This document shows, one piece after another, positions 1-36,989 of a stretch of 36,989 bases of DNA. The notes below the pieces were generated by a model. It was not told where the DNA came from. It did no database searches and saw nothing but the letters and a program-made list of their open reading frames with translations. Positions within the stretch are counted from its first letter, which is position 1, and every line of letters begins with the position of its first letter. The translations under genes and the position numbers were made by a program. The stretch comes from a virus. Location: positions 1 through 36,989 of IMG/VR virus record IMGVR_UViG_3300009075_000011; one strand, given 5' to 3'.

Positions 1-870
1 GCCTAGAAGACCGTGCCACTCTTCCTTCGTGCGATTGTACTTTGCATGAAAGTCCTTATCTGGAAGGCTGTCAGGTCCTTCGAGGTCCATCGACAGTTCT
101 TTCATCTTGCCTTCGTTCATTTCTTCCTCTTCGGTCATCTTCTTGACGCGACCAGCAGCAGGCATCGAACCCTTGTTTGGGCGGGCAGCAAGGTTCTTGC
201 CGACCTTCTTGATGGTGTCGGAGAAACCTTCCATTCGTTCTAGTGGGCGCATCCCGTCTGCCTTTCTTGGTTTGCCGCTCTGTGTACGCAACGCATGTTG
301 TAGTGCCTTATTGGCAGCGGCGCTGTCGTCGTTGTATTTCTTCATCTTCTTCATTAGCGTGCTGAGAATTGCAGTTGCAGGATTGCCTTCTTCCAGAGTT
401 TCGGTTGATTCGGCAATTCTAGTAATGTGATGTAATGGGTCCATTACACCCGTGACATGCTCGCTGCCACTAGCGTGACGCAGACTAAAAGAAATACCGG
501 GGGTACCTAGATACTTTTCTCTGTTCACACCAGTTACTTCATACGTTTTCTTGTCCCACTTAATCTTGTGTCCACGCTTGATTTGTGTGGCATAGTTTGG
601 AACCAACCCTTCCTCCAATTCCACGCCTTCAAAAGTCACGCCCTTAGCTTTAGGGCCTTTAGCTTTCAGATATGCTTCTGCCGCAGCAGCGGGTGTGTGA
701 TTTTGTTTGTGCAAGTACTGGGCGGTGTGCCAATCGATCTTGCCTTGATGGCTTCCATCGCTAGAGACTACATTGTTTTCGAAGGTCGCCATCCATGCCT
801 TCTTCTTATCGGCCCAAAGACCCTCGTCCAAATCAATCTTTGCTCGGACCATTTCAGTAAGCTTGTTCAT
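1..870 (-). CDS. Partial virion-type protein, C-terminus outside window
   Basis: The frame is open from the ATG at 870 to the window edge (290 codons, no stop), so the gene is truncated by the window and not broken. The start overlaps the stop of the upstream gene as ATGA, which implies translational coupling. The product is charged and Lys/Glu/Ala-rich. Near residues 255-285 it has a segment reading NEGKMKELSMDLEG followed by KDFHAKYNRTKEEW, a style I associate with structural or internal head proteins of T4-like phages. I do not recognise an enzymatic domain. An internal head or scaffold-like role is inference from composition and from the neighbouring genes with capsid-targeting-like N termini. 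Confidence 0.8.
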   Translation of the reverse strand, partial: MNKLTEMVRAKIDLDEGLWADKKKAWMATFENNVVSSDGSHQGKIDWHTAQYLHKQNHTPAAAAEAYLKAKGPKAKGVTFEGVELEEGLVPNYATQIKRGHKIKWDKKTYEVTGVNREKYLGTPGISFSLRHASGSEHVTGVMDPLHHITRIAESTETLEEGNPATAILSTLMKKMKKYNDDSAAANKALQHALRTQSGKPRKADGMRPLERMEGFSDTIKKVGKNLAARPNKGSMPAAGRVKKMTEEEEMNEGKMKELSMDLEGPDSLPDKDFHAKYNRTKEEWHGLLG

Positions 871-1268
871 TTCTTCCCCTTCTTTTTGTCTTGCTCGTCC
901 TCAATCTTCCAGGTTGAGTGGACAGACCATCGCAACTTAGGATGAAGTCCGTCCGCGCGAGCGTATACGGTCTTTCTATGTACCGTACCTGCCTTGTTGA
1001 CAGCATACTCAATGAAGTGGTCGCCGAGCGTATTGCCTACGCGAACATTCTTGAACCCAGCATCCCCCTTTTGAACACGAAAGACTGGCACATGCTGATT
1101 GTGCTTGACATACTTGCCATAGTCATCATCTGCAACGATGCCATGAACGTGCGATTTGCCCAGATGTTTGGTGATGGCACCGCCGTGAAGCGGCGGTGTC
1201 CAGTCCTCAGACTTCTTCTCTGCCTCAGTTAGAAGCAGGGTAATATCGTATTCTTTGAAGGATTTCAT
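867..1268 (-). CDS. Small protein with capsid-targeting-like N-terminus
   Basis: 133 aa, starting at an ATG that overlaps the stop of the upstream small gene (ATGA) and ending with an ATGA overlap into the next gene. The N-terminus MKSFKEY...LLTEAE resembles the T4 capsid targeting sequence (MKTYQEFI.EA). It contains an L-x-x-E|A site (residues 12-16) of the kind cut by the T4 prohead protease gp21. The middle (residues ~40-120) looks like a small beta-rich domain with several His residues, and the C-terminus is a Lys/Asp/Glu tail. I do not recognise the family. An internal capsid protein is a reasonable inference but unproven. Confidence 0.8.
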   Translation of the reverse strand: MKSFKEYDITLLLTEAEKKSEDWTPPLHGGAITKHLGKSHVHGIVADDDYGKYVKHNQHVPVFRVQKGDAGFKNVRVGNTLGDHFIEYAVNKAGTVHRKTVYARADGLHPKLRWSVHSTWKIEDEQDKKKGKK

Positions 1269-1438
1269 GCTTGATTGATCTGATCACCGACCATCGTTGA
1301 ACTGACGTTATCCCAGTTTGCAGACATTGGGACGATGACTTTCATGACCCCCTTCTCGCCTGGAATCTTGGCTGGAGCGTTGGAAACCTTCTTCTTCCGT
1401 GCCTTCAATTCTTCAGTGAGTTGGGCAAATGATTTCAT
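1265..1438 (-). CDS. 57-aa basic peptide with MKSFAQLTEE start
   Basis: A short gene in the gap between the ribonucleotide reductase stop (1445) and the 133-aa gene. It reads ATG at 1438 to TGA at 1265-1267, and the TGA overlaps the next ATG (ATGA). The peptide begins MKSFAQLTEE and continues with a KARKKK patch. L7-T-E-E10 fits the (L/I)xxE pattern of gp21-type prohead protease sites. The same start pattern appears in the neighbouring 133-aa gene and in the 68-aa gene at 21588-21794, supporting a real coding sequence and a shared N-terminal signal. Function is unknown. A DNA-binding internal capsid peptide is a guess from its basic charge. Confidence 0.7.
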   Translation of the reverse strand: MKSFAQLTEELKARKKKVSNAPAKIPGEKGVMKVIVPMSANWDNVSSTMVGDQINQA

Positions 1439-1444
1439 TTTAGC

Positions 1445-3343
1445 CTATTGGATTTCGCAGGAGCCACTAGCACATGCTAGTTCCTGGCTGCCTACCGTTG
1501 TGTCAGTTTCTTCATGAAAGCCAGTCCAATCGATATGGATTCCGGCGTGTTCCTTCACAAGCTCCGTATATTTATCTTCGGAGATTTCTTCATAAGGGGC
1601 CTGGCGATACGTCCCTGTGTCTCGGGGCAGCATGGCGATGCCCGAAATAGAGTCAAGATTCTTGTAGACCCAGGAGCCGACCTCCAACCACTCTTCCTCA
1701 CCAATATGAACCGTGATCGATGGCTTGTGTTCGCACCAGTGATCTTGATACATCTTCCATAGCTCTAGCTGTTGGATTGCAGACATATCCTTTGTCAGCA
1801 TAGCCCCTTCTGGAGCCTTCTGTGGGAATGAAGCGACCCAGCTGCTCTTTGAGTAGAAGTCCTCTTCCATCTTCATGCCCTGACCGATCAGATACGTGGC
1901 CAGCGGATCCTTCTTGTCTAGACGCACGCGACGAACGTAGAAAGGAGCATAGCGAGTATGAATTCCTGACGCTGCATCAACCAGCTGAGAAACCGTACCT
2001 GACGGCTTGACACAGGTTGTAGCGGCAGAATGGGGGATGCCAAGAATATCTGCAAACTCTACGTTCACCTCGACACAAAGCTTGCGAAGCATATCAAGAT
2101 GCCTTGCCAGACCATCTGATGGCTTCGACATAAAGGCAGAATCACAGATACCAGTCATCGACACCCCGAGTAGACGCTCCTCTTCGGTGTTCTTTTTCCA
2201 CCGCTTGTTGATGTACTTGAAGTCAACTAGAGTCGATTGAAGCGTGCCAAGAATCGTCGCAAGACGAACCTTCTTGACCATAGTCGGAATGGTGTCATTC
2301 TCGCGAATCACAATCTCTGTCAGATTGCAAAACTGATTCGGCAACAGAATGATTTCGGAACACGGGTTGGTGCCGTACTCGGCTTCTGGATCACGGCGTT
2401 CGAACCGCGCCGCCTGTGCTTGTGATGCCTTGCGCGAGAAGATGCCACGCTCACCAGAACGAGACTTGTACAACGCAACGAACTCGTCAAGGAAAATATT
2501 CATCGGCGGCTTTGACTCATAGACGGCGCTATTATTCGCAAGCCCACGTTGTCCATTCTCGACATGCCAATTACCAGCCTTTGCACCACGCAGGTAGTCA
2601 TCGTTGAGGTCAGACAACGAAATCAAGGCCGAACGACGCACGCCACCACACACCACAATGTCTGCGATCTTGCAAACAATGTCATGGACCTCAAGCGAAG
2701 TCAACTTACGACCGCGCGCATTGTTAAAGGTGTTGATCGTGAATTTCAGCAGATCAACAAGAGGCTCGGGGCCTGATGCACGGCCACCGAATGTCTTTAG
2801 TCGCGCACCTGCTTCGCGCAGTTGACTAACATCCCAAGAAGGAACGAGTCCACTCCACAAAAGGGAAAGAAACTCGCGGTAACCTTTCGCCCAACCTATC
2901 TTGCTATCGTGAAAGATTACTGTAGTTTCTGTGTCATGGAATTCTTCTGGAACTTCTGGTAGCTTATTGACGTAGCGCGATTCGACAGAATAGCCGACTC
3001 CTGTACCGCACATGAGGATGTACATCACCTCATCAAAGGCTTTTGGATTGTCAATAGGCAGATACGAGCAATTGTAGCCCGCAACATTGTCCTTGTCCAG
3101 TGCTGGGCCTGCTGTCATCAATGCACGCATCGATGGCATGACCTCTAGATTCAGAATCGCACTCTTTAGCTCGTCCCAAGGGAACTTGTCTTGCTTGTCT
3201 GTCGGCACTCGCTTCTTGAAAAAGTCCAAGTAGCGGCTTACTGTTTCCTCCCAAGTCTCTCTGCGTTTCACATCGTCAAGGTAACGTGCATAGCGAGATT
3301 GATGGATGAAGGTTTGATAGATGGAAGGCAGAACGACAGACAT
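1445..3343 (-). CDS. nrdJ: Adenosylcobalamin-dependent (class II) ribonucleotide reductase
   Basis: 632 aa. It reduces ribonucleotides to deoxyribonucleotides for phage DNA synthesis using a B12-generated thiyl radical, so no oxygen or second subunit is needed. Active-site residues are in place: C92 (NCSY), then N326-P-C328-S-E330 (NPCSE), and C339 eleven residues after C328, the same spacing as C408/C419 of the Lactobacillus leichmannii enzyme. The C-terminal pair C624/C629 has the five-residue spacing of the shuttle cysteines that re-reduce the active site. It is somewhat shorter than the ~740-aa Lactobacillus enzyme. The ATG at 3343 follows AAGGAG. It lies directly downstream of thyX, forming a nucleotide-synthesis pair. 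No intein is visible. Whether the substrate is NDP or NTP cannot be settled here. Confidence 0.95.
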   Translation of the reverse strand: MSVVLPSIYQTFIHQSRYARYLDDVKRRETWEETVSRYLDFFKKRVPTDKQDKFPWDELKSAILNLEVMPSMRALMTAGPALDKDNVAGYNCSYLPIDNPKAFDEVMYILMCGTGVGYSVESRYVNKLPEVPEEFHDTETTVIFHDSKIGWAKGYREFLSLLWSGLVPSWDVSQLREAGARLKTFGGRASGPEPLVDLLKFTINTFNNARGRKLTSLEVHDIVCKIADIVVCGGVRRSALISLSDLNDDYLRGAKAGNWHVENGQRGLANNSAVYESKPPMNIFLDEFVALYKSRSGERGIFSRKASQAQAARFERRDPEAEYGTNPCSEIILLPNQFCNLTEIVIRENDTIPTMVKKVRLATILGTLQSTLVDFKYINKRWKKNTEEERLLGVSMTGICDSAFMSKPSDGLARHLDMLRKLCVEVNVEFADILGIPHSAATTCVKPSGTVSQLVDAASGIHTRYAPFYVRRVRLDKKDPLATYLIGQGMKMEEDFYSKSSWVASFPQKAPEGAMLTKDMSAIQQLELWKMYQDHWCEHKPSITVHIGEEEWLEVGSWVYKNLDSISGIAMLPRDTGTYRQAPYEEISEDKYTELVKEHAGIHIDWTGFHEETDTTVGSQELACASGSCEIQ

Positions 3344-3381
3344 ACAGATTCTCCTTGTTATTTTTGGTCTTGGGTAGAGAA

Positions 3382-4062
3382 TTATTTAGTGATAGCACTT
3401 AGAATAAGTGGGAACACCTTGGAAATTTCTTCTGCACATGCCAGCGCAATTTCACGATGTTCCTTTTGTGTGCCATTTGCACTACGCAATTCCACGTAGT
3501 GCCACCATGATCGCAAAGTACCAGCCATGTACATGCGGCTCATTGTCATACCTTCAGGCAGCACGGCTCTCGCCTGTTCTTTGGCAATGTTGTTGTCCAA
3601 TGCCCATTGATACGCATTCTTTGCGGCAATCAACGCATTCGTTTGTTGCTCTTCCCACAGATTTGCCAGTTCTCTATCTTCCGGCGAGGTCATCTGCAAC
3701 GACACAGAGTTTTGCCTATTCTGGTAGTCTTGAAGGCGCGCCTCCCTACCTTCAAAACCCAACTGTGATGCAACAGCATAGCGTTGGCTGAACTCCTGAA
3801 ACGAGAACGAACGATGGCGGAGAATCTGTCTGCCAATGTCTCGGGTCGTTTCAATCTCTAGCGTAATGCTGACCATTTCAAGTGGTGACCAATGCTTGTT
3901 GCGAATCAGATACCCGATCAACTTTTCACTAGTTTCGGTGTTATTCTGATTCGCAGGGTTTGATACTCTTGCTGCATACGCTATCTGATCCAAAAGATTG
4001 ACCTTGTGACCATCTACCGTAAGCTTCGCCGGCTGGGAATACGAAATCAACGTTACTTTCAT
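3382..4062 (-). CDS. thyX: Flavin-dependent thymidylate synthase ThyX
   Basis: 226 aa from the ATG at 4062, which overlaps the primase stop (TGATG) and has GGAGG nine bases upstream. A longer in-frame start at 4077 has no such support. ThyX makes dTMP from dUMP using methylenetetrahydrofolate, FAD and NADPH. The diagnostic RHR-X7-S signature is at residues 82-92 (RHRSFSFQEFS, then QRY), and an N-terminal ARVSNP block matches the family. T4 itself uses the unrelated ThyA (td). Together with nrdJ downstream it supplies dNTPs during infection. Confidence 0.95.
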   Translation of the reverse strand: MKVTLISYSQPAKLTVDGHKVNLLDQIAYAARVSNPANQNNTETSEKLIGYLIRNKHWSPLEMVSITLEIETTRDIGRQILRHRSFSFQEFSQRYAVASQLGFEGREARLQDYQNRQNSVSLQMTSPEDRELANLWEEQQTNALIAAKNAYQWALDNNIAKEQARAVLPEGMTMSRMYMAGTLRSWWHYVELRSANGTQKEHREIALACAEEISKVFPLILSAITK

Positions 4063-5093
4063 CAGCACTTCCTCCATTCAAACAGTTTTGCCTTTGCAGA
4101 CAGACCTGAGTACGTCCGTTCGGCGATCATTTCTTCGACCTGATCTTGTGACCAACCTGCCTGAATCAGATCGTTGATATCCTTTTGCTCCACATGCGGC
4201 GGCCACACGAAAACCTTAAAGCCGTTTGTCACTGCCTTCTCGACAATCTTCACCACATCCTTGTTGCGCGGTTGATTGTCAAAGACTAGCGTGACGCGAT
4301 CCTTCTCAAAGTAGTGGTCGATTCGATCCAACGAAGTTGAACCAGCCGCAACTGCATTATGCAGAAACAGACTGTCAATTGGCCCTTCTACGATGATGGC
4401 CTGATCGGAGAAGTCAACCCGATCAAGACCAAACATCATATCAGAGTTTTCGTCAATACGCAAGGCCAAATACCGTTTCTTTGATCGACCTGTAATGTCA
4501 CGGGCGATCACACCGACTAACCTCTTGTCCAGATCATAGACAGGCAGACAGACTCTAGGTTCTTCGGTCTCAAACTTGTCATGATACTTGTCTGCGAGGG
4601 CATTCAAGAAACTTGTCTTTGGACAGTAGTAGAACAGACTGTGCATTTCTTCGGGTATCTTGCGGTCGTTGAGATAGACCACCGCCTCATGCGTGGACGA
4701 AAGTGCAGACACACGCTCCAAGAACGAGTAGCGAACGTCGATTGCCTCTTCTAGCTCCTTCTTCTTGGCAGACTTGACGAACGTAGGCTCCTTCTTCTTG
4801 GACGCCTGTCTAGGCTGCTGCTCAAGAAAATGTTCCTTACGGTAACGGCGATAGGCATCGCCGTCTAGCGATTTCAAGACGGATGCAAACGTAGTGGATT
4901 TGCCACAGTTGTGGCACTTGAAGTTGAGGTGATCCTTTGCCGCAAAGAAATACCCGCGGGCCTTACTCTTTGAGTGCTTTGAATCACCGCAAAACGGACA
5001 CCGACAGTTGAACAGGTAGGTGCCCTTTCGGGCAAAACTGTCAAACCGATAGGATATTTCCGTTAGGAACTGGACGTCAACGAAGATGGACAT
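4062..5093 (-). CDS. DNA primase, T4 gp61-like
   Basis: 343 aa. It synthesises RNA primers at the replication fork, normally with a DnaB-like helicase that is not in this window. Residues ~30-65 form a zinc ribbon with two CxxC pairs (CPFCGDSK and CHNCGKS). The TOPRIM core follows with IIVEGPIDSLFL (catalytic Glu, residues ~235-245) and a downstream VTLVFDNQ strand carrying the acidic residue. Size and order match T4 gp61. The gene is translationally coupled to thyX. The start ATG at 5093 comes after a hairpin that separates it from the upstream membrane-protein gene. Confidence 0.9.
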   Translation of the reverse strand: MSIFVDVQFLTEISYRFDSFARKGTYLFNCRCPFCGDSKHSKSKARGYFFAAKDHLNFKCHNCGKSTTFASVLKSLDGDAYRRYRKEHFLEQQPRQASKKKEPTFVKSAKKKELEEAIDVRYSFLERVSALSSTHEAVVYLNDRKIPEEMHSLFYYCPKTSFLNALADKYHDKFETEEPRVCLPVYDLDKRLVGVIARDITGRSKKRYLALRIDENSDMMFGLDRVDFSDQAIIVEGPIDSLFLHNAVAAGSTSLDRIDHYFEKDRVTLVFDNQPRNKDVVKIVEKAVTNGFKVFVWPPHVEQKDINDLIQAGWSQDQVEEMIAERTYSGLSAKAKLFEWRKC

Positions 5094-5134
5094 TTGAAAC
5101 TACCATAACTAAAGTCCTGTAATGATACAGGAAA

Positions 5135-5163
5135 GCAAGCCAGCCGTCAATAGGCTAGCTTGC
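5135..5163 (-). terminator. Hairpin at the end of the spanin/coiled-coil gene group
   Basis: GCAAGC and AGCC arms pair with GGCT and GCTTGC around a 7-base loop, with one opposed mismatch. In the minus direction the stem is followed by TTTCCT. It overlaps the last codons of the 159-aa gene and precedes the primase gene. The U-run is short, so it may be a weak terminator or an mRNA 3'-end stabiliser. Confidence 0.55.
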
Positions 5164-5634
5164 CAGAAACTTCAATAGTTCGTTGACTGAGGGTAGACGA
5201 CCGACAATGAATCCAAGAATGATACCGCCACCGATCAACATCCATCTCCAGTTTTCTAGAGTGCGGATGCGGGTGCTGAATGTCTCATGCTTCTTTTCTT
5301 GTGCTGCGGTGTGCTTGGTGAACGACTCAATGATTTCGTTCTTGACACCCTCAAGTTCGCTCTTGACGTTTCGTTCAACCGTATCGATGCGCGTGTAGAC
5401 TTCTCTGAATGACCGCTCTGTTTCTTCTCTGCGCTTTTCCATCATTTGGCCCAGACTCTCTTGGTGGTGTTCTGATGTTGTGATGCGCTCATCATGAACT
5501 GCCAATATCTTAGCGACGTAGGCGGCAACCTCACCAATTCGGTCAGTAGTTGCCGCCAGTCTGGCGATCATCTCCTTATTGGCTTGCTGATCGTGTTGAA
5601 GCAAAGCCAATGCTGTCTCTACGGGCTTATCCAT
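5155..5634 (-). CDS. Coiled-coil protein with C-terminal membrane anchor
   Basis: 159 aa from the ATG at 5634; the in-frame upstream start is only a TTG inside the previous gene. Residues ~1-125 are a long charged heptad-like helix. Residues ~130-150 form a single hydrophobic segment (ENWRWMLIGGGIILGFI), giving a tail-anchored arrangement. It lies immediately downstream of the Rz/Rz1 genes, with its ATG just after the Rz stop. Position in a lysis cluster makes a holin, antiholin or lysis-accessory role possible, but one C-terminal segment after a large cytoplasmic coiled coil does not prove it. Family not recognised with certainty. Confidence 0.8.
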   Translation of the reverse strand: MDKPVETALALLQHDQQANKEMIARLAATTDRIGEVAAYVAKILAVHDERITTSEHHQESLGQMMEKRREETERSFREVYTRIDTVERNVKSELEGVKNEIIESFTKHTAAQEKKHETFSTRIRTLENWRWMLIGGGIILGFIVGRLPSVNELLKFLAS

Positions 5635-5635
5635 T

Positions 5636-6259
5636 TTAGAATAGCCCAAATCGTTTCTTTGGTAACTCTACTGGAGTCTCCGAGTCTGCTTTCTCGACTG
5701 ATCGAACATAGTCACTCCAGAATGATTGCCATTCCTTGACCTGCTTGACCGCCTTTTCGTGATTCTTCTTGTTCTCGTTAGCCTGTGCCAATAGATCGTT
5801 CAGCGTTGCGTCGGTTAGGGCTTCGGGGTTGGAACTACGAGGGGTTTCGGCCCCACTGGTTCCGCCATCATTGCCGCCGACGGCTGTGGTAGTTGGCTTG
5901 CCTTCAACGACGGTTTCGGTGCTGTTGAACAACTGCACAGCAATAGCAGGCAAACGGATGCGACGAGTAATTTGGTCATTTGCGATCCTTTCAGCATTCT
6001 GTTTGGCGCGTTCCTCGTCTGCCTTATAGATTGCAGAACCACGCACCTCATATTTCCGTGTCAACTCAGTTGCAGCACCTTCTAGTTCTTTGTTTCGAAC
6101 GACCATCGATGCAACAATACGCTCAAGCTTGACGACCTTCGACTTGTAGTAATCCACCATAGTGCGAAGCGTGAGGATGTATCCCACGAACAATAGGATA
6201 GCGAGGCCAACAATGACCTCTTTCCAATTCTTGGCAAGAAACAGCCCAATAGCACCCAT
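5636..6259 (-). CDS. i-spanin (Rz-like)
   Basis: 207 aa from the ATG at 6259, which has AAGGG upstream and follows the previous gene's stop by four bases. A longer in-frame reading starting at 6409 would run inside that previous gene and is not supported. Residues ~12-30 form one transmembrane segment (VIVGLAILLFVGYIL), followed by a long periplasmic helical region rich in Glu, Lys and Asn. This is the architecture of inner-membrane spanins that fuse inner and outer membranes at lysis of Gram-negative hosts. A proline-rich lipoprotein gene is nested inside it in another frame (5815-5979), which is the classic Rz/Rz1 arrangement and the strongest evidence for this call. Confidence 0.85.
   Translation of the reverse strand: MGAIGLFLAKNWKEVIVGLAILLFVGYILTLRTMVDYYKSKVVKLERIVASMVVRNKELEGAATELTRKYEVRGSAIYKADEERAKQNAERIANDQITRRIRLPAIAVQLFNSTETVVEGKPTTTAVGGNDGGTSGAETPRSSNPEALTDATLNDLLAQANENKKNHEKAVKQVKEWQSFWSDYVRSVEKADSETPVELPKKRFGLF
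5815..5979 (-). CDS. o-spanin lipoprotein (Rz1-like), nested in the Rz gene
   Basis: 54 aa, wholly inside the i-spanin gene in a different frame. The ATG at 5979 is preceded by AAAGGA at good spacing. The product has a signal peptide ending in a lipobox (MTKLLVASVCLLLLCSC; the Cys after LLC or CS would be lipidated), then a short Pro-rich tail (KPSLKASQLPQP...VVPTPKP). Outer-membrane Rz1 lipoproteins have exactly this size, lipobox and Pro content. The mature protein would pair with Rz across the periplasm for the last step of lysis. Confidence 0.85.
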   Translation of the reverse strand: MTKLLVASVCLLLLCSCSTAPKPSLKASQLPQPSAAMMAEPVGPKPLVVPTPKP

Positions 6260-6263
6260 GATG

Positions 6264-6833
6264 TTAGGCCCTTGTTTTGCGTGGTCTACGTTTTGTAGCA
6301 TTATTGAACCTACGAAGCACCGTTGTGGTGACGACAGCAGACTTACCTGCATCGCCTTGGAATCCTGCGATTGCGCCGCTACCTGCAACATTGGCGGCGC
6401 CTTCCTCATTCATCAAAGCATTGTGTAGAATCAACGAATGTTCCTCATTCATGTAACGCACCAGCATCGTGCGCTCATGTTCAAACTTCGCCAGACTACT
6501 ATTTAGTCTAGCAAACAGTTCTTCGATGTTGGTAGGGTCTTCCATAAGTTCATTGCACTCTTTGATGAGCCATAATGCAGCGGCATAGTTTGTGAGGTTT
6601 CTGTTCACTAAAGGTATCTTCTGTAGTATACGCTTTAGCTTAAAGACGAGGCGATGCAAAGAGGTGTATGCCGCTTCCTCTTCTGGTTTCTTTAACTCAT
6701 CCGACCTCTTTAGTGGATTACCGTCTCTGTCGATAATGCCAAACTTGAATGCTGCAAATGAAGTCCAAGGAGTTACGAGCATTTTGATGATGCGAAATGT
6801 GATCAACGCATCAACGACATTTACTACCGGCAT
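6264..6833 (-). CDS. Conserved T4-like phage protein, helical, unknown function
   Basis: 189 aa from the ATG at 6833, which overlaps the previous stop (TGATG) and has AAGGA upstream. The N-terminus (MPVVNVVDALITFRIIKML) is hydrophobic and amphipathic. The middle is helical, and the C-terminus ends in a Gly/Ala linker and a basic tail (ATKRRPRKTRA). I recall relatives in T4-like cyanophages and related phages, where they are annotated as hypothetical or structural. The location between virion genes and the lysis pair suggests a late protein. No enzymatic motif is visible. Confidence 0.8.
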   Translation of the reverse strand: MPVVNVVDALITFRIIKMLVTPWTSFAAFKFGIIDRDGNPLKRSDELKKPEEEAAYTSLHRLVFKLKRILQKIPLVNRNLTNYAAALWLIKECNELMEDPTNIEELFARLNSSLAKFEHERTMLVRYMNEEHSLILHNALMNEEGAANVAGSGAIAGFQGDAGKSAVVTTTVLRRFNNATKRRPRKTRA

Positions 6834-7216
6834 CACACTTTCCTTAATACGCGGATTATGTTATCGTCAAGAGGGATATCGCTTTCTTTGATTCTGTGAT
6901 CGCTAATCACCTCTGTCGGCATGTAGTTCAAGAACACCAAGAACGTCTTTAGCTGCGGCCAAAACTCCTGTTCGATTTTGAAGAAAAGCATCTTGGTCGT
7001 TGCCAGACCAAACACATTATACAGCACGATCAGATGATTGATGACTAAACGCTCCTTCAATTCACCGTGTTGCTTGTACCGATACAGCAAGCGTTTCAAA
7101 TACTTGAACCTATTCAGATCATCCTCAAACTCTGTTACACCATGACACTCTGGGTTGTCATAATGATGCATGGCAAAGAGGACAAAGTTGTCATTCGTCA
7201 AAACTGGCTCCATCAT
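6833..7216 (-). CDS. Small conserved phage protein, unknown function
   Basis: 127 aa, with two adjacent ATGs at 7216 and 7213 and no clear Shine-Dalgarno choice between them. The C-terminal stop overlaps the next ATG. The sequence is alpha-helical and aromatic-rich (YLKRLLYRYKQHGELKE; FLVFLNYMP). The pairing with the downstream 189-aa gene appears conserved in T4-like phages as far as I recall. I do not know the function. Confidence 0.75.
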   Translation of the reverse strand: MMEPVLTNDNFVLFAMHHYDNPECHGVTEFEDDLNRFKYLKRLLYRYKQHGELKERLVINHLIVLYNVFGLATTKMLFFKIEQEFWPQLKTFLVFLNYMPTEVISDHRIKESDIPLDDNIIRVLRKV

Positions 7217-7230
7217 ATAATGTCATTGCA

Positions 7231-8001
7231 TTAGGACAGAACCGCAGACTTCATTACTCCACCAACGTTTGCGTACATTGCAATGACGTTCGTTCCTGTA
7301 GCAAGCCAGACGCCCATGTAACCATCGGGAATGTCGCCGGCGGTTGGCGCAAGTGCTGCTACTCTATATGCCCACGGACCGTGCCCATTTGTTCTGGCAG
7401 TCGCTACAATGAGGTTGTGGTTGTTTGCGAAATTCGTTGTTCCTGTTCCGCCAGAGTCAATAAGCATGACGGGGAATATATCATAGGTTGCAAGCTGAGT
7501 AATAATGCCTGTGACCTCCCAAGTCTGGAAGTTTGCAGCATTGTCCGCATCTTGCAACATCATTTGTGCGCCAGGCGTTGTCAGATCCATGAAGAAATCC
7601 ATATCAACGTTATCTTGATTCACATGATGGATATGCAAAGCAGTTGCATCGACTTGTGTTGCGTCGTTCCACAACAGATATCCACTACCAGGATCGCCTG
7701 TGGTGGCTGCTGTGGATGCTCTGTATCTCCAATAACTGGCTGAGAGGGCGACTCCTGTAGCACCTGTTGAACCCGTAGAACCAGTTGTACCATTCGTGCC
7801 GTTCGATCCTGTCGGGCCAGTATTGCCTGCTGCCCCCGTCGCTCCCGTAAGACCTACTACACCAGTCAGACCCGCCTGAAAGGAAGACAGAGGAATACTG
7901 CGGCTAGAATAACTAGCCGCAGTTCCCTGAACAACATATAGAAGATCCGTACTAGCAAGCGTCGCCGCTGCCGGCAGATCAGTTACCCGTTGATTGGCCA
8001 T
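7231..8001 (-). CDS. Collagen-like fibre protein
   Basis: 256 aa, with its start overlapping the previous stop (TAATG at 8001). The N-terminal ~45 residues (RVTDLPAAATLASTDLLYVVQG) match the short attachment segment found at the start of many phage tail-fibre or tail-appendage proteins. Residues ~48-85 are Gly-X-Y collagen-like repeats (GATGAAGNTGPTGSNG..), which trimerise. Residues ~90-256 form a beta-rich C-terminal domain with no recognised motif, probably a receptor-binding or decorative knob. Coupled to the repeat protein upstream, it is likely a late virion appendage. Confidence 0.85.
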   Translation of the reverse strand: MANQRVTDLPAAATLASTDLLYVVQGTAASYSSRSIPLSSFQAGLTGVVGLTGATGAAGNTGPTGSNGTNGTTGSTGSTGATGVALSASYWRYRASTAATTGDPGSGYLLWNDATQVDATALHIHHVNQDNVDMDFFMDLTTPGAQMMLQDADNAANFQTWEVTGIITQLATYDIFPVMLIDSGGTGTTNFANNHNLIVATARTNGHGPWAYRVAALAPTAGDIPDGYMGVWLATGTNVIAMYANVGGVMKSAVLS

Positions 8002-8927
8002 TATGCAACGATAGAGGTGTGATTCATTGCAACGATGGTTTCACCTTCTTTGCCGCCAGCCTTTGGACCAACGATTGCGTCGGCTGTAGCGCCAGTACCT
8101 GATACAGGGGCACCAATCGTTACAGACGGAGCAGCGGTGTAACCAGCACCTGGATTGGTAACGTTCACAGCCAATAGACGGCCGCCTAGAACAGCAGTAC
8201 CTGCTGCGCCAGAACCACCAGTACCTACTGGCACGAACGAAACTGCCGGCGCGTAAGTGTAACCAGTACCGTAGTTGGTCATGGTGATAGAAGTAACCTC
8301 ATCCGCAGTCAAAGCCGACGTTGCGGCTGCGTCACTGTTACCACCGGCAGCGAACACTACTAGAGGTGCTGCGGTGTAGCCAGTACCACCGGTGCTCAAC
8401 GATACGCTTTGAACGCCGTTCGTCAACGTTGCCGTTGCGGTTGCTGTTACGCCCAATACGTCTGGCGCTGCAACTGTAACTGACGGTGCACCAGTGTAAC
8501 CGATACCGCGATTGGTAAGGGTGATGTGCTCAACGCTGGCAGTGTTCACGCTATAGACAGACCAGCCGATGTGCGCCGGACCTTCATTGCCAGCCCATTC
8601 GCCGGCAGTCTTACCAACTGAAGTTGGTTCGCTTGTTGGAATACCGTCGGCGAATACTGGTGCACCTAGTGCAGCATATGCAGCCGCAGTAGCACCACCG
8701 CCCCCAACGAAAGCTACGTCAGGTGGAGCAGTATAGCCAGAACCAGCCGCCGTTACGCGAACGCTATTGACTGAACCATTAGGATTCAGAACCACATCCG
8801 CGGCGGCGCCTGTTCCACCCGTACCGACTGAGGTAAACTCAACTCCAACAGCGGCGGTATAGTTGCCTCCCGAATTGCTTACGGTAACAGACTTTACGCC
8901 TGTCTTTGTTTTTCCCCAGAGTGCCAT
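8001..8927 (-). CDS. Repeat-containing virion structural protein
   Basis: 308 aa, starting at the ATG at 8927 after AAGGAG. It contains about six copies of a ~35-45-residue beta unit, each with a core such as GGTGYTAAPLVVF or GAGYTAAPSVTI. Four of the units are preceded by a V-x-V-T/S-N/T strand. Gly, Ala, Thr and Val dominate and there are no Cys residues, as expected for an extracellular fibre or decoration protein. It is coupled to the collagen-like protein, so the two may form one appendage. The exact place in the virion is unknown. Confidence 0.8.
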   Translation of the reverse strand: MALWGKTKTGVKSVTVSNSGGNYTAAVGVEFTSVGTGGTGAAADVVLNPNGSVNSVRVTAAGSGYTAPPDVAFVGGGGATAAAYAALGAPVFADGIPTSEPTSVGKTAGEWAGNEGPAHIGWSVYSVNTASVEHITLTNRGIGYTGAPSVTVAAPDVLGVTATATATLTNGVQSVSLSTGGTGYTAAPLVVFAAGGNSDAAATSALTADEVTSITMTNYGTGYTYAPAVSFVPVGTGGSGAAGTAVLGGRLLAVNVTNPGAGYTAAPSVTIGAPVSGTGATADAIVGPKAGGKEGETIVAMNHTSIVA

Positions 8928-8963
8928 GTAATTCTCCTTGACTTAGTGATTCTACAACGTTAT

Positions 8964-11273
8964 TTAGTACAACGCGACCGAGTGGGCCATTGCCTTCTTT
9001 GTGTCGCCCTTTGCTGTTCCCGCCGCACTTTTTTCTCGTGGTCCGCGAAACTTCTTTTTCAGACCCAATTTCTTCGCAATGCCATCCACCATCGCACGAT
9101 GCTCTGGAGTATTATATGGCAATTTCATGTAGGACGCATTACGGTGCTTCGAAGTATGCGGAATCAAATGCTTGTCAATGTGTGCGTTTTGCTCTGGCGA
9201 AAGATCCTTTGCAACACGCTTGAGATATTCGCTTCTTGACTTTGCAAACATCGAAGATTCGATGATAACCTCCTCGCACAACGAGTCATCCCATTCATCA
9301 GGATTCGTACCTTCTTCCATGCCAGGAGCCTTCGGAGCGAAAACCTTTTCGTCTTCCACCTCATTCTCGTTTGCGCCGCCCTTGCCGCTTTGGGCAGCAT
9401 CAAACGCTGCCTGCATAGCAGGGTTCAGCTTGGCCCACATTTCGTCACGGGCTGCTTGCTGACCAGCAAACTTGATTGGCTGACCTTCTGCATTCTCCCA
9501 CGGCTCACCGTCAACAGCAACAACTACAGGAGCAAAGAATGAACCCATGCGAACATACTTGACTGTCTTGCCATGAATCTGTTCAGACCCTAGAACGTTG
9601 TAGCCTGGGGTTGAATCGAATTCAGAACGAGGTGCGTTGAACGTGCCTGGGACTGCTGCTTTTGGCTCGTAAGAATCCTTAAGAACATCGCCTTCTGGTT
9701 CATACGAAGAGGACATGTATGGAGGCTTCTTTCGTTCCGCTTTGGATAATTTAGATATTGACGTTAGCGGATGTTCCCACTTAGGTTCCGCTTTGGATAA
9801 TTTAGATATTGACGTTAGCGGATGTTCCCACTTAGTTTGCTTGATTTCAGAATTAGGATTTGTCGCGTTCATAACATGGGCATTTTCGCGGGCACGCTTT
9901 GCGGCCGCCTTCGAATACTTAGCGACCTTGCTGTGATGATAGGACTTCGGTGCCTTTTCATCATCATGCAGAACATCTACATGGTCACCGCCCTTTGCAG
10001 ATACATAGCCCTTGCGGGTTCCTACAAGGACCGTATCCCCGACATTGACCTTGCGTGCCGCCTCGTCAAGCGCATCCCTGAAAGCCGCCTTATAGGCGAT
10101 GCGTTCTGATTCTGTGAGATTTGGTTTGTCTGCCATTACTGTGCCCTCAATAGGAATTTCTTGTTTGATCTTGCCATACGAATGTCCGCCATAGCCCGAA
10201 ACTGCACGGTGATAGACAGTTGGTTTGACCCCTGTCTTTGCGTGTAGCTTTACAGCCGCATCCATAGCAGCCTGCTTGTTCAAACCTGTATGGACTTTCT
10301 CGCCAGTCTTGCCGTGATGTACGGTATAGGTGCCTTCGCCTTCGTATGCGAGGGACTCTTTTACGATGTGGGTATGCGGTAGTGCTACACCAACCTTCTC
10401 GCCGCTATGCGTTTTGACCCAGGACCTATCAGCTTCAGTCTTATGAACGACAAACCGCTCGCCCTTTCTAAACATAGGCCCACTTGTGCGCGACCATTCA
10501 CCCACATTCTTCGACACAACAACGTGATCGCCCTGCTTGAAACTTTCACCCAAATCGCCTTCGTGTGAGAGAGATTCATCCAATTCCGTTTCTAGTCCAG
10601 TCAAATCCACTTCTTCTTTGGCAATGCCCTTGCCCTTCATCTTCGCATCGTATTCGACGCGAACACCTTGTCCTGTGTACTTGCCCTTACGCATGATAGT
10701 AGGCTTGCGACCAGTAGTACCATGAATCTGCATTGCAGTTTCAATAGCGGAGTTAAGATAGCGCGTCTGGTGAACGACCTTATCGTCATGATGAACGGTG
10801 TAGGTGTTGAGTTCTGACAACTCACCTTCCACGATAGGCTCGGCGTCCTTAACCACATCTTCCATTTGGGCCTTGACAAATCCCTGACCCTTCAGATGTG
10901 TAATGACCTGATCATGTGACCAACGCTTTTGGGTGTGCTTGATTGCAAGGCCATCAGGAATCGTTTCCCGATGTTCCATATCGTAGTCATAACCACCGCC
11001 CATACGCTTGCCCCAGACGTAGACCTTTTGCTTCGGTCCCTTTTTCCAGATGCTGACAAGACTATCATATGACTCGTCAATCTCCACCTCTTCGGTGACG
11101 TTTGCTGCTGCCATGAATCGCTTGTGATCGAATCGTGGATTGGCTTTCGCGAAAATGCTCGCATGGTGGTTCGCGAGTTCAGCACGCTTCTTTGGGTCTT
11201 GGACAGCCTTCAAGGTGTCCGCCACCATCTGAAAGTGCTTACGCGATACGGCTTCTTTGAGAGATTCTTTCAT
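8964..11273 (-). CDS. Large Lys/His-rich virion-associated protein with repeated modules
   Basis: 769 aa. The N-terminus (MKESLKEAVSRKHFQMVADTL, with DPKKRAELANHHASIFAKANPRFDHKRF) resembles small modules found in internal or head-associated proteins of T4-like phages. The middle contains recurrent short modules of two kinds: YTVHHGKTGEKVHTG-like beta modules (about residues 155-215 and 315-370) and KxGDHVVVxxNVGEW-like SH3-type modules (about 245-300 and 415-445). The C-terminal half carries an exact 17-residue duplication. The protein is hydrophilic and has no transmembrane segment. Enzymatic function is not evident. A packaged or structural role is inferred from position and composition. 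Confidence 0.75.
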   Translation of the reverse strand: MKESLKEAVSRKHFQMVADTLKAVQDPKKRAELANHHASIFAKANPRFDHKRFMAAANVTEEVEIDESYDSLVSIWKKGPKQKVYVWGKRMGGGYDYDMEHRETIPDGLAIKHTQKRWSHDQVITHLKGQGFVKAQMEDVVKDAEPIVEGELSELNTYTVHHDDKVVHQTRYLNSAIETAMQIHGTTGRKPTIMRKGKYTGQGVRVEYDAKMKGKGIAKEEVDLTGLETELDESLSHEGDLGESFKQGDHVVVSKNVGEWSRTSGPMFRKGERFVVHKTEADRSWVKTHSGEKVGVALPHTHIVKESLAYEGEGTYTVHHGKTGEKVHTGLNKQAAMDAAVKLHAKTGVKPTVYHRAVSGYGGHSYGKIKQEIPIEGTVMADKPNLTESERIAYKAAFRDALDEAARKVNVGDTVLVGTRKGYVSAKGGDHVDVLHDDEKAPKSYHHSKVAKYSKAAAKRARENAHVMNATNPNSEIKQTKWEHPLTSISKLSKAEPKWEHPLTSISKLSKAERKKPPYMSSSYEPEGDVLKDSYEPKAAVPGTFNAPRSEFDSTPGYNVLGSEQIHGKTVKYVRMGSFFAPVVVAVDGEPWENAEGQPIKFAGQQAARDEMWAKLNPAMQAAFDAAQSGKGGANENEVEDEKVFAPKAPGMEEGTNPDEWDDSLCEEVIIESSMFAKSRSEYLKRVAKDLSPEQNAHIDKHLIPHTSKHRNASYMKLPYNTPEHRAMVDGIAKKLGLKKKFRGPREKSAAGTAKGDTKKAMAHSVALY
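9734..9835 (-). repeat. Perfect 2 x 51-bp tandem duplication inside a coding gene
   Basis: Positions 9734-9784 and 9785-9835 are identical over all 51 bases. The duplication stays in frame and encodes KWEHPLTSISKLSKAE twice, separated by a single residue. Zero divergence implies either a very recent slippage or recombination event or an assembly artefact. Confidence 0.95.
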
Positions 11274-11282
11274 TGCCGATCC

Positions 11283-11723
11283 TTATTTGGTGACAATATT
11301 CTTGCGCTTGAGAGTGATCTTCTTGATTTCTGAAACCGTTTCCTTGATCAGGTTTTCTGTGTCCTTCTTGACAACAGCCTCAACCTTGACTGCGGGCGGT
11401 TCAGTCTCAACGCTATTCATCTTGAAGCCAGAGACTACAGGAACAAGCTTTGGCATCAACTCCAACGATTCGGTCATGGGGACGAAGTAACGATCACCCA
11501 AGTACACGCAAATCTCGCAGACATACTTTCCTGGTTGCAGAATGCCTGTCAGTTCAGGAATCGATACTTCGTATAGACCCTTGTTGTGCTTTGTTGGAAA
11601 GGCGAGCGTAAGGTCAGGAGATACGATCTTGAATTCCACCTTTGGAGTAGACTTGGAGGAGTCTCCAGTAATCTCTACTTGGAATTCAAACTCGTTCTTC
11701 TTGTCGATTTCTAGTTGAACCAT
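11283..11723 (-). CDS. Beta-sandwich-like virion protein, unknown
   Basis: 146 aa, start overlapping the previous stop (TAATG). Residues ~1-90 are alternating hydrophobic strands (EFEFQVEITG, VEFKIVSP, GKYVCEICVYLG) typical of an Ig-like beta-sandwich. The last ~40 residues are a basic Lys-rich helix (KDTENLIKETVSEIKK). The small N-terminal fold plus charged tail suggests a decoration or adaptor protein. No family recognised. It belongs to a coupled run of virion genes. Confidence 0.75.
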   Translation of the reverse strand: MVQLEIDKKNEFEFQVEITGDSSKSTPKVEFKIVSPDLTLAFPTKHNKGLYEVSIPELTGILQPGKYVCEICVYLGDRYFVPMTESLELMPKLVPVVSGFKMNSVETEPPAVKVEAVVKKDTENLIKETVSEIKKITLKRKNIVTK

Positions 11724-12076
11724 TAGTCGCGTTCCTTCTTTGTTAGTCCAAGAACCTTAACGACTGTTTCTTGAACCGCATTCGTTTTGTTGATGACCTT
11801 TACTACGATGTTCGCCTGCTTGTCTGAAAGCTTGAATGACCGTTGATACGTCCTGTGACCAATCCGAACCCATGTGTTCAGAACCTTCGGTCGCTTCTCA
11901 TCCAACTCACGATAGTAACTGCTCGGGTCACCGCCCGATCCACCACCGCTTGACACTGGCGGTGGAACAACAACTTGGGCGCCCCACCAGCCTAGATTGA
12001 ACTGGGCTACTATCAGAGTTCCTACGTTACTTCCTAATAGCCCACCAATCACAATTCCATTCAGACTATCAGCCAT
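11723..12076 (-). CDS. Small Gly-rich virion protein, unknown
   Basis: 117 aa, linked to both neighbours by start/stop overlaps. Residues ~1-32 are hydrophobic and Gly-rich (GIVIGGLLGSNVGTLIVAQF). A Pro/Ser/Gly linker (VVPPPVSSGGGSGG) follows, then a soluble C-terminal part rich in Arg, Lys and Val. The N-terminus could be a membrane-active or tail-interior segment. I do not recognise the family, and the late-gene context is the only functional clue. Confidence 0.7.
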   Translation of the reverse strand: MADSLNGIVIGGLLGSNVGTLIVAQFNLGWWGAQVVVPPPVSSGGGSGGDPSSYYRELDEKRPKVLNTWVRIGHRTYQRSFKLSDKQANIVVKVINKTNAVQETVVKVLGLTKKERD

Positions 12077-12759
12077 TATTGAGGAATTCTCTCAGCCACT
12101 TCGGTCAAGCTCGGCAGACCAGCAAAGTTACGTAGATCAAACACCTTAATCGGTGTCAGATTGTCATCATCATAAATCGTCAGCGTGTACGCAGTCTGAT
12201 CGACTCTTGTTCTGTTCTTTTGATACTTCAACAACGTCTGTGCTAATTGCACCGCTGTGCTGATACTATTTTGTTCTGCCCCCATTGTACCTGGGGTGGT
12301 ATAGCTTGCTTTGCTTGCTTGCCAAACAGCATCACGGACTTGAGATTGGGTCAAACCACCACTTGCATCCAATAACGTTGCAGATGACGATGCAGCATAT
12401 GTAACCTGAACGAATGCCGTCGATTGAAACGGGGTTGGAACTTCAGCACCAACCGAATCTACTGCCACTAAGTTTCCACCAAATACACGACACAATTCAA
12501 ATGTAGGACCAGGCCTAGCCTCAAACGCGACTAGAGCATTTTGGAGAGTGGCTGTAATTCCGACAAACACACCACCACCCAAGGGGTCTTTACCCGCCGC
12601 CACAATCAATGCTGGATCGTCCCATGCACCAATCTCATTTTCCATCCATCTACAAGTGTCTACCAAATCTTGAATGGTCAATTCGGTGGATGGTGACAAA
12701 ACCGTAAGGATGCGCGGACTCGACTCCCAATCAATAGAAATATCCGTCCGAATAGTCAC
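12076..12759 (-). CDS. Virion structural protein of a widespread phage family
   Basis: 227 aa, beginning with GTG at 12759 in a GTGA overlap with the upstream stop. A strong GGAGG site supports GTG over any later ATG. The start (TDISIDWESSPRILTV.SPSTELTIQDLVDTCRWME) is a sequence style I have seen repeatedly in phage structural clusters. The C-terminal part (YTLTIYDDDNLTPIKVFDL) is also common in baseplate or tail-fibre-adjacent proteins. The exact role is unknown. Confidence 0.8.
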   Translation of the reverse strand: MTIRTDISIDWESSPRILTVLSPSTELTIQDLVDTCRWMENEIGAWDDPALIVAAGKDPLGGGVFVGITATLQNALVAFEARPGPTFELCRVFGGNLVAVDSVGAEVPTPFQSTAFVQVTYAASSSATLLDASGGLTQSQVRDAVWQASKASYTTPGTMGAEQNSISTAVQLAQTLLKYQKNRTRVDQTAYTLTIYDDDNLTPIKVFDLRNFAGLPSLTEVAERIPQ

Positions 12760-12977
12760 GCATCCTCCCCATCCCCCATATCAATATTGCCCGTAGCCCT
12801 AACGACCTCAAAGGTCACTTTAGGAGGATTCGCTAGTTCTTCTTCCAAATGTCTGATGATACGCCTATATTCGATCTTCGTTTCTTGTTCCTTGCGGATC
12901 GCTGCCTCAAAGACTTCAATGTTCTTGTCGCATTGAAGCAGCGCCGCTTTCATCGCCGTGATATCAAATCCACTCAT
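12756..12977 (-). CDS. Small coiled-coil protein
   Basis: 73 aa. Residues ~5-50 form one charged helix (LLQCDKNIEVFEAAIRKEQ) with heptad-like spacing, and the C-terminus is acidic. It is coupled to the downstream structural gene by a GTGA overlap. It could be a chaperone or tail-assembly factor, but nothing in the sequence proves this. Confidence 0.65.
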   Translation of the reverse strand: MSGFDITAMKAALLQCDKNIEVFEAAIRKEQETKIEYRRIIRHLEEELANPPKVTFEVVRATGNIDMGDGEDA

Positions 12978-12988
12978 AGTCTATCCTA

Positions 12989-15487
12989 TTAGGTCTTGAT
13001 CGTATCCGTTGTTCTAATCGTAGCAATGGACGCATTCGAACCTGTTGTCAAGGAGTCCGTAGTGAACGGAATGATCGGAGTTGCATTAGCCGAATTACGC
13101 ACCACAACTCGGAAATCGATCTGTCCGACATACACAACGCTTGCCGAAGCCGACGTAGTGGTTGCATACTTGTCTAGCAACGGTACATATACGTCATCCG
13201 CAGTATCGATTGCGACTGGAATACCGTTAACATAGTAGGTGTCGCCGGTCGTTTGACCAGTGATAGCACGATCTAGAACGATGGTGTTAGCGTCAGTCAC
13301 AGAAGCGACATATGCCACAGCATTCGAACGAGTTGTGTTGACAACTAGGTCACCACGCCGTACCGAACCGAACGCTGCCGCATCAACGATGGTCGTTGTG
13401 TTCGTTGTTGCGTCGGCAGTACCAGTGATAGTTGATAGCGTGAAGACTGAACCAGTCCAGCTGGCATAACGCAGACGATAACCTGCATTGTTTGCCGATG
13501 CATCACGAATACGCAGAACACCGCCAGTTGTCTTACCTGGAATGTCTTGCGGAATCGCGCCGTCAACAGTCAACGTGCCGCCACCAATTGATTCGCCACC
13601 AGCGGCGCTGAATTCGGTCTTGTTGATTGCACCACCCGACAAGCGGAATACAGATACGCGATCTGAATCGATTGCGGTTTCTGCGCCACCAACCAGGTTG
13701 GTAACTGTGATCGAAATTGCGATTGGTCGAAGTTGCGTACCACCAGGAATTGGAGTAAGCTGGAACTTGTTTTCGTCCGCAGCCAGCCAATCAGACAGAA
13801 GCACACCACGCGCACCGAAGAATGTGCCACCCGCGAATGTACCGAATGGTGATTGCTTCTTTGGCGAAAACGTCTGTGCCGATATATTGATCGTCACCGT
13901 GCCAGAAGTATCGTTATCGGTCAAAATCTGACCAGTCACGAATGTACCGCGAATGTTACGCAGCAAGATTACCTTCTTGGTGGTGTCATGCGAAACTACA
14001 ACCCCTGTTGCCAATGAAGTTGCTTGCGTTACGTCGCTGCCTTCTGCGATTGTACCAGTGACTGAACCTGAGTATTCAAGGTATACTTCACCACCGATGT
14101 ACATTTCGCCTGGCACGCCGTTTGTGTTGGACGTTCCAGTAGCTCCGAATCGGGTAACGTATTTAACCCATTCATAGACCTGAGTCAACGGATTTTGGTT
14201 GCAGTCAAGCGTGATACCATACGCTTCCGTTATACCATCATCATTGATATCGTACACAGTATTGCCGAACGTTACTGTTGGGAATGCGTTTGCAGTAAAC
14301 CAGCTTTGCAATGCAGGCCCTTGTGCGGCCGGTGCCGAACCGTTCTTTGTTCCAGAACGAGCCGGAGTCGAATCAACGTTATTGATCGTCTCGGTTGCTG
14401 TTTGGAAGTCTGTTAGCGGATCACCAAGCAAGTAGTAATGCAGAGTCTGGGACGAGTTGAACGTACCTTCAACCTTTGTGATGATAGCACGCGCACCAGA
14501 AGTAGCGCCCTGGATTTCGTAACCAACAACCCAATCAGGCTGTGTTCCAGTTTGTGCGGTAAGCGTGATCGAACTGAATCCTGTCGTGTTATCCAAGTCC
14601 GGCGATGTTGCAAGCGGAATAGGGTTACGACCACCAGACGTTAGAGAAGTTGATACTTCGAACGAATCGTAAAGCGTGTTTCCTTTTCTTGTGTATACCG
14701 ACAGATAACCACCGTCGATTACTGGATAGCCAGCAGCCTTGAAGTTCTTGATGTACACACAAATGTCGATTTGGCCGTCGCCCCACCAGTCTTGGCCAGG
14801 GTTTGTAACGGTGTCAATAGAATATAGACGAATACGACCAGCGTTGGTCGCAACAGGACCTTGATAGACATAAACGTGCGTGTCTGGTTCGAACGTACCG
14901 ATCGAATACAGATTTGCCCAAACCTGTTCGCCTGTTACTGCGGCCGCAGATTGTGTTGCTGTCAAGGCGTCGCAGGTGATAGTGCCCGACGTTGAATCCC
15001 AGTTATTAGCGGCGGCGAAAGAATCGGGCCTGATAACTAGGTAATCAGTCGCACCAGACTCAATAACGTCAAGAAGTGTTCCAGCATCACCGTCAGCATG
15101 GCTGATATCAAGACCAATCTTGGCGGTGGTGATGTTGTTTGAAGTAACGGCGACAACAACAATACCAGTATTGGTCGTTGTTACCCGAGCCCAACCATTC
15201 GTCTTTAAGGCGCCGCCCATCATGTGTTCCATCATGTTATATGGCACATACCACGGATCCAAGTCGCCCGTATCGATGATACCGATAGTGTATTCCACCG
15301 GAGTCTGTGCTGACATTGGAATACCGTCGTCCATTTGACCGACTTCATCGAAGTGGTCTTGGAGCGCCGAATATAGCTCGTTCATGGTGCGGGTACCAGA
15401 AGCCGAGCCCGTCCACGCAAGCCGCTTTTGGCGGTTTTCGTCTTGGTAGTAGATTGTTACGTCACCGCCTAGAATTGTTGCACTCAT
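12989..15487 (-). CDS. Large virion structural protein (tail/fibre type)
   Basis: 832 aa, starting at the ATG at 15487 after AAGGAG and a ~50-nt leader downstream of a TATAAATA late-promoter motif. The N-terminal ~75 residues (GGDVTIYYQDENRQKRLAWTG, DEVGQMDDGIPMSAQ) recur in large structural proteins of other myophages. The rest is almost entirely beta-strand with high Thr, Ser, Gly and Asp and few charged helices, as expected for a fibre or spike. Residues ~330-375 include GYEIQGATSGARAIITKVEG, a small repeated barrel motif seen again near residues 490-530 (ATGVVVSHDTTKKVILLRNIRG). It sits in the same operon as the 769-aa spike-like gene. Confidence 0.85.
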   Translation of the reverse strand: MSATILGGDVTIYYQDENRQKRLAWTGSASGTRTMNELYSALQDHFDEVGQMDDGIPMSAQTPVEYTIGIIDTGDLDPWYVPYNMMEHMMGGALKTNGWARVTTTNTGIVVVAVTSNNITTAKIGLDISHADGDAGTLLDVIESGATDYLVIRPDSFAAANNWDSTSGTITCDALTATQSAAAVTGEQVWANLYSIGTFEPDTHVYVYQGPVATNAGRIRLYSIDTVTNPGQDWWGDGQIDICVYIKNFKAAGYPVIDGGYLSVYTRKGNTLYDSFEVSTSLTSGGRNPIPLATSPDLDNTTGFSSITLTAQTGTQPDWVVGYEIQGATSGARAIITKVEGTFNSSQTLHYYLLGDPLTDFQTATETINNVDSTPARSGTKNGSAPAAQGPALQSWFTANAFPTVTFGNTVYDINDDGITEAYGITLDCNQNPLTQVYEWVKYVTRFGATGTSNTNGVPGEMYIGGEVYLEYSGSVTGTIAEGSDVTQATSLATGVVVSHDTTKKVILLRNIRGTFVTGQILTDNDTSGTVTINISAQTFSPKKQSPFGTFAGGTFFGARGVLLSDWLAADENKFQLTPIPGGTQLRPIAISITVTNLVGGAETAIDSDRVSVFRLSGGAINKTEFSAAGGESIGGGTLTVDGAIPQDIPGKTTGGVLRIRDASANNAGYRLRYASWTGSVFTLSTITGTADATTNTTTIVDAAAFGSVRRGDLVVNTTRSNAVAYVASVTDANTIVLDRAITGQTTGDTYYVNGIPVAIDTADDVYVPLLDKYATTTSASASVVYVGQIDFRVVVRNSANATPIIPFTTDSLTTGSNASIATIRTTDTIKT

Positions 15488-15536
15488 TCAATGCTCCTTG
15501 AGTTTGTTGTTTTTCCGACTGTTTCAGCCATCCAGC

Positions 15537-15544
15537 TATTTATA
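15537..15544 (-). promoter_or_regulatory. Putative T4-type late promoter TATAAATA
   Basis: An exact match to the T4 late -10 element, placed between the stop of the 769-aa structural gene and the start of the 832-aa structural gene, about 50 bases before that ATG. No -35 hexamer is present, as expected for gp55-dependent promoters. A gp55 homologue is not in this window. Confidence 0.55.
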
Positions 15545-15545
15545 A

Positions 15546-17855
15546 TCAGGATGCGTTGACTGGATCTTCTTGGAGAACGACCTTTAGGTTCAGCCCGTTT
15601 GCTGAAATCGTGGCCGGACCGCTGGTCGCAACGTATTTTGTCGCGCTTGCTGATGATTTTCGAATCTTATAGACAGCCGAAGCCGGGGTCGCAGCCGTAT
15701 AGGACGTAGAAACTATCCCAGATCCGTTGGTGTCGGCGTTCACGACCTCAGTAGAGCCTACATACAAGGCTACCTGAGCACTCACAATACCAACGTCATT
15801 CTTGTCTACCACCGTAATATCGACCGGAACCGACGCGACGATGGATGTGCTGGTCGATGCCCCGACGTTTTCGACACGAACAGGCGAATCTCCGAGCGTG
15901 ACATTGATCGTCGTCGCTCCACCTGAAGTGTTTCGAACATCAACCATGTTGTTTGAAAAAATCATGTTTGCATACGTTCGGGTAGTCGAATCTGTAATGC
16001 TAGTTGCACGGTCATTGTTAATGAACGTGCCATACTTGAAATCTGTCGAAGCAACAACAGGCAGCCTCAAAGCGCCTAGAATGTCTGTGTTCGGACCCGC
16101 AGCAAAACGCAGGATTCTTGGTGCCGTGCTAGTCTGATCCGCTTCTGCCTCCGCCCGAATGCCCACTCTGGTATTCGTGCTGTGGGTAGAATTCGTTACT
16201 GTGATTCGGGTACCGTTGAAAAATCCTTCGATCACGTTGCTGGCATTTGCCCGAAGATGAACGAGATATGGTGTATCTTCGTTGATCGTAACTGACGTTG
16301 GACCAGCTTGTGTAGTATCCACACCAGCCGTGCAGCTAATCAAGGTGATGGTTTGTGCTACAATATCCACCTTCAACCACCAATAGTCTTCCGTTGCCAG
16401 TGTTGCTGCCTTACGGATGATCGGCCCCATGCGTGACTGATTTGCACCGGCACTAGGGAAGTTCACGACCATTTCGGCATATTGATCTGACGATCCAACA
16501 ACGTCTGCTTCGATGATTGCCACATTCCTAACGTCTGACGCACCTGGATCCAGAATTTCTAGATAGCCAGCCGATGCAGACGGAATCGACAATTGCGTGC
16601 CACCCGTAGCATTGCCCCAGAGATATGAAGGGTCAGCAGTAGCCAATACTTCTGCGGTAGTTGCTCGCGCATTGATAAAGTCCTCATAGACCTTATGCGC
16701 TCCACCGAGACAGTTAATGAACGTATTGCCCTTGTTCTCGGCCGGGCCAGATTGTACCGAGCCGCAACCAATAATGCTGTTACCAATGAAGTCGTCTGTA
16801 GACGAGTTTGCGGATAGATCAATACCGTATCGGAAGCCGTTGAACGTAGTACCGTAGATAAGCAAAGTTTCTACGTTACCATCATCTCCGTCAAAGCCTG
16901 TTGGTTGGCGAGAACCAATCAACGTCGGACCGTTACGTCCCTTTGCTGTATCACCTGTACCTACCTTCGCACCAAATGTAACAATGGTGTCACCAGCCGG
17001 CGTGGTTGAATTGCCCACAACCGTGATACCGAAGTACGGAGTACCGTCAGGGCGGAATTTGTTCATGCATGGAACTTCTCGCGTACCGTCATAGTACGTC
17101 GGGTAGTTCCAACGCAAAACTTCATCATATGAAGTAAAAGTTGTTGGATTTGTTGAAACCGAATCTCCAAGCTCCAAACGACCTTGAACGTAAAAGATGC
17201 CTTCCTTTTCCGTCATAATACCATAGCGATTACCAATTGTTCCAAAATCTGCGTCTGTCATTTCCTTAAATCCGGCGCCGGCGGTCGTGTTCGTGCCTCT
17301 TGCGCGAAGCGTACCAAACCCATACATGATTTGGTCGATACCGAACGGATTACCTTTAACCGACGCGGTTGGTGTCATTGTCGCCCCAAAATGCCGCGCT
17401 GCCGCCATGTTAGGGGTCCCAACTGTCTGCGAGGCCGTTAGCGTTGGATCAATAATGTAACACACCCAACCGTCCGTACCCACCAAGGTATCGTTCCCAC
17501 CAACGTAAAATCCCTTCCAATCACCTGCTGCGGTGCCAGGTACCGTCGCGCCTGACCCAATGATAATTTTCATGGCGCCGGCAGATCGAAGGCCTACCAG
17601 TGATGGGACAGCACAACGCAACCAAATGTAGATTAACTTGCCAGCATGAGTTGTTGTAAAGTCTAGAGTGTTACCAGCACCAATATCAAATGTGGATCCA
17701 CGTTCCGTTCCTGTGTTGTAAGTAAGACTAATACATGCCAACCCCTGAGCAAAATAGTCCGTATCTGCCGTGTCTGTACCACCGATCTGTGTCCAACCGG
17801 TCAGGGAGTCTGCACTGGTAATCTGAACTAGATCAGTTGTGACTGTTAGAGGCAT
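15546..17855 (-). CDS. Large virion protein with beta-helix and jelly-roll-like parts
   Basis: 769 aa. The N-terminal ~230 residues look like a carbohydrate-binding or laminin-G-like jelly roll (AGKLIYIWLRCAVPS; WKGFYVGGNDTLVGTDGWV). Residues ~330-390 resemble rungs of a right-handed beta-helix (TLLIYGTTFNGFRYGIDLS, IGNSIIGCGSV). Residues ~430-590 form a second lectin-like unit (EDYWWLKVDIVAQTITLISC). The last ~90 residues are an Ig-like domain (VPVDITVVDKNDVGIVSAQV). This modular, Thr/Gly-rich make-up fits a tail spike or large fibre that contacts surface glycans. No catalytic residues can be assigned with confidence. Confidence 0.8.
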   Translation of the reverse strand: MPLTVTTDLVQITSADSLTGWTQIGGTDTADTDYFAQGLACISLTYNTGTERGSTFDIGAGNTLDFTTTHAGKLIYIWLRCAVPSLVGLRSAGAMKIIIGSGATVPGTAAGDWKGFYVGGNDTLVGTDGWVCYIIDPTLTASQTVGTPNMAAARHFGATMTPTASVKGNPFGIDQIMYGFGTLRARGTNTTAGAGFKEMTDADFGTIGNRYGIMTEKEGIFYVQGRLELGDSVSTNPTTFTSYDEVLRWNYPTYYDGTREVPCMNKFRPDGTPYFGITVVGNSTTPAGDTIVTFGAKVGTGDTAKGRNGPTLIGSRQPTGFDGDDGNVETLLIYGTTFNGFRYGIDLSANSSTDDFIGNSIIGCGSVQSGPAENKGNTFINCLGGAHKVYEDFINARATTAEVLATADPSYLWGNATGGTQLSIPSASAGYLEILDPGASDVRNVAIIEADVVGSSDQYAEMVVNFPSAGANQSRMGPIIRKAATLATEDYWWLKVDIVAQTITLISCTAGVDTTQAGPTSVTINEDTPYLVHLRANASNVIEGFFNGTRITVTNSTHSTNTRVGIRAEAEADQTSTAPRILRFAAGPNTDILGALRLPVVASTDFKYGTFINNDRATSITDSTTRTYANMIFSNNMVDVRNTSGGATTINVTLGDSPVRVENVGASTSTSIVASVPVDITVVDKNDVGIVSAQVALYVGSTEVVNADTNGSGIVSTSYTAATPASAVYKIRKSSASATKYVATSGPATISANGLNLKVVLQEDPVNAS

Positions 17856-17864
17856 GTGCTGCTA

Positions 17865-20087
17865 TTAGGAGATGCTGCCGCCCATACGGGCAACCAGTTG
17901 TTGAACATCATCTGAAGTTTCAACTGTCTCCATAAAGACTTCGAACTCAGACACCGATTCTAGAGGAATCAAGACCTCCTTGCTTACTTCGTCAAGTACG
18001 ATATCGTATGACTGATATGTAGTTTGCTCTTTCTTGACAGTAGCCTTGTCGAGTGCGGCCTTCATGTTCTTGGAGCCTTTCGCAGCATCAGAACCAGCAC
18101 GGGTTACTGCCATCTGATCAGACAATTTCTTAGCAAGAGCCGGAGTCATCACATCTACTCCACCCATGACCCCGCGCATAGCAGGATTCATTTTAGCAGT
18201 CTTTTTAGCTATTGCCGCCTGATGCTGTTCTGGGGTGTTTGCTTCTCCCATTGCCTGTTTTGTGGCACTCGCATACATCACCGACTTTGCCTTCTTACCA
18301 TATCGCTTTTGGAAATCGCCTAGGTGCTTCTTCATGCCCTTGACGATTCGCTCGCGTGTAGCCTTTTGTTCGTCCGTCAACCTACGTTCTTCCAAAGTCT
18401 GTAGTGGTTCAAGGGATGGTTCTACCTTTTCTACTTCCTCTGTGTGGTACTTCGTTAGTTGTTCGGGGCGTGCCTTGACCGCACCCAGCTTGTACTTAAC
18501 GATCTTAGGTGGCAGATTAGGGCGAATGTTGAAAGATCCATCTTCGTGCTTGTGAATAATCGTGTGTGGTGCATGTGCGTGCGGCCCTACTGTTGGCTTG
18601 ACAATATCGCCAACATTCCATTCTGATAGATCGGTCTCCTCGCCCATCCAACCCAAATGCTTTGCCATGCTCTTTCCTTCTGGGCCACCATATTGATGCA
18701 GTGCCTGCATGATATGGGTTGCAATTGGACGACCAGTGCCCTTTAGATGCGCGGCGAGCCCCTTAGAATCATTCGTCAGAATGTACGATACGGCCTGCTT
18801 CCATGGATGCGAGCCTTCTGGGCTCTTGTCGATTGAATCTGACTTTGAAAGCAATTTGACCGCTGCGCGAGGTAGCCCTTCATTCAGTTCTGCCTGAGCA
18901 ATAAGCTCCTCTGCCTCGACAGACTCTTTCCATGGATTCGTCTGACCGTGTGTCATCGAATTTGGATCACTCTTGTTGTCTGCGTGGTAGTCATCCCAAC
19001 CTTGAGCCAGATAGTGGTTGTAGGATTTTGCGCCCAGGTGTTTCTTGGCGGCTGTGTTTAGGTGCTTGCCTAGTGTGCCGGCACGATGCAGATGTGGATA
19101 ACGTCGAGAAATGTGATCGTACGGATCACCATCTGGGAATGCATTGCCCCAGGCATGTTCAATATCACGCGCCATCTTTTCGTGATTGATCGGATCAGCC
19201 TTCTCACGAACGCGATCAAAAATAGGTTTGCGTGGTGCGAGAGGCTTGTCCGCCGCCATCGTCTTCCTATTCGTTGCCGCCTTTTCCTTGGCCCATCTAT
19301 TAAGATAGTGGTCTTCGTGGAGGTCTTTTTCGGCCATGGTGATATCCTTTATGAATCGTTTTACAATGTCGCCTTCTGTAGTCAGAATCGTAACGTAGTT
19401 ATCACCACGAAATTCGACTGGGCAAATTTGTCCTGTTGTAAGGTCCTCGACTAGATCGCCTCTGTTAAAGATCAGCCCCTTAACATAGGCATCTCGGTCT
19501 GCATCTTCATGTAGCTTCATACCGTTTCTTACGTCGTTGAAGATTGCCTTCCCGTGCGTATGGCTGGTGCCTACAGGCAGACCTGCATGAAAGGACTTGT
19601 AGTCATTGTTGTGCGCGTGTTGGCGCATCTTCGATGCCGAGATTCCTGTAGTGCCTTCTGCGTCTGGGTCTCTATGACCAGCAGATACTACCTTGATGCT
19701 CTTGAAGTGGAACCCATTTCCGTGTTCGTCAAACTTGCCATTGTACTTGTGTAGAGTATCGTGGTACTGCTTGACGCGATCCTCACCAGCGACCATCACT
19801 AGATGCTTGTAGCCTTTCTTGTGAAGCTCTGCGGCGTGAGTCAGATAGCTAGGTGATTCTTTGGATGATGCTGACAGATTCGCATGTGGGAACAGACCCT
19901 TTGCGTGCTTTAGCTTTTGGCTGGCCGACAACGGATTCTTCTTTGAATCTTGCGAATGGCTAAGGCGGATGTGTGCATCGCCACCATGCTCGCGAGCAAC
20001 CTCATGCACCTTGTTGACCAATAGGGCATGACCCGCAGTAGGCGGATTCATGCGGCCAAATGCTGCTACTGCGGTCTTGTCTTTCAT
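17865..20087 (-). CDS. HxGH-type nucleotidyltransferase fused to a large virion-like region
   Basis: 740 aa; the ATG at 20087 overlaps the ligase-like gene stop (ATGA). Residues 1-160 are a cytidylyltransferase/NMNAT-like Rossmann domain. It has GRMNPPTAGH (residues 11-20, the nucleotide-binding T/HxGH) and ISASKMR (149-155, the ISxSxxR motif), with LVMVAGEDR in between. Such enzymes transfer AMP or CMP to a phosphate, for instance in NAD or lipid precursor synthesis. The substrate is not deducible. Residues ~250-740 are hydrophilic, Lys/His/Glu-rich, with KPTVGPHAHAPHTII-like modules resembling those of the 769-aa gene at 8964-11273. Related phage genes are annotated cytidylyltransferase or structural. 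The fusion to a virion-type tail suggests packaging in the capsid, which is inference. Confidence 0.85.
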   Translation of the reverse strand: MKDKTAVAAFGRMNPPTAGHALLVNKVHEVAREHGGDAHIRLSHSQDSKKNPLSASQKLKHAKGLFPHANLSASSKESPSYLTHAAELHKKGYKHLVMVAGEDRVKQYHDTLHKYNGKFDEHGNGFHFKSIKVVSAGHRDPDAEGTTGISASKMRQHAHNNDYKSFHAGLPVGTSHTHGKAIFNDVRNGMKLHEDADRDAYVKGLIFNRGDLVEDLTTGQICPVEFRGDNYVTILTTEGDIVKRFIKDITMAEKDLHEDHYLNRWAKEKAATNRKTMAADKPLAPRKPIFDRVREKADPINHEKMARDIEHAWGNAFPDGDPYDHISRRYPHLHRAGTLGKHLNTAAKKHLGAKSYNHYLAQGWDDYHADNKSDPNSMTHGQTNPWKESVEAEELIAQAELNEGLPRAAVKLLSKSDSIDKSPEGSHPWKQAVSYILTNDSKGLAAHLKGTGRPIATHIMQALHQYGGPEGKSMAKHLGWMGEETDLSEWNVGDIVKPTVGPHAHAPHTIIHKHEDGSFNIRPNLPPKIVKYKLGAVKARPEQLTKYHTEEVEKVEPSLEPLQTLEERRLTDEQKATRERIVKGMKKHLGDFQKRYGKKAKSVMYASATKQAMGEANTPEQHQAAIAKKTAKMNPAMRGVMGGVDVMTPALAKKLSDQMAVTRAGSDAAKGSKNMKAALDKATVKKEQTTYQSYDIVLDEVSKEVLIPLESVSEFEVFMETVETSDDVQQLVARMGGSIS

Positions 20088-21283
20088 TTTGCCCTACCTG
20101 GACGATCTGTCCGTGAGAGATTGGCTCGGCTGAAATCAGCACGATGTACCAATTTAGACGGCTTGTTGTTGTGTGAAACTACAAAGCCCTCAGGCTTCGA
20201 TGGGCGACCTTCAATAGAGTGTCCGTATGTGCTGTGTGACGACAATGCGTGTACGAGGGAATTCTTTGCTTCTCCGACATGATGATGCGCTGAGAAAAGG
20301 TGCTCAAAGTCTTGCTTGTGTAGATGTACGTCTGCAACTTTGCCATTGCCACGATCAATATGCGCCTGCTTTGCCTTTGCGGTCTTTACGCTCCCCGATG
20401 CCTTTTGATAGTGTGCCTGTAGATGCTTTTTGTACCCCTCTACTGAAGGGCTCGTCCCAGCAACAACGTTTTTGTTGACGAATGTTTTTAGGTGTTCTGT
20501 GTGCTGCCCGATAGCAGCATGACCTTCTTTCGTGATTTTGGAATGATGCGTCATTGCTTTACGCATGTGGTGCAGATACTTATGCTGTGCTTCTGGTGAG
20601 TAGTGTGACTTCGCGCCCTCGACTTTTGGTTCGATCACATGCACGTCCTTGTGCTTCTTGAATGCGTTTACTGGAGGATCGAAGTGCGCCTTCATGTCAT
20701 GGAAACCAGTGCCCTTGTAGTGCGTATGAACCACCACCCCAACTTTAGCCTTACTGATTTTCCTACCTTCTTCACTACGCTTGTCTACAGAATAGGTGAT
20801 TGTGTTCGGCTTGAAGTGGTGTGACTTTTCGGCTGGGTTGTTGGCAATGTCGTGATGCGTGTACATCAGGTCGCCCTGAAAGACGCCAGATTTTGGAGTT
20901 GCTTTTGGTAGATGGTGTAGCGCAGCGTGCAGCTTTTGACGTAGCCCAGGAGACTCATGGTTCTTGTCAATGTCTGCGTGCGAGTGATTCAGCTTTGGAT
21001 TCTTGGAGAATGCGGACTTGGTAGCGACGAAAAACTTGCCTGTATCTGGATGATGCCCGAACACAATGCTCGGCGAACCATCGTACTTCGTTGTGACTGA
21101 GGTGTGCTTGTCTGACTTGCCTGACGCCAGATGCGAATGAACGGCATCTAGGGTCCGTACTGCATGGTGGAATCCGTTCTCGCCTGCATTGATCAGGTGA
21201 TCTTCGGGATGCTCTAGGTGGCGGAGCTTGCCATCATCGGCACCTTCACACAGAAACTCGGTATAGGTGAAATCAAGATCCAT
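20084..21283 (-). CDS. Covalent nucleotidyltransferase (DNA/RNA ligase-like), DUF6267-type phage family
   Basis: 399 aa. I see the ligase-superfamily motifs in order. Motif I is KYDGS with candidate AMP-accepting K66. A motif III-like block, GVFQGDLMY, spans about residues 133-141. Motif IV is EGFVV at 365, and motif V is KLVHR from K377. Ligases adenylate this lysine and then seal nicks. Here there is no room for a C-terminal OB domain after motif V, so it may be a minimal RNA ligase-like or nucleotidyl-transferring enzyme. The N-terminus (FTYTEFLCEGADDGKLRHLEHPEDH) resembles homologues that start with a capsid-targeting-like MKTFKEFL segment. It is coupled to the nucleotidyltransferase gene downstream. 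Its RBS lies in a hairpin. Confidence 0.8.
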   Translation of the reverse strand: MDLDFTYTEFLCEGADDGKLRHLEHPEDHLINAGENGFHHAVRTLDAVHSHLASGKSDKHTSVTTKYDGSPSIVFGHHPDTGKFFVATKSAFSKNPKLNHSHADIDKNHESPGLRQKLHAALHHLPKATPKSGVFQGDLMYTHHDIANNPAEKSHHFKPNTITYSVDKRSEEGRKISKAKVGVVVHTHYKGTGFHDMKAHFDPPVNAFKKHKDVHVIEPKVEGAKSHYSPEAQHKYLHHMRKAMTHHSKITKEGHAAIGQHTEHLKTFVNKNVVAGTSPSVEGYKKHLQAHYQKASGSVKTAKAKQAHIDRGNGKVADVHLHKQDFEHLFSAHHHVGEAKNSLVHALSSHSTYGHSIEGRPSKPEGFVVSHNNKPSKLVHRADFSRANLSRTDRPGRAK

Positions 21284-21287
21284 TGAT

Positions 21288-21304
21288 GCTCCAAGAGTTG
21301 GAGC
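21288..21304 (-). promoter_or_regulatory. RBS-containing hairpin before the ligase-like gene
   Basis: GCTCCAA pairs with TTGGAGC around a 3-base loop. The GGAG ribosome-binding site sits in the 3' arm five bases before the ATG, so folding would hide it. This could throttle translation or respond to a protein or temperature, by analogy with T4 RBS hairpins. Confidence 0.55.
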
Positions 21305-21361
21305 AAAGGAAGGTAGAGCTTACGCCCTAAACCACTCTCACATGCTCCATCTAATCAAAAA

Positions 21362-21607
21362 CTACGAACAGTTTGTTGCAGCCTGCAACTTGCCTATATG
21401 CTTGTGCATTGTCTCTACTAGAGTCGTCAAAACTACTATCTCAGCCTGTAGCAACAGAATTCTATCTACAATGGCCCTTTTTTCCACCATTGTTAGCGGT
21501 ACTCCGTACTCTTGCTCAAGGCTTTCTTTCGATGCTGGGCCTTGAGCAGATACAGATACCGCAATACACAATAGGAAAACAGCAAGCTTACTTGAGTAGT
21601 GTTTCAT
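21362..21607 (-). CDS. Small secreted or periplasmic protein
   Basis: 81 aa overlapping the preceding gene by 20 bases. It has a clear signal peptide (MKHYSSKLAVFLLCIAVSVSAQG, cleavage probably after the Ser-Ala) and then a short helical domain (LEQEYGVPLTMVEKRAIVDR, ILLLQAEIVVLTTLV). Lacking a lipobox, it would be released to the periplasm. Function unknown; superinfection exclusion or lysis modulation are typical roles for such small exported phage proteins. Confidence 0.65.
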   Translation of the reverse strand: MKHYSSKLAVFLLCIAVSVSAQGPASKESLEQEYGVPLTMVEKRAIVDRILLLQAEIVVLTTLVETMHKHIGKLQAATNCS

Positions 21608-21794
21608 AGTGGTCCATAGTTAGCGTTTCGTCCTTTGATAACGAAATTGCCTTCTCGGCCACTTTGTGTAGGTCCATATCAGTCTTTGCATCCTCACGCG
21701 CCCATTCCAAAAGGCGGATGAACAGAGGAACATTCAGGTGAATGCAATCCCCCTCTGCCTGGGATTCGGTGTATAGTTGCGCGAACGTTTTCAT
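21588..21794 (-). CDS. 68-aa protein with capsid-targeting-like start
   Basis: It starts MKTFAQLYTESQAEG, the same MK(S/T)FAQL pattern as the 57-aa peptide at 1265-1438, with L7-x-x-E10 as a possible prohead-protease site. The rest is a small acidic helical domain. There is no good Shine-Dalgarno. A GATAAATA motif sits only a few bases before the ATG. An internal capsid protein is plausible but unproven. Confidence 0.65.
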   Translation of the reverse strand: MKTFAQLYTESQAEGDCIHLNVPLFIRLLEWAREDAKTDMDLHKVAEKAISLSKDETLTMDHYETLLK

Positions 21795-21812
21795 CTTGTT
21801 ATTTATCGATCC

Positions 21813-22886
21813 TCATAGCTGGACGCCCAGTTTATCTTTGACAACATCCCAGCGGTGCTTGCTGCGGAAGTAGTAGCGATCATGGCTCTTGCCCATATTC
21901 TTGAGGGCAAACGTCGGTTTGCCAGTAGTATCTAGCCCCATCTTCAATACATTCAGGTCTTGGAATGTCGTCTGAATGAGTGGCGACACATCGAACTTGT
22001 CTGCCTTGTTAGCGTCTACTAACAACATCCCAAGCCCATAGACGATGTTGGTGGCTGTGTACTCCTTCTTTCCCTTGATGTAGTCGGTCTTCTCTTTGTC
22101 AGAAAGACGCAGGCGTGGAAGGACGTATTCGTCCATGAAAGTCTTATAGGACGAAGGACTTGACAGGCGCATCTTTGACAACACAGAGGTCTTTGAACCT
22201 TCCAGCACTCCTGCGTCAGACGCGAAGTTTATCCGTTTGAGTGCTGTGAGAACGTTCCGTGACATGGTTGGCGGCAGCATGTTTGCCTTGATGAGGATTC
22301 CAACAGACGTTGCAATGCCTGCGAACATGCCCATCTTCGCCAGCTTCATCATTACCTCGGCAGCGATCTTGGCTTGCGGAGGCACCTTACTCTTTTGGAG
22401 CAGCCGCTCTACTCGTTCGTTGATCAATGCAGGGGCAAGGGTATTCGATGTTCCACCAGCCACCTTTGCCGAGAAGCCCGTGTACTTTCCTTTCTTGCCG
22501 AGAAAGTAGTCGAACAGCTCGTAGTTAGAACGCACAGGGAAGACCACCTCATCGTAGTCCCCTGTCTTCAATAGATGGATAGGGCCTAGCACTTCGCCAA
22601 AATAGGACTTGACCACGTTCATGTCGATATGTTCCTTACCCACCTTGTAGAGTGTGTCAACCCGTTCTGGCTTTCTACCAGTCTGTGCGTATTCTGTCAG
22701 AGCCTCAAGGTAGTTCGTGAATGCAGGAGGCAACTTCGTCTTGTCGATTGCCTTGAGTACGAAATCGACATACTTGGCAGCAGGCATCGAAATGAACCGA
22801 TCGGCTGGCTTTCGGACAAGTTGCGGTATGTCTACCGTCTTGATCGTCTTGAACATCTCCGAAGGCTGAAGTACCGACTCTGCCAT
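21813..22886 (-). CDS. Unknown 357-aa protein
   Basis: It starts at the ATG at 22886 after CGGAG, directly behind a terminator-like hairpin. The protein is Lys-rich, mixed alpha/beta, with a hydrophobic helix around residues 185-215 (KMGMFAGIATSVGILIKAN) and a basic C-terminus (DRYYFRSKHRWDVVKDKLG). The DYDEVVFPVRSNYELFDYFLGKKGKYTGFSAKV stretch (residues ~105-140) has an Asp and spaced charged residues vaguely like a restriction-endonuclease fold, but that is too weak for a call. Related proteins exist, as I recall, only as hypothetical phage proteins. Confidence 0.75.
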   Translation of the reverse strand: MAESVLQPSEMFKTIKTVDIPQLVRKPADRFISMPAAKYVDFVLKAIDKTKLPPAFTNYLEALTEYAQTGRKPERVDTLYKVGKEHIDMNVVKSYFGEVLGPIHLLKTGDYDEVVFPVRSNYELFDYFLGKKGKYTGFSAKVAGGTSNTLAPALINERVERLLQKSKVPPQAKIAAEVMMKLAKMGMFAGIATSVGILIKANMLPPTMSRNVLTALKRINFASDAGVLEGSKTSVLSKMRLSSPSSYKTFMDEYVLPRLRLSDKEKTDYIKGKKEYTATNIVYGLGMLLVDANKADKFDVSPLIQTTFQDLNVLKMGLDTTGKPTFALKNMGKSHDRYYFRSKHRWDVVKDKLGVQL

Positions 22887-22905
22887 TGTTTTCTCCGCAA
22901 AAGGA

Positions 22906-22925
22906 AAGGGCCCGAAAGGGCCCTT
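22906..22925 (-). terminator. Terminator-like hairpin after the glycosyltransferase gene
   Basis: AAGGGCCC and GGGCCCTT pair around a 4-base loop. In the minus direction the stem is followed by TCCTTTT. It lies between the glycosyltransferase stop and the 357-aa gene, so it is placed to end the upstream unit. Confidence 0.7.
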
Positions 22926-22942
22926 GTGCTGCTATGTCGTGG

Positions 22943-24028
22943 CTACTTGAACATATTGACCCACACATATTTAGACTGCTTAGAATAGGAGCATAGCCCC
23001 TTTCTTGCTTTTGCCGTGAACACTCCGTTCGGAAGATCCTTCCAGACCTTGCGATAGTGTCTTGAGATTGACTCCACGCTGTTCGGCACTGCCTGCAGGT
23101 CTTCTGGCAACCAAGGGATTTCTGGAGACCCAACAACGTTGACACCTTGGCTTACTGCGTCGGCTGCGACGATGTTGAACGTCTCGGAGAAGGTGACTTG
23201 GGTTACGATCTCCATCTTTGGAAGTAGGTCAAGAAAGTCTCCATGATCCATCCATTGATGCTCGACCAGCGTATGCTGTCCATCCAGTCGCGCAAAGATG
23301 CCGCGCAGGTTATTCAGAATAGGCGAGGCATTACCTTCGACCCGAGTGCTGTTGATGTGGAAGCGCAGCTTTGCGTTTACGTCCTCTGCAAAGTCAATCG
23401 CGGCAAGCGCCTGATTCACATGATTCTTTAGGGGACGAATGGCCCCAAAGCAACCGATATCGACCGTCCTGAACTTGGAAAACTTGTTCAGTACGTCACG
23501 ACGCCAATCGAAGAATGGACCATCCTCTTCTAATGGGTAGTAGTTTGGCAGATAGACCACCGAACCAGGCACCTTTGCGGCGCGTGCAAGGTTCTGGATG
23601 TCGTTCGCAGCATCCTTTGAGTTGCAAGCAACCGTGATACCACGACTCAGATAGTCAATCGTCCATCCAAATGCGATTCCCTCATTTGCAAGGAACTCAG
23701 ACTTGGAATGATTGCGAACCATCCACCTAACCTTAGGGTGCAGCTTCGTCAAAACTTCAAACTTCTCTGGGATCACCCAGTACGCCTCTACGATTACATG
23801 CGTAGGACGAAACTTTGTCACTTCGCGGTCGATGTGGTTATTGTCAAACACATGAACCAACTTAGCCTCAATGCCCTCGTCATTGAGCATGTCAACAACG
23901 AATCGAACAGAGTTGTAAAGACCAGACGATAGGTGTCCACCGCTGTCACTATAGTTCCAGCAACCAGGCATACCCGCATCACGATGTTTAAGCACGAACA
24001 AGATTCTATTTCGTGAGTGGCAATGCAT
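22943..24028 (-). CDS. Glycosyltransferase, GT-B fold (GT4-like)
   Basis: 361 aa from the ATG at 24028 with AGAGGA upstream. The N-terminal Rossmann half begins NRILFVLKHRDAG with a glycine-rich GGHLSSGLYNSV loop. The C-terminal half has VDIGCFGAIRPLKNH, the usual first strand of the donor-binding domain, and SETFNIVAADAVSQGVNVV, which corresponds to the GT4 E-x7-E donor-site region with the second acid as Asp. It would transfer a sugar from a nucleotide donor to phage DNA bases, a virion protein or a host surface glycan. The acceptor is unknown. A late promoter motif and a terminator immediately upstream make it an independently expressed, probably late, gene. Confidence 0.85.
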   Translation of the reverse strand: MHCHSRNRILFVLKHRDAGMPGCWNYSDSGGHLSSGLYNSVRFVVDMLNDEGIEAKLVHVFDNNHIDREVTKFRPTHVIVEAYWVIPEKFEVLTKLHPKVRWMVRNHSKSEFLANEGIAFGWTIDYLSRGITVACNSKDAANDIQNLARAAKVPGSVVYLPNYYPLEEDGPFFDWRRDVLNKFSKFRTVDIGCFGAIRPLKNHVNQALAAIDFAEDVNAKLRFHINSTRVEGNASPILNNLRGIFARLDGQHTLVEHQWMDHGDFLDLLPKMEIVTQVTFSETFNIVAADAVSQGVNVVGSPEIPWLPEDLQAVPNSVESISRHYRKVWKDLPNGVFTAKARKGLCSYSKQSKYVWVNMFK

Positions 24029-24074
24029 CTTAGTTTCCTCTTTGTTGTTATTCTTCTAGGGTGTGCTACACAGG

Positions 24075-24082
24075 TATTTATG
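24075..24082 (-). promoter_or_regulatory. Putative late promoter CATAAATA
   Basis: It differs from the T4 late element TATAAATA by one base. It lies just downstream of a strong terminator and about 47 bases before the glycosyltransferase ATG, where a new transcription start is needed. There is no -35 element. Confidence 0.5.
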
Positions 24083-24086
24083 CCAC

Positions 24087-24116
24087 AAAAAAAGCCGCCC
24101 CGCGGCGGCTTTTTCT
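24087..24116 (-). terminator. Strong intrinsic terminator after the tRNA-Leu gene
   Basis: GCCGCC/GGCGGC stem with a 4-base loop, extended by A/T pairs and flanked by T-runs on both strands (seven A's on the plus-strand left side, TTTTTCTTT on the right). It closes the tRNA/small-membrane-protein transcript on the minus strand and could also work in the other direction. Confidence 0.9.
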
Positions 24117-24121
24117 TTATT

Positions 24122-24198
24122 TGGTGCGAGTAGTGGGATTCGAACCCACACTTGAGGGATTTTAAGACCCTTGCCACTACCAATTGCGCTATACTCGC
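24122..24198 (-). tRNA. tRNA-Leu(UAA), with short variable loop
   Basis: A 77-nt cloverleaf with encoded CCA: acceptor GCGAGTA/TACTCGC, T-arm GTGGG-TTCGAAT-CCCAC, anticodon loop CTTAAAA giving UAA. The variable region is only 5 nt, although bacterial leucine tRNAs normally carry a long variable arm. The D-stem is poor (two of four pairs) and the last anticodon-stem pair is T-T. The 5' end overlaps the stop of the 59-aa gene by 10 bases. Anticodon identity is clear; charging identity is uncertain. Confidence 0.85.
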
Positions 24199-24368
24199 AA
24201 GAAAGATGGCAAATGATGGAAGGCTTCAAGCAACGCGACACACGTCCATCCAATCATAGATAGCAACCAGCCCTCTTTTACGTCCCCTGCTGTCGTCCGA
24301 AACTTGTATGCCGAATTGACGGCGAGATAGAGAGAAATTGCAACCATCAACCAATGAATTGCAGACAT
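24189..24368 (-). CDS. 59-aa membrane protein between two tRNA genes
   Basis: ATG at 24368, stop TAG at 24189-24191. Two hydrophobic segments are present (WLMVAISLYLAVNSAY and WLLSMIGWTCVALLEAF) separated by a charged loop (KFRTTAGDVKEG), giving a two-span membrane protein. Its AGGAGG ribosome-binding site is the 3' acceptor strand of tRNA-Thr (24371-24444), and its last three codons plus stop lie inside tRNA-Leu. Production of either mature tRNA would therefore remove the RBS or the stop codon from the message. The function is unknown. Confidence 0.75.
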   Translation of the reverse strand: MSAIHWLMVAISLYLAVNSAYKFRTTAGDVKEGWLLSMIGWTCVALLEAFHHLPSFLRV

Positions 24369-24370
24369 AA

Positions 24371-24444
24371 TGGTGCCTCCTAAAGGAATCGAACCTTTGT
24401 AAACGACTTACGAGGCCGTTGTCCTACCACTGAACGAAAGAGGC
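24371..24444 (-). tRNA. tRNA-Thr(CGU)
   Basis: 74 nt with encoded CCA. Acceptor GCCTCTT/AGGAGGC, D-arm GTTC-AGTGGTA-GGAC, anticodon loop CTCGTAA (CGU, reads ACG), T-arm AAAGG-TTCGATT-CCTTT. The acceptor 3' strand doubles as the Shine-Dalgarno of the following small gene. Confidence 0.95.
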
Positions 24445-24455
24445 TTTGACAGTAT

Positions 24456-24623
24456 TTAGAATAGTTTGCCAACGCAGACCCCAGCGACGACGAGAGCAAC
24501 GACGCCCACGCTCAACATCATCGGATCTCCATCTGCATTACCAATGAGCATAGCTCCAGAAAGGAACAGCATGGACGTAATCAACATACTGAACCACATC
24601 GGCACAATGATCGCAGCAGCCAT
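24456..24623 (-). CDS. 55-aa two-span membrane protein
   Basis: ATG at 24623 preceded by GGAGG at ideal spacing; stop TAA at 24456-24458. Residues ~5-27 (IIVPMWFSMLITSMLFLSGA) and ~37-55 (MLSVGVVALVVAGVCVGKLF) are membrane segments joined by an acidic turn (GNADGDP). It lies between the TROVE/vWA gene terminator and tRNA-Thr. No family is recognised; holin-like or exclusion roles are possible for such proteins. Confidence 0.75.
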   Translation of the reverse strand: MAAAIIVPMWFSMLITSMLFLSGAMLIGNADGDPMMLSVGVVALVVAGVCVGKLF

Positions 24624-24635
24624 ATGACCTCCAAG

Positions 24636-24653
24636 AAGGGGCCGAAGCCCCTT
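24636..24653 (-). terminator. GC-rich UUCG-loop hairpin after the TROVE/vWA gene
   Basis: AAGGGGC and GCCCCTT arms close a four-base loop that reads TTCG on the transcript strand, an extra-stable tetraloop. It starts two bases after the stop codon and is followed by TTCTT. It is either a partial terminator or an mRNA 3'-end protector; genes downstream could be read through. Confidence 0.75.
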
Positions 24654-24655
24654 TC

Positions 24656-26077
24656 TCAGATAGCGTACCGATCCACCATCACCGTGTCAAGCATGATGGC
24701 TTCTGGTGTGAAGCGGTCAAAGTCAGCCTTCAGTACCCCTTGCATTACTGCTGGCGAGAAGCCCGAAATCAAAGCCACCCCTTGATCGTTGAAACGTGCA
24801 GGCACGTTGTCATACGAGTTCAGGTTCCAGAACACGATCTTTGGAAGCTCATAACCAGCAGCCTCGAATCGTGCGCGGGTAGCCTCAAGTGCCGATCCAC
24901 CAAACTTCGCGCAGGCATCGAATTGCATGTCCGACAGAATCAACAGCATGGTCGGCATGTCCTTTGCAGGCACCGCAAACGTCTTTGCGTGCGAAAGAAT
25001 CTTGTCCATCGCCTTCATCAGGTCGGTGTTCATCGCCCAGCTGGATTGAGCCATTTGGTCGATCTTGGACAGAACATTCCCCTTCAGATGCAGCAACTCA
25101 GGCGAACCCGAGAAGGTCAAGAAGGTGTCCTTGAACGCGCCACGGTTCTTGTCAGCAACGTACAGACCCAAAGATACCGCCACTTCAAGGCACGATACCT
25201 TCGTAGGCGACTTCCCCGCACCAATTGGGCAAGTCATGGAACCCGAAACGTCAACCATCGCCAGAACGTTGGTACCGTCCATGTAGTCAGGCAACGCTTC
25301 CCATTGCGACAGAATCACTTGTCCTTCAGCTTCGGACGGCGGGCGACCGTAAACGCCCATCAACCCTTGCAGAACTTGGTACGGGAAAACAGCACCTGCA
25401 TTCACCTTGTCCGTACCCTTTGCCAAACGTGCAGCATAGGCTTCGTATGCTTCCTTCGCGTTGCGATAGAAAGCACCCTTGTAGCGGGTCGATGCCAACG
25501 AAGGCAGCTTACCGAATTCGATCTTGTCCCATGCCTTCGCGCACATGAGAGTTTCAACCACGTTGGTCAGACCAACGAGAGTCTTGCGATATTGCTTTGG
25601 CGACATGCCCATGTACTCACGCAGGGCGATTGCGTCCTTACCCTTACGAGGCATCCACTTCGCTGCCAGGCCGTCACCAGCCAGAAGCGCCATGTGGATG
25701 AACGCGAACGCTTCTTCGCGAAGCTTTTCGTCATAACGAAACACCAGCAGGTCATCCCAACGACCAACTTCTGGAGTCTTGTACATCAGCGCCCTTGCGG
25801 CAGCTGGGTCGCGCACTTCCAGATATTGGAGAATGTCGCGGTAGATTTGACGTTCGCCAGCACCACCACGAACGTCACGGGCCCATTGCGCGAGGCGCAA
25901 TGCGACTTCGCGGTTTTCTTGCAAAGCCTTTGCGAACAAAGGCGTCACATCGCGACCGCGGGAAGCGCCGATCTGGTAGAACAGGTCTACAGTGGCCTTC
26001 AACGAACCAACGAATGCCTCCATGCCGTTGGTGGTAGTGGTACGTTCTGCACCGACATTGGTGACAAAAGTGTTCAT
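24656..26077 (-). CDS. Ro60-like TROVE/vWA RNA-binding protein (DUF2828-related)
   Basis: 473 aa from the ATG at 26077, chosen because AAGGAG lies six bases before it; an in-frame ATG at 26092 lacks an RBS. Residues ~15-250 form an all-helical region with ARDVRGGAGER and PEVGRWDDLLVF, typical of TROVE-like HEAT-repeat rings. Residues ~265-473 are a von Willebrand A domain with the metal-site residues DVSGS (D276, S278, S280) plus NTD and LSDMQFD. Ro60/Rsr proteins bind misfolded RNAs and Y RNAs and help exonucleases or RNA repair. Here a sigma70-type promoter and a ~300-nt structured leader precede the gene. Phage members are usually annotated only as TROVE or vWA proteins. RNA binding is inferred from the family. 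Confidence 0.85.
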   Translation of the reverse strand: MNTFVTNVGAERTTTTNGMEAFVGSLKATVDLFYQIGASRGRDVTPLFAKALQENREVALRLAQWARDVRGGAGERQIYRDILQYLEVRDPAAARALMYKTPEVGRWDDLLVFRYDEKLREEAFAFIHMALLAGDGLAAKWMPRKGKDAIALREYMGMSPKQYRKTLVGLTNVVETLMCAKAWDKIEFGKLPSLASTRYKGAFYRNAKEAYEAYAARLAKGTDKVNAGAVFPYQVLQGLMGVYGRPPSEAEGQVILSQWEALPDYMDGTNVLAMVDVSGSMTCPIGAGKSPTKVSCLEVAVSLGLYVADKNRGAFKDTFLTFSGSPELLHLKGNVLSKIDQMAQSSWAMNTDLMKAMDKILSHAKTFAVPAKDMPTMLLILSDMQFDACAKFGGSALEATRARFEAAGYELPKIVFWNLNSYDNVPARFNDQGVALISGFSPAVMQGVLKADFDRFTPEAIMLDTVMVDRYAI

Positions 26078-26098
26078 CATCATCTCCTTCATGTTAAC

Positions 26099-26164
26099 GG
26101 AATCGCGCCTTTCGGCTATGGTTTCTTGTTAAGAGAAAGTTTGGTTGTTTGCTGAAACGATTCC
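26099..26164 (-). ncRNA. Structured leader element 3 upstream of the TROVE/vWA gene
   Basis: The 66-nt segment begins GGAATCG, continues with TTTCAGCAA, and ends CGATTCC, a perfect 7-bp closing stem. A small inner hairpin (GCC-GAAA-GGC type) precedes the 3' arm. It ends 21 bases before the chosen ATG. It shares layout with elements 1 and 2 although the stems differ in sequence, which is evidence for conserved secondary structure. Confidence 0.65.
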
Positions 26165-26178
26165 ACTTGTTTGTAACA

Positions 26179-26227
26179 GGCTAGCACGTTTAACGTCCGC
26201 CGACCTTTTGGGTTGCTGAATCTAGCC
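26179..26227 (-). ncRNA. Structured leader element 2 upstream of the TROVE/vWA gene
   Basis: 49 nt beginning GGCTAG, then A and TTCAGCAA, closing with CTAGCC. Inside are an ACGTT/AACGT hairpin and a short GTC/GAC pairing. Same architecture as elements 1 and 3, shortest of the three. Confidence 0.65.
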
Positions 26228-26249
26228 TAAAACACTACAGAACAAAAAC

Positions 26250-26366
26250 GGGATAGGGGGTCTGTCTTGATAGACGGGTCCAGTACCCGTGGTCCGTTGC
26301 TCAAAATGGGAGGTTGTACGTCCCCGCGGCAACGTCATGGCTTTGTTAGATTGCTGAAACTATCCC
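26250..26366 (-). ncRNA. Structured leader element 1 upstream of the TROVE/vWA gene
   Basis: 117 nt beginning GGGATAG, then TTTCAGCAA, closing with CTATCCC. Inside are an ACGGGT/ACCCGT hairpin with a 5-base loop and a GTCT/AGAC hairpin. It starts about 14 nt into the transcript predicted from the upstream promoter. It could be a Y-RNA-like partner of the TROVE protein, an autoregulatory leader or a riboswitch; no known class is recognised. Confidence 0.65.
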
Positions 26367-26387
26367 TTTGTCTCACTCAAGATTCCT

Positions 26388-26415
26388 ATTATAGCACCTT
26401 TTGGAATCTTGTCAA
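26388..26415 (-). promoter_or_regulatory. sigma70-type promoter for the TROVE/vWA transcript
   Basis: Consensus TTGACA (26410-26415), 16-bp spacer, and consensus TATAAT (26388-26393). Transcription would start near 26381, leaving a ~300-nt leader. Such a perfect host-type promoter suggests early expression. Confidence 0.9.
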
Positions 26416-26424
26416 TCGGTAAAT

Positions 26425-26793
26425 CTAACGCAGTCCTTCTTGTCTTGCCTTTCGCCTTAACACCTGGCGAGAAGGAATGTCTGCTGGCCGCACCAGTTGA
26501 GTCGGGTGACTCGGATTCGGCACAAATGCTGGGGAGACGAATCCTCGCTTATTGCGTCGTGCGATTTCTCGCTTACCTTGATGGGCAGCCCGTTGCTCAT
26601 ATTGCTTAGGCTTATACCACGCCCGCGCCGGAAGGTTCAATGCGCCCAGATCAAACAGGATCTTCTCCGCCATGTTGCCGATGATGGGCTTCACTACCTT
26701 CTTGCTCATTTCCTCGACGGCTGCATTGTTGCCGTCAATGATTTCTTCGGTAGTCACAACTTCACTCGCCTCTACTTTATTTTCATTATCCAT
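26425..26793 (-). CDS. Unknown 122-aa basic-tailed protein
   Basis: The ATG at 26793 is favoured because GAAGGA lies about ten bases upstream; an ATG at 26802 sits too close to it. The start lies inside the end of the methyltransferase gene. The N-terminal ~45 residues are acidic and the C-terminal ~60 are Arg/Lys-rich (KREIARRNKRGFVSP; RQVLRRKARQEGLR). No family is recognised; nucleic-acid binding would fit the charge pattern. Confidence 0.7.
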   Translation of the reverse strand: MDNENKVEASEVVTTEEIIDGNNAAVEEMSKKVVKPIIGNMAEKILFDLGALNLPARAWYKPKQYEQRAAHQGKREIARRNKRGFVSPAFVPNPSHPTQLVRPADIPSRQVLRRKARQEGLR

Positions 26794-27329
26794 GCGCCCC
26801 ATCCTTCAGTTTTATGTAGCATGATATCGTGTGCAGCAACGAAGGCATTCGTAACTTCCGTAGCCCCATCGCACCCATTTGCACCATAGTCATCCAATAC
26901 CATGATGCCACCTTTGACTAATCTAGGCCAGATGAAATCTAAACAGCCGTGATACGCGAGCCCAGAGTCAACGTCAATATGCGCCAATCTGATTTGCGAA
27001 CCCTCTAGACCAAAAAACGTATTTGGAATGATGCCTTCATGGATACACACATTGTCATGTGCATCCTGCAAGGCGCGGATCGCCTCAAATTCTGCCTCTG
27101 TTATCGCGAAACGGCCGTGCAGTTTCGGTTCGTCACCGATCCTTGGAATCCCGCCACCGAAAGTGTCGAACAAACGCAGCGTGGTAGGGCCGATGATCTT
27201 TAGCAACTCCATTGCCGAACCACCACGATAGACACCACACTCCCAAACTTCTCCGTCTAGGTGATTGGTGCCGATAGCAGACATCCTTAGTCGGGCAAGT
27301 TGTTCAGAACCGCAGATTGATTTCATCAT
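26772..27329 (-). CDS. TylF/MycF-type SAM-dependent O-methyltransferase
   Basis: 185 aa from the ATG at 27329 (another ATG follows at once; a TTG lies at 27335 in the end of the RNase P RNA). Motifs of the TylF family are present: VWECGVYRGGSA (SAM-binding loop), LRLFDTFGGGIP, AHIDVDSGLAYHG with the metal-binding Asp pair, and GGIMVLDDYG. Members methylate sugar hydroxyls or similar small acceptors in a metal-dependent reaction. In a phage it may decorate a virion or host glycan, possibly with the glycosyltransferase at 22943. No clear Shine-Dalgarno is visible, and translation starts immediately downstream of the structured RNA. Confidence 0.85.
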   Translation of the reverse strand: MMKSICGSEQLARLRMSAIGTNHLDGEVWECGVYRGGSAMELLKIIGPTTLRLFDTFGGGIPRIGDEPKLHGRFAITEAEFEAIRALQDAHDNVCIHEGIIPNTFFGLEGSQIRLAHIDVDSGLAYHGCLDFIWPRLVKGGIMVLDDYGANGCDGATEVTNAFVAAHDIMLHKTEGWGAWIMKIK

Positions 27330-27333
27330 GTTC

Positions 27334-27546
27334 AAAAAGGTGATTGGTGGCCGTAGCCGGGATTCTGTTCTATGCTACGATTTATCTTCGCCGCAACCCG
27401 AGCCAATAAGCAAGGAATTCCCTGGCTCTGTTTGCGTTGCTGGCTGTATCACGGTAGTGTCAATGACCGAAGTCTCCTACTCGTTCCTTGCGCCAGTCCC
27501 GAACTTCCTCAGAGATTGCTCTCCGCCGTAACTCGCCTGCCAATCA
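27334..27546 (-). ncRNA. rnpB: Miniature RNase P RNA encoded by the phage
   Basis: 213 nt. It matches bacterial RNase P RNA in order: CR-I GAGGAAGTTCGGGACT (27510-27495), CR-II AACGCAAACAGAG (27438-27426), CR-IV AGATAAAT (27387-27380) and CR-V ACAGAATCCCGGCTACGG (27368-27351). P1 pairs TGATTGG (27546-27540) with CCAATCA (27347-27341). P2 pairs GTTACG (27532-27527) with CGTAGC (27379-27374). P4 keeps the bulged U: AAG-U-UCGG with CCGG-CU. P5 is CTGGC/GCCAG and P7 is CGCAA/TTGCG. P3 and a GAGCCA/TGGCTC hairpin are present, but the ~150-nt specificity domain (CR-III, P8-P14) is essentially missing. The RNA ends in TTTTT. It is about half the size of the host RNA. RNase P removes tRNA 5' leaders. 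Confidence 0.92.
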
Positions 27547-27783
27547 TTAAGGCCCTGGATTATCTGTCAACTCACTTGGCTTAGGCACCACGTGCCATGG
27601 GTTCTTTTCTGCGTACCGGTACCCATCAAACTGTCGCCTCCCAAAATCTTCCGCAATCTCAGCAGAACTAAAAAGGTCTGGGTCAAATGCGCTGCCATAA
27701 TCCTGCCAATACAGACCCCACCAAGGCTTGACCTGAATCTTGTACCTATTCAAGCCCTCATGTCGAAGAATTCGCCAACGCAT
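27547..27783 (-). CDS. Small Trp/Tyr-rich protein, unknown
   Basis: 78 aa; the ATG at 27783 has AAGGA upstream. Its stop codon lies immediately before the P1 helix of the RNase P RNA, so the two must be cotranscribed and the RNA processed out. Aromatic-rich (KPWWGLYWQDYG; FDGYRYAEKNPWHVV). It reads like a small phage domain that binds a partner; no family is recognised. Confidence 0.75.
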   Translation of the reverse strand: MRWRILRHEGLNRYKIQVKPWWGLYWQDYGSAFDPDLFSSAEIAEDFGRRQFDGYRYAEKNPWHVVPKPSELTDNPGP

Positions 27784-27784
27784 G

Positions 27785-27976
27785 TTATTTCCTTCTCACA
27801 ATCGTAGCCATCACATCACCATCATAGGTGACAGTTCCTGGAGAAATGGCATACTCTAGAAGCGCCTCATATCGTTGTTCGAAATTCACTGGGGCGCTCG
27901 TCAGATGCAGAAGCTCCGTAGCAAAACGGACGGCCGCATCTTTGTCTTTGAAGCCTTCGATTACAATTCGTGCCAT
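27785..27976 (-). CDS. 63-aa unknown protein
   Basis: ATG at 27976 with CTGGAG upstream; starts 15 bases after the tRNA-Lys 3' end. Compact alpha/beta composition (ARIVIEGFKDKDAAVRFATE), similar to small ferredoxin-like domains, but I do not recognise a family. The stop is one base from the next ATG. Confidence 0.7.
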   Translation of the reverse strand: MARIVIEGFKDKDAAVRFATELLHLTSAPVNFEQRYEALLEYAISPGTVTYDGDVMATIVRRK

Positions 27977-27991
27977 TACATTCTCCAGTTA

Positions 27992-28068
27992 TGGTAGGGG
28001 CGCCGGGGGTCGAACCCGAACCAGGGGATTAAAAGTCCGCTGTGCAGAAGCCGCTACACCACACCCCC
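27992..28068 (-). tRNA. tRNA-Lys(UUU)
   Basis: 77 nt with encoded CCA. Acceptor GGGGGTG/CGCCCCT (one G-T, one T-G), D-stem GTGT/GCAC, anticodon loop CTTTTAA (UUU), T-arm TCGGG-TTCGACC-CCCGG. One C-C mismatch in the anticodon stem. Confidence 0.92.
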
Positions 28069-28074
28069 GCAAAT

Positions 28075-28479
28075 TCACTTCGCCGGAGCCACCTTGAAAC
28101 CGTGCTTCTTGGCTAGCTCCTCCAACAATTGCTTTTCTGTCTTGGCCTCCTTCAACAACTTCTTTTGATCACGGACAGCCTTCTTGGCTTCGCGGGCCGC
28201 CCTCTCGGCTGCCCTACGCTTTTCTTGCTCATCCACCCACTTGTCAAACCTCTCGACGGTGGTGAGAATGAACTCATCGGAAGACTCGCGTTCGATCAGT
28301 CTATATCCTTGTTCGTAAAGCTTCAAGGCATGAAGGGCCGAAGAAAGCTTTTTAAAGACTGGCTCTTCTACCTTCTGCCAATCGGTGATCTTCGACTTGA
28401 CAAGGTCTACTGTATATTGATAGTCCTCGTAAGAACCTTGATGCTCACCAACTATCCTAATTATCGCTATCTCTCGCAT
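28075..28479 (-). CDS. Coiled-coil protein, unknown
   Basis: 134 aa, between tRNA-Arg(UCU) and tRNA-Lys. The N-terminal half (EIAIIRIVGEHQGSYEDYQY) is a small alpha/beta domain. Residues ~80-125 are a continuous charged helix rich in Lys, Arg, Ala and Glu (EKRRAAERAAREAKKAVR), followed by a short Lys tail. AGGA lies before the ATG at 28479. Its stop is six bases from the tRNA-Lys 5' end. Confidence 0.75.
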   Translation of the reverse strand: MREIAIIRIVGEHQGSYEDYQYTVDLVKSKITDWQKVEEPVFKKLSSALHALKLYEQGYRLIERESSDEFILTTVERFDKWVDEQEKRRAAERAAREAKKAVRDQKKLLKEAKTEKQLLEELAKKHGFKVAPAK

Positions 28480-28489
28480 GATATTATCC

Positions 28490-28567
28490 TGGCACGCCCG
28501 GAAGGATTCGAACCCTCGTCTGTCTGAGGTAGAAGCTCAGTGCCATAGTCCACTCGGCCACGGGCGC
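28490..28567 (-). tRNA. tRNA-Arg(UCU)
   Basis: 78 nt with encoded CCA. Acceptor GCGCCCG/CGGGCGT, perfect anticodon stem CTGAG/CTCAG, loop CTTCTAC (UCU, reads AGA), T-arm GAGGG-TTCGAAT-CCTTC. Confidence 0.93.
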
Positions 28568-28575
28568 ATTGTATT

Positions 28576-28651
28576 TGGAGCCACCGACAGGAATCGAACC
28601 TGCATCTGAACGGTTTAGGAAACCGTTGCCTCTCCATTAGACTACGGTGGC
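28576..28651 (-). tRNA. tRNA-Arg(CCU)
   Basis: 76 nt with encoded CCA. Acceptor GCCACCG/CGGTGGC, anticodon stem ACGGT/ACCGT, loop TTCCTAA (CCU, reads AGG), T-arm GCAGG-TTCGATT-CCTGT. Confidence 0.94.
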
Positions 28652-28659
28652 ATTGTGTT

Positions 28660-28736
28660 TGGCACCCCCGGAGAGATTCGAACTCCCGACCGCAACGTTC
28701 GAAGCGTTGCATTCTAGTCCTCTGAATTACGGGGGC
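28660..28736 (-). tRNA. tRNA-Arg(UCG)
   Basis: 77 nt with encoded CCA. Acceptor GCCCCCG/CGGGGGT, D-stem ATTC/GAAT, anticodon stem CAACG/CGTTG, loop CTTCGAA (UCG, reads CGA and related). The 5' end is one base after the stop of the 69-aa gene. Confidence 0.94.
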
Positions 28737-28737
28737 A

Positions 28738-28947
28738 CTACTTCCATTCTTTTACGTCTATTTGAACACCATCCTGATAGCCAACCATACGGCGGCTATA
28801 GCCAGAAAGACGAGCAAAGTATTCCTGATCCTTCTTGTGAAAGGCCCAATATGTCTTGTAGGCCTTTTCAGTCTCGTATAGCTTGTGTTTCGATTTACGC
28901 CACACATTACGTTTGTCATCACGGTACTGGAATTCGATCTTGAACAT
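28738..28947 (-). CDS. 69-aa basic protein, unknown
   Basis: ATG at 28947 with no Shine-Dalgarno but an AATAAATAC stretch a few bases upstream; the stop is one base from the tRNA-Arg(UCG) 5' end. The sequence is Lys/Tyr-rich (EFQYRDDKRNVWRKSKHK) with a predicted beta-alpha-beta pattern. Small phage proteins of this kind often bind host enzymes; no family is recognised. Confidence 0.7.
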   Translation of the reverse strand: MFKIEFQYRDDKRNVWRKSKHKLYETEKAYKTYWAFHKKDQEYFARLSGYSRRMVGYQDGVQIDVKEWK

Positions 28948-28952
28948 AGTAT

Positions 28953-29216
28953 TTATTCGGTTGGTGGGTAAACGTCGCCATTTTCATCAATCTTCTTTTC
29001 CTCGTAGACCGAAACCGCCCTACGATAGAATTCCAGCTTCACGCACTCCAGCACGCCCACAAGCGCATTATAGTCGGCATACGTCTTGGGGTCAGTTGCC
29101 AACAGCAAGTTGGTGATGGCATAGTTGAGATTGCCCGGGCCGACGCCCGTTTCTTTACGCAATGCCATTACAGCACGCCAAATCGGCGGACGATCCTTGG
29201 TCACAATGTAAGGCAT
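28953..29216 (-). CDS. DUF6899-like small protein
   Basis: 87 aa. The start MPYIVTKDRPPIWR, the middle PGNLNYAITNLLL and ADYNALVGVLECVKLEFYRR, and the ending KKIDENGDVYPP match a small family I know from phages and some bacteria (I believe DUF6899). Helical, cytoplasmic, function unknown. Its start overlaps the region just after the 51-aa membrane-protein stop. Confidence 0.8.
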   Translation of the reverse strand: MPYIVTKDRPPIWRAVMALRKETGVGPGNLNYAITNLLLATDPKTYADYNALVGVLECVKLEFYRRAVSVYEEKKIDENGDVYPPTE

Positions 29217-29217
29217 A

Positions 29218-29373
29218 TCACTTTCCCCAATATTCGTCGATCAAATCAACAATCGTACTCGCAAAAACACCAGCACCGAAGAATGCAAACCCAATCCAAC
29301 CTTCATGCGGAAAGAAGTGGCTCGTTGCAACAAAGATTGCCAGCCAGACTGCCCACGCCATTAACCATCTCAT
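29218..29373 (-). CDS. 51-aa membrane protein
   Basis: ATG at 29373 with TTGGAG upstream; TGA at 29218-29220. Two hydrophobic segments (LMAWAVWLAIFVATSHFF and WIGFAFFGAGVFASTIV) with a short charged turn between and an acidic C-terminus (DLIDEYWGK). The start lies directly at the stop of the upstream gene. Similar in size and design to the two small membrane proteins near 24189-24623. Confidence 0.75.
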   Translation of the reverse strand: MRWLMAWAVWLAIFVATSHFFPHEGWIGFAFFGAGVFASTIVDLIDEYWGK

Positions 29374-29374
29374 G

Positions 29375-30070
29375 TCATTCTCCAAGAACGTTCATCATGA
29401 ACTGATACCGATCGGGATGCCCTTCATGTGTCTCGGTGATGACATCCACGCAAGTCTTACAGTACGTCGGGTTGACGCGAGACACGAAATGGTGCCTCTC
29501 TTTATGAAAGACCTCACCACACAGGCCACACAAGTAATCGTTGTTCACTCCACGATTGCCGTACATATCACGTTTCAGAATGCCTTCAGGCAGCTTGTCG
29601 AGATACGCCAGCATATCGTCAAACTGGGTGAAGATCCGAGTAGACAGACCTTGCAGCCAACCCGGAACTTCGTTCACCCAATCTTCCCACTTCGACACAA
29701 CGAATAGTGGAATGTCGTTGTTGTAGGCGACCTGTGCCTCACTAATCGTACCAGCACCACGGCGGACACTCTCATCGTAGTATAGAATCACCGCATGAGA
29801 GTGCTTCTCCACCAACTCAATGTCAGCATGAATGAAATGCTGACGGACATTCGACTTGTATTGCAGGTGGTTGCCGTTCTTCTCTGTGAAGTAGAGGTTG
29901 CCGTGCTTCTCATTGTATCGCTTATCCAATGCAGTAATGTCGATTGGGTAATACCTCATTGCGAACAACTTATTGGCCACATACTGTCGCCATCCAGAAC
30001 CCAAATCTTCCGCAAACTGCATCCCACCCGACAGATAGATGCTGCCACGGTTGAAAAAGACGTTGCCCAT
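29375..30070 (-). CDS. Nucleoside deoxyribosyltransferase-like protein with C-terminal zinc finger
   Basis: 231 aa from the ATG at 30070, which overlaps the previous stop (TGATG) and has GGAGG upstream. Residues ~10-140 resemble the nucleoside 2-deoxyribosyltransferase/SLOG-like fold: IYLSGGM near the N-terminus, an HSHAVILYYDES strand, and GAGTISEAQVAY with the catalytic-type Glu. Residues ~180-215 carry CGLCGE...HH...CKTC, a zinc-binding site. The enzyme family swaps bases on deoxyribose or binds nucleotide-derived ligands. The zinc-ribbon fusion suggests nucleic acid or protein binding. Substrate unknown. It forms a coupled pair with the phosphoesterase. Confidence 0.75.
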   Translation of the reverse strand: MGNVFFNRGSIYLSGGMQFAEDLGSGWRQYVANKLFAMRYYPIDITALDKRYNEKHGNLYFTEKNGNHLQYKSNVRQHFIHADIELVEKHSHAVILYYDESVRRGAGTISEAQVAYNNDIPLFVVSKWEDWVNEVPGWLQGLSTRIFTQFDDMLAYLDKLPEGILKRDMYGNRGVNNDYLCGLCGEVFHKERHHFVSRVNPTYCKTCVDVITETHEGHPDRYQFMMNVLGE

Positions 30071-30930
30071 CAAACCTCCAAAAGAATTTGGTGGGTATAC
30101 GCCTTCTTCTGATACCCACGCGCAGCAGTCACAATGACCGTATCTCCAACCGGAGTTCTGCGAACATCATGTGTATGACCGTGAAAGTATACAGCAACCT
30201 TCTTGTCGTTGTCAAGGATCAGATTCTCTAGATCCGTTGCTGCGTATGCATAGTCGATCAGGTTCCCACCATGCTGGCTGTTGCAATGCGCCATGATCGG
30301 TGCATGATGCGTCATCACCACTACAGGCACCTCGCCCTTGATCGCCTCCACTTGCTGTACCAGCCACTCACGGTTCTTGCGATACAACTCAACCGTATCG
30401 TACGGCTCAATGCGGACAAAGGTGAAATTCTCGTTCAGTTTGCGGATGTGCCAATAGTCATTTAGGCCCTCTTTGACGGCCCCCATTACAATCGGGTCTG
30501 CGGCACGCAGATCAGTCCACAGCGTGGTGGCAATCACTTGCACGCGGCCATCAATGTCAATTACGTCATTGTCCGCAACAACAAGGTTGTCAATGTGCTT
30601 GGTCGCATCACGAAGGGCATTGATTCCCTCGGCCAACTCCTCATGGTAGAATTCGTGATTGCCCGCAATCATGATCACCTTCTTGTAGGCTGCACAGATA
30701 GCCTCAAGGTCCATCAACGGGCGGCGCTTGAAAGTGCCACCAACACCATCATCCTTGCGTCGAAAAGCATTGATTTCGGCCGTATCCCCTGCGATCAGAA
30801 GAAGGTCGTTCTTGTGTTCGCCATTGACGAGCGGCCCATTCAGATGGTATACGAGGTCGCCGGCGTGGGTTCGGATTAGGCGATTTAAATCCAAATGCAA
30901 ATCAGTTACGCCGTAAACACGCACGATCAT
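30070..30930 (-). CDS. Calcineurin-like metallophosphoesterase
   Basis: 286 aa. All family motifs are visible: DLHLD (~10-14), GDTAE (~48-52), GNHEFY (~90-95), THHAP (~207-211) and HGHTHD (~250-255), which together bind two metal ions. Such enzymes cleave phosphomonoesters or diesters of nucleotides or nucleic acids. Lacking a partner domain, a free nucleotide or signalling-molecule substrate is possible. The ATG at 30930 follows CTGGAG. It is coupled to the deoxyribosyltransferase-like gene, hinting at a joint nucleotide-modifying role. Confidence 0.9.
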   Translation of the reverse strand: MIVRVYGVTDLHLDLNRLIRTHAGDLVYHLNGPLVNGEHKNDLLLIAGDTAEINAFRRKDDGVGGTFKRRPLMDLEAICAAYKKVIMIAGNHEFYHEELAEGINALRDATKHIDNLVVADNDVIDIDGRVQVIATTLWTDLRAADPIVMGAVKEGLNDYWHIRKLNENFTFVRIEPYDTVELYRKNREWLVQQVEAIKGEVPVVVMTHHAPIMAHCNSQHGGNLIDYAYAATDLENLILDNDKKVAVYFHGHTHDVRRTPVGDTVIVTAARGYQKKAYTHQILLEV

Positions 30931-30944
30931 CTCCAGAAAAAGGT

Positions 30945-30971
30945 GGAGCTTTCAGTTGTACAGAAAGCTCC
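30945..30971 (-). terminator. Hairpin between tRNA-Met and the phosphoesterase gene
   Basis: GGAGCTTTC pairs with GAAAGCTCC around a 9-base loop; in the minus direction it is followed by ACC and TTTTT. It may end the tRNA transcript or control entry to the phosphoesterase RBS, which begins a few bases later. Confidence 0.65.
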
Positions 30972-31043
30972 AAACTCTACGGCCGGGGAGTCAAGTTGCC
31001 GAAGCTTGCTTCGCGGGCCGCATCCCGCGTTACCCCAAATTCT

Positions 31044-31120
31044 TGGTCGTCATAGTTGGAGTCGAACCAACCTTGGCCTCGTTATGAGCGAGGTGCATCA
31101 GACCGCTCTGCCATATGACG
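31044..31120 (-). tRNA. tRNA with CAU anticodon (Met elongator or Ile2)
   Basis: 77 nt with encoded CCA. Acceptor CGTCATA/TATGACG, anticodon stem CCTCG/CGAGG, loop CTCATAA, T-arm GTTGG-TTCGACT-CCAAC. C1 pairs with G72, unlike the mismatched C1-A72 of bacterial initiator tRNA, so it is not an initiator. Elongator Met and lysidine-modified Ile cannot be told apart from this. Its 5' end abuts the stop of the Gly-rich secreted protein. Confidence 0.92.
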
Positions 31121-31480
31121 TTACTGTACCCACCGCGTAAAGCAATTTCCTTGCTGAAAGAATGGCGAGTTGCCAGACTGCACACAAACCACGATTGGTT
31201 GTGGCGGATGCACCGGACCCCAATGCTGCACAAACGGTTGTGGCCAGACAGGGACAACTGGCATCGGCGCCACAAACTGTGGCCCACCCCACGCGCCCCA
31301 ACTACCGACCATCGCGCCGGCAGCAAACGCGCCGGCGACTGCCCAACCATTGTTGTGATTGCCTTGCCAATGTCGGCCACCGTTGTTGGGGCCTTGATTC
31401 CAATTATGCCCACCGCGCCCGCCAGCGACAGCAGCAGTCGCCATCAACATCGCTACAAGAAACACCGTAAGACGTTTCAT
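31121..31480 (-). CDS. Secreted Gly/Asn/Pro-rich protein
   Basis: 119 aa from the ATG at 31480, which has GGAG five bases upstream (a GTG six bases earlier is unsupported). It has a signal peptide (MKRLTVFLVAMLMATAAVAGG). The mature part is low-complexity: Gly/His/Asn/Trp-rich, a hydrophobic Ala/Gly stretch (GWAVAGAFAAGAMVGSWGAW), then a Pro/Val-rich segment and two Cys. It resembles small exported Gly-rich proteins of proteobacteria and could be host-derived. The function is unknown. Confidence 0.7.
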   Translation of the reverse strand: MKRLTVFLVAMLMATAAVAGGRGGHNWNQGPNNGGRHWQGNHNNGWAVAGAFAAGAMVGSWGAWGGPQFVAPMPVVPVWPQPFVQHWGPVHPPQPIVVCVQSGNSPFFQQGNCFTRWVQ

Positions 31481-31493
31481 TTTCACTCCAATC

Positions 31494-31570
31494 TGGAAGC
31501 GGGGATGGGAGTCGAACCCACTATCTACGGCTTATGAGACCGTAATGATTTGTGCGATTATTACACCGCT
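31494..31570 (-). tRNA. Degenerate tRNA-like gene with CAU anticodon
   Basis: A 77-nt segment with a good T-arm (GTGGG-TTCGACT-CCCAT), anticodon arm ACGGT/GCCGT with loop CTCATAA, acceptor AGCGGTG/CCCCGCT with one mismatch, and CCA. The D-arm is abnormal: it has weak pairing and lacks the GG pair that docks on the T-loop. It may be a decaying second CAU tRNA or a tRNA mimic. Confidence 0.6.
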
Positions 31571-31596
31571 CATCCGTTTCACTCACCCGCATTAAC

Positions 31597-31673
31597 TGGC
31601 ACCACGTAGAGGAATCGAACCCCTGTAGTCACGCTTCGTAGGCGTGTGCCTCATTCCGCTCGGCCAACGTGGC
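31597..31673 (-). tRNA. tRNA-Arg(ACG)
   Basis: 77 nt with encoded CCA. Acceptor GCCACGT/ACGTGGT, anticodon stem CACGC/GCGTG, loop CTACGAA (ACG; A34 normally becomes inosine and reads CGU/CGC/CGA), T-arm AGGGG-TTCGATT-CCTCT. Confidence 0.93.
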
Positions 31674-31683
31674 ATAAAATAGT

Positions 31684-31743
31684 GTCAGCACGCCCTATGA
31701 CGAGCATTGCGCTCGTCGCCACATCGCTTGTGGCCCCGCTGAC
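31684..31743 (-). ncRNA. Three-way-junction RNA inside the tRNA array
   Basis: GTCAGC (31684-31689) pairs with GCTGAC (31738-31743). Inside are two strong hairpins, GACGAGC/GCTCGTC (31699-31717, 5-base loop) and GCCACA/TGTGGC (31718-31734), joined back to back. There is no tRNA anticodon or T-loop. Either strand would fold; I list minus because all neighbours are minus. It may be a processing signal, transcription roadblock or small RNA. Confidence 0.5.
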
Positions 31744-31759
31744 TGCATATTGGCAAGAC

Positions 31760-31793
31760 TGCTAGGGTCTCACCTTTATTTTTGGGCCTAGCA
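31760..31793 (-). other. Hairpin upstream of the three-way-junction RNA
   Basis: TGCTAGG pairs with CCTAGCA around a 20-base, A-rich loop. It separates tRNA-Asn from the three-way-junction element. No function is apparent. Confidence 0.4.
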
Positions 31794-31809
31794 CCCATTG
31801 ACTTACTTT

Positions 31810-31884
31810 TGGCTCCGGAGGCTGGGATCGAACCAGCGACACACGGATTAACAGTCCGTCGTTCTACCGCTGAACTACACCGGA
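31810..31884 (-). tRNA. tRNA-Asn(GUU)
   Basis: 75 nt with encoded CCA. Acceptor TCCGGTG/CTCCGGA with one T-T mismatch, D-stem GTTC/GAAC, anticodon stem ACGGA/TCCGT, loop CTGTTAA (GUU), T-arm GCTGG-TTCGATC-CCAGC. First gene of the tRNA region in transcription order. Confidence 0.94.
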
Positions 31885-31897
31885 ATTATCTCGCTTG

Positions 31898-31905
31898 TAT
31901 TTATC
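31898..31905 (-). promoter_or_regulatory. GATAAATA late-promoter-like motif before tRNA-Asn
   Basis: One base different from TATAAATA and 13 bases upstream of the tRNA-Asn 5' end. The ~100-bp gap 31885-31993 otherwise holds only weak inverted repeats. It could drive late tRNA transcription; single-motif evidence only. Confidence 0.35.
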
Positions 31906-31993
31906 TCAAAACCTCGAAAATGGTGGCCTACTCGCTGCGTCCGGTTTCTCTATGGCTATACGCTAGCCGGCATCCGCTTTTGGCCATTAACCT

Positions 31994-32455
31994 TTACTTC
32001 AGGCCGGCCTGCTTGAGAATCGCCAACACATCGGCGTCGTTCTCGCCCTCAACTTCTTCCACGCCGTCGATCACATCGGCGACGTCCTTGACCTTCTTCG
32101 CCGAACGAGTCGGCTTCGCCGCCTTCGTCGCGCCCTTCGTGGGCTTGGTCGGCTTCGTCGCCTTCTTCGGCTTCGACGCCGCGACCTTCGCGGTGGCGGT
32201 TTCGGTGACTTCCGTCACTTCAGCCTTCTTCGACGCGCCCTTGATATCAACGTACTTGTACCCAATAACATTGCGCCCATCACGGACGGACTCAATGTTC
32301 ATGCCCTCAGCCTTCAGATCCTTGATGCACGCACGCCAATATGAGGCGCCGACCGCATCGAAGACCTGCTTCTCCGAAAGCACCTTGCCCGAATGGGTCT
32401 TGAAGGCCTTGCGAAGATTGTCCAGACGATTCACCGAAGTTTTCGGACGAGACAT
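31994..32455 (-). CDS. Winged-helix protein with histone-H1-like basic tail
   Basis: 153 aa. Residues ~1-75 look like a small winged-helix domain (TSVNRLDNLRKAFKTHSG; VFDAVGASYWRACIKDLKAEG; VIGYKYVDIKG). Residues ~88-125 are a Lys/Ala/Pro/Thr tail with repeated KPTK and KPKK units (ASKPKKATKPTKPTKGATK), like H1 or bacterial Hc1/HupB tails. The last ~25 residues are acidic. It probably coats or remodels DNA, of phage or host. Its G+C content and codon use are higher than in the virion genes. A sigma70-type promoter at 32704 makes it likely early. Confidence 0.8.
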   Translation of the reverse strand: MSRPKTSVNRLDNLRKAFKTHSGKVLSEKQVFDAVGASYWRACIKDLKAEGMNIESVRDGRNVIGYKYVDIKGASKKAEVTEVTETATAKVAASKPKKATKPTKPTKGATKAAKPTRSAKKVKDVADVIDGVEEVEGENDADVLAILKQAGLK

Positions 32456-32482
32456 AACTATACTCCTATCAAATTGAAAAGA

Positions 32483-32671
32483 TCACTCAGAAACTTGTAT
32501 TGCTTCGAAGAAATGCGTGATGACGGGTTCGACATTCACCCTCGCAAACTCCTTGAGAAACGCCTGCGCCTGTTCGGCGTGCCCGTCATCCATGAAGGTC
32601 TTGGTCTCGACTTTGACTTCGGTCGCCACCGAGACTCGCGTACCGTATCGCATACGGGCAAACTTCTTCAT
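32483..32671 (-). CDS. 62-aa unknown protein
   Basis: ATG at 32671, about 30 bases after the predicted transcription start of the 32704-32732 promoter. The sequence (RVSVATEVKVETKTFMDDGHAEQAQAFLKE) suggests one beta hairpin followed by a helix. It is the first gene of the early unit that continues into the histone-like gene. No family is recognised. Confidence 0.7.
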   Translation of the reverse strand: MKKFARMRYGTRVSVATEVKVETKTFMDDGHAEQAQAFLKEFARVNVEPVITHFFEAIQVSE

Positions 32672-32703
32672 CGTTTTCTCCGCTCATTGAACAACGAACC
32701 GCA

Positions 32704-32732
32704 AGTATAGCGCACCTTTAGCCGCTTGTCAA
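32704..32732 (-). promoter_or_regulatory. sigma70-type early promoter
   Basis: TTGACA (32727-32732), 17-bp spacer, TATACT (32704-32709). The sequence just before the -35 (AAAGGC) is shared with the promoter at 34693, suggesting a common early-promoter design. Confidence 0.9.
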
Positions 32733-32746
32733 GCCTTTCCTTTTGC

Positions 32747-33085
32747 CTATTGGAGGGTCGTCCCTACAGGAGCGCACGGCGGCTCGCCCACGAACTTCGC
32801 ATGACCTTGAACGATCTGCTCAAACGCGCCGACCATTTGTTGATTGGCGAATTCAAACAACGCCTCGGCCAACTCAAGCTTCGACGCATAGCCGAGGTCT
32901 TCGTATCGCGTATGTGACGTAAGGAAGACATTGTAGATCATAGACCCAACGAAGCGCGACACTTCGGCGAGCACCTCGTTGCCCGGCGAGTCTGTCACTT
33001 CGCTGGCCGAAGTCGCAAAGTCATGCGCCGCAGTTTGCAGGCGCAGTTGCAGTTCTTCGCGGATCGAATCAAACGACTTGTTCAT
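32747..33085 (-). CDS. Unknown 112-aa helical protein
   Basis: Start ATG at 33085 overlaps the upstream stop. Mostly helical (FDSIREELQLRLQTAAHDFA; LELAEALFEFANQQMVGAFE). Last gene of the early operon that begins at 34656. No family is recognised and no catalytic motif is seen. Confidence 0.7.
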   Translation of the reverse strand: MNKSFDSIREELQLRLQTAAHDFATSASEVTDSPGNEVLAEVSRFVGSMIYNVFLTSHTRYEDLGYASKLELAEALFEFANQQMVGAFEQIVQGHAKFVGEPPCAPVGTTLQ

Positions 33086-33300
33086 TTGCGTACTCCGAGG
33101 TAATAGTCCACACTAATATGTTCGAACGCGGCATCGATATCGTCGCCCACAGCCGAGTTGGTCTTGCCGTAAATAAAACCAACAAGCCCAACGTCAATCC
33201 CGTAGAGACGGCTCTCGTTAGATCCACCCATGTAGATGGAAAACGCCCGCTCCGCGAGCCTCTGCACAACCTGTTCGTAGGAACGAATTGCATCTGTCAT
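33082..33300 (-). CDS. Unknown 72-aa protein
   Basis: ATG at 33300 with GGAG six bases upstream; a GTG six bases earlier is less likely. Contents include YEQVVQRLAERAFSIYMGGS and VDIDAAFEHISVDYY-like acidic/aromatic segments. Overlaps the next gene by four bases. Cytoplasmic, function unknown. Confidence 0.65.
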   Translation of the reverse strand: MTDAIRSYEQVVQRLAERAFSIYMGGSNESRLYGIDVGLVGFIYGKTNSAVGDDIDAAFEHISVDYYLGVRK

Positions 33301-33302
33301 CT

Positions 33303-33545
33303 TCACTCCTCGTTCTTGACGGCGGCGTTCTCGCGGTGACGATTCTCGCGGTTAACCTTCCGCTTGTTACGGTGCTTCGCGCTCGCCGTCCAGATGCCGT
33401 CATCGGTCCAGCCAGTGTAGCGATCAGCACGCTTGAGGTGCTTCTCAAGCTTCAAGGCCCCGTCACGCCCTTGCTCGACGGGGTTGTTGTCAGCCTGGTG
33501 CCATTGCTTGTACCCACTCGGGTACTTACGAATCGTGCGAGCCAC
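33303..33545 (-). CDS. Unknown 80-aa basic protein
   Basis: Starts with GTG at 33545 after AGAGG (no nearby ATG in frame). Rich in Arg, Lys, Asn and Trp (RKYPSGYKQWHQADNN; ASAKHRNKRKVNRENRHREN). Strongly basic C-terminal half suggests nucleic-acid binding. No family is recognised. Confidence 0.65.
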   Translation of the reverse strand: MARTIRKYPSGYKQWHQADNNPVEQGRDGALKLEKHLKRADRYTGWTDDGIWTASAKHRNKRKVNRENRHRENAAVKNEE

Positions 33546-33547
33546 AG

Positions 33548-33808
33548 TTACCTCTTGGGAGGAAAAAGCTTTTGAAAGACCTCGTCAGGACCGAACGTGC
33601 TGTAATAGCGACTCTTGTATGATCCCTTGTAGTCCCAGATGCCGCAGAATACACCATCGACTGCGAACCCCCAGCTATACTTCACCTTGTCAGGGTCATC
33701 AAGGACGTTCGGCTTGAAACCGAGAATGGCGGAAATTTCCGCCACCGTGTAGCCGACAATCGCGCCAGTGCGGTAATCGCCTGGCTTGTTGATAGGTACG
33801 ATCTTCAT
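33548..33808 (-). CDS. Unknown 86-aa protein
   Basis: ATG at 33808. Predicted compact alpha/beta domain (IVGYTVAEISAILGFKPN; KYSWGFAVDGVFCGIWDYK). The combination resembles small phage proteins of unknown role that pair a short helix-turn-helix-like start with a beta-sheet, but I cannot name a family. Next to the operon's other small genes with 0-2-base gaps. Confidence 0.7.
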   Translation of the reverse strand: MKIVPINKPGDYRTGAIVGYTVAEISAILGFKPNVLDDPDKVKYSWGFAVDGVFCGIWDYKGSYKSRYYSTFGPDEVFQKLFPPKR

Positions 33809-33985
33809 TCATTTCTCCATTGACTTCGTTGAGGTCTTCATCTTCACGATCTTCCAATCAGCCGTCTGTCCTTCTATCAGGCTGACGAACACGGTGTCAC
33901 CGCCAAGCGTGCGAACAACGGGCCGCTCACCTCCACGTGAGGTCACGACAATCGTCACCACAAACTTGCGAGTCTTAGACAACAT
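33809..33985 (-). CDS. 58-aa unknown protein
   Basis: ATG at 33985 is preferred (GAGGAG four bases earlier; the neighbouring ATG at 33988 sits too close). The stop is adjacent to the next gene's start. Beta-rich (KFVVTIVVTSRGGERPVVRT; DTVFVSLIEG) with a Lys tail. No family is recognised. Confidence 0.65.
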   Translation of the reverse strand: MLSKTRKFVVTIVVTSRGGERPVVRTLGGDTVFVSLIEGQTADWKIVKMKTSTKSMEK

Positions 33986-34385
33986 CATACTCCTCATACG
34001 GCAGGGGCTCGGGGTCCGAAAACACGCGAGCAACCAGCGTGAAGTCTTCCGCGCCGATCGACGGATCGTCGTCATCATCGAACGGCAGGTCGCGGTGAAA
34101 CTCCATCCACTCCTTGACTTCGCTGCGCGTCACATGCCCGCGCGGGCGAAAGCCGTTGCGATCCTTGTACGCATCCGAGTAGAACCCGTACAGATCACAG
34201 TCCACATCCGCGCAATGCGCGGCGGCACCGAGAAGGACCTCAAGCGCCGCGACGGTCGCATCGTACATGCGGTTCGCCTCGTCACGCGCAGCGTCGTCGC
34301 CGCGCGAGAGGGCGTCATAGGCGGCAGAGCGGAACGCGCTCTGCTCGTCTTGCAACTTTTGAACCGCCGTCATCGTCGCATCCAT
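33975..34385 (-). CDS. Unknown 136-aa acidic protein
   Basis: ATG at 34385 just after the upstream stop; a longer in-frame reading back to 34601 would be an Arg/Ser-rich shadow of the neighbouring gene. The N-terminal helix (TAVQKLQDEQSAFRSAAYDAL) is followed by an Asp/Glu-rich C-terminus (DLPFDDDDDPSIGAEDFTLV). Acidic phage proteins of this kind sometimes mimic DNA; this is speculation here. Confidence 0.7.
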   Translation of the reverse strand: MDATMTAVQKLQDEQSAFRSAAYDALSRGDDAARDEANRMYDATVAALEVLLGAAAHCADVDCDLYGFYSDAYKDRNGFRPRGHVTRSEVKEWMEFHRDLPFDDDDDPSIGAEDFTLVARVFSDPEPLPYEEYDVV

Positions 34386-34389
34386 CCGA

Positions 34390-34656
34390 TTACCCCTTCG
34401 CGAGAGTCTTGGCAAACTTGTTGCGGAGATAGTCGGGCGCGTAACCGCGCTTGATCGACACCACCGTGACCTTACGCGCACGGTACAGCTCGCCCGTGAG
34501 ACCCGTTTCCAGAACCTTCGCTTCGCGAAGCTCCTTCGCCGTCTGAAGCGCGGACGCACGCGACACGCACTGGATGAACTGCACCGACTTGCGACCAGCA
34601 CCGAGACCAGTCAGCATTTCTTGTTCCCAAAGCACAGCAGCGGGCGACTTGGACAT
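34390..34656 (-). CDS. Unknown 88-aa protein, first of an early operon
   Basis: ATG at 34656 with AAGGA upstream, ~30 bases after the predicted transcription start. Pattern GRKSVQFIQCVSRASALQTAKELREAK suggests a beta-alpha start, then a basic KVTVVSIKRGYAPDYLRNKF segment. No family is recognised. Confidence 0.7.
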   Translation of the reverse strand: MSKSPAAVLWEQEMLTGLGAGRKSVQFIQCVSRASALQTAKELREAKVLETGLTGELYRARKVTVVSIKRGYAPDYLRNKFAKTLAKG

Positions 34657-34692
34657 TAGCGTTCCTTTATGAATTACTCAATCGACACCGCT

Positions 34693-34721
34693 ATCCTACG
34701 GCAATCGGTGAACCGTGTCAA
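34693..34721 (-). promoter_or_regulatory. sigma70-type early promoter
   Basis: TTGACA (34716-34721), 17-bp spacer, TAGGAT (34693-34698). Predicted start near 34686, reading into the operon of small genes from 34656 downward. Confidence 0.85.
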
Positions 34722-34750
34722 GCCTTTTCTGAAAATTCTTTCCTCAATGG

Positions 34751-34791
34751 AATCAAGCACTTACAGAAACCCTATATAAATCAAGCACTTA
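34751..34791 (-). repeat. Two 13-bp direct repeats upstream of the early promoter
   Basis: The sequence TAAGTGCTTGATT (minus strand) occurs at 34763-34751 and 34791-34779, 28 bp apart, i.e. on roughly the same helix face after ~2.7 turns. The TGCTTGA core resembles the T4 MotA box. Candidate operator or activator sites. Confidence 0.6.
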
Positions 34792-34850
34792 GCTCGGAAC
34801 CCGCGTCTGCCCCTGGGGTCAACGTAGCTGGCGGGGTCGCTCAGGCTCAG

Positions 34851-34885
34851 GAAGGGGCTATTCCTGCGTCGGAATCCGCCCCTTC
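34851..34885 (-). other. Long hairpin in the 355-bp gene-free stretch
   Basis: GAAGGGGC pairs with GCCCCTTC, and an inner TTCC/GGAA stem closes a 6-base loop. No U-run follows. The stretch 34657-35012 otherwise holds the early promoter, direct repeats and a terminator-like hairpin; no gene is visible in it. Confidence 0.5.
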
Positions 34886-34927
34886 TGTCTCCTGCTTCGT
34901 CGCGTAGACTGCTCCGCAGCCCGTAAT

Positions 34928-34946
34928 CCCGAGCCTTTTACTCGGG
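34928..34946 (-). terminator. Terminator-like hairpin downstream of the RNase H operon
   Basis: CCCGAG pairs with CTCGGG around a 7-base loop, ~67 bases after the stop of the DUF6433-like gene. The minus side lacks a clear U-run (ATTACGG follows), so efficiency is uncertain. Confidence 0.45.
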
Positions 34947-35012
34947 CTTGTTCAACTTTTGCCCTTGTTCATGTAACGCGAACACCACATTTCGATGAAC
35001 ATCAAAATGACC

Positions 35013-35477
35013 CTAGCCCTGATCAGCACCCGCTTTCGCAGCACTTTTAGGCTCGGTCAGGAGACCAGGAAATGCCACGCGAACGAGTGCCTCGTCCACA
35101 CCTGGATATTTCTCTGTCAACTGACCGTCCTTAATCGCGACCAGAAGGTCTGCGTCAGATTTATCTAGACTCTCCAGCAGATCAACGAACAGCATTTCCT
35201 TTCGAATACGCTTGATGTTCGTGTATGCCTTCTCGTAGAGATAGAAGGTCTTCGTCTGACCGCGAAGGTTGTTTCGTGCATACCCTTCAGGAACAGCCTC
35301 ATTGCGCCGTGTCGGCGGATAGCCCGGTGGTAAGTCCCATGTAAAGTTGGGATCAAACGCAACGGCCAGCACCAGCTTGATGCCCGGGTCTTCGTACTTA
35401 CGAAGCAACGCTACACGGTCCTCCGTTACAGGCGTGCCACTCAATTCACCTAGAATCTGTGGAATAGTCTTTTGCAT
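35013..35477 (-). CDS. DUF6433-like conserved phage protein
   Basis: 154 aa, start in a TAATG overlap with the RNase H stop. Layout matches a family I recall from T4-like phages (DUF6433): an N-terminal helix (TIPQILGELSG), the FDPNFTWDLPPGYPP motif, YLYEKAYTNIKRIRKEMLF, and LLVAIKDGQLTEKYPGVDEALVRVAFP. Function unknown; its conserved place beside replication genes suggests a DNA-metabolism role. Confidence 0.85.
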   Translation of the reverse strand: MQKTIPQILGELSGTPVTEDRVALLRKYEDPGIKLVLAVAFDPNFTWDLPPGYPPTRRNEAVPEGYARNNLRGQTKTFYLYEKAYTNIKRIRKEMLFVDLLESLDKSDADLLVAIKDGQLTEKYPGVDEALVRVAFPGLLTEPKSAAKAGADQG

Positions 35478-36409
35478 TAGAAGTCTCCTACAACCTCAAT
35501 CATGTTACGCATACGTTGCTTGATAAAGTAGTCAAGCAATCCCCGACGGCTATTAGTCTTGACTGCATGATATCTAGACATGATATCCTGCCGCACCTTT
35601 TCAGGGATGCATCGCAAGTCAATGAGATTCCTGTTGCGCTCAAACCATTGCAACTCTTCCGGAGTCTCGCAGAAATCTTTTGGATCTTTGTGAAGGTAGT
35701 TCGGCAGCTTCTTCTCCATGATCGCCTTCTGCCGCAGATCATCGACAAACGCATTGTCAGGGGAACGGAAATTAGGAACGCCGTCGCCCTTGTCTCCACG
35801 AATGATATGCTCGCGCAGCGACAGTTCCGGCCCGCCCTTACCCTTCACCCACTTCTTTAGGATCGGACTGTACTGCTTCACGTTGCTATACCGTTGAAGC
35901 TGGTGAAAGTCCTTGTCGCCCGACAGAATCAAGACTGGCTGCGGTTCGTTGTCGAACACATTGGCGCTGCTCAATTCATTCGTGGCGAAGTAGTCGCATA
36001 GCACGCCGATAATGTCGTCTGCCTCGGCCCCGGGCACAGACAGCACCTTGTACGGAAAGACCTCTTCCAACTCACGCTTGAGGTCATACAAGGAGTCGAA
36101 GATCAACGACCAGTTGGTGTCTGACTCGACACGATCACTATGGCGCTTCGCCTTGTAGTACGGAAAGTATCCCTTGCGCCACGACTTGTTGTCGGTGCAG
36201 ATGATCATTTCACCGAACTCGTTATGGAACTTCATGCGATTGGCGCGCAACGAATTCAGGATGATGTGCTTCAACAGCGGCACATGCTCCTCGGCAAAGT
36301 GGGCCACCTCTTTTGGTCCCATCTGGGCCATGAGGCTGGATATTGCGATCTGATTAAAGTCAACTAGAATAGGAATTTTAGTCTCCGCTGCGTATTTTGG
36401 CCCACGCAA
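35477..36409 (-). CDS. rnh: T4-type RNase H (5'-3' flap exonuclease)
   Basis: 310 aa, related to T4 Rnh and FEN-1, which removes RNA primers and flaps on the lagging strand. Conserved features: LVDFNQIAISS (first metal Asp, ~17), IICTDNKSWRKGYF, GAEADDIIGVL, LSGDKDFHQLQRYSNVKQYSP and the C-terminal EVVGDF. The listed start is a TTG at 36409 with poor RBS. A well-placed ATGATGATG with GAGGG upstream (36434-36428) overlaps the previous stop but is one base out of frame. A 1-base change in the T-run 36395-36398 would join them, so a frameshift, programmed or sequencing, is possible. Confidence 0.9.
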   Translation of the reverse strand: MRGPKYAAETKIPILVDFNQIAISSLMAQMGPKEVAHFAEEHVPLLKHIILNSLRANRMKFHNEFGEMIICTDNKSWRKGYFPYYKAKRHSDRVESDTNWSLIFDSLYDLKRELEEVFPYKVLSVPGAEADDIIGVLCDYFATNELSSANVFDNEPQPVLILSGDKDFHQLQRYSNVKQYSPILKKWVKGKGGPELSLREHIIRGDKGDGVPNFRSPDNAFVDDLRQKAIMEKKLPNYLHKDPKDFCETPEELQWFERNRNLIDLRCIPEKVRQDIMSRYHAVKTNSRRGLLDYFIKQRMRNMIEVVGDF

Positions 36410-36430
36410 GTTTTGTGGATTGAGCCATCA

Positions 36431-36989
36431 TCATGCTACCCTCAGAAGAATTGTATCTGCATTCACACGGCCGTTAGGCGTGTATTCAACCGCCTTTACG
36501 TCATCCAGCAACTTACGCAAAGACACCTTTCCACCCTCTGCAACCTTCGTCAGCACCTGCTCAGGCTTGCGAAGTCGCTTTTGCTTTGACAGTTCGGTGT
36601 CAAAGTTGATAATCTTGGTACCCTTCACTCCGAGACCCTGCGACCCCGTAGCACGATACACCGCCAAGACGCGAGTCTTGGTGTTGAACGTCCAGAGTTG
36701 ATCCGCACCGATGATATCAGGTGCAGCAACGGACTTCACCTTGAACGCATCGTCAGATTGCTTGTACTTCATCTTCGCAACCTGCACAGATGCGGGCTTC
36801 GCCTTACGCTTGCGCGGCGCCCGGTTCACCTTCTTGAAGGTGCCGTAGTCCACTGCCTGATTCTTGATCGCAGCAAGCCACTTCACCAACTCACCAATCT
36901 GCTTCTTGGTAAAGTTGCCGTAGCCGTCCTTAAGCTCGACATCCTTGGTGATCAGGACGGTACCGAACTCCTTGATCTTCTCGTCGCAC
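36431..36989 (-). CDS. Partial unknown protein, N-terminus outside window
   Basis: The frame is open from the window edge to TGA at 36431-36433 (186 codons visible), so the gene starts beyond the right edge; an internal TTG at 36889 is not the true start. Basic region RAPRKRKAKPAS near the middle, then a beta-rich part (ADQLWTFNTKTRVLAVYRAT; GTKIINFDTELSKQKRLRKP). The stop overlaps an ATG that should initiate RNase H. No family is recognised; DNA binding fits the charge. Confidence 0.8.
   Translation of the reverse strand, partial: CDEKIKEFGTVLITKDVELKDGYGNFTKKQIGELVKWLAAIKNQAVDYGTFKKVNRAPRKRKAKPASVQVAKMKYKQSDDAFKVKSVAAPDIIGADQLWTFNTKTRVLAVYRATGSQGLGVKGTKIINFDTELSKQKRLRKPEQVLTKVAEGGKVSLRKLLDDVKAVEYTPNGRVNADTILLRVA

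Follow-up and report, generated by a model that had tools for sequence, protein, structure and literature searches.

We propose that a region of about 8 kb in a virus record is a viral tRNA operon with an RNase P ribozyme of its own, which would trim the phage pre-tRNAs, and we give this reading a probability of roughly 70%. The window, that is, the whole stretch analysed here, is a linear IMG/VR virus record of 36,989 bases, and the surroundings of the region are phage-type according to PHROGs (ribonucleotide reductase, primase, exonuclease and cytidyltransferase). Contig 3300027975_000015 (L001/L101) contains an identical stretch, and a close relative, contig 3300037851_000026 (hereafter L110), has the tRNAs, the RNase P RNA and the TROVE gene in the same order. 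The preliminary description of the region had listed nine tRNA genes, one tRNA-like gene, an RNase P RNA, a TROVE/vWA protein with a structured leader, a three-way-junction RNA and a metallophosphoesterase. Every one of these parts was recovered, and they are real, chance being ruled out.

The proposal depends on a compact RNase P RNA that occupies the gap between two ORFs of the same strand (27547-27783 and 26772-27335):

27342..27545, minus strand: compact RNase P RNA, from P1 to P1 (RNaseP_arch 46.9 bits; covariance model R1 140 bits; helix map)
27497..27505, minus strand: 5' strand of P4 with the bulged U, part of CR I (covarying P4 pairs; U invariant in 35/35)
27454..27480, minus strand: P7-P8, the sole remnant of the specificity domain (P7 and P8 covary; no P9-P12)
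27380..27387, minus strand: CR IV, AGAUAAAU, in the J18/2 region (AGAURAAU conserved in the alignment)
27355..27368, minus strand: CR V (ACAGAA) and 3' strand of P4 (invariant ACAGAA; P4 pairing)

The score of 46.9 bits with RNaseP_arch (E=5e-11) is under the gathering cut-off for curated Rfam membership (84 bits), so that a default Rfam scan misses this RNA. The RNAs of its relatives reach 44-66 bits with Rfam, all below cut-off, several of them with E values of 1e-14 to 7e-18, and several phage loci match RF00010 over the full length of the model at 56-66 bits. A search of the window with RF00010 gave no match, while RF00373 and R1 detect the RNA; this is a question of sensitivity, and the RNA is present. 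We scanned IMG/VR with a pattern made of conserved regions I, IV and V, using three spacer ranges, which retrieved 28, 11 and 11 contigs (50 in total). R1 was built from 26 sequences, namely the window (its 140 bits are thus those of a training sequence), the isolated Stenotrophomonas phage vB_SmaS-DLP_6 (DLP_6) and 24 loci that the first scan had retrieved. In a held-out test the 11+11 contigs of the second and third scans all scored 51-130 bits.

Covariation is strong. Over 35 sequences, 95% of the cells in the seven nested helices are paired and 23 of the 27 pairs show compensatory changes, values that none of 500 shuffles reached, and sliding the structure as a control brought pairing down to 30-49%; fitting the alignment to this structure introduced a bias in its favour, but the contrasts with slides and shuffles are nonetheless very large. 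Outside the nested model, the P4 pseudoknot consists of eight pairs, most of them covarying, that flank the bulged U (kept in 35/35); the P6 pseudoknot is longer when both strands come from one sequence than when partners are permuted (0/1000 permutations reach the value), and P1 is supported likewise (0/300). GAGGAA and ACAGAA are invariant across the family alignment, although some of the invariance of these two, of AGATRAAT and of the bulged U comes from the search itself, as they formed part of its pattern; the helices did not. Altogether P1, P2, P3, P5, P7, P15/P16 and the P6 pseudoknot are present in the family, and the catalytic core is kept (P1-P6, P15/P16, CR I, IV and V and the bulged U in P4). 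Judged from sequence comparison, these helices and pseudoknots are those of the RNase P catalytic domain. The RNaseP_arch match, the covariation and the retained core together uphold the RNase P RNA of the preliminary description.

The specificity domain is a different matter. In the alignment, P9-P12 and CR II/III are gone from the compact members, and just P7 and P8 are left between the P5 strands. In cellular enzymes P9-P12 with CR II/III bind the tRNA T-loop. Several relatives, e.g., DLP_6, L110 and L111, keep additional helices in P8 or close to P18, and the loop predicted to contact CCA is of a GGGAA type in the window versus GGU in most members. Compared with the bacterial class A RNA (RF00010), the phage RNA shares P1-P5, the P6 pseudoknot, P15/P16, CR I, IV and V and the bulged U of P4, but it is only ca. 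200-270 nt long, scores below the curated cut-off, in most cases lacks P9-P12 and CR II/III and usually P18, and is found in viral tRNA operons, in records devoid of an RnpA gene. The type T RNase P RNA of the Thermoproteaceae (Pyrobaculum) has a specificity domain likewise reduced to a small remnant, and a similar size. P12 is missing in type T (PMC8172020). However, type T is archaeal and works with archaeal proteins, whereas in the phage RNA P6 and the bacterial context of CR IV/V are retained; the two are alike in architecture alone, which does not imply homology.

With the most compact spacer range, the 28 contigs from IMG/VR compare with 3 matches in prokaryote genomes (257 Gb, 84,980 species), all three on contigs with tRNA genes, which in Achromobacter anxifer form an array of 32 tRNAs. 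Most of the contigs bearing the RNA are fragments. It is also found, unannotated, at 105774-106022 of DLP_6, where RF00010 detects it with 54.7 bits, and in uncultured huge phages of 735 kb (LR756501/LR756503) and 595 kb (LR756511). Blastn matches in Enterocloster and in mycobacteriophages are weak; the Enterocloster match that was inspected falls in a coding region and lacks an R1 match, so it was taken as chance. One could imagine that the RNA is a decaying copy acquired along with host tRNA genes and functionless now, as its sub-threshold Rfam scores and patchy distribution might suggest. We find this scarcely credible: the compensatory change over 35 divergent sequences is very strong, the catalytic residues are invariant and the members share a compact architecture that is nearly missing from the sampled cellular genomes. 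For the RNase P RNA family we have dismissed decay on the covariation.

The presumed substrates surround the RNA. ARAGORN and Rfam concur on the nine tRNA genes of the preliminary description, all on the minus strand and all (9/9) encoding CCA:

24122..24198, minus strand: tRNA-Leu(UAA)
24371..24444, minus strand: tRNA-Thr(CGU)
27992..28068, minus strand: tRNA-Lys(UUU)
28490..28567, minus strand: tRNA-Arg(UCU)
28576..28651, minus strand: tRNA-Arg(CCU)
28660..28736, minus strand: tRNA-Arg(UCG)
31044..31120, minus strand: tRNA-Met(CAU)
31597..31673, minus strand: tRNA-Arg(ACG)
31810..31884, minus strand: tRNA-Asn(GUU)

The same association is found in the relatives, where the preliminary description had advised looking for it. 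tRNA genes occur in 38 of the 40 records with RNase P RNA, mostly 8-56 per record. Among 49 loci, 39 have a tRNA at 5 kb or less from the RNA and 30 at 200 nt or less, often within 20 nt, and 401 of the 402 tRNAs at up to 5 kb lie on the same strand as the RNA. Only 1 of 18 random IMG/VR loci had any tRNA; this control was unmatched for genome size, so the contrast partly reflects that the carriers are large phages, which leaves the strand and distance figures unaffected. Some carriers have no tRNA nearby, including one 94-kb record with zero tRNAs. Across the RNase P RNA loci CCA is encoded by 336 of 507 tRNAs, ca. one third being without it, so that CCA dependence is not uniform.

We envisage that the RNase P RNA would be made on the polycistronic tRNA transcript, would pair with RnpA, the RNase P protein of the host, would recognize its substrates through the acceptor stem and the encoded CCA and would cut the 5' leaders of the phage pre-tRNAs, the outcome being a tRNA supply freed from the limit set by host RNase P. 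An RnpA gene was found in none of the 40 records with RNase P RNA (mostly fragments), with a search that was positive in 10 of 14 control genomes. The J18/2-P2-P3 side is kept in the phage RNA. In established RNase P structures this side is the RnpA contact region. Since the side is kept and no RnpA is encoded, a hybrid enzyme of phage RNA and host RnpA is the most likely form; protein-free action is possible. Given the loss of most of the specificity domain, the phage RNA may be weak or specialised.

The same two observations, no RnpA and a conserved contact side, would also suit a device for taking over the host, in which the RNA sequesters RnpA or redirects the specificity of RNase P, turning it from host substrates or onto phage mRNAs and RNAs resembling tRNAs, and the trimming of phage tRNAs is secondary; loss of the specificity domain would indeed alter substrate choice. 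We consider it unlikely, as a catalytic core fully conserved with covariation would be superfluous in a mere sponge, and the same-strand position within tRNA arrays points to tRNAs as the substrates. Returning to the hybrid enzyme, we believe, at slightly better than even odds, that huge and tRNA-rich phages share a virus-specific RNase P ribozyme, nearly free of the specificity domain, that is made in tRNA operons and joins host RnpA as a hybrid viral-host RNase P, in effect a natural minimal bacterial-type RNase P. There are also many tRNA-rich phages without RNase P RNA (79 of the 80 records with a TROVE gene), so the host is evidently able to mature phage tRNAs.

RNase P RNA is among the few ribozymes present nearly everywhere in cells. 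If the proposal is true, this near-universal ribozyme has entered the viral gene pool, which would provide natural minimal bacterial-type RNase P RNAs for studying how substrates are recognized in the absence of the usual specificity domain, and would explain how tRNA-rich phages could mature their tRNAs while host RNase P is in short supply or attacked. Dozens more large viruses rich in tRNA genes carry the RNA, which suggests that viruses can supply tRNA-finishing machinery of their own. Along similar lines, theta ribozymes in phage tRNA operons have been suggested to make the phage independent of one of the host's tRNA-processing enzymes (PMC10879173). Both are ribozymes located in phage tRNA operons, but theta ribozymes are HDV-like, self-cleaving and proposed for 3' trailers, whereas the phage RNase P RNA would act in trans and on 5' leaders. 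RNase P RNA, Ro and Y RNA each represent known kinds; a compact RNase P RNA family encoded by phages was not found in the openly licensed literature searched, and neither the DLP_6 paper nor the huge-phage paper mentions RNase P. In a survey of circular megaphages, Rfam scanning yielded only tRNAs and a tmRNA (PMC8172020), which fits the scores below threshold reported above; default Rfam cut-offs conceal these RNAs.

The island contains a second module, separate from the first, formed by a Ro60-like protein and Y-RNA-like elements and probably involved in quality control and decay of tRNAs or structured RNAs:

26388..26415, minus strand: perfect sigma-70 promoter (TTGACA-16-TATAAT, with TG before the -10; hexamers conserved in L110)
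26250..26366, minus strand: Y-RNA-like element A, GGGAUAG-UUUCAGCAA...CUAUCCC-GUU (motif scan; kept in L110)
26179..26227, minus strand: Y-RNA-like element B (motif scan; L110)
26099..26164, minus strand: Y-RNA-like element C, directly upstream of the TROVE start (motif scan; L110; fold z -2.7)
24656..26092, minus strand: Ro60/Rsr-like TROVE-fold protein with a vWA domain, 478 aa (DUF2828/DUF7788; PHROG RNA-binding protein; fold match)

The protein matches Pfam DUF2828 and DUF7788 and is annotated by PHROG as an RNA-binding protein. Its predicted structure (pLDDT 77) retrieved TROVE domain, Ro60 and Rsr as the top Foldseek hits (E down to 5e-9, TM ca. 0.57), the first nine fold matches being TROVE, Ro60 of the Thermus phage phiLo, vertebrate Ro60 and Deinococcus Rsr, and the product is thus predicted to fold like Ro60/Rsr. 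Comparison of the sequence with solved structures gave a single match, to a fimbrial subunit and not to Ro, which the fold search overruled. The vWA MIDAS motif DxSxS is present, with D281, S283 and S285 invariant in 27 sequences. The sigma-70 promoter precedes a leader of three elements, each built as stem-UUCAGCAA-variable-stem-GUU, followed by the TROVE gene, and the stem of element C is compensated in L110. The fold of the whole leader is not significant (z -0.57), and the elements become clear only through comparison: 64 of 72 phage TROVE genes are preceded by the stem motif, vs. 0-11 of 72 for stretches drawn at random from these loci. Several elements in the TROVE loci enclose tRNA-like arms, and two of them, in L005 and L023, have sub-cut-off Rfam matches to YrlA (E=6e-5 and E=1e-3), while those of the window have no Rfam match. 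The upstream elements are best read as putative phage Y RNAs, and a TROVE/vWA protein with a structured leader, as first described, agrees with all of this. The protein fold, the upstream stems and the YrlA matches resemble bacterial Ro60 (Rsr) with Y RNA/YrlA; unlike it, the phage protein belongs to the DUF2828/DUF7788 branch, and is 12-18% identical to the Ro proteins of solved structure. Ro proteins, and candidate Y RNAs, have already been described from phages (PMC7824862, PMC12282133, PDB 9l5y).

The preliminary description had tentatively joined all these parts into one system of tRNA maturation and quality control, which would serve when host RNA metabolism is shut down. On such a reading the ribozyme, Ro/TROVE, the Y RNA and the phosphoesterase would act together. 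All the parts lie in one 8-kb region in the window and in L110, and DLP_6 has both modules ca. 10 kb apart. However, R1 finds RNase P RNA in only one of 80 TROVE records, that of the window's own virus, and in none of those longer than 95 kb, and TROVE (DUF7788) is found in 8 of the 40 RNase P RNA records, in one of them weakly; most of these records are fragments, so the absolute rates are lower bounds. A full-length RNase P RNA is not concealed in the long TROVE records, since RF00010, which detects that of DLP_6, found none in 19 of them. Ro/TROVE genes also adjoin tRNA arrays in phages, and the two modules are each tied to tRNA arrays independently. A single system is therefore very improbable. 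What stands of the original idea is that the RNase P RNA is genuine and accompanies tRNA arrays in relatives; independent occurrence of the elements in relatives, which the preliminary description had named as evidence against itself, was found for TROVE and RNase P RNA and not for RNase P RNA and tRNAs.

Three further parts complete the island:

30070..30930, minus strand: calcineurin-like metallophosphoesterase (Pfam PF00149, phrog_1649)
31497..31571, minus strand: atypical tRNA with CAU anticodon and odd D-arm (tRNA-Sec 24.7 bits; counterpart in L110)
31674..31809, minus strand: three-way-junction RNA between tRNA-Asn and tRNA-Arg (fold z; conservation in L110)

The calcineurin-like domain and the PHROG match confirm the metallophosphoesterase. 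The tRNA-like gene has no ARAGORN call and just 24.7 bits against tRNA-Sec in Rfam; as ARAGORN calls its L110 counterpart tRNA-Met(CAT), we take it to be an atypical tRNA. The three-way-junction RNA, which has no Rfam match, is also substantiated: its fold beats 200 of 200 shuffles (z -2.96) and is kept in L110 with a compensated helix.

The compact RNase P RNA of these phages was also recovered within a tRNA array on a bacterial contig, and R1, the covariance model of this family, additionally matched a more divergent kind of RNase P RNA:

L163 1460-7859, 32-tRNA array with a compact RNase P RNA embedded, on a 487-kb Achromobacter anxifer contig
L097 10594-10789, more divergent RNase P RNA, 38 bits with R1

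The Achromobacter array is perhaps a prophage or an integrated element. The divergent RNA lies on a tRNA-rich viral contig of 191 kb and suggests more than one acquisition.

Other structured RNAs are found in the carrier phages. One of them has both the compact RNase P RNA and a GOLLD RNA:

L111 1003-1462, GOLLD RNA with a tRNA inside

tmRNA is present in L102, L120 and L148, as well as in the TROVE locus L047, and L103 gave a match to permuted tmRNA.

Three loci have Y-RNA-like stems enclosing tRNA-like arms, which we regard as an unlisted phage branch of the YrlA-type RNAs:

L005, about 2375-2490
L008, about 9395-9910
L023, about 9295-9430

Within the L005 and L023 stems, the order of these arms is apparently circularly permuted.

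Two elements of the window were compared with its close relative L110:

31674-31809 (-), three-way-junction RNA flanked by two tRNAs
30931-31043 (-), structured element between tRNA-Met and the metallophosphoesterase start

The former has a compensatory change in one arm, while its arm CCACAAGCGAUGUGG is identical in both phages; it may represent a new family of small RNAs from phage tRNA operons. Nothing in Rfam matched the latter, and its fold z-score reached only -1.5; its core GCAAGCUUCGGCAACUUGAC, common to both phages, is followed by a hairpin. The window array is followed, just past its last tRNA, by a strong terminator-like hairpin (24089-24114).

What the first reader, a model, noticed from the sequence alone, without database searches (positions are those of the whole stretch)
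26099..26366. Three structured repeats in the leader of a Ro60-like gene: candidate Y-RNA-like system
Each element begins with a 6-7 base strand starting GG, followed at once by (T/A)TTCAGCAA, and ends with the exact complement of the first strand: GGGATAG..CTATCCC, GGCTAG..CTAGCC, GGAATCG..CGATTCC. Stem sequences differ while pairing is kept, which is compensatory variation inside one leader. The downstream product is a TROVE/vWA protein, a family that binds Y RNAs through helices formed by their 5' and 3' ends. The elements could be ligands, decoys or autoregulatory sites. The GTTTCAGCAA core faintly recalls a tRNA D-arm.
Basis: partly seen in the sequence, partly recalled or inferred. Interest (0 to 1): 0.9.

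Follow-up and report, generated by a model that had tools for sequence, protein, structure and literature searches.

The report
Ro60 clamp RNAs carrying tRNA mimics
Just before a Ro60-like gene this phage carries three RNA elements that belong to a large family found in many phages and some bacteria, in which the same small clamp, closed by ever-changing but always pairing ends, holds interchangeable inserts that often imitate parts of transfer RNA.

Summary
On the minus strand, behind the window's only perfect sigma-70 promoter, three elements (26366-26250, 26228-26178, 26164-26099) each have a 7-bp closing stem, a 3-nt spacer, CAGCAA and a payload. The gene product, although Pfam calls it DUF2828/DUF7788, folds like Ro60/Rsr. 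Of 74 related viral loci with at least 300 nt upstream, 62 carry such an element within 1 kb upstream, against 1 of 74 on the opposite strand and 0 of 74 downstream. When the two halves were picked without using pairing, 100 of 119 pairs matched at all four variable positions (8.8 expected from re-dealt partners). Contigs found by the element alone usually carry the gene (36 of 50; all 7 over 100 kb). Payloads are often anticodon-arm mimics or circularly permuted tRNAs, the layout of bacterial YrlA RNA, and some ordinary tRNA genes hold the clamp as an inserted hairpin. In the window only element A has an anticodon-arm-like hairpin. I read this as a Y-RNA-like ligand system of a Ro60 branch; its CAGCAA clamp is absent from Rfam's YrlA consensus. 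Binding, discrete RNAs and function are inferred, not shown. tRNA decoys or adaptors are my preferred role; autoregulation and tRNA splicing are rivals.

The parts
26388..26415 (-). sigma-70 type promoter TTGACA-N16-TATAAT with extended -10 (TG)
   Evidence: 12 of 12 consensus positions, only such site in the window, 0.02 expected by shuffling
26250..26366 (-). element C: 7-bp closing stem GGGATAG/CTATCCC, TTT spacer, CAGCAA, 94-nt payload with own hairpins (not recognisably tRNA-like)
26178..26228 (-). element B: closing stem AGGCTAG/CTAGCCT, ATT spacer, CAGCAA, 28-nt payload
26099..26164 (-). element A: closing stem GGAATCG/CGATTCC, TTT spacer, CAGCAA, payload with a 5-bp/7-nt anticodon-arm-like hairpin (TTTCT CTTAACA AGAAA) and a GCC-GAAA-GGC hairpin
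   Evidence: fold z -3.07
26084..26090 (-). probable Shine-Dalgarno sequence GAAGGAG; likely true start is the ATG at 26077 (M-N-T-F, the family consensus start)
   Evidence: sequence and family consensus; inference
24656..26092 (-). Ro60-like protein (TROVE-type helical domain + vWA fold with MIDAS), 478-aa ORF; Pfam DUF7788/DUF2828, PHROG 850
   Evidence: MIDAS residues D281, S283, S285, T356, D388 invariant in 65 sequences; fold

Best explanation
The three elements are Y-RNA-like ligands of the Ro60-like protein encoded behind them. Each is a module with two parts: a clamp (7-bp stem made by its own ends, 3-nt spacer, CAGCAA, A-rich 3' side) that is the presumed Ro60 handle, and an interchangeable payload. 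They are transcribed with the protein from a consensus promoter. The clamp keeps pairing but not sequence, and arms usually differ between elements of one genome, which would let several elements on one transcript fold without cross-pairing. Payloads often imitate an anticodon arm or a whole tRNA (permuted as in bacterial YrlA, or open). I think the RNP presents tRNA mimics during infection, as decoys or adaptors for tRNA-handling enzymes such as anticodon nucleases. Shown here: anatomy, covariation, gene linkage, tRNA mimicry in relatives, Ro60 fold. Inferred: transcription, binding, processing into separate RNAs, decoy or adaptor role. The confidence is for a Y-RNA-like Ro60 ligand; for the decoy or adaptor role specifically it is about 0.35.
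For: Covariation without selection on pairing: 100 of 119 unique pairs match at 4/4 variable positions, 26 distinct 4-mers; re-dealt partners mean 8.8, max 19 in 1000; three of the four variable positions show all four Watson-Crick pairs. Linkage: 62 of 74 viral loci have a strict element within 1 kb upstream, 0 of 74 downstream, 1 of 74 on the opposite strand. Element-only search: 36 of 50 contigs carry the gene, 25 of 28 of at least 20 kb, 7 of 7 of at least 100 kb. 15 of 16 isolate phages with the gene have at least one clamp; T4, without the gene, has none at its five candidate sites or in its tRNA cluster. Bacterial genome records: 151 unique elements in 59 of 80 loci, 156 hits on the gene strand against 6. 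Payloads: 35 of 70 short ones hold a 7-nt loop with U33 and a purine 37 (shuffles mean 2.35, max 5); 18 of 53 medium ones give a junction-spanning tRNA, 0 of 53 in each of five shuffles. The YrlA model's best hit falls on the permuted element in 6 of 12 records searched, up to 41 bits (alignment). Protein: top three Foldseek PDB hits are TROVE/Rsr/phage Ro60, and the top ten VIA-align rows are all Ro60/Rsr, Z 17.8 to 11.5.
Against: No binding, expression or phenotype data for this phage. Window elements B and C have no recognisable tRNA part. 12 of 74 viral loci lack a strict element upstream, 7 lack any by the relaxed rule. 14 of 50 element-bearing contigs showed no gene, three of them over 20 kb, all possibly incomplete. 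No element was found in phage ME3 at the two sites and the gene region looked at. No YrlA hit reaches Rfam's cut-off of 69 bits, in the window there is none, and the YrlA consensus has no CAGCAA clamp. The Pfam scan gives no TROVE hit. In Listeria phage CKA15 the one ncRNA region whose coordinates the text gives lies about 0.7 kb upstream of the elements, not on them.
Confidence: 0.78

Rival explanations
1. Cis-acting autoregulatory leader: Ro60-like protein binds the clamps in its own mRNA and controls translation or stability, with no separate RNAs.
For: In the window and in most viral loci the elements sit in the 5' leader of the gene, the last one only 8 nt above the Shine-Dalgarno sequence.
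Against: In FelixO1, Faith1 and the Staphylococcus phage elements lie downstream of the gene; in KVP40, Aeh1, S13, DLP_6 and OC several lie in or near distant tRNA clusters or elsewhere; some are inside tRNA genes. Payload mimicry of tRNA is not needed for a leader. The role may coexist with the main one.
Confidence: 0.1
2. Intron-like element: the clamp marks tRNA pieces for excision and ligation, so permuted and clamp-bearing tRNA genes yield ordinary tRNAs, with the Ro60-like protein as chaperone of splicing or repair.
For: In clamp-bearing tRNA-like RNAs the first two bases of the anticodon stem often lie on the other side of the clamp and pair with 42-43: 20 of 52 cases, against 2.1 + 3.3 expected from re-dealt partners, for example GG..GGA CTTATAA TCCCC. 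S13 element 3 encodes a CCA end inside its linker (reading of the sequence).
Against: The same pairing would form around an unspliced clamp arm. 32 of 52 cases lack it. Mini elements hold only an anticodon arm and would give no tRNA. None of window elements A-C is a tRNA. No splicing enzyme was looked for here.
Confidence: 0.08
3. A mobile or proliferating repeat (REP-like) that merely accumulated near tRNA genes and this gene.
For: Multiple copies per genome, modular, found in intergenic spaces.
Against: Copies in one locus differ in arm sequence in 42 of 46 multi-copy loci, strand is fixed to the gene, and the gene co-occurs.
Confidence: 0.03
4. Chance or artefact.
For: None beyond the small size of each element.
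Confidence: 0.01

Closest known systems
Bacterial Y RNA YrlA (Rfam RF02553), with Rsr
   Same: Ends pair into a basal stem; some family payloads have T arm, closed acceptor and D arm in the permuted order of YrlA; encoded with a Ro60 homologue.
   Different: Basal stem has a constant CAGCAA motif not seen in the RF02553 consensus; arms covary freely; several elements per genome; anticodon arms and mini elements occur; bit scores below the cut-off (41.3 at best against 69). Window elements A-C do not match it at all.
Y RNAs predicted in mycobacteriophages (Chen et al. 2014) and suggested in Listeria phage CKA15 (PMC12282133)
   Same: Phage-borne, near a Ro-like gene. Mycobacteriophage Faith1 and the Listeria phages carry the clamp found here.
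   Different: Chen 2014 is not held here, and I know it only through passages of PMC12282133 and PMC7790460, so I cannot say whether its consensus includes this clamp. The CKA15 paper, as far as I read it (passages, section 8), leaves the identity of its RNAs open.
Ro60/Rsr proteins (PDB 9kop, 9l5y from Thermus phage phiLo, 2nvo, 1yvp)
   Same: Overall fold, MIDAS-bearing vWA domain.
   Different: 13-17% identity in the ten Ro60/Rsr structural alignments; separate Pfam families DUF2828/DUF7788.
Vertebrate Y RNA
   Same: Presumed Ro60 binding through a stem formed by both ends.
   Different: No Rfam Y RNA match in the window; unrelated sequence.

Membership tests
Y RNA in the broad sense (Ro60 ligand) | encoded with a Ro60 homologue | tested here: met
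   62 of 74 viral loci within 1 kb; protein fold
Y RNA in the broad sense (Ro60 ligand) | stem formed by the RNA's own 5' and 3' parts, kept by compensatory change | tested here: met
   window folds
Y RNA in the broad sense (Ro60 ligand) | binds Ro60 through that stem | not testable with these tools
   needs a binding assay
Y RNA in the broad sense (Ro60 ligand) | exists as a discrete small RNA | not testable with these tools
   promoter present; CKA15 transcript data do not locate an RNA on the elements in the passages read
YrlA, Rfam RF02553 | score at or above the curated 69 bits | tested here: not met
   window: no match; relatives: 0 of 12 records over the cut-off, best 41.3 bits
YrlA, Rfam RF02553 | permuted tRNA-like domain (T arm, closed acceptor, D arm) | tested here: not met
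   not seen in window elements A-C; present in some relatives
Ro60/TROVE protein | fold: TROVE helical domain plus vWA domain | tested here: met
   Foldseek E 5.8e-9 to 9kop; VIA-align Z 17.8 over 403 residues, rmsd 4.7; ten Ro60/Rsr entries above the first other vWA fold
Ro60/TROVE protein | Pfam TROVE profile match | tested here: not met
   only DUF7788 and DUF2828 at E <= 1e-3; profile against PDB reaches TROVE chains at E 0.0039
Ro60/TROVE protein | vWA MIDAS residues | tested here: met
   D281, S283, S285, T356, D388 invariant in 65 of 65
tRNA gene | cloverleaf found by ARAGORN or Rfam | tested here: not met
   none of the nine window tRNAs overlaps the elements

The most novel reading that the evidence does not exclude
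The CAGCAA clamp is a portable Ro60 tag grafted onto tRNAs and tRNA pieces. The same RNA topology occurs as open permuted genes, as closed hairpins inside tRNA genes, and as bare anticodon arms. Phages and some bacteria use it to build a Ro60-held library of tRNA mimics, and in its boldest form to make split or permuted tRNAs that are rejoined across the clamp: a Ro60-guided tRNA splicing or repair system.
Probability: 0.12. Interest if true: 0.95.

Novelty: new variant of a known kind. Interest (0 to 1): 0.8.

Why it matters
Phage Ro60-like genes are common (682 of 50,697 phage records match this protein) but in what I could read their RNA partners are little more than a suggestion. A simple consensus (7-nt arm, 3 nt, CAGCAA, payload, complementary arm) makes them findable in well-studied phages such as FelixO1, KVP40, Listeria P100-type phages and mycobacteriophages, so Ro60 binding and tRNA-decoy ideas can be tested directly. 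It also bears on why Y RNAs mimic tRNAs: here the mimicry is modular and includes anticodon arms.

Tried and rejected
Rfam scan of the leader, gathering and lax: only tRNAs elsewhere and chance snoRNA hits. Terminator scan: nothing between the elements and the gene. A D-arm origin of the core: rejected, the core is the constant clamp, not part of a tRNA-like stretch. ARAGORN on linear and plain doubled elements: only 2 and 8 of 159, so payload ends were trimmed systematically with shuffled controls (one search failed on a parsing error). The anticodon-arm count inside (28 of 34) mostly picked T arms and is not used; one search replaced it. Attempt to place the CKA15 abundant RNAs on the elements: region 26,236-26,727 maps to L081 2495-2986, away from the elements. 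T4 rnaC and rnaD carry no clamp. Two tRNA-rich phages wanted as further negative controls were not held under the accessions asked for, so T4 is the only gene-free control phage. phmmer of the protein against PDB gave one doubtful fimbrial hit, discarded.

Rows dropped before counts: L097 from the element counts; 13 of 172 strict elements (arm not starting AG/GG/TG or 3' flank not T/G) before the payload counts; 42 of 161 repeated pairs; six of 80 loci with under 300 nt upstream. Some of the 74 loci are near-identical contigs, and L001 has the window's own leader, so these counts are not all independent; some RNAs are near copies or counted in both the open and closed form.

Full report
What is there. 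The leader of a Ro60-like gene (minus strand, ORF 26092-24656; likely true start 26077) holds three elements, C 26366-26250, B 26228-26178 and A 26164-26099. A 12/12 sigma-70 promoter lies at 26415-26388, the only one in the window with 0.02 expected. Each element has a 7-bp closing stem, a 3-nt spacer, CAGCAA, then a payload. Folding closes each at the named arms. Three strict elements in 328 nt were never approached in 20,000 shuffles: 23 had one, none two. Payload A holds an anticodon-arm-like hairpin, though with a C, not a purine, at position 37; B and C show nothing tRNA-like to me.

The protein. Pfam calls it DUF7788 and DUF2828, with no TROVE hit; PHROG 850 'RNA-binding protein'. The AlphaFold2 model (pLDDT 77.9, pTM 0.73; 50-row alignment A1) matches TROVE 9kop (Foldseek E 5.8e-9), D. 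radiodurans Rsr 2nvo (3e-7) and Ro60 of Thermus phage phiLo 9l5y (7.6e-7). In VIA-align the ten best rows are all Ro60/Rsr entries, Z 17.8 to 11.5, above other vWA proteins at 10.5 and below. MIDAS residues are invariant in 65 sequences.

Relatives. Of 80 IMG/VR loci, 74 have at least 300 nt upstream; 62 carry a strict element within 1 kb upstream on the gene strand, 67 if one G-U pair is allowed, 7 none. Controls: 1 of 74 on the opposite strand, 0 of 74 downstream. Some loci are near copies of each other, and L001 shares the window's leader exactly. Across 97 loci the 3-nt spacer register gives 258 hits (up to one G-U) on the gene strand against 46 on the other; shuffled cores average 25.

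Covariation. To avoid circularity I took 5' halves AGR-N4-N3-CAGCAA and, as 3' half, the first N4-Y-CTGTT within reach, without looking at pairing. There were 196 such 5' halves on the gene strand and 15 on the other; 161 of the 196 had a 3' half, 119 after removing repeats. Of these 119, 100 pair at all four variable positions with 26 distinct sequences; re-dealt partners give 8.8 on average, 19 at most in 1000. Positions 4, 6 and 7 each show all four Watson-Crick pairs; position 5 is nearly always T-A. In 42 of 46 loci with several elements all arms differ.

Named phages. Clamps were found in 15 of 16 isolates that carry the gene: Listeria cka16, FelixO1, KVP40, Faith1, S13, Synechococcus BUCT-ZZ01, Campylobacter CPX, Staphylococcus S-CoN_Ph9, Enterococcus EFGrNG, phiM12, Aeh1, LAh_9 (seven elements), DLP_6, OC, Erwinia SNUABM_12; not in Acinetobacter ME3 at the two sites and gene region looked at. 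The 16 are chosen from 682 matching records, not a random sample. Several elements sit downstream of the gene or in tRNA clusters. T4 lacks the gene and shows no clamp at its five candidate sites or in its tRNA cluster. Starting from elements alone, two viral scans gave 53 loci; 36 of 50 contigs searched carry DUF7788, 25 of 28 of at least 20 kb and 7 of 7 of at least 100 kb. In bacterial genome records 59 of 80 loci hold 151 unique elements, 156 hits on the gene strand against 6 on the other, 144 of 151 counted as upstream by a simple coordinate rule. Some of these records look phage-derived (ROOL RNA and tRNA arrays).

Payloads. Of 159 filtered elements, 70 have payloads up to 52 nt; 35 of these hold a hairpin with a 7-nt loop, U33 and a purine 37 (shuffles mean 2.35, max 5), most often with anticodons UGU (11), GUU (6) and UUU (5). 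Of 53 payloads of 60-140 nt, 18 give a junction-spanning tRNA when doubled and trimmed, 0 of 53 in each of five shuffled sets; at least two of the 18 are ordinary, unpermuted tRNA bodies (L008_4391, L013_1442). Rfam's YrlA model has its best hit on the permuted element in 6 of the 12 records searched, up to 41.3 bits, but 0 of 12 reach the 69-bit cut-off; the lax search also rings in 13 of 14 control genomes, so weak hits mean little. The alignment shows T arm, closed acceptor and D arm in YrlA order, and a YrlA basal stem without CAGCAA.

Clamp inside tRNAs. A closed form (arm, short loop, arm, spacer, C-N-GCA) occurs 64 times, against 3-10 for six control cores; leaving it out gives a tRNA in 40 of 64, against 1 of 64 with a shuffled 3' flank. 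In tRNA-like cases, bases 27-28 on the far side of the clamp pair with 42-43 in 9 of 26 closed and 11 of 26 open cases (re-dealt: 2.1 and 3.3). So the anticodon stem often forms across the clamp. This fits an extra arm as well as an intron.

How it may work. Best reading: Y-RNA-like modules whose clamp is held by the Ro60-like protein and whose payload faces tRNA-handling enzymes. For YrlA, PMC7790460 (passages) suggests, as one possibility, competitive inhibition of an anticodon nuclease; phages meet such nucleases (established knowledge, e.g. T4 and PrrC), so decoys are my preferred role, at about 0.35. Autoregulation and splicing remain open. Nothing here shows binding.

Literature. PMC12282133 (passages and section 8) reports very abundant non-coding transcripts upstream of an Rsr-like gene in Listeria phage CKA15 and suggests Y RNAs. 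The region given (26,236-26,727) is not on the clamps, which map to 25,290-25,552. PMC8394870 (passages) describes YrlA. PMC7824862 (passages) notes TROVE proteins in some jumbo phages. Searches for phage Y RNA, permuted tRNA in phages, DUF2828 and related terms listed no paper that, by title or abstract, describes this clamp; the library lacks most subscription papers, including Chen et al. 2014, which reportedly predicted Y RNAs in mycobacteriophages, so part of this family may already be in print.

Noticed in passing
26378-26386 and 26403-26411: A 9-bp perfect inverted repeat (CAAGATTCC/GGAATCTTG) flanks the -10 box of the leader promoter, operator-like.
   Followed up: no
L085 4874-5116, L091 6926-7314, L092 379-498, L086 4720-4836, L236, L246, L247, L260: tRNA genes of about 113-122 nt hold the clamp as an inserted hairpin; annotated simply as tRNAs or 'tRNA-OTHER' where annotated.
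   Followed up: partly
PMC12282133, protein CKA15_055: The Ro60-like protein of Listeria phage CKA15 was detected in purified virions (20 peptides, 57.1% coverage); homologues in two other phages are annotated 'structural protein'.
   Followed up: no
L226 3041-3615, L242 2653-3227: ROOL RNA lies in a tRNA array upstream of a Ro60-like gene in two records filed as Clostridiales and Mogibacterium.
   Followed up: no
L015 104-302, L022 442-614: Permuted tRNA-like payloads whose acceptor stem looks greatly extended and carries a further structured insert (reading of the sequence).
   Followed up: no
L018 4630-4839, L027 3937-4138, L012 4612-4829 and others: A recurrent payload class of about 200 nt with GGAGGA.. 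and GAAAGACAG.AAGAT-like motifs; identity unknown.
   Followed up: no
L081 2495-2986 (CKA15 26,236-26,727): The most abundant CKA15 non-coding transcript region has no CAGCAA clamp by my scan and remains unexplained.
   Followed up: partly

Follow-up and report, generated by a model that had tools for sequence, protein, structure and literature searches.

The RNA of RNase P belongs to a small number of near-universal ribozymes, and the literature searched describes its genes only in cells and organelles. CPR RNase P RNAs without P12 have been described. The RNA of E. coli has been reduced in the laboratory to its C-domain, which cuts without the specificity domain (S-domain), with or without the C5 protein and less efficiently, being about 500-fold less efficient than the full RNA on a model substrate; once the S-domain is gone, the RNA relies on a P6-like contact and can do without P18 (PMC5839562). 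In Pyrobaculum, whose minimal RNase P RNA is of type T/P (Lai et al. 2010, as cited in PMC4919922 and PMC12974513), most of the S-domain has been lost naturally. The conserved regions CR-II and CR-III are located in the S-domain (PMC4919922). For other megaphages, a scan with the whole of Rfam listed only tRNAs and a tmRNA (PMC8172020). In the full-text literature searched, a scope without bioRxiv and with few subscription papers in which earlier reports may have been passed over, neither a report of a phage-encoded RNase P RNA nor a bacterial or viral family like the S-domain-less (S-less) RNA analysed here was found. The phage family is apparently undescribed, and it probably escaped notice because its scores fall below the Rfam cut-off.

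The RNA gene and its catalytic domain

The window, that is the whole stretch of 36,989 nt which was analysed, is an IMG/VR virus record with T4-like genes (class Ia-type ribonucleotide reductase, gp61-type primase and baseplate proteins). An RNase P RNA-like element of 213 nt was located on its minus strand, running from 27546 to 27334. The parts of the element and its neighbours are as follows, where fractions of 60 refer to the distinct members of the family.

27992-28068, minus: nearest tRNA gene, tRNA-Lys(UUU), CCA encoded
27547-27783, minus: upstream ORF of 78 aa without family; its stop codon ends at 27547, adjoining P1
27334-27546, minus: entire S-domain-less class A RNase P RNA gene
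27540-27546, minus: P1 5' strand UGAUUGG, 7 bp with 27341-27347; relatives pair with other sequence
27527-27532, minus: P2 5' strand GUUACG, pairs with CGUAGC; relatives use other sequences (CUAAC/GUUAG, CUAUC/GAUAG)
27511-27524, minus: P3 hairpin GGAGA-GCAA-UCUCU, from the RF00010 alignment and position
27496-27510, minus: CR-I and P4 5' strand GAGGAAGUUCGGGAC; bulged U at core position 9 (27502), 60/60
27492-27496, minus: P5 5' strand CUGGC, pairs with GCCAG; 4/5 pairs covary
27484-27491, minus: P6 pseudoknot 5' strand GCAAGGAA, in J5/7; 8 Watson-Crick pairs with 27410-27417
27454-27480, minus: S-domain remnant, P7 and a mini-hairpin; P9-P14, CR-II and CR-III all absent
27477-27480 and 27454-27457, minus: P7 strands GUAG and CUAC of the remnant
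27465-27474, minus: mini-hairpin GAC-UUCG-GUC of the remnant
27428-27444, minus: P5 3' strand and CR-IV GCCAGCAACGCAAACAG; GCAA 60/60
27434-27436, minus: P15 5' strand CGC, with GCG 27392-27394; 3/3 pairs covary
27423-27428, minus: P16 5' strand GAGCCA, with UGGCUC 27400-27405; 6/6 pairs covary
27410-27417, minus: P6 3' strand UUCCUUGC, within the loop of P16/17; pairs with GCAAGGAA at all 8 positions
27395-27399, minus: L15 GGGUU (also given as CGGGUU); its GGU is the partner of the tRNA 3' CCA
27374-27379, minus: P2 3' strand CGUAGC, partner of GUUACG
27353-27369, minus: CR-V and P4 3' strand AACAGAAUCCCGGCUAC; P4 99.4% paired in 60 sequences
27341-27347, minus: P1 3' strand CCAAUCA, partner of UGAUUGG
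26772-27335, minus: downstream ORF, TylF-like methyltransferase (PF05711); start at or just inside 27335, the RNA 3' end

As read from the sequence, the window RNA keeps a complete catalytic domain, comprising P1-P5, the P6 pseudoknot, P15/P16, CR-I, CR-IV, CR-V and the CCA-binding L15. The catalytic core of the RNase P RNA superfamily (CR-I, CR-IV, CR-V and P4 with its bulged U) is present, and so is the P6 pseudoknot, a hallmark of class A, which joins J5/7 to the P16/17 loop. The GGU of L15 is common in bacteria, not universal. J15/2 reads GAAGAUAAAU. The RF00010 alignment and the structure reading revealed that P9-P14, CR-II, CR-III and P18 are missing; about 47 nt separate the P5 strands, and the distance from the P5 start to GCAA is 46-68 nt across members. 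A conserved internal-loop motif (GGGAG ... CGUUNNNAC) was observed around the mini-hairpin of the S-domain remnant (window 27454-27480, minus strand) and at the homologous sites in relatives.

The earlier note had proposed a miniature phage RNase P RNA that lacks the specificity domain, in which P1, P2, P4 with its bulged U, P5 and P7 can be read within 213 nt. These helices, and P3 also, were recovered on the minus strand, and the proposal is supported by the RF00010 match, by covariation in 60 distinct relatives and by the homologue in phage DLP_6. Of the four conserved regions that had been claimed, CR-I, CR-IV and CR-V were confirmed, giving three of five; CR-II is absent because it lies in the S-domain, which is deleted here. 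The string ACAGAG, probably taken for CR-II, belongs to CR-IV/J15-16. The hairpin GAGCCA/TGGCTC, which had been assigned as the replacement of P8-P14, is actually P16 and closes the loop of UUCCUUGC; the P16 and P6 pairings covary.

The Rfam check suggested in the earlier note was run, and the bacterial class A model RF00010 aligned to 27546-27337 over model positions 1-367, with the S-domain deleted, giving a significant match of 43.6 bits (E 2.3e-12), though under the curated gathering score of 100 bits. This shortfall is the reason why standard annotation overlooks the window RNA. RF00010 gave the top score of its Rfam clan for the element and was the sole RNA family in the 501-nt stretch scanned around it (cmscan, Rfam). 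Membership of the archaeal type T (Pyrobaculum) was rejected, the best clan match being bacterial class A. Other S-less copies also stayed below 100 bits with RF00010, the Gemmataceae MAGs and the Achromobacter contig reaching 70.8-82.7 bits and DLP_6 54.7 bits, a match sensitive to flanks which was absent with a short stretch and appeared with different flanks (cmscan). Some megaphage copies are not detected by the Rfam models at all, and one fits the archaeal model best, weakly (32.4 bits). The family covariance model R1 scored the window core (27353-27510) at 138 bits. The folding energy of the element was unremarkable (z = -1.7), which is expected because the RNA has two pseudoknots; thermodynamic folding was set aside as uninformative, and the case rests on the model match and covariation.

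Relatives, covariation and tRNA setting

Relatives were searched with two loose patterns over IMG/VR, followed by R1. The loose viral patterns gave 161 loci including DLP_6, and the 82 unconfirmed loci served as the control set. R1 confirmed 78 IMG/VR contigs of up to 494 kb at 58.6-149.6 bits, the next candidate scoring 15.6, and matched none of the full-length host RNase P RNAs tested. A homologue was found by blastn in the isolated Stenotrophomonas phage vB_SmaS-DLP_6 (168 kb), where it lies unannotated inside a tRNA array. Four megaphages carry the S-less RNA: LR756501 (735 kb), LR756502 (642 kb), LR756511 (595 kb) and LR745206 (635 kb). The RNA is a widespread family rather than a one-off. 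It was not found in the cultured tRNA-rich jumbo phages tested (XacN1, Atu_ph07, G, CcrColossus and RaK2) nor in KVP40, T4 and T5, and its distribution is patchy even among tRNA-rich phages, as such tested phages as XacN1, Atu_ph07 and G do without it.

Covariation in relatives, the second check that had been suggested, was strong; together with the significant, if sub-gathering, model match it removes two of the three refuting outcomes named in the earlier note. In 22 sequences two-sided changes occurred in 31 of 37 pairs, with 190 two-sided cells against 59.5 after shuffling (0/500) and 14-38 for slid structures. The 60 distinct members, which average 61% identity, raised this to 33 of 37 pairs and 543 cells against 177.5 shuffled (0/500) and 56-126 slid; 89% of cells were paired, compared to 62% shuffled and at most 43% slid. 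In P4, two-sided changes were present in 6 of 8 pairs. All eight pairs of P6 covary though P6 was left out of the model used for alignment. When counted without an alignment, J5/7 and the P16/17 loop share a block of five or more Watson-Crick pairs in 90% of members, against 16% (maximum 29%) in the control with re-dealt partners. RNAalifold, run without a supplied structure, recovered P4, P5, P7 and P15. The bulged U and the GCAA are invariant active-site elements, and the L15 GGU, which pairs with the tRNA CCA, is kept in 59 of 59 distinct members. Conservation reaches 98-100% at the A/G of AGAUAAAU and over most of CR-V, and CR-V positions overall lie at 93-100%.

The RNA lies between two coding genes in the same direction as the tRNA genes, as the earlier note had stated: the minus strand carries both flanking ORFs and all nine tRNA genes of the window, each of the nine with an encoded CCA end. 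A promoter-like site is located just upstream of the RNA (27570-27543), with the predicted start at or after the P1 5' strand; excision of the RNA from a polycistronic transcript, which the earlier note had held to be obligatory, is plausible. Across the family, tRNA genes were present at 71 of 79 RNA loci (958 tRNAs) compared to 1 of 82 control loci. Within 5 kb of the RNA, 775 tRNAs were on the same strand and 1 on the opposite strand, the nearest tRNA lying at a median of 39 nt. CCA is encoded in 574 of the 958 phage tRNAs. The megaphage copies of the S-less RNA have no adjacent tRNA genes.

Further genes were observed in these regions. The tRNA region of the window holds a phrog_850 'RNA-binding protein' (DUF7788/DUF2828) of 478 aa (24656-26092, minus strand), which may act as a partner in the quality control of tRNA or RNA. 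Some RNA-bearing phage contigs (L046, L105, L089) have tmRNA genes with the predicted tags DNKTRSSYGRNGNVADIALAS and ANPALALAA. The tRNAs with CUA anticodon in contigs L024, L036, L056, L089, L122 and L123 (tRNA-Pyl according to ARAGORN) are likely amber suppressors and suggest stop-codon recoding.

A GTDB-wide pattern scan gave 8 matches, of which 3 were real copies. One is in the assembly of a cultured strain, Achromobacter anxifer LMG 26857, on the 487-kb contig NZ_CAHLAR010000005.1 (L166), which has 32 tRNAs in 6.4 kb together with genes of phage type for topoisomerase II, RNA ligase, a kinase and thymidylate synthase. By these gene matches the contig is phage-like, probably a jumbo phage or phage-plasmid, and the normal RNase P RNA of this genome (202 bits) is elsewhere. 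The other two copies are in Gemmataceae MAGs (CALDUY010000005.1, L165 4561-4784; JANXSH010001016.1, L164 391-614), which also carry RnpA. The genes on both sides of one of these copies are ordinary bacterial ones (4-alpha-glucanotransferase, DUF58). No RNase P RNA other than the S-less form was found in these two MAGs, an absence that MAG incompleteness could explain; a full-length RNase P RNA above the cut-off was present in 34 of the 41 Gemmataceae genomes searched, the two S-less MAGs being among the 41. They are possibly cellular bacteria living on a minimal RNase P.

Proposed protein partner and function, and alternatives

RnpA (PF00825) was not found in 75 RNA-bearing phage records (the window, DLP_6, 71 from IMG/VR and two megaphages), many of which are fragments. 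The other two megaphages encode it. LR756502 has an RnpA at about 525186-525488 of LR756502.1 (L207 1435-1803; TIGR00188, 51.8 bits against a cut-off of 38.35), and LR745206 at about 76462-76740 of LR745206.1 (L212 1947-2294; PF00825, 49 bits against 22.3). The two proteins are 52% identical and both contain the RNR motif (FKRAVDRNRVKRLMRE and FKRAVDRNRIKRLMRE). With RnpA and the S-less RNA together, these megaphages encode the RNA and the protein component of a bacterial RNase P. The ORF beside rnpA of LR756502 starts with GGAIRDIIANMPIHDVDII, by eye like a CCA-adding enzyme head domain, with no Pfam/NCBIfam match. RnpA-like ORFs were also seen on two short phage contigs, L211 (IMGVR_UViG_3300028559_002034, 25 kb) and L213 (MT836084.1, 13 kb), in which the S-less RNA was not detected.

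What is established from sequence is the homology of the RNA, its structure and covariation, the conservation of its active-site residues and its linkage to tRNA arrays. These point to a genuine class A RNA which has lost nearly all of its S-domain and which, with RnpA, most likely trims the 5' leaders of phage pre-tRNAs. The RNA would be made with the tRNA/mRNA transcript and then released. It would bind bacterial RnpA, that of the host in most phages and their own in at least two megaphages; since most RNA-bearing phages are without RnpA, activity would depend on the host protein. The CCA end would dock in L15 with the acceptor stem at P4/J5-15, and the 5' leader would be removed. Without the S-domain, reading would be confined to the acceptor stem, the CCA terminus and, via RnpA, the leader, leaving out the tRNA elbow, and the RNA should therefore be less choosy about the shape of the tRNA body. 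The benefit would probably be secure tRNA maturation where the RNase P of the host is limiting, degraded or inhibited, or where tRNA-rich phage transcripts overload it. Against an active enzyme stand the missing RnpA of most of these phages, the many tRNA-rich phages that do without the RNA (XacN1, Atu_ph07, G, KVP40, T4, T5), the sub-gathering Rfam score, the position of the megaphage RNA away from tRNA genes, and the far lower efficiency of engineered C-domains.

Host translation is a frequent target of phages, and most RNA-bearing phages, being without RnpA, would compete for that of the host. The catalytic-domain fold might hence act as a decoy or inhibitor which, without cutting itself, titrates host RnpA or blocks host RNase P, thereby cutting the host tRNA supply. 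This is unlikely, as a decoy could dispense with a functional active site, whereas these RNAs conserve, or maintain by covariation, the bulged U, P4, GCAA, GGU and P15/P16/P6; the gene also sits in tRNA arrays that themselves require RNase P, and two megaphages bring their own RnpA.

A catalytic RNA acting on phage or host mRNAs, or on the tRNA-mRNA junctions of the phage's own transcripts, in place of canonical pre-tRNAs, was also considered. Substrate choice should relax on loss of the S-domain, and many ORFs and tRNAs of the window share one strand and presumably one transcript. The conserved CCA-binding loop (59/59), the mostly encoded CCA and the tight tRNA linkage point instead to tRNA ends, making such targets decidedly improbable. 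A decaying or captured host rnpB fragment without function, which the missing S-domain and the scores under the Rfam threshold might suggest, is refuted with near certainty because decay would not preserve helices by compensatory change, as the 60 distinct sequences do along with the active site.

Trimming of phage pre-tRNAs accordingly stays the preferred reading. In a broader view, favoured on balance, many phage lineages keep their own S-less RNase P, some megaphages have RNA and protein, and it is the sole form in some Gemmataceae. A natural viral version without the reader of the tRNA elbow would mean that the catalytic domain is selectable alone where genomes need tRNA processing, and tRNA maturation would join the functions that phages bring along. 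Through the family, structural and mechanistic work gains dozens of natural minimal ribozymes, and with the isolated phage DLP_6 the family is open to testing now.

Comparison with known systems

The window RNA shares CR-I, CR-IV, CR-V, P1-P5 and the P4 bulged U with the bacterial class A RNA (RF00010; E. coli M1 RNA), and also the P6 pseudoknot and P15/P16 with the L15 GGU. It differs from class A in lacking P9-P14, CR-II, CR-III and P18 and in its length of 213 nt. Like the Pyrobaculum RNA, it has naturally lost most of its S-domain; the Pyrobaculum RNA is an archaeal cellular gene with archaeal proteins, whereas the window RNA fits the bacterial class A model better. The bacterial RnpA (TIGR00188 / PF00825) accompanies the S-less RNA in megaphages LR756502 and LR745206 and is absent from the window.

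The engineered E. coli C-domain RNA (Eco CP RPR, PMC5839562) has the same helix set, an important P6-type contact and a dispensable P18. Its behaviour predicts that P6 is kept and P18 dropped; the phage RNAs fit, as they retain P6, often with 7-8 bp, and P18 is frequently missing. Eco CP RPR is a laboratory construct, while the phage architecture is natural, with a P6 of 5-8 bp and a small conserved P7/hairpin remnant, and unlike the host class A RNA the S-less family is phage-encoded in tRNA arrays.
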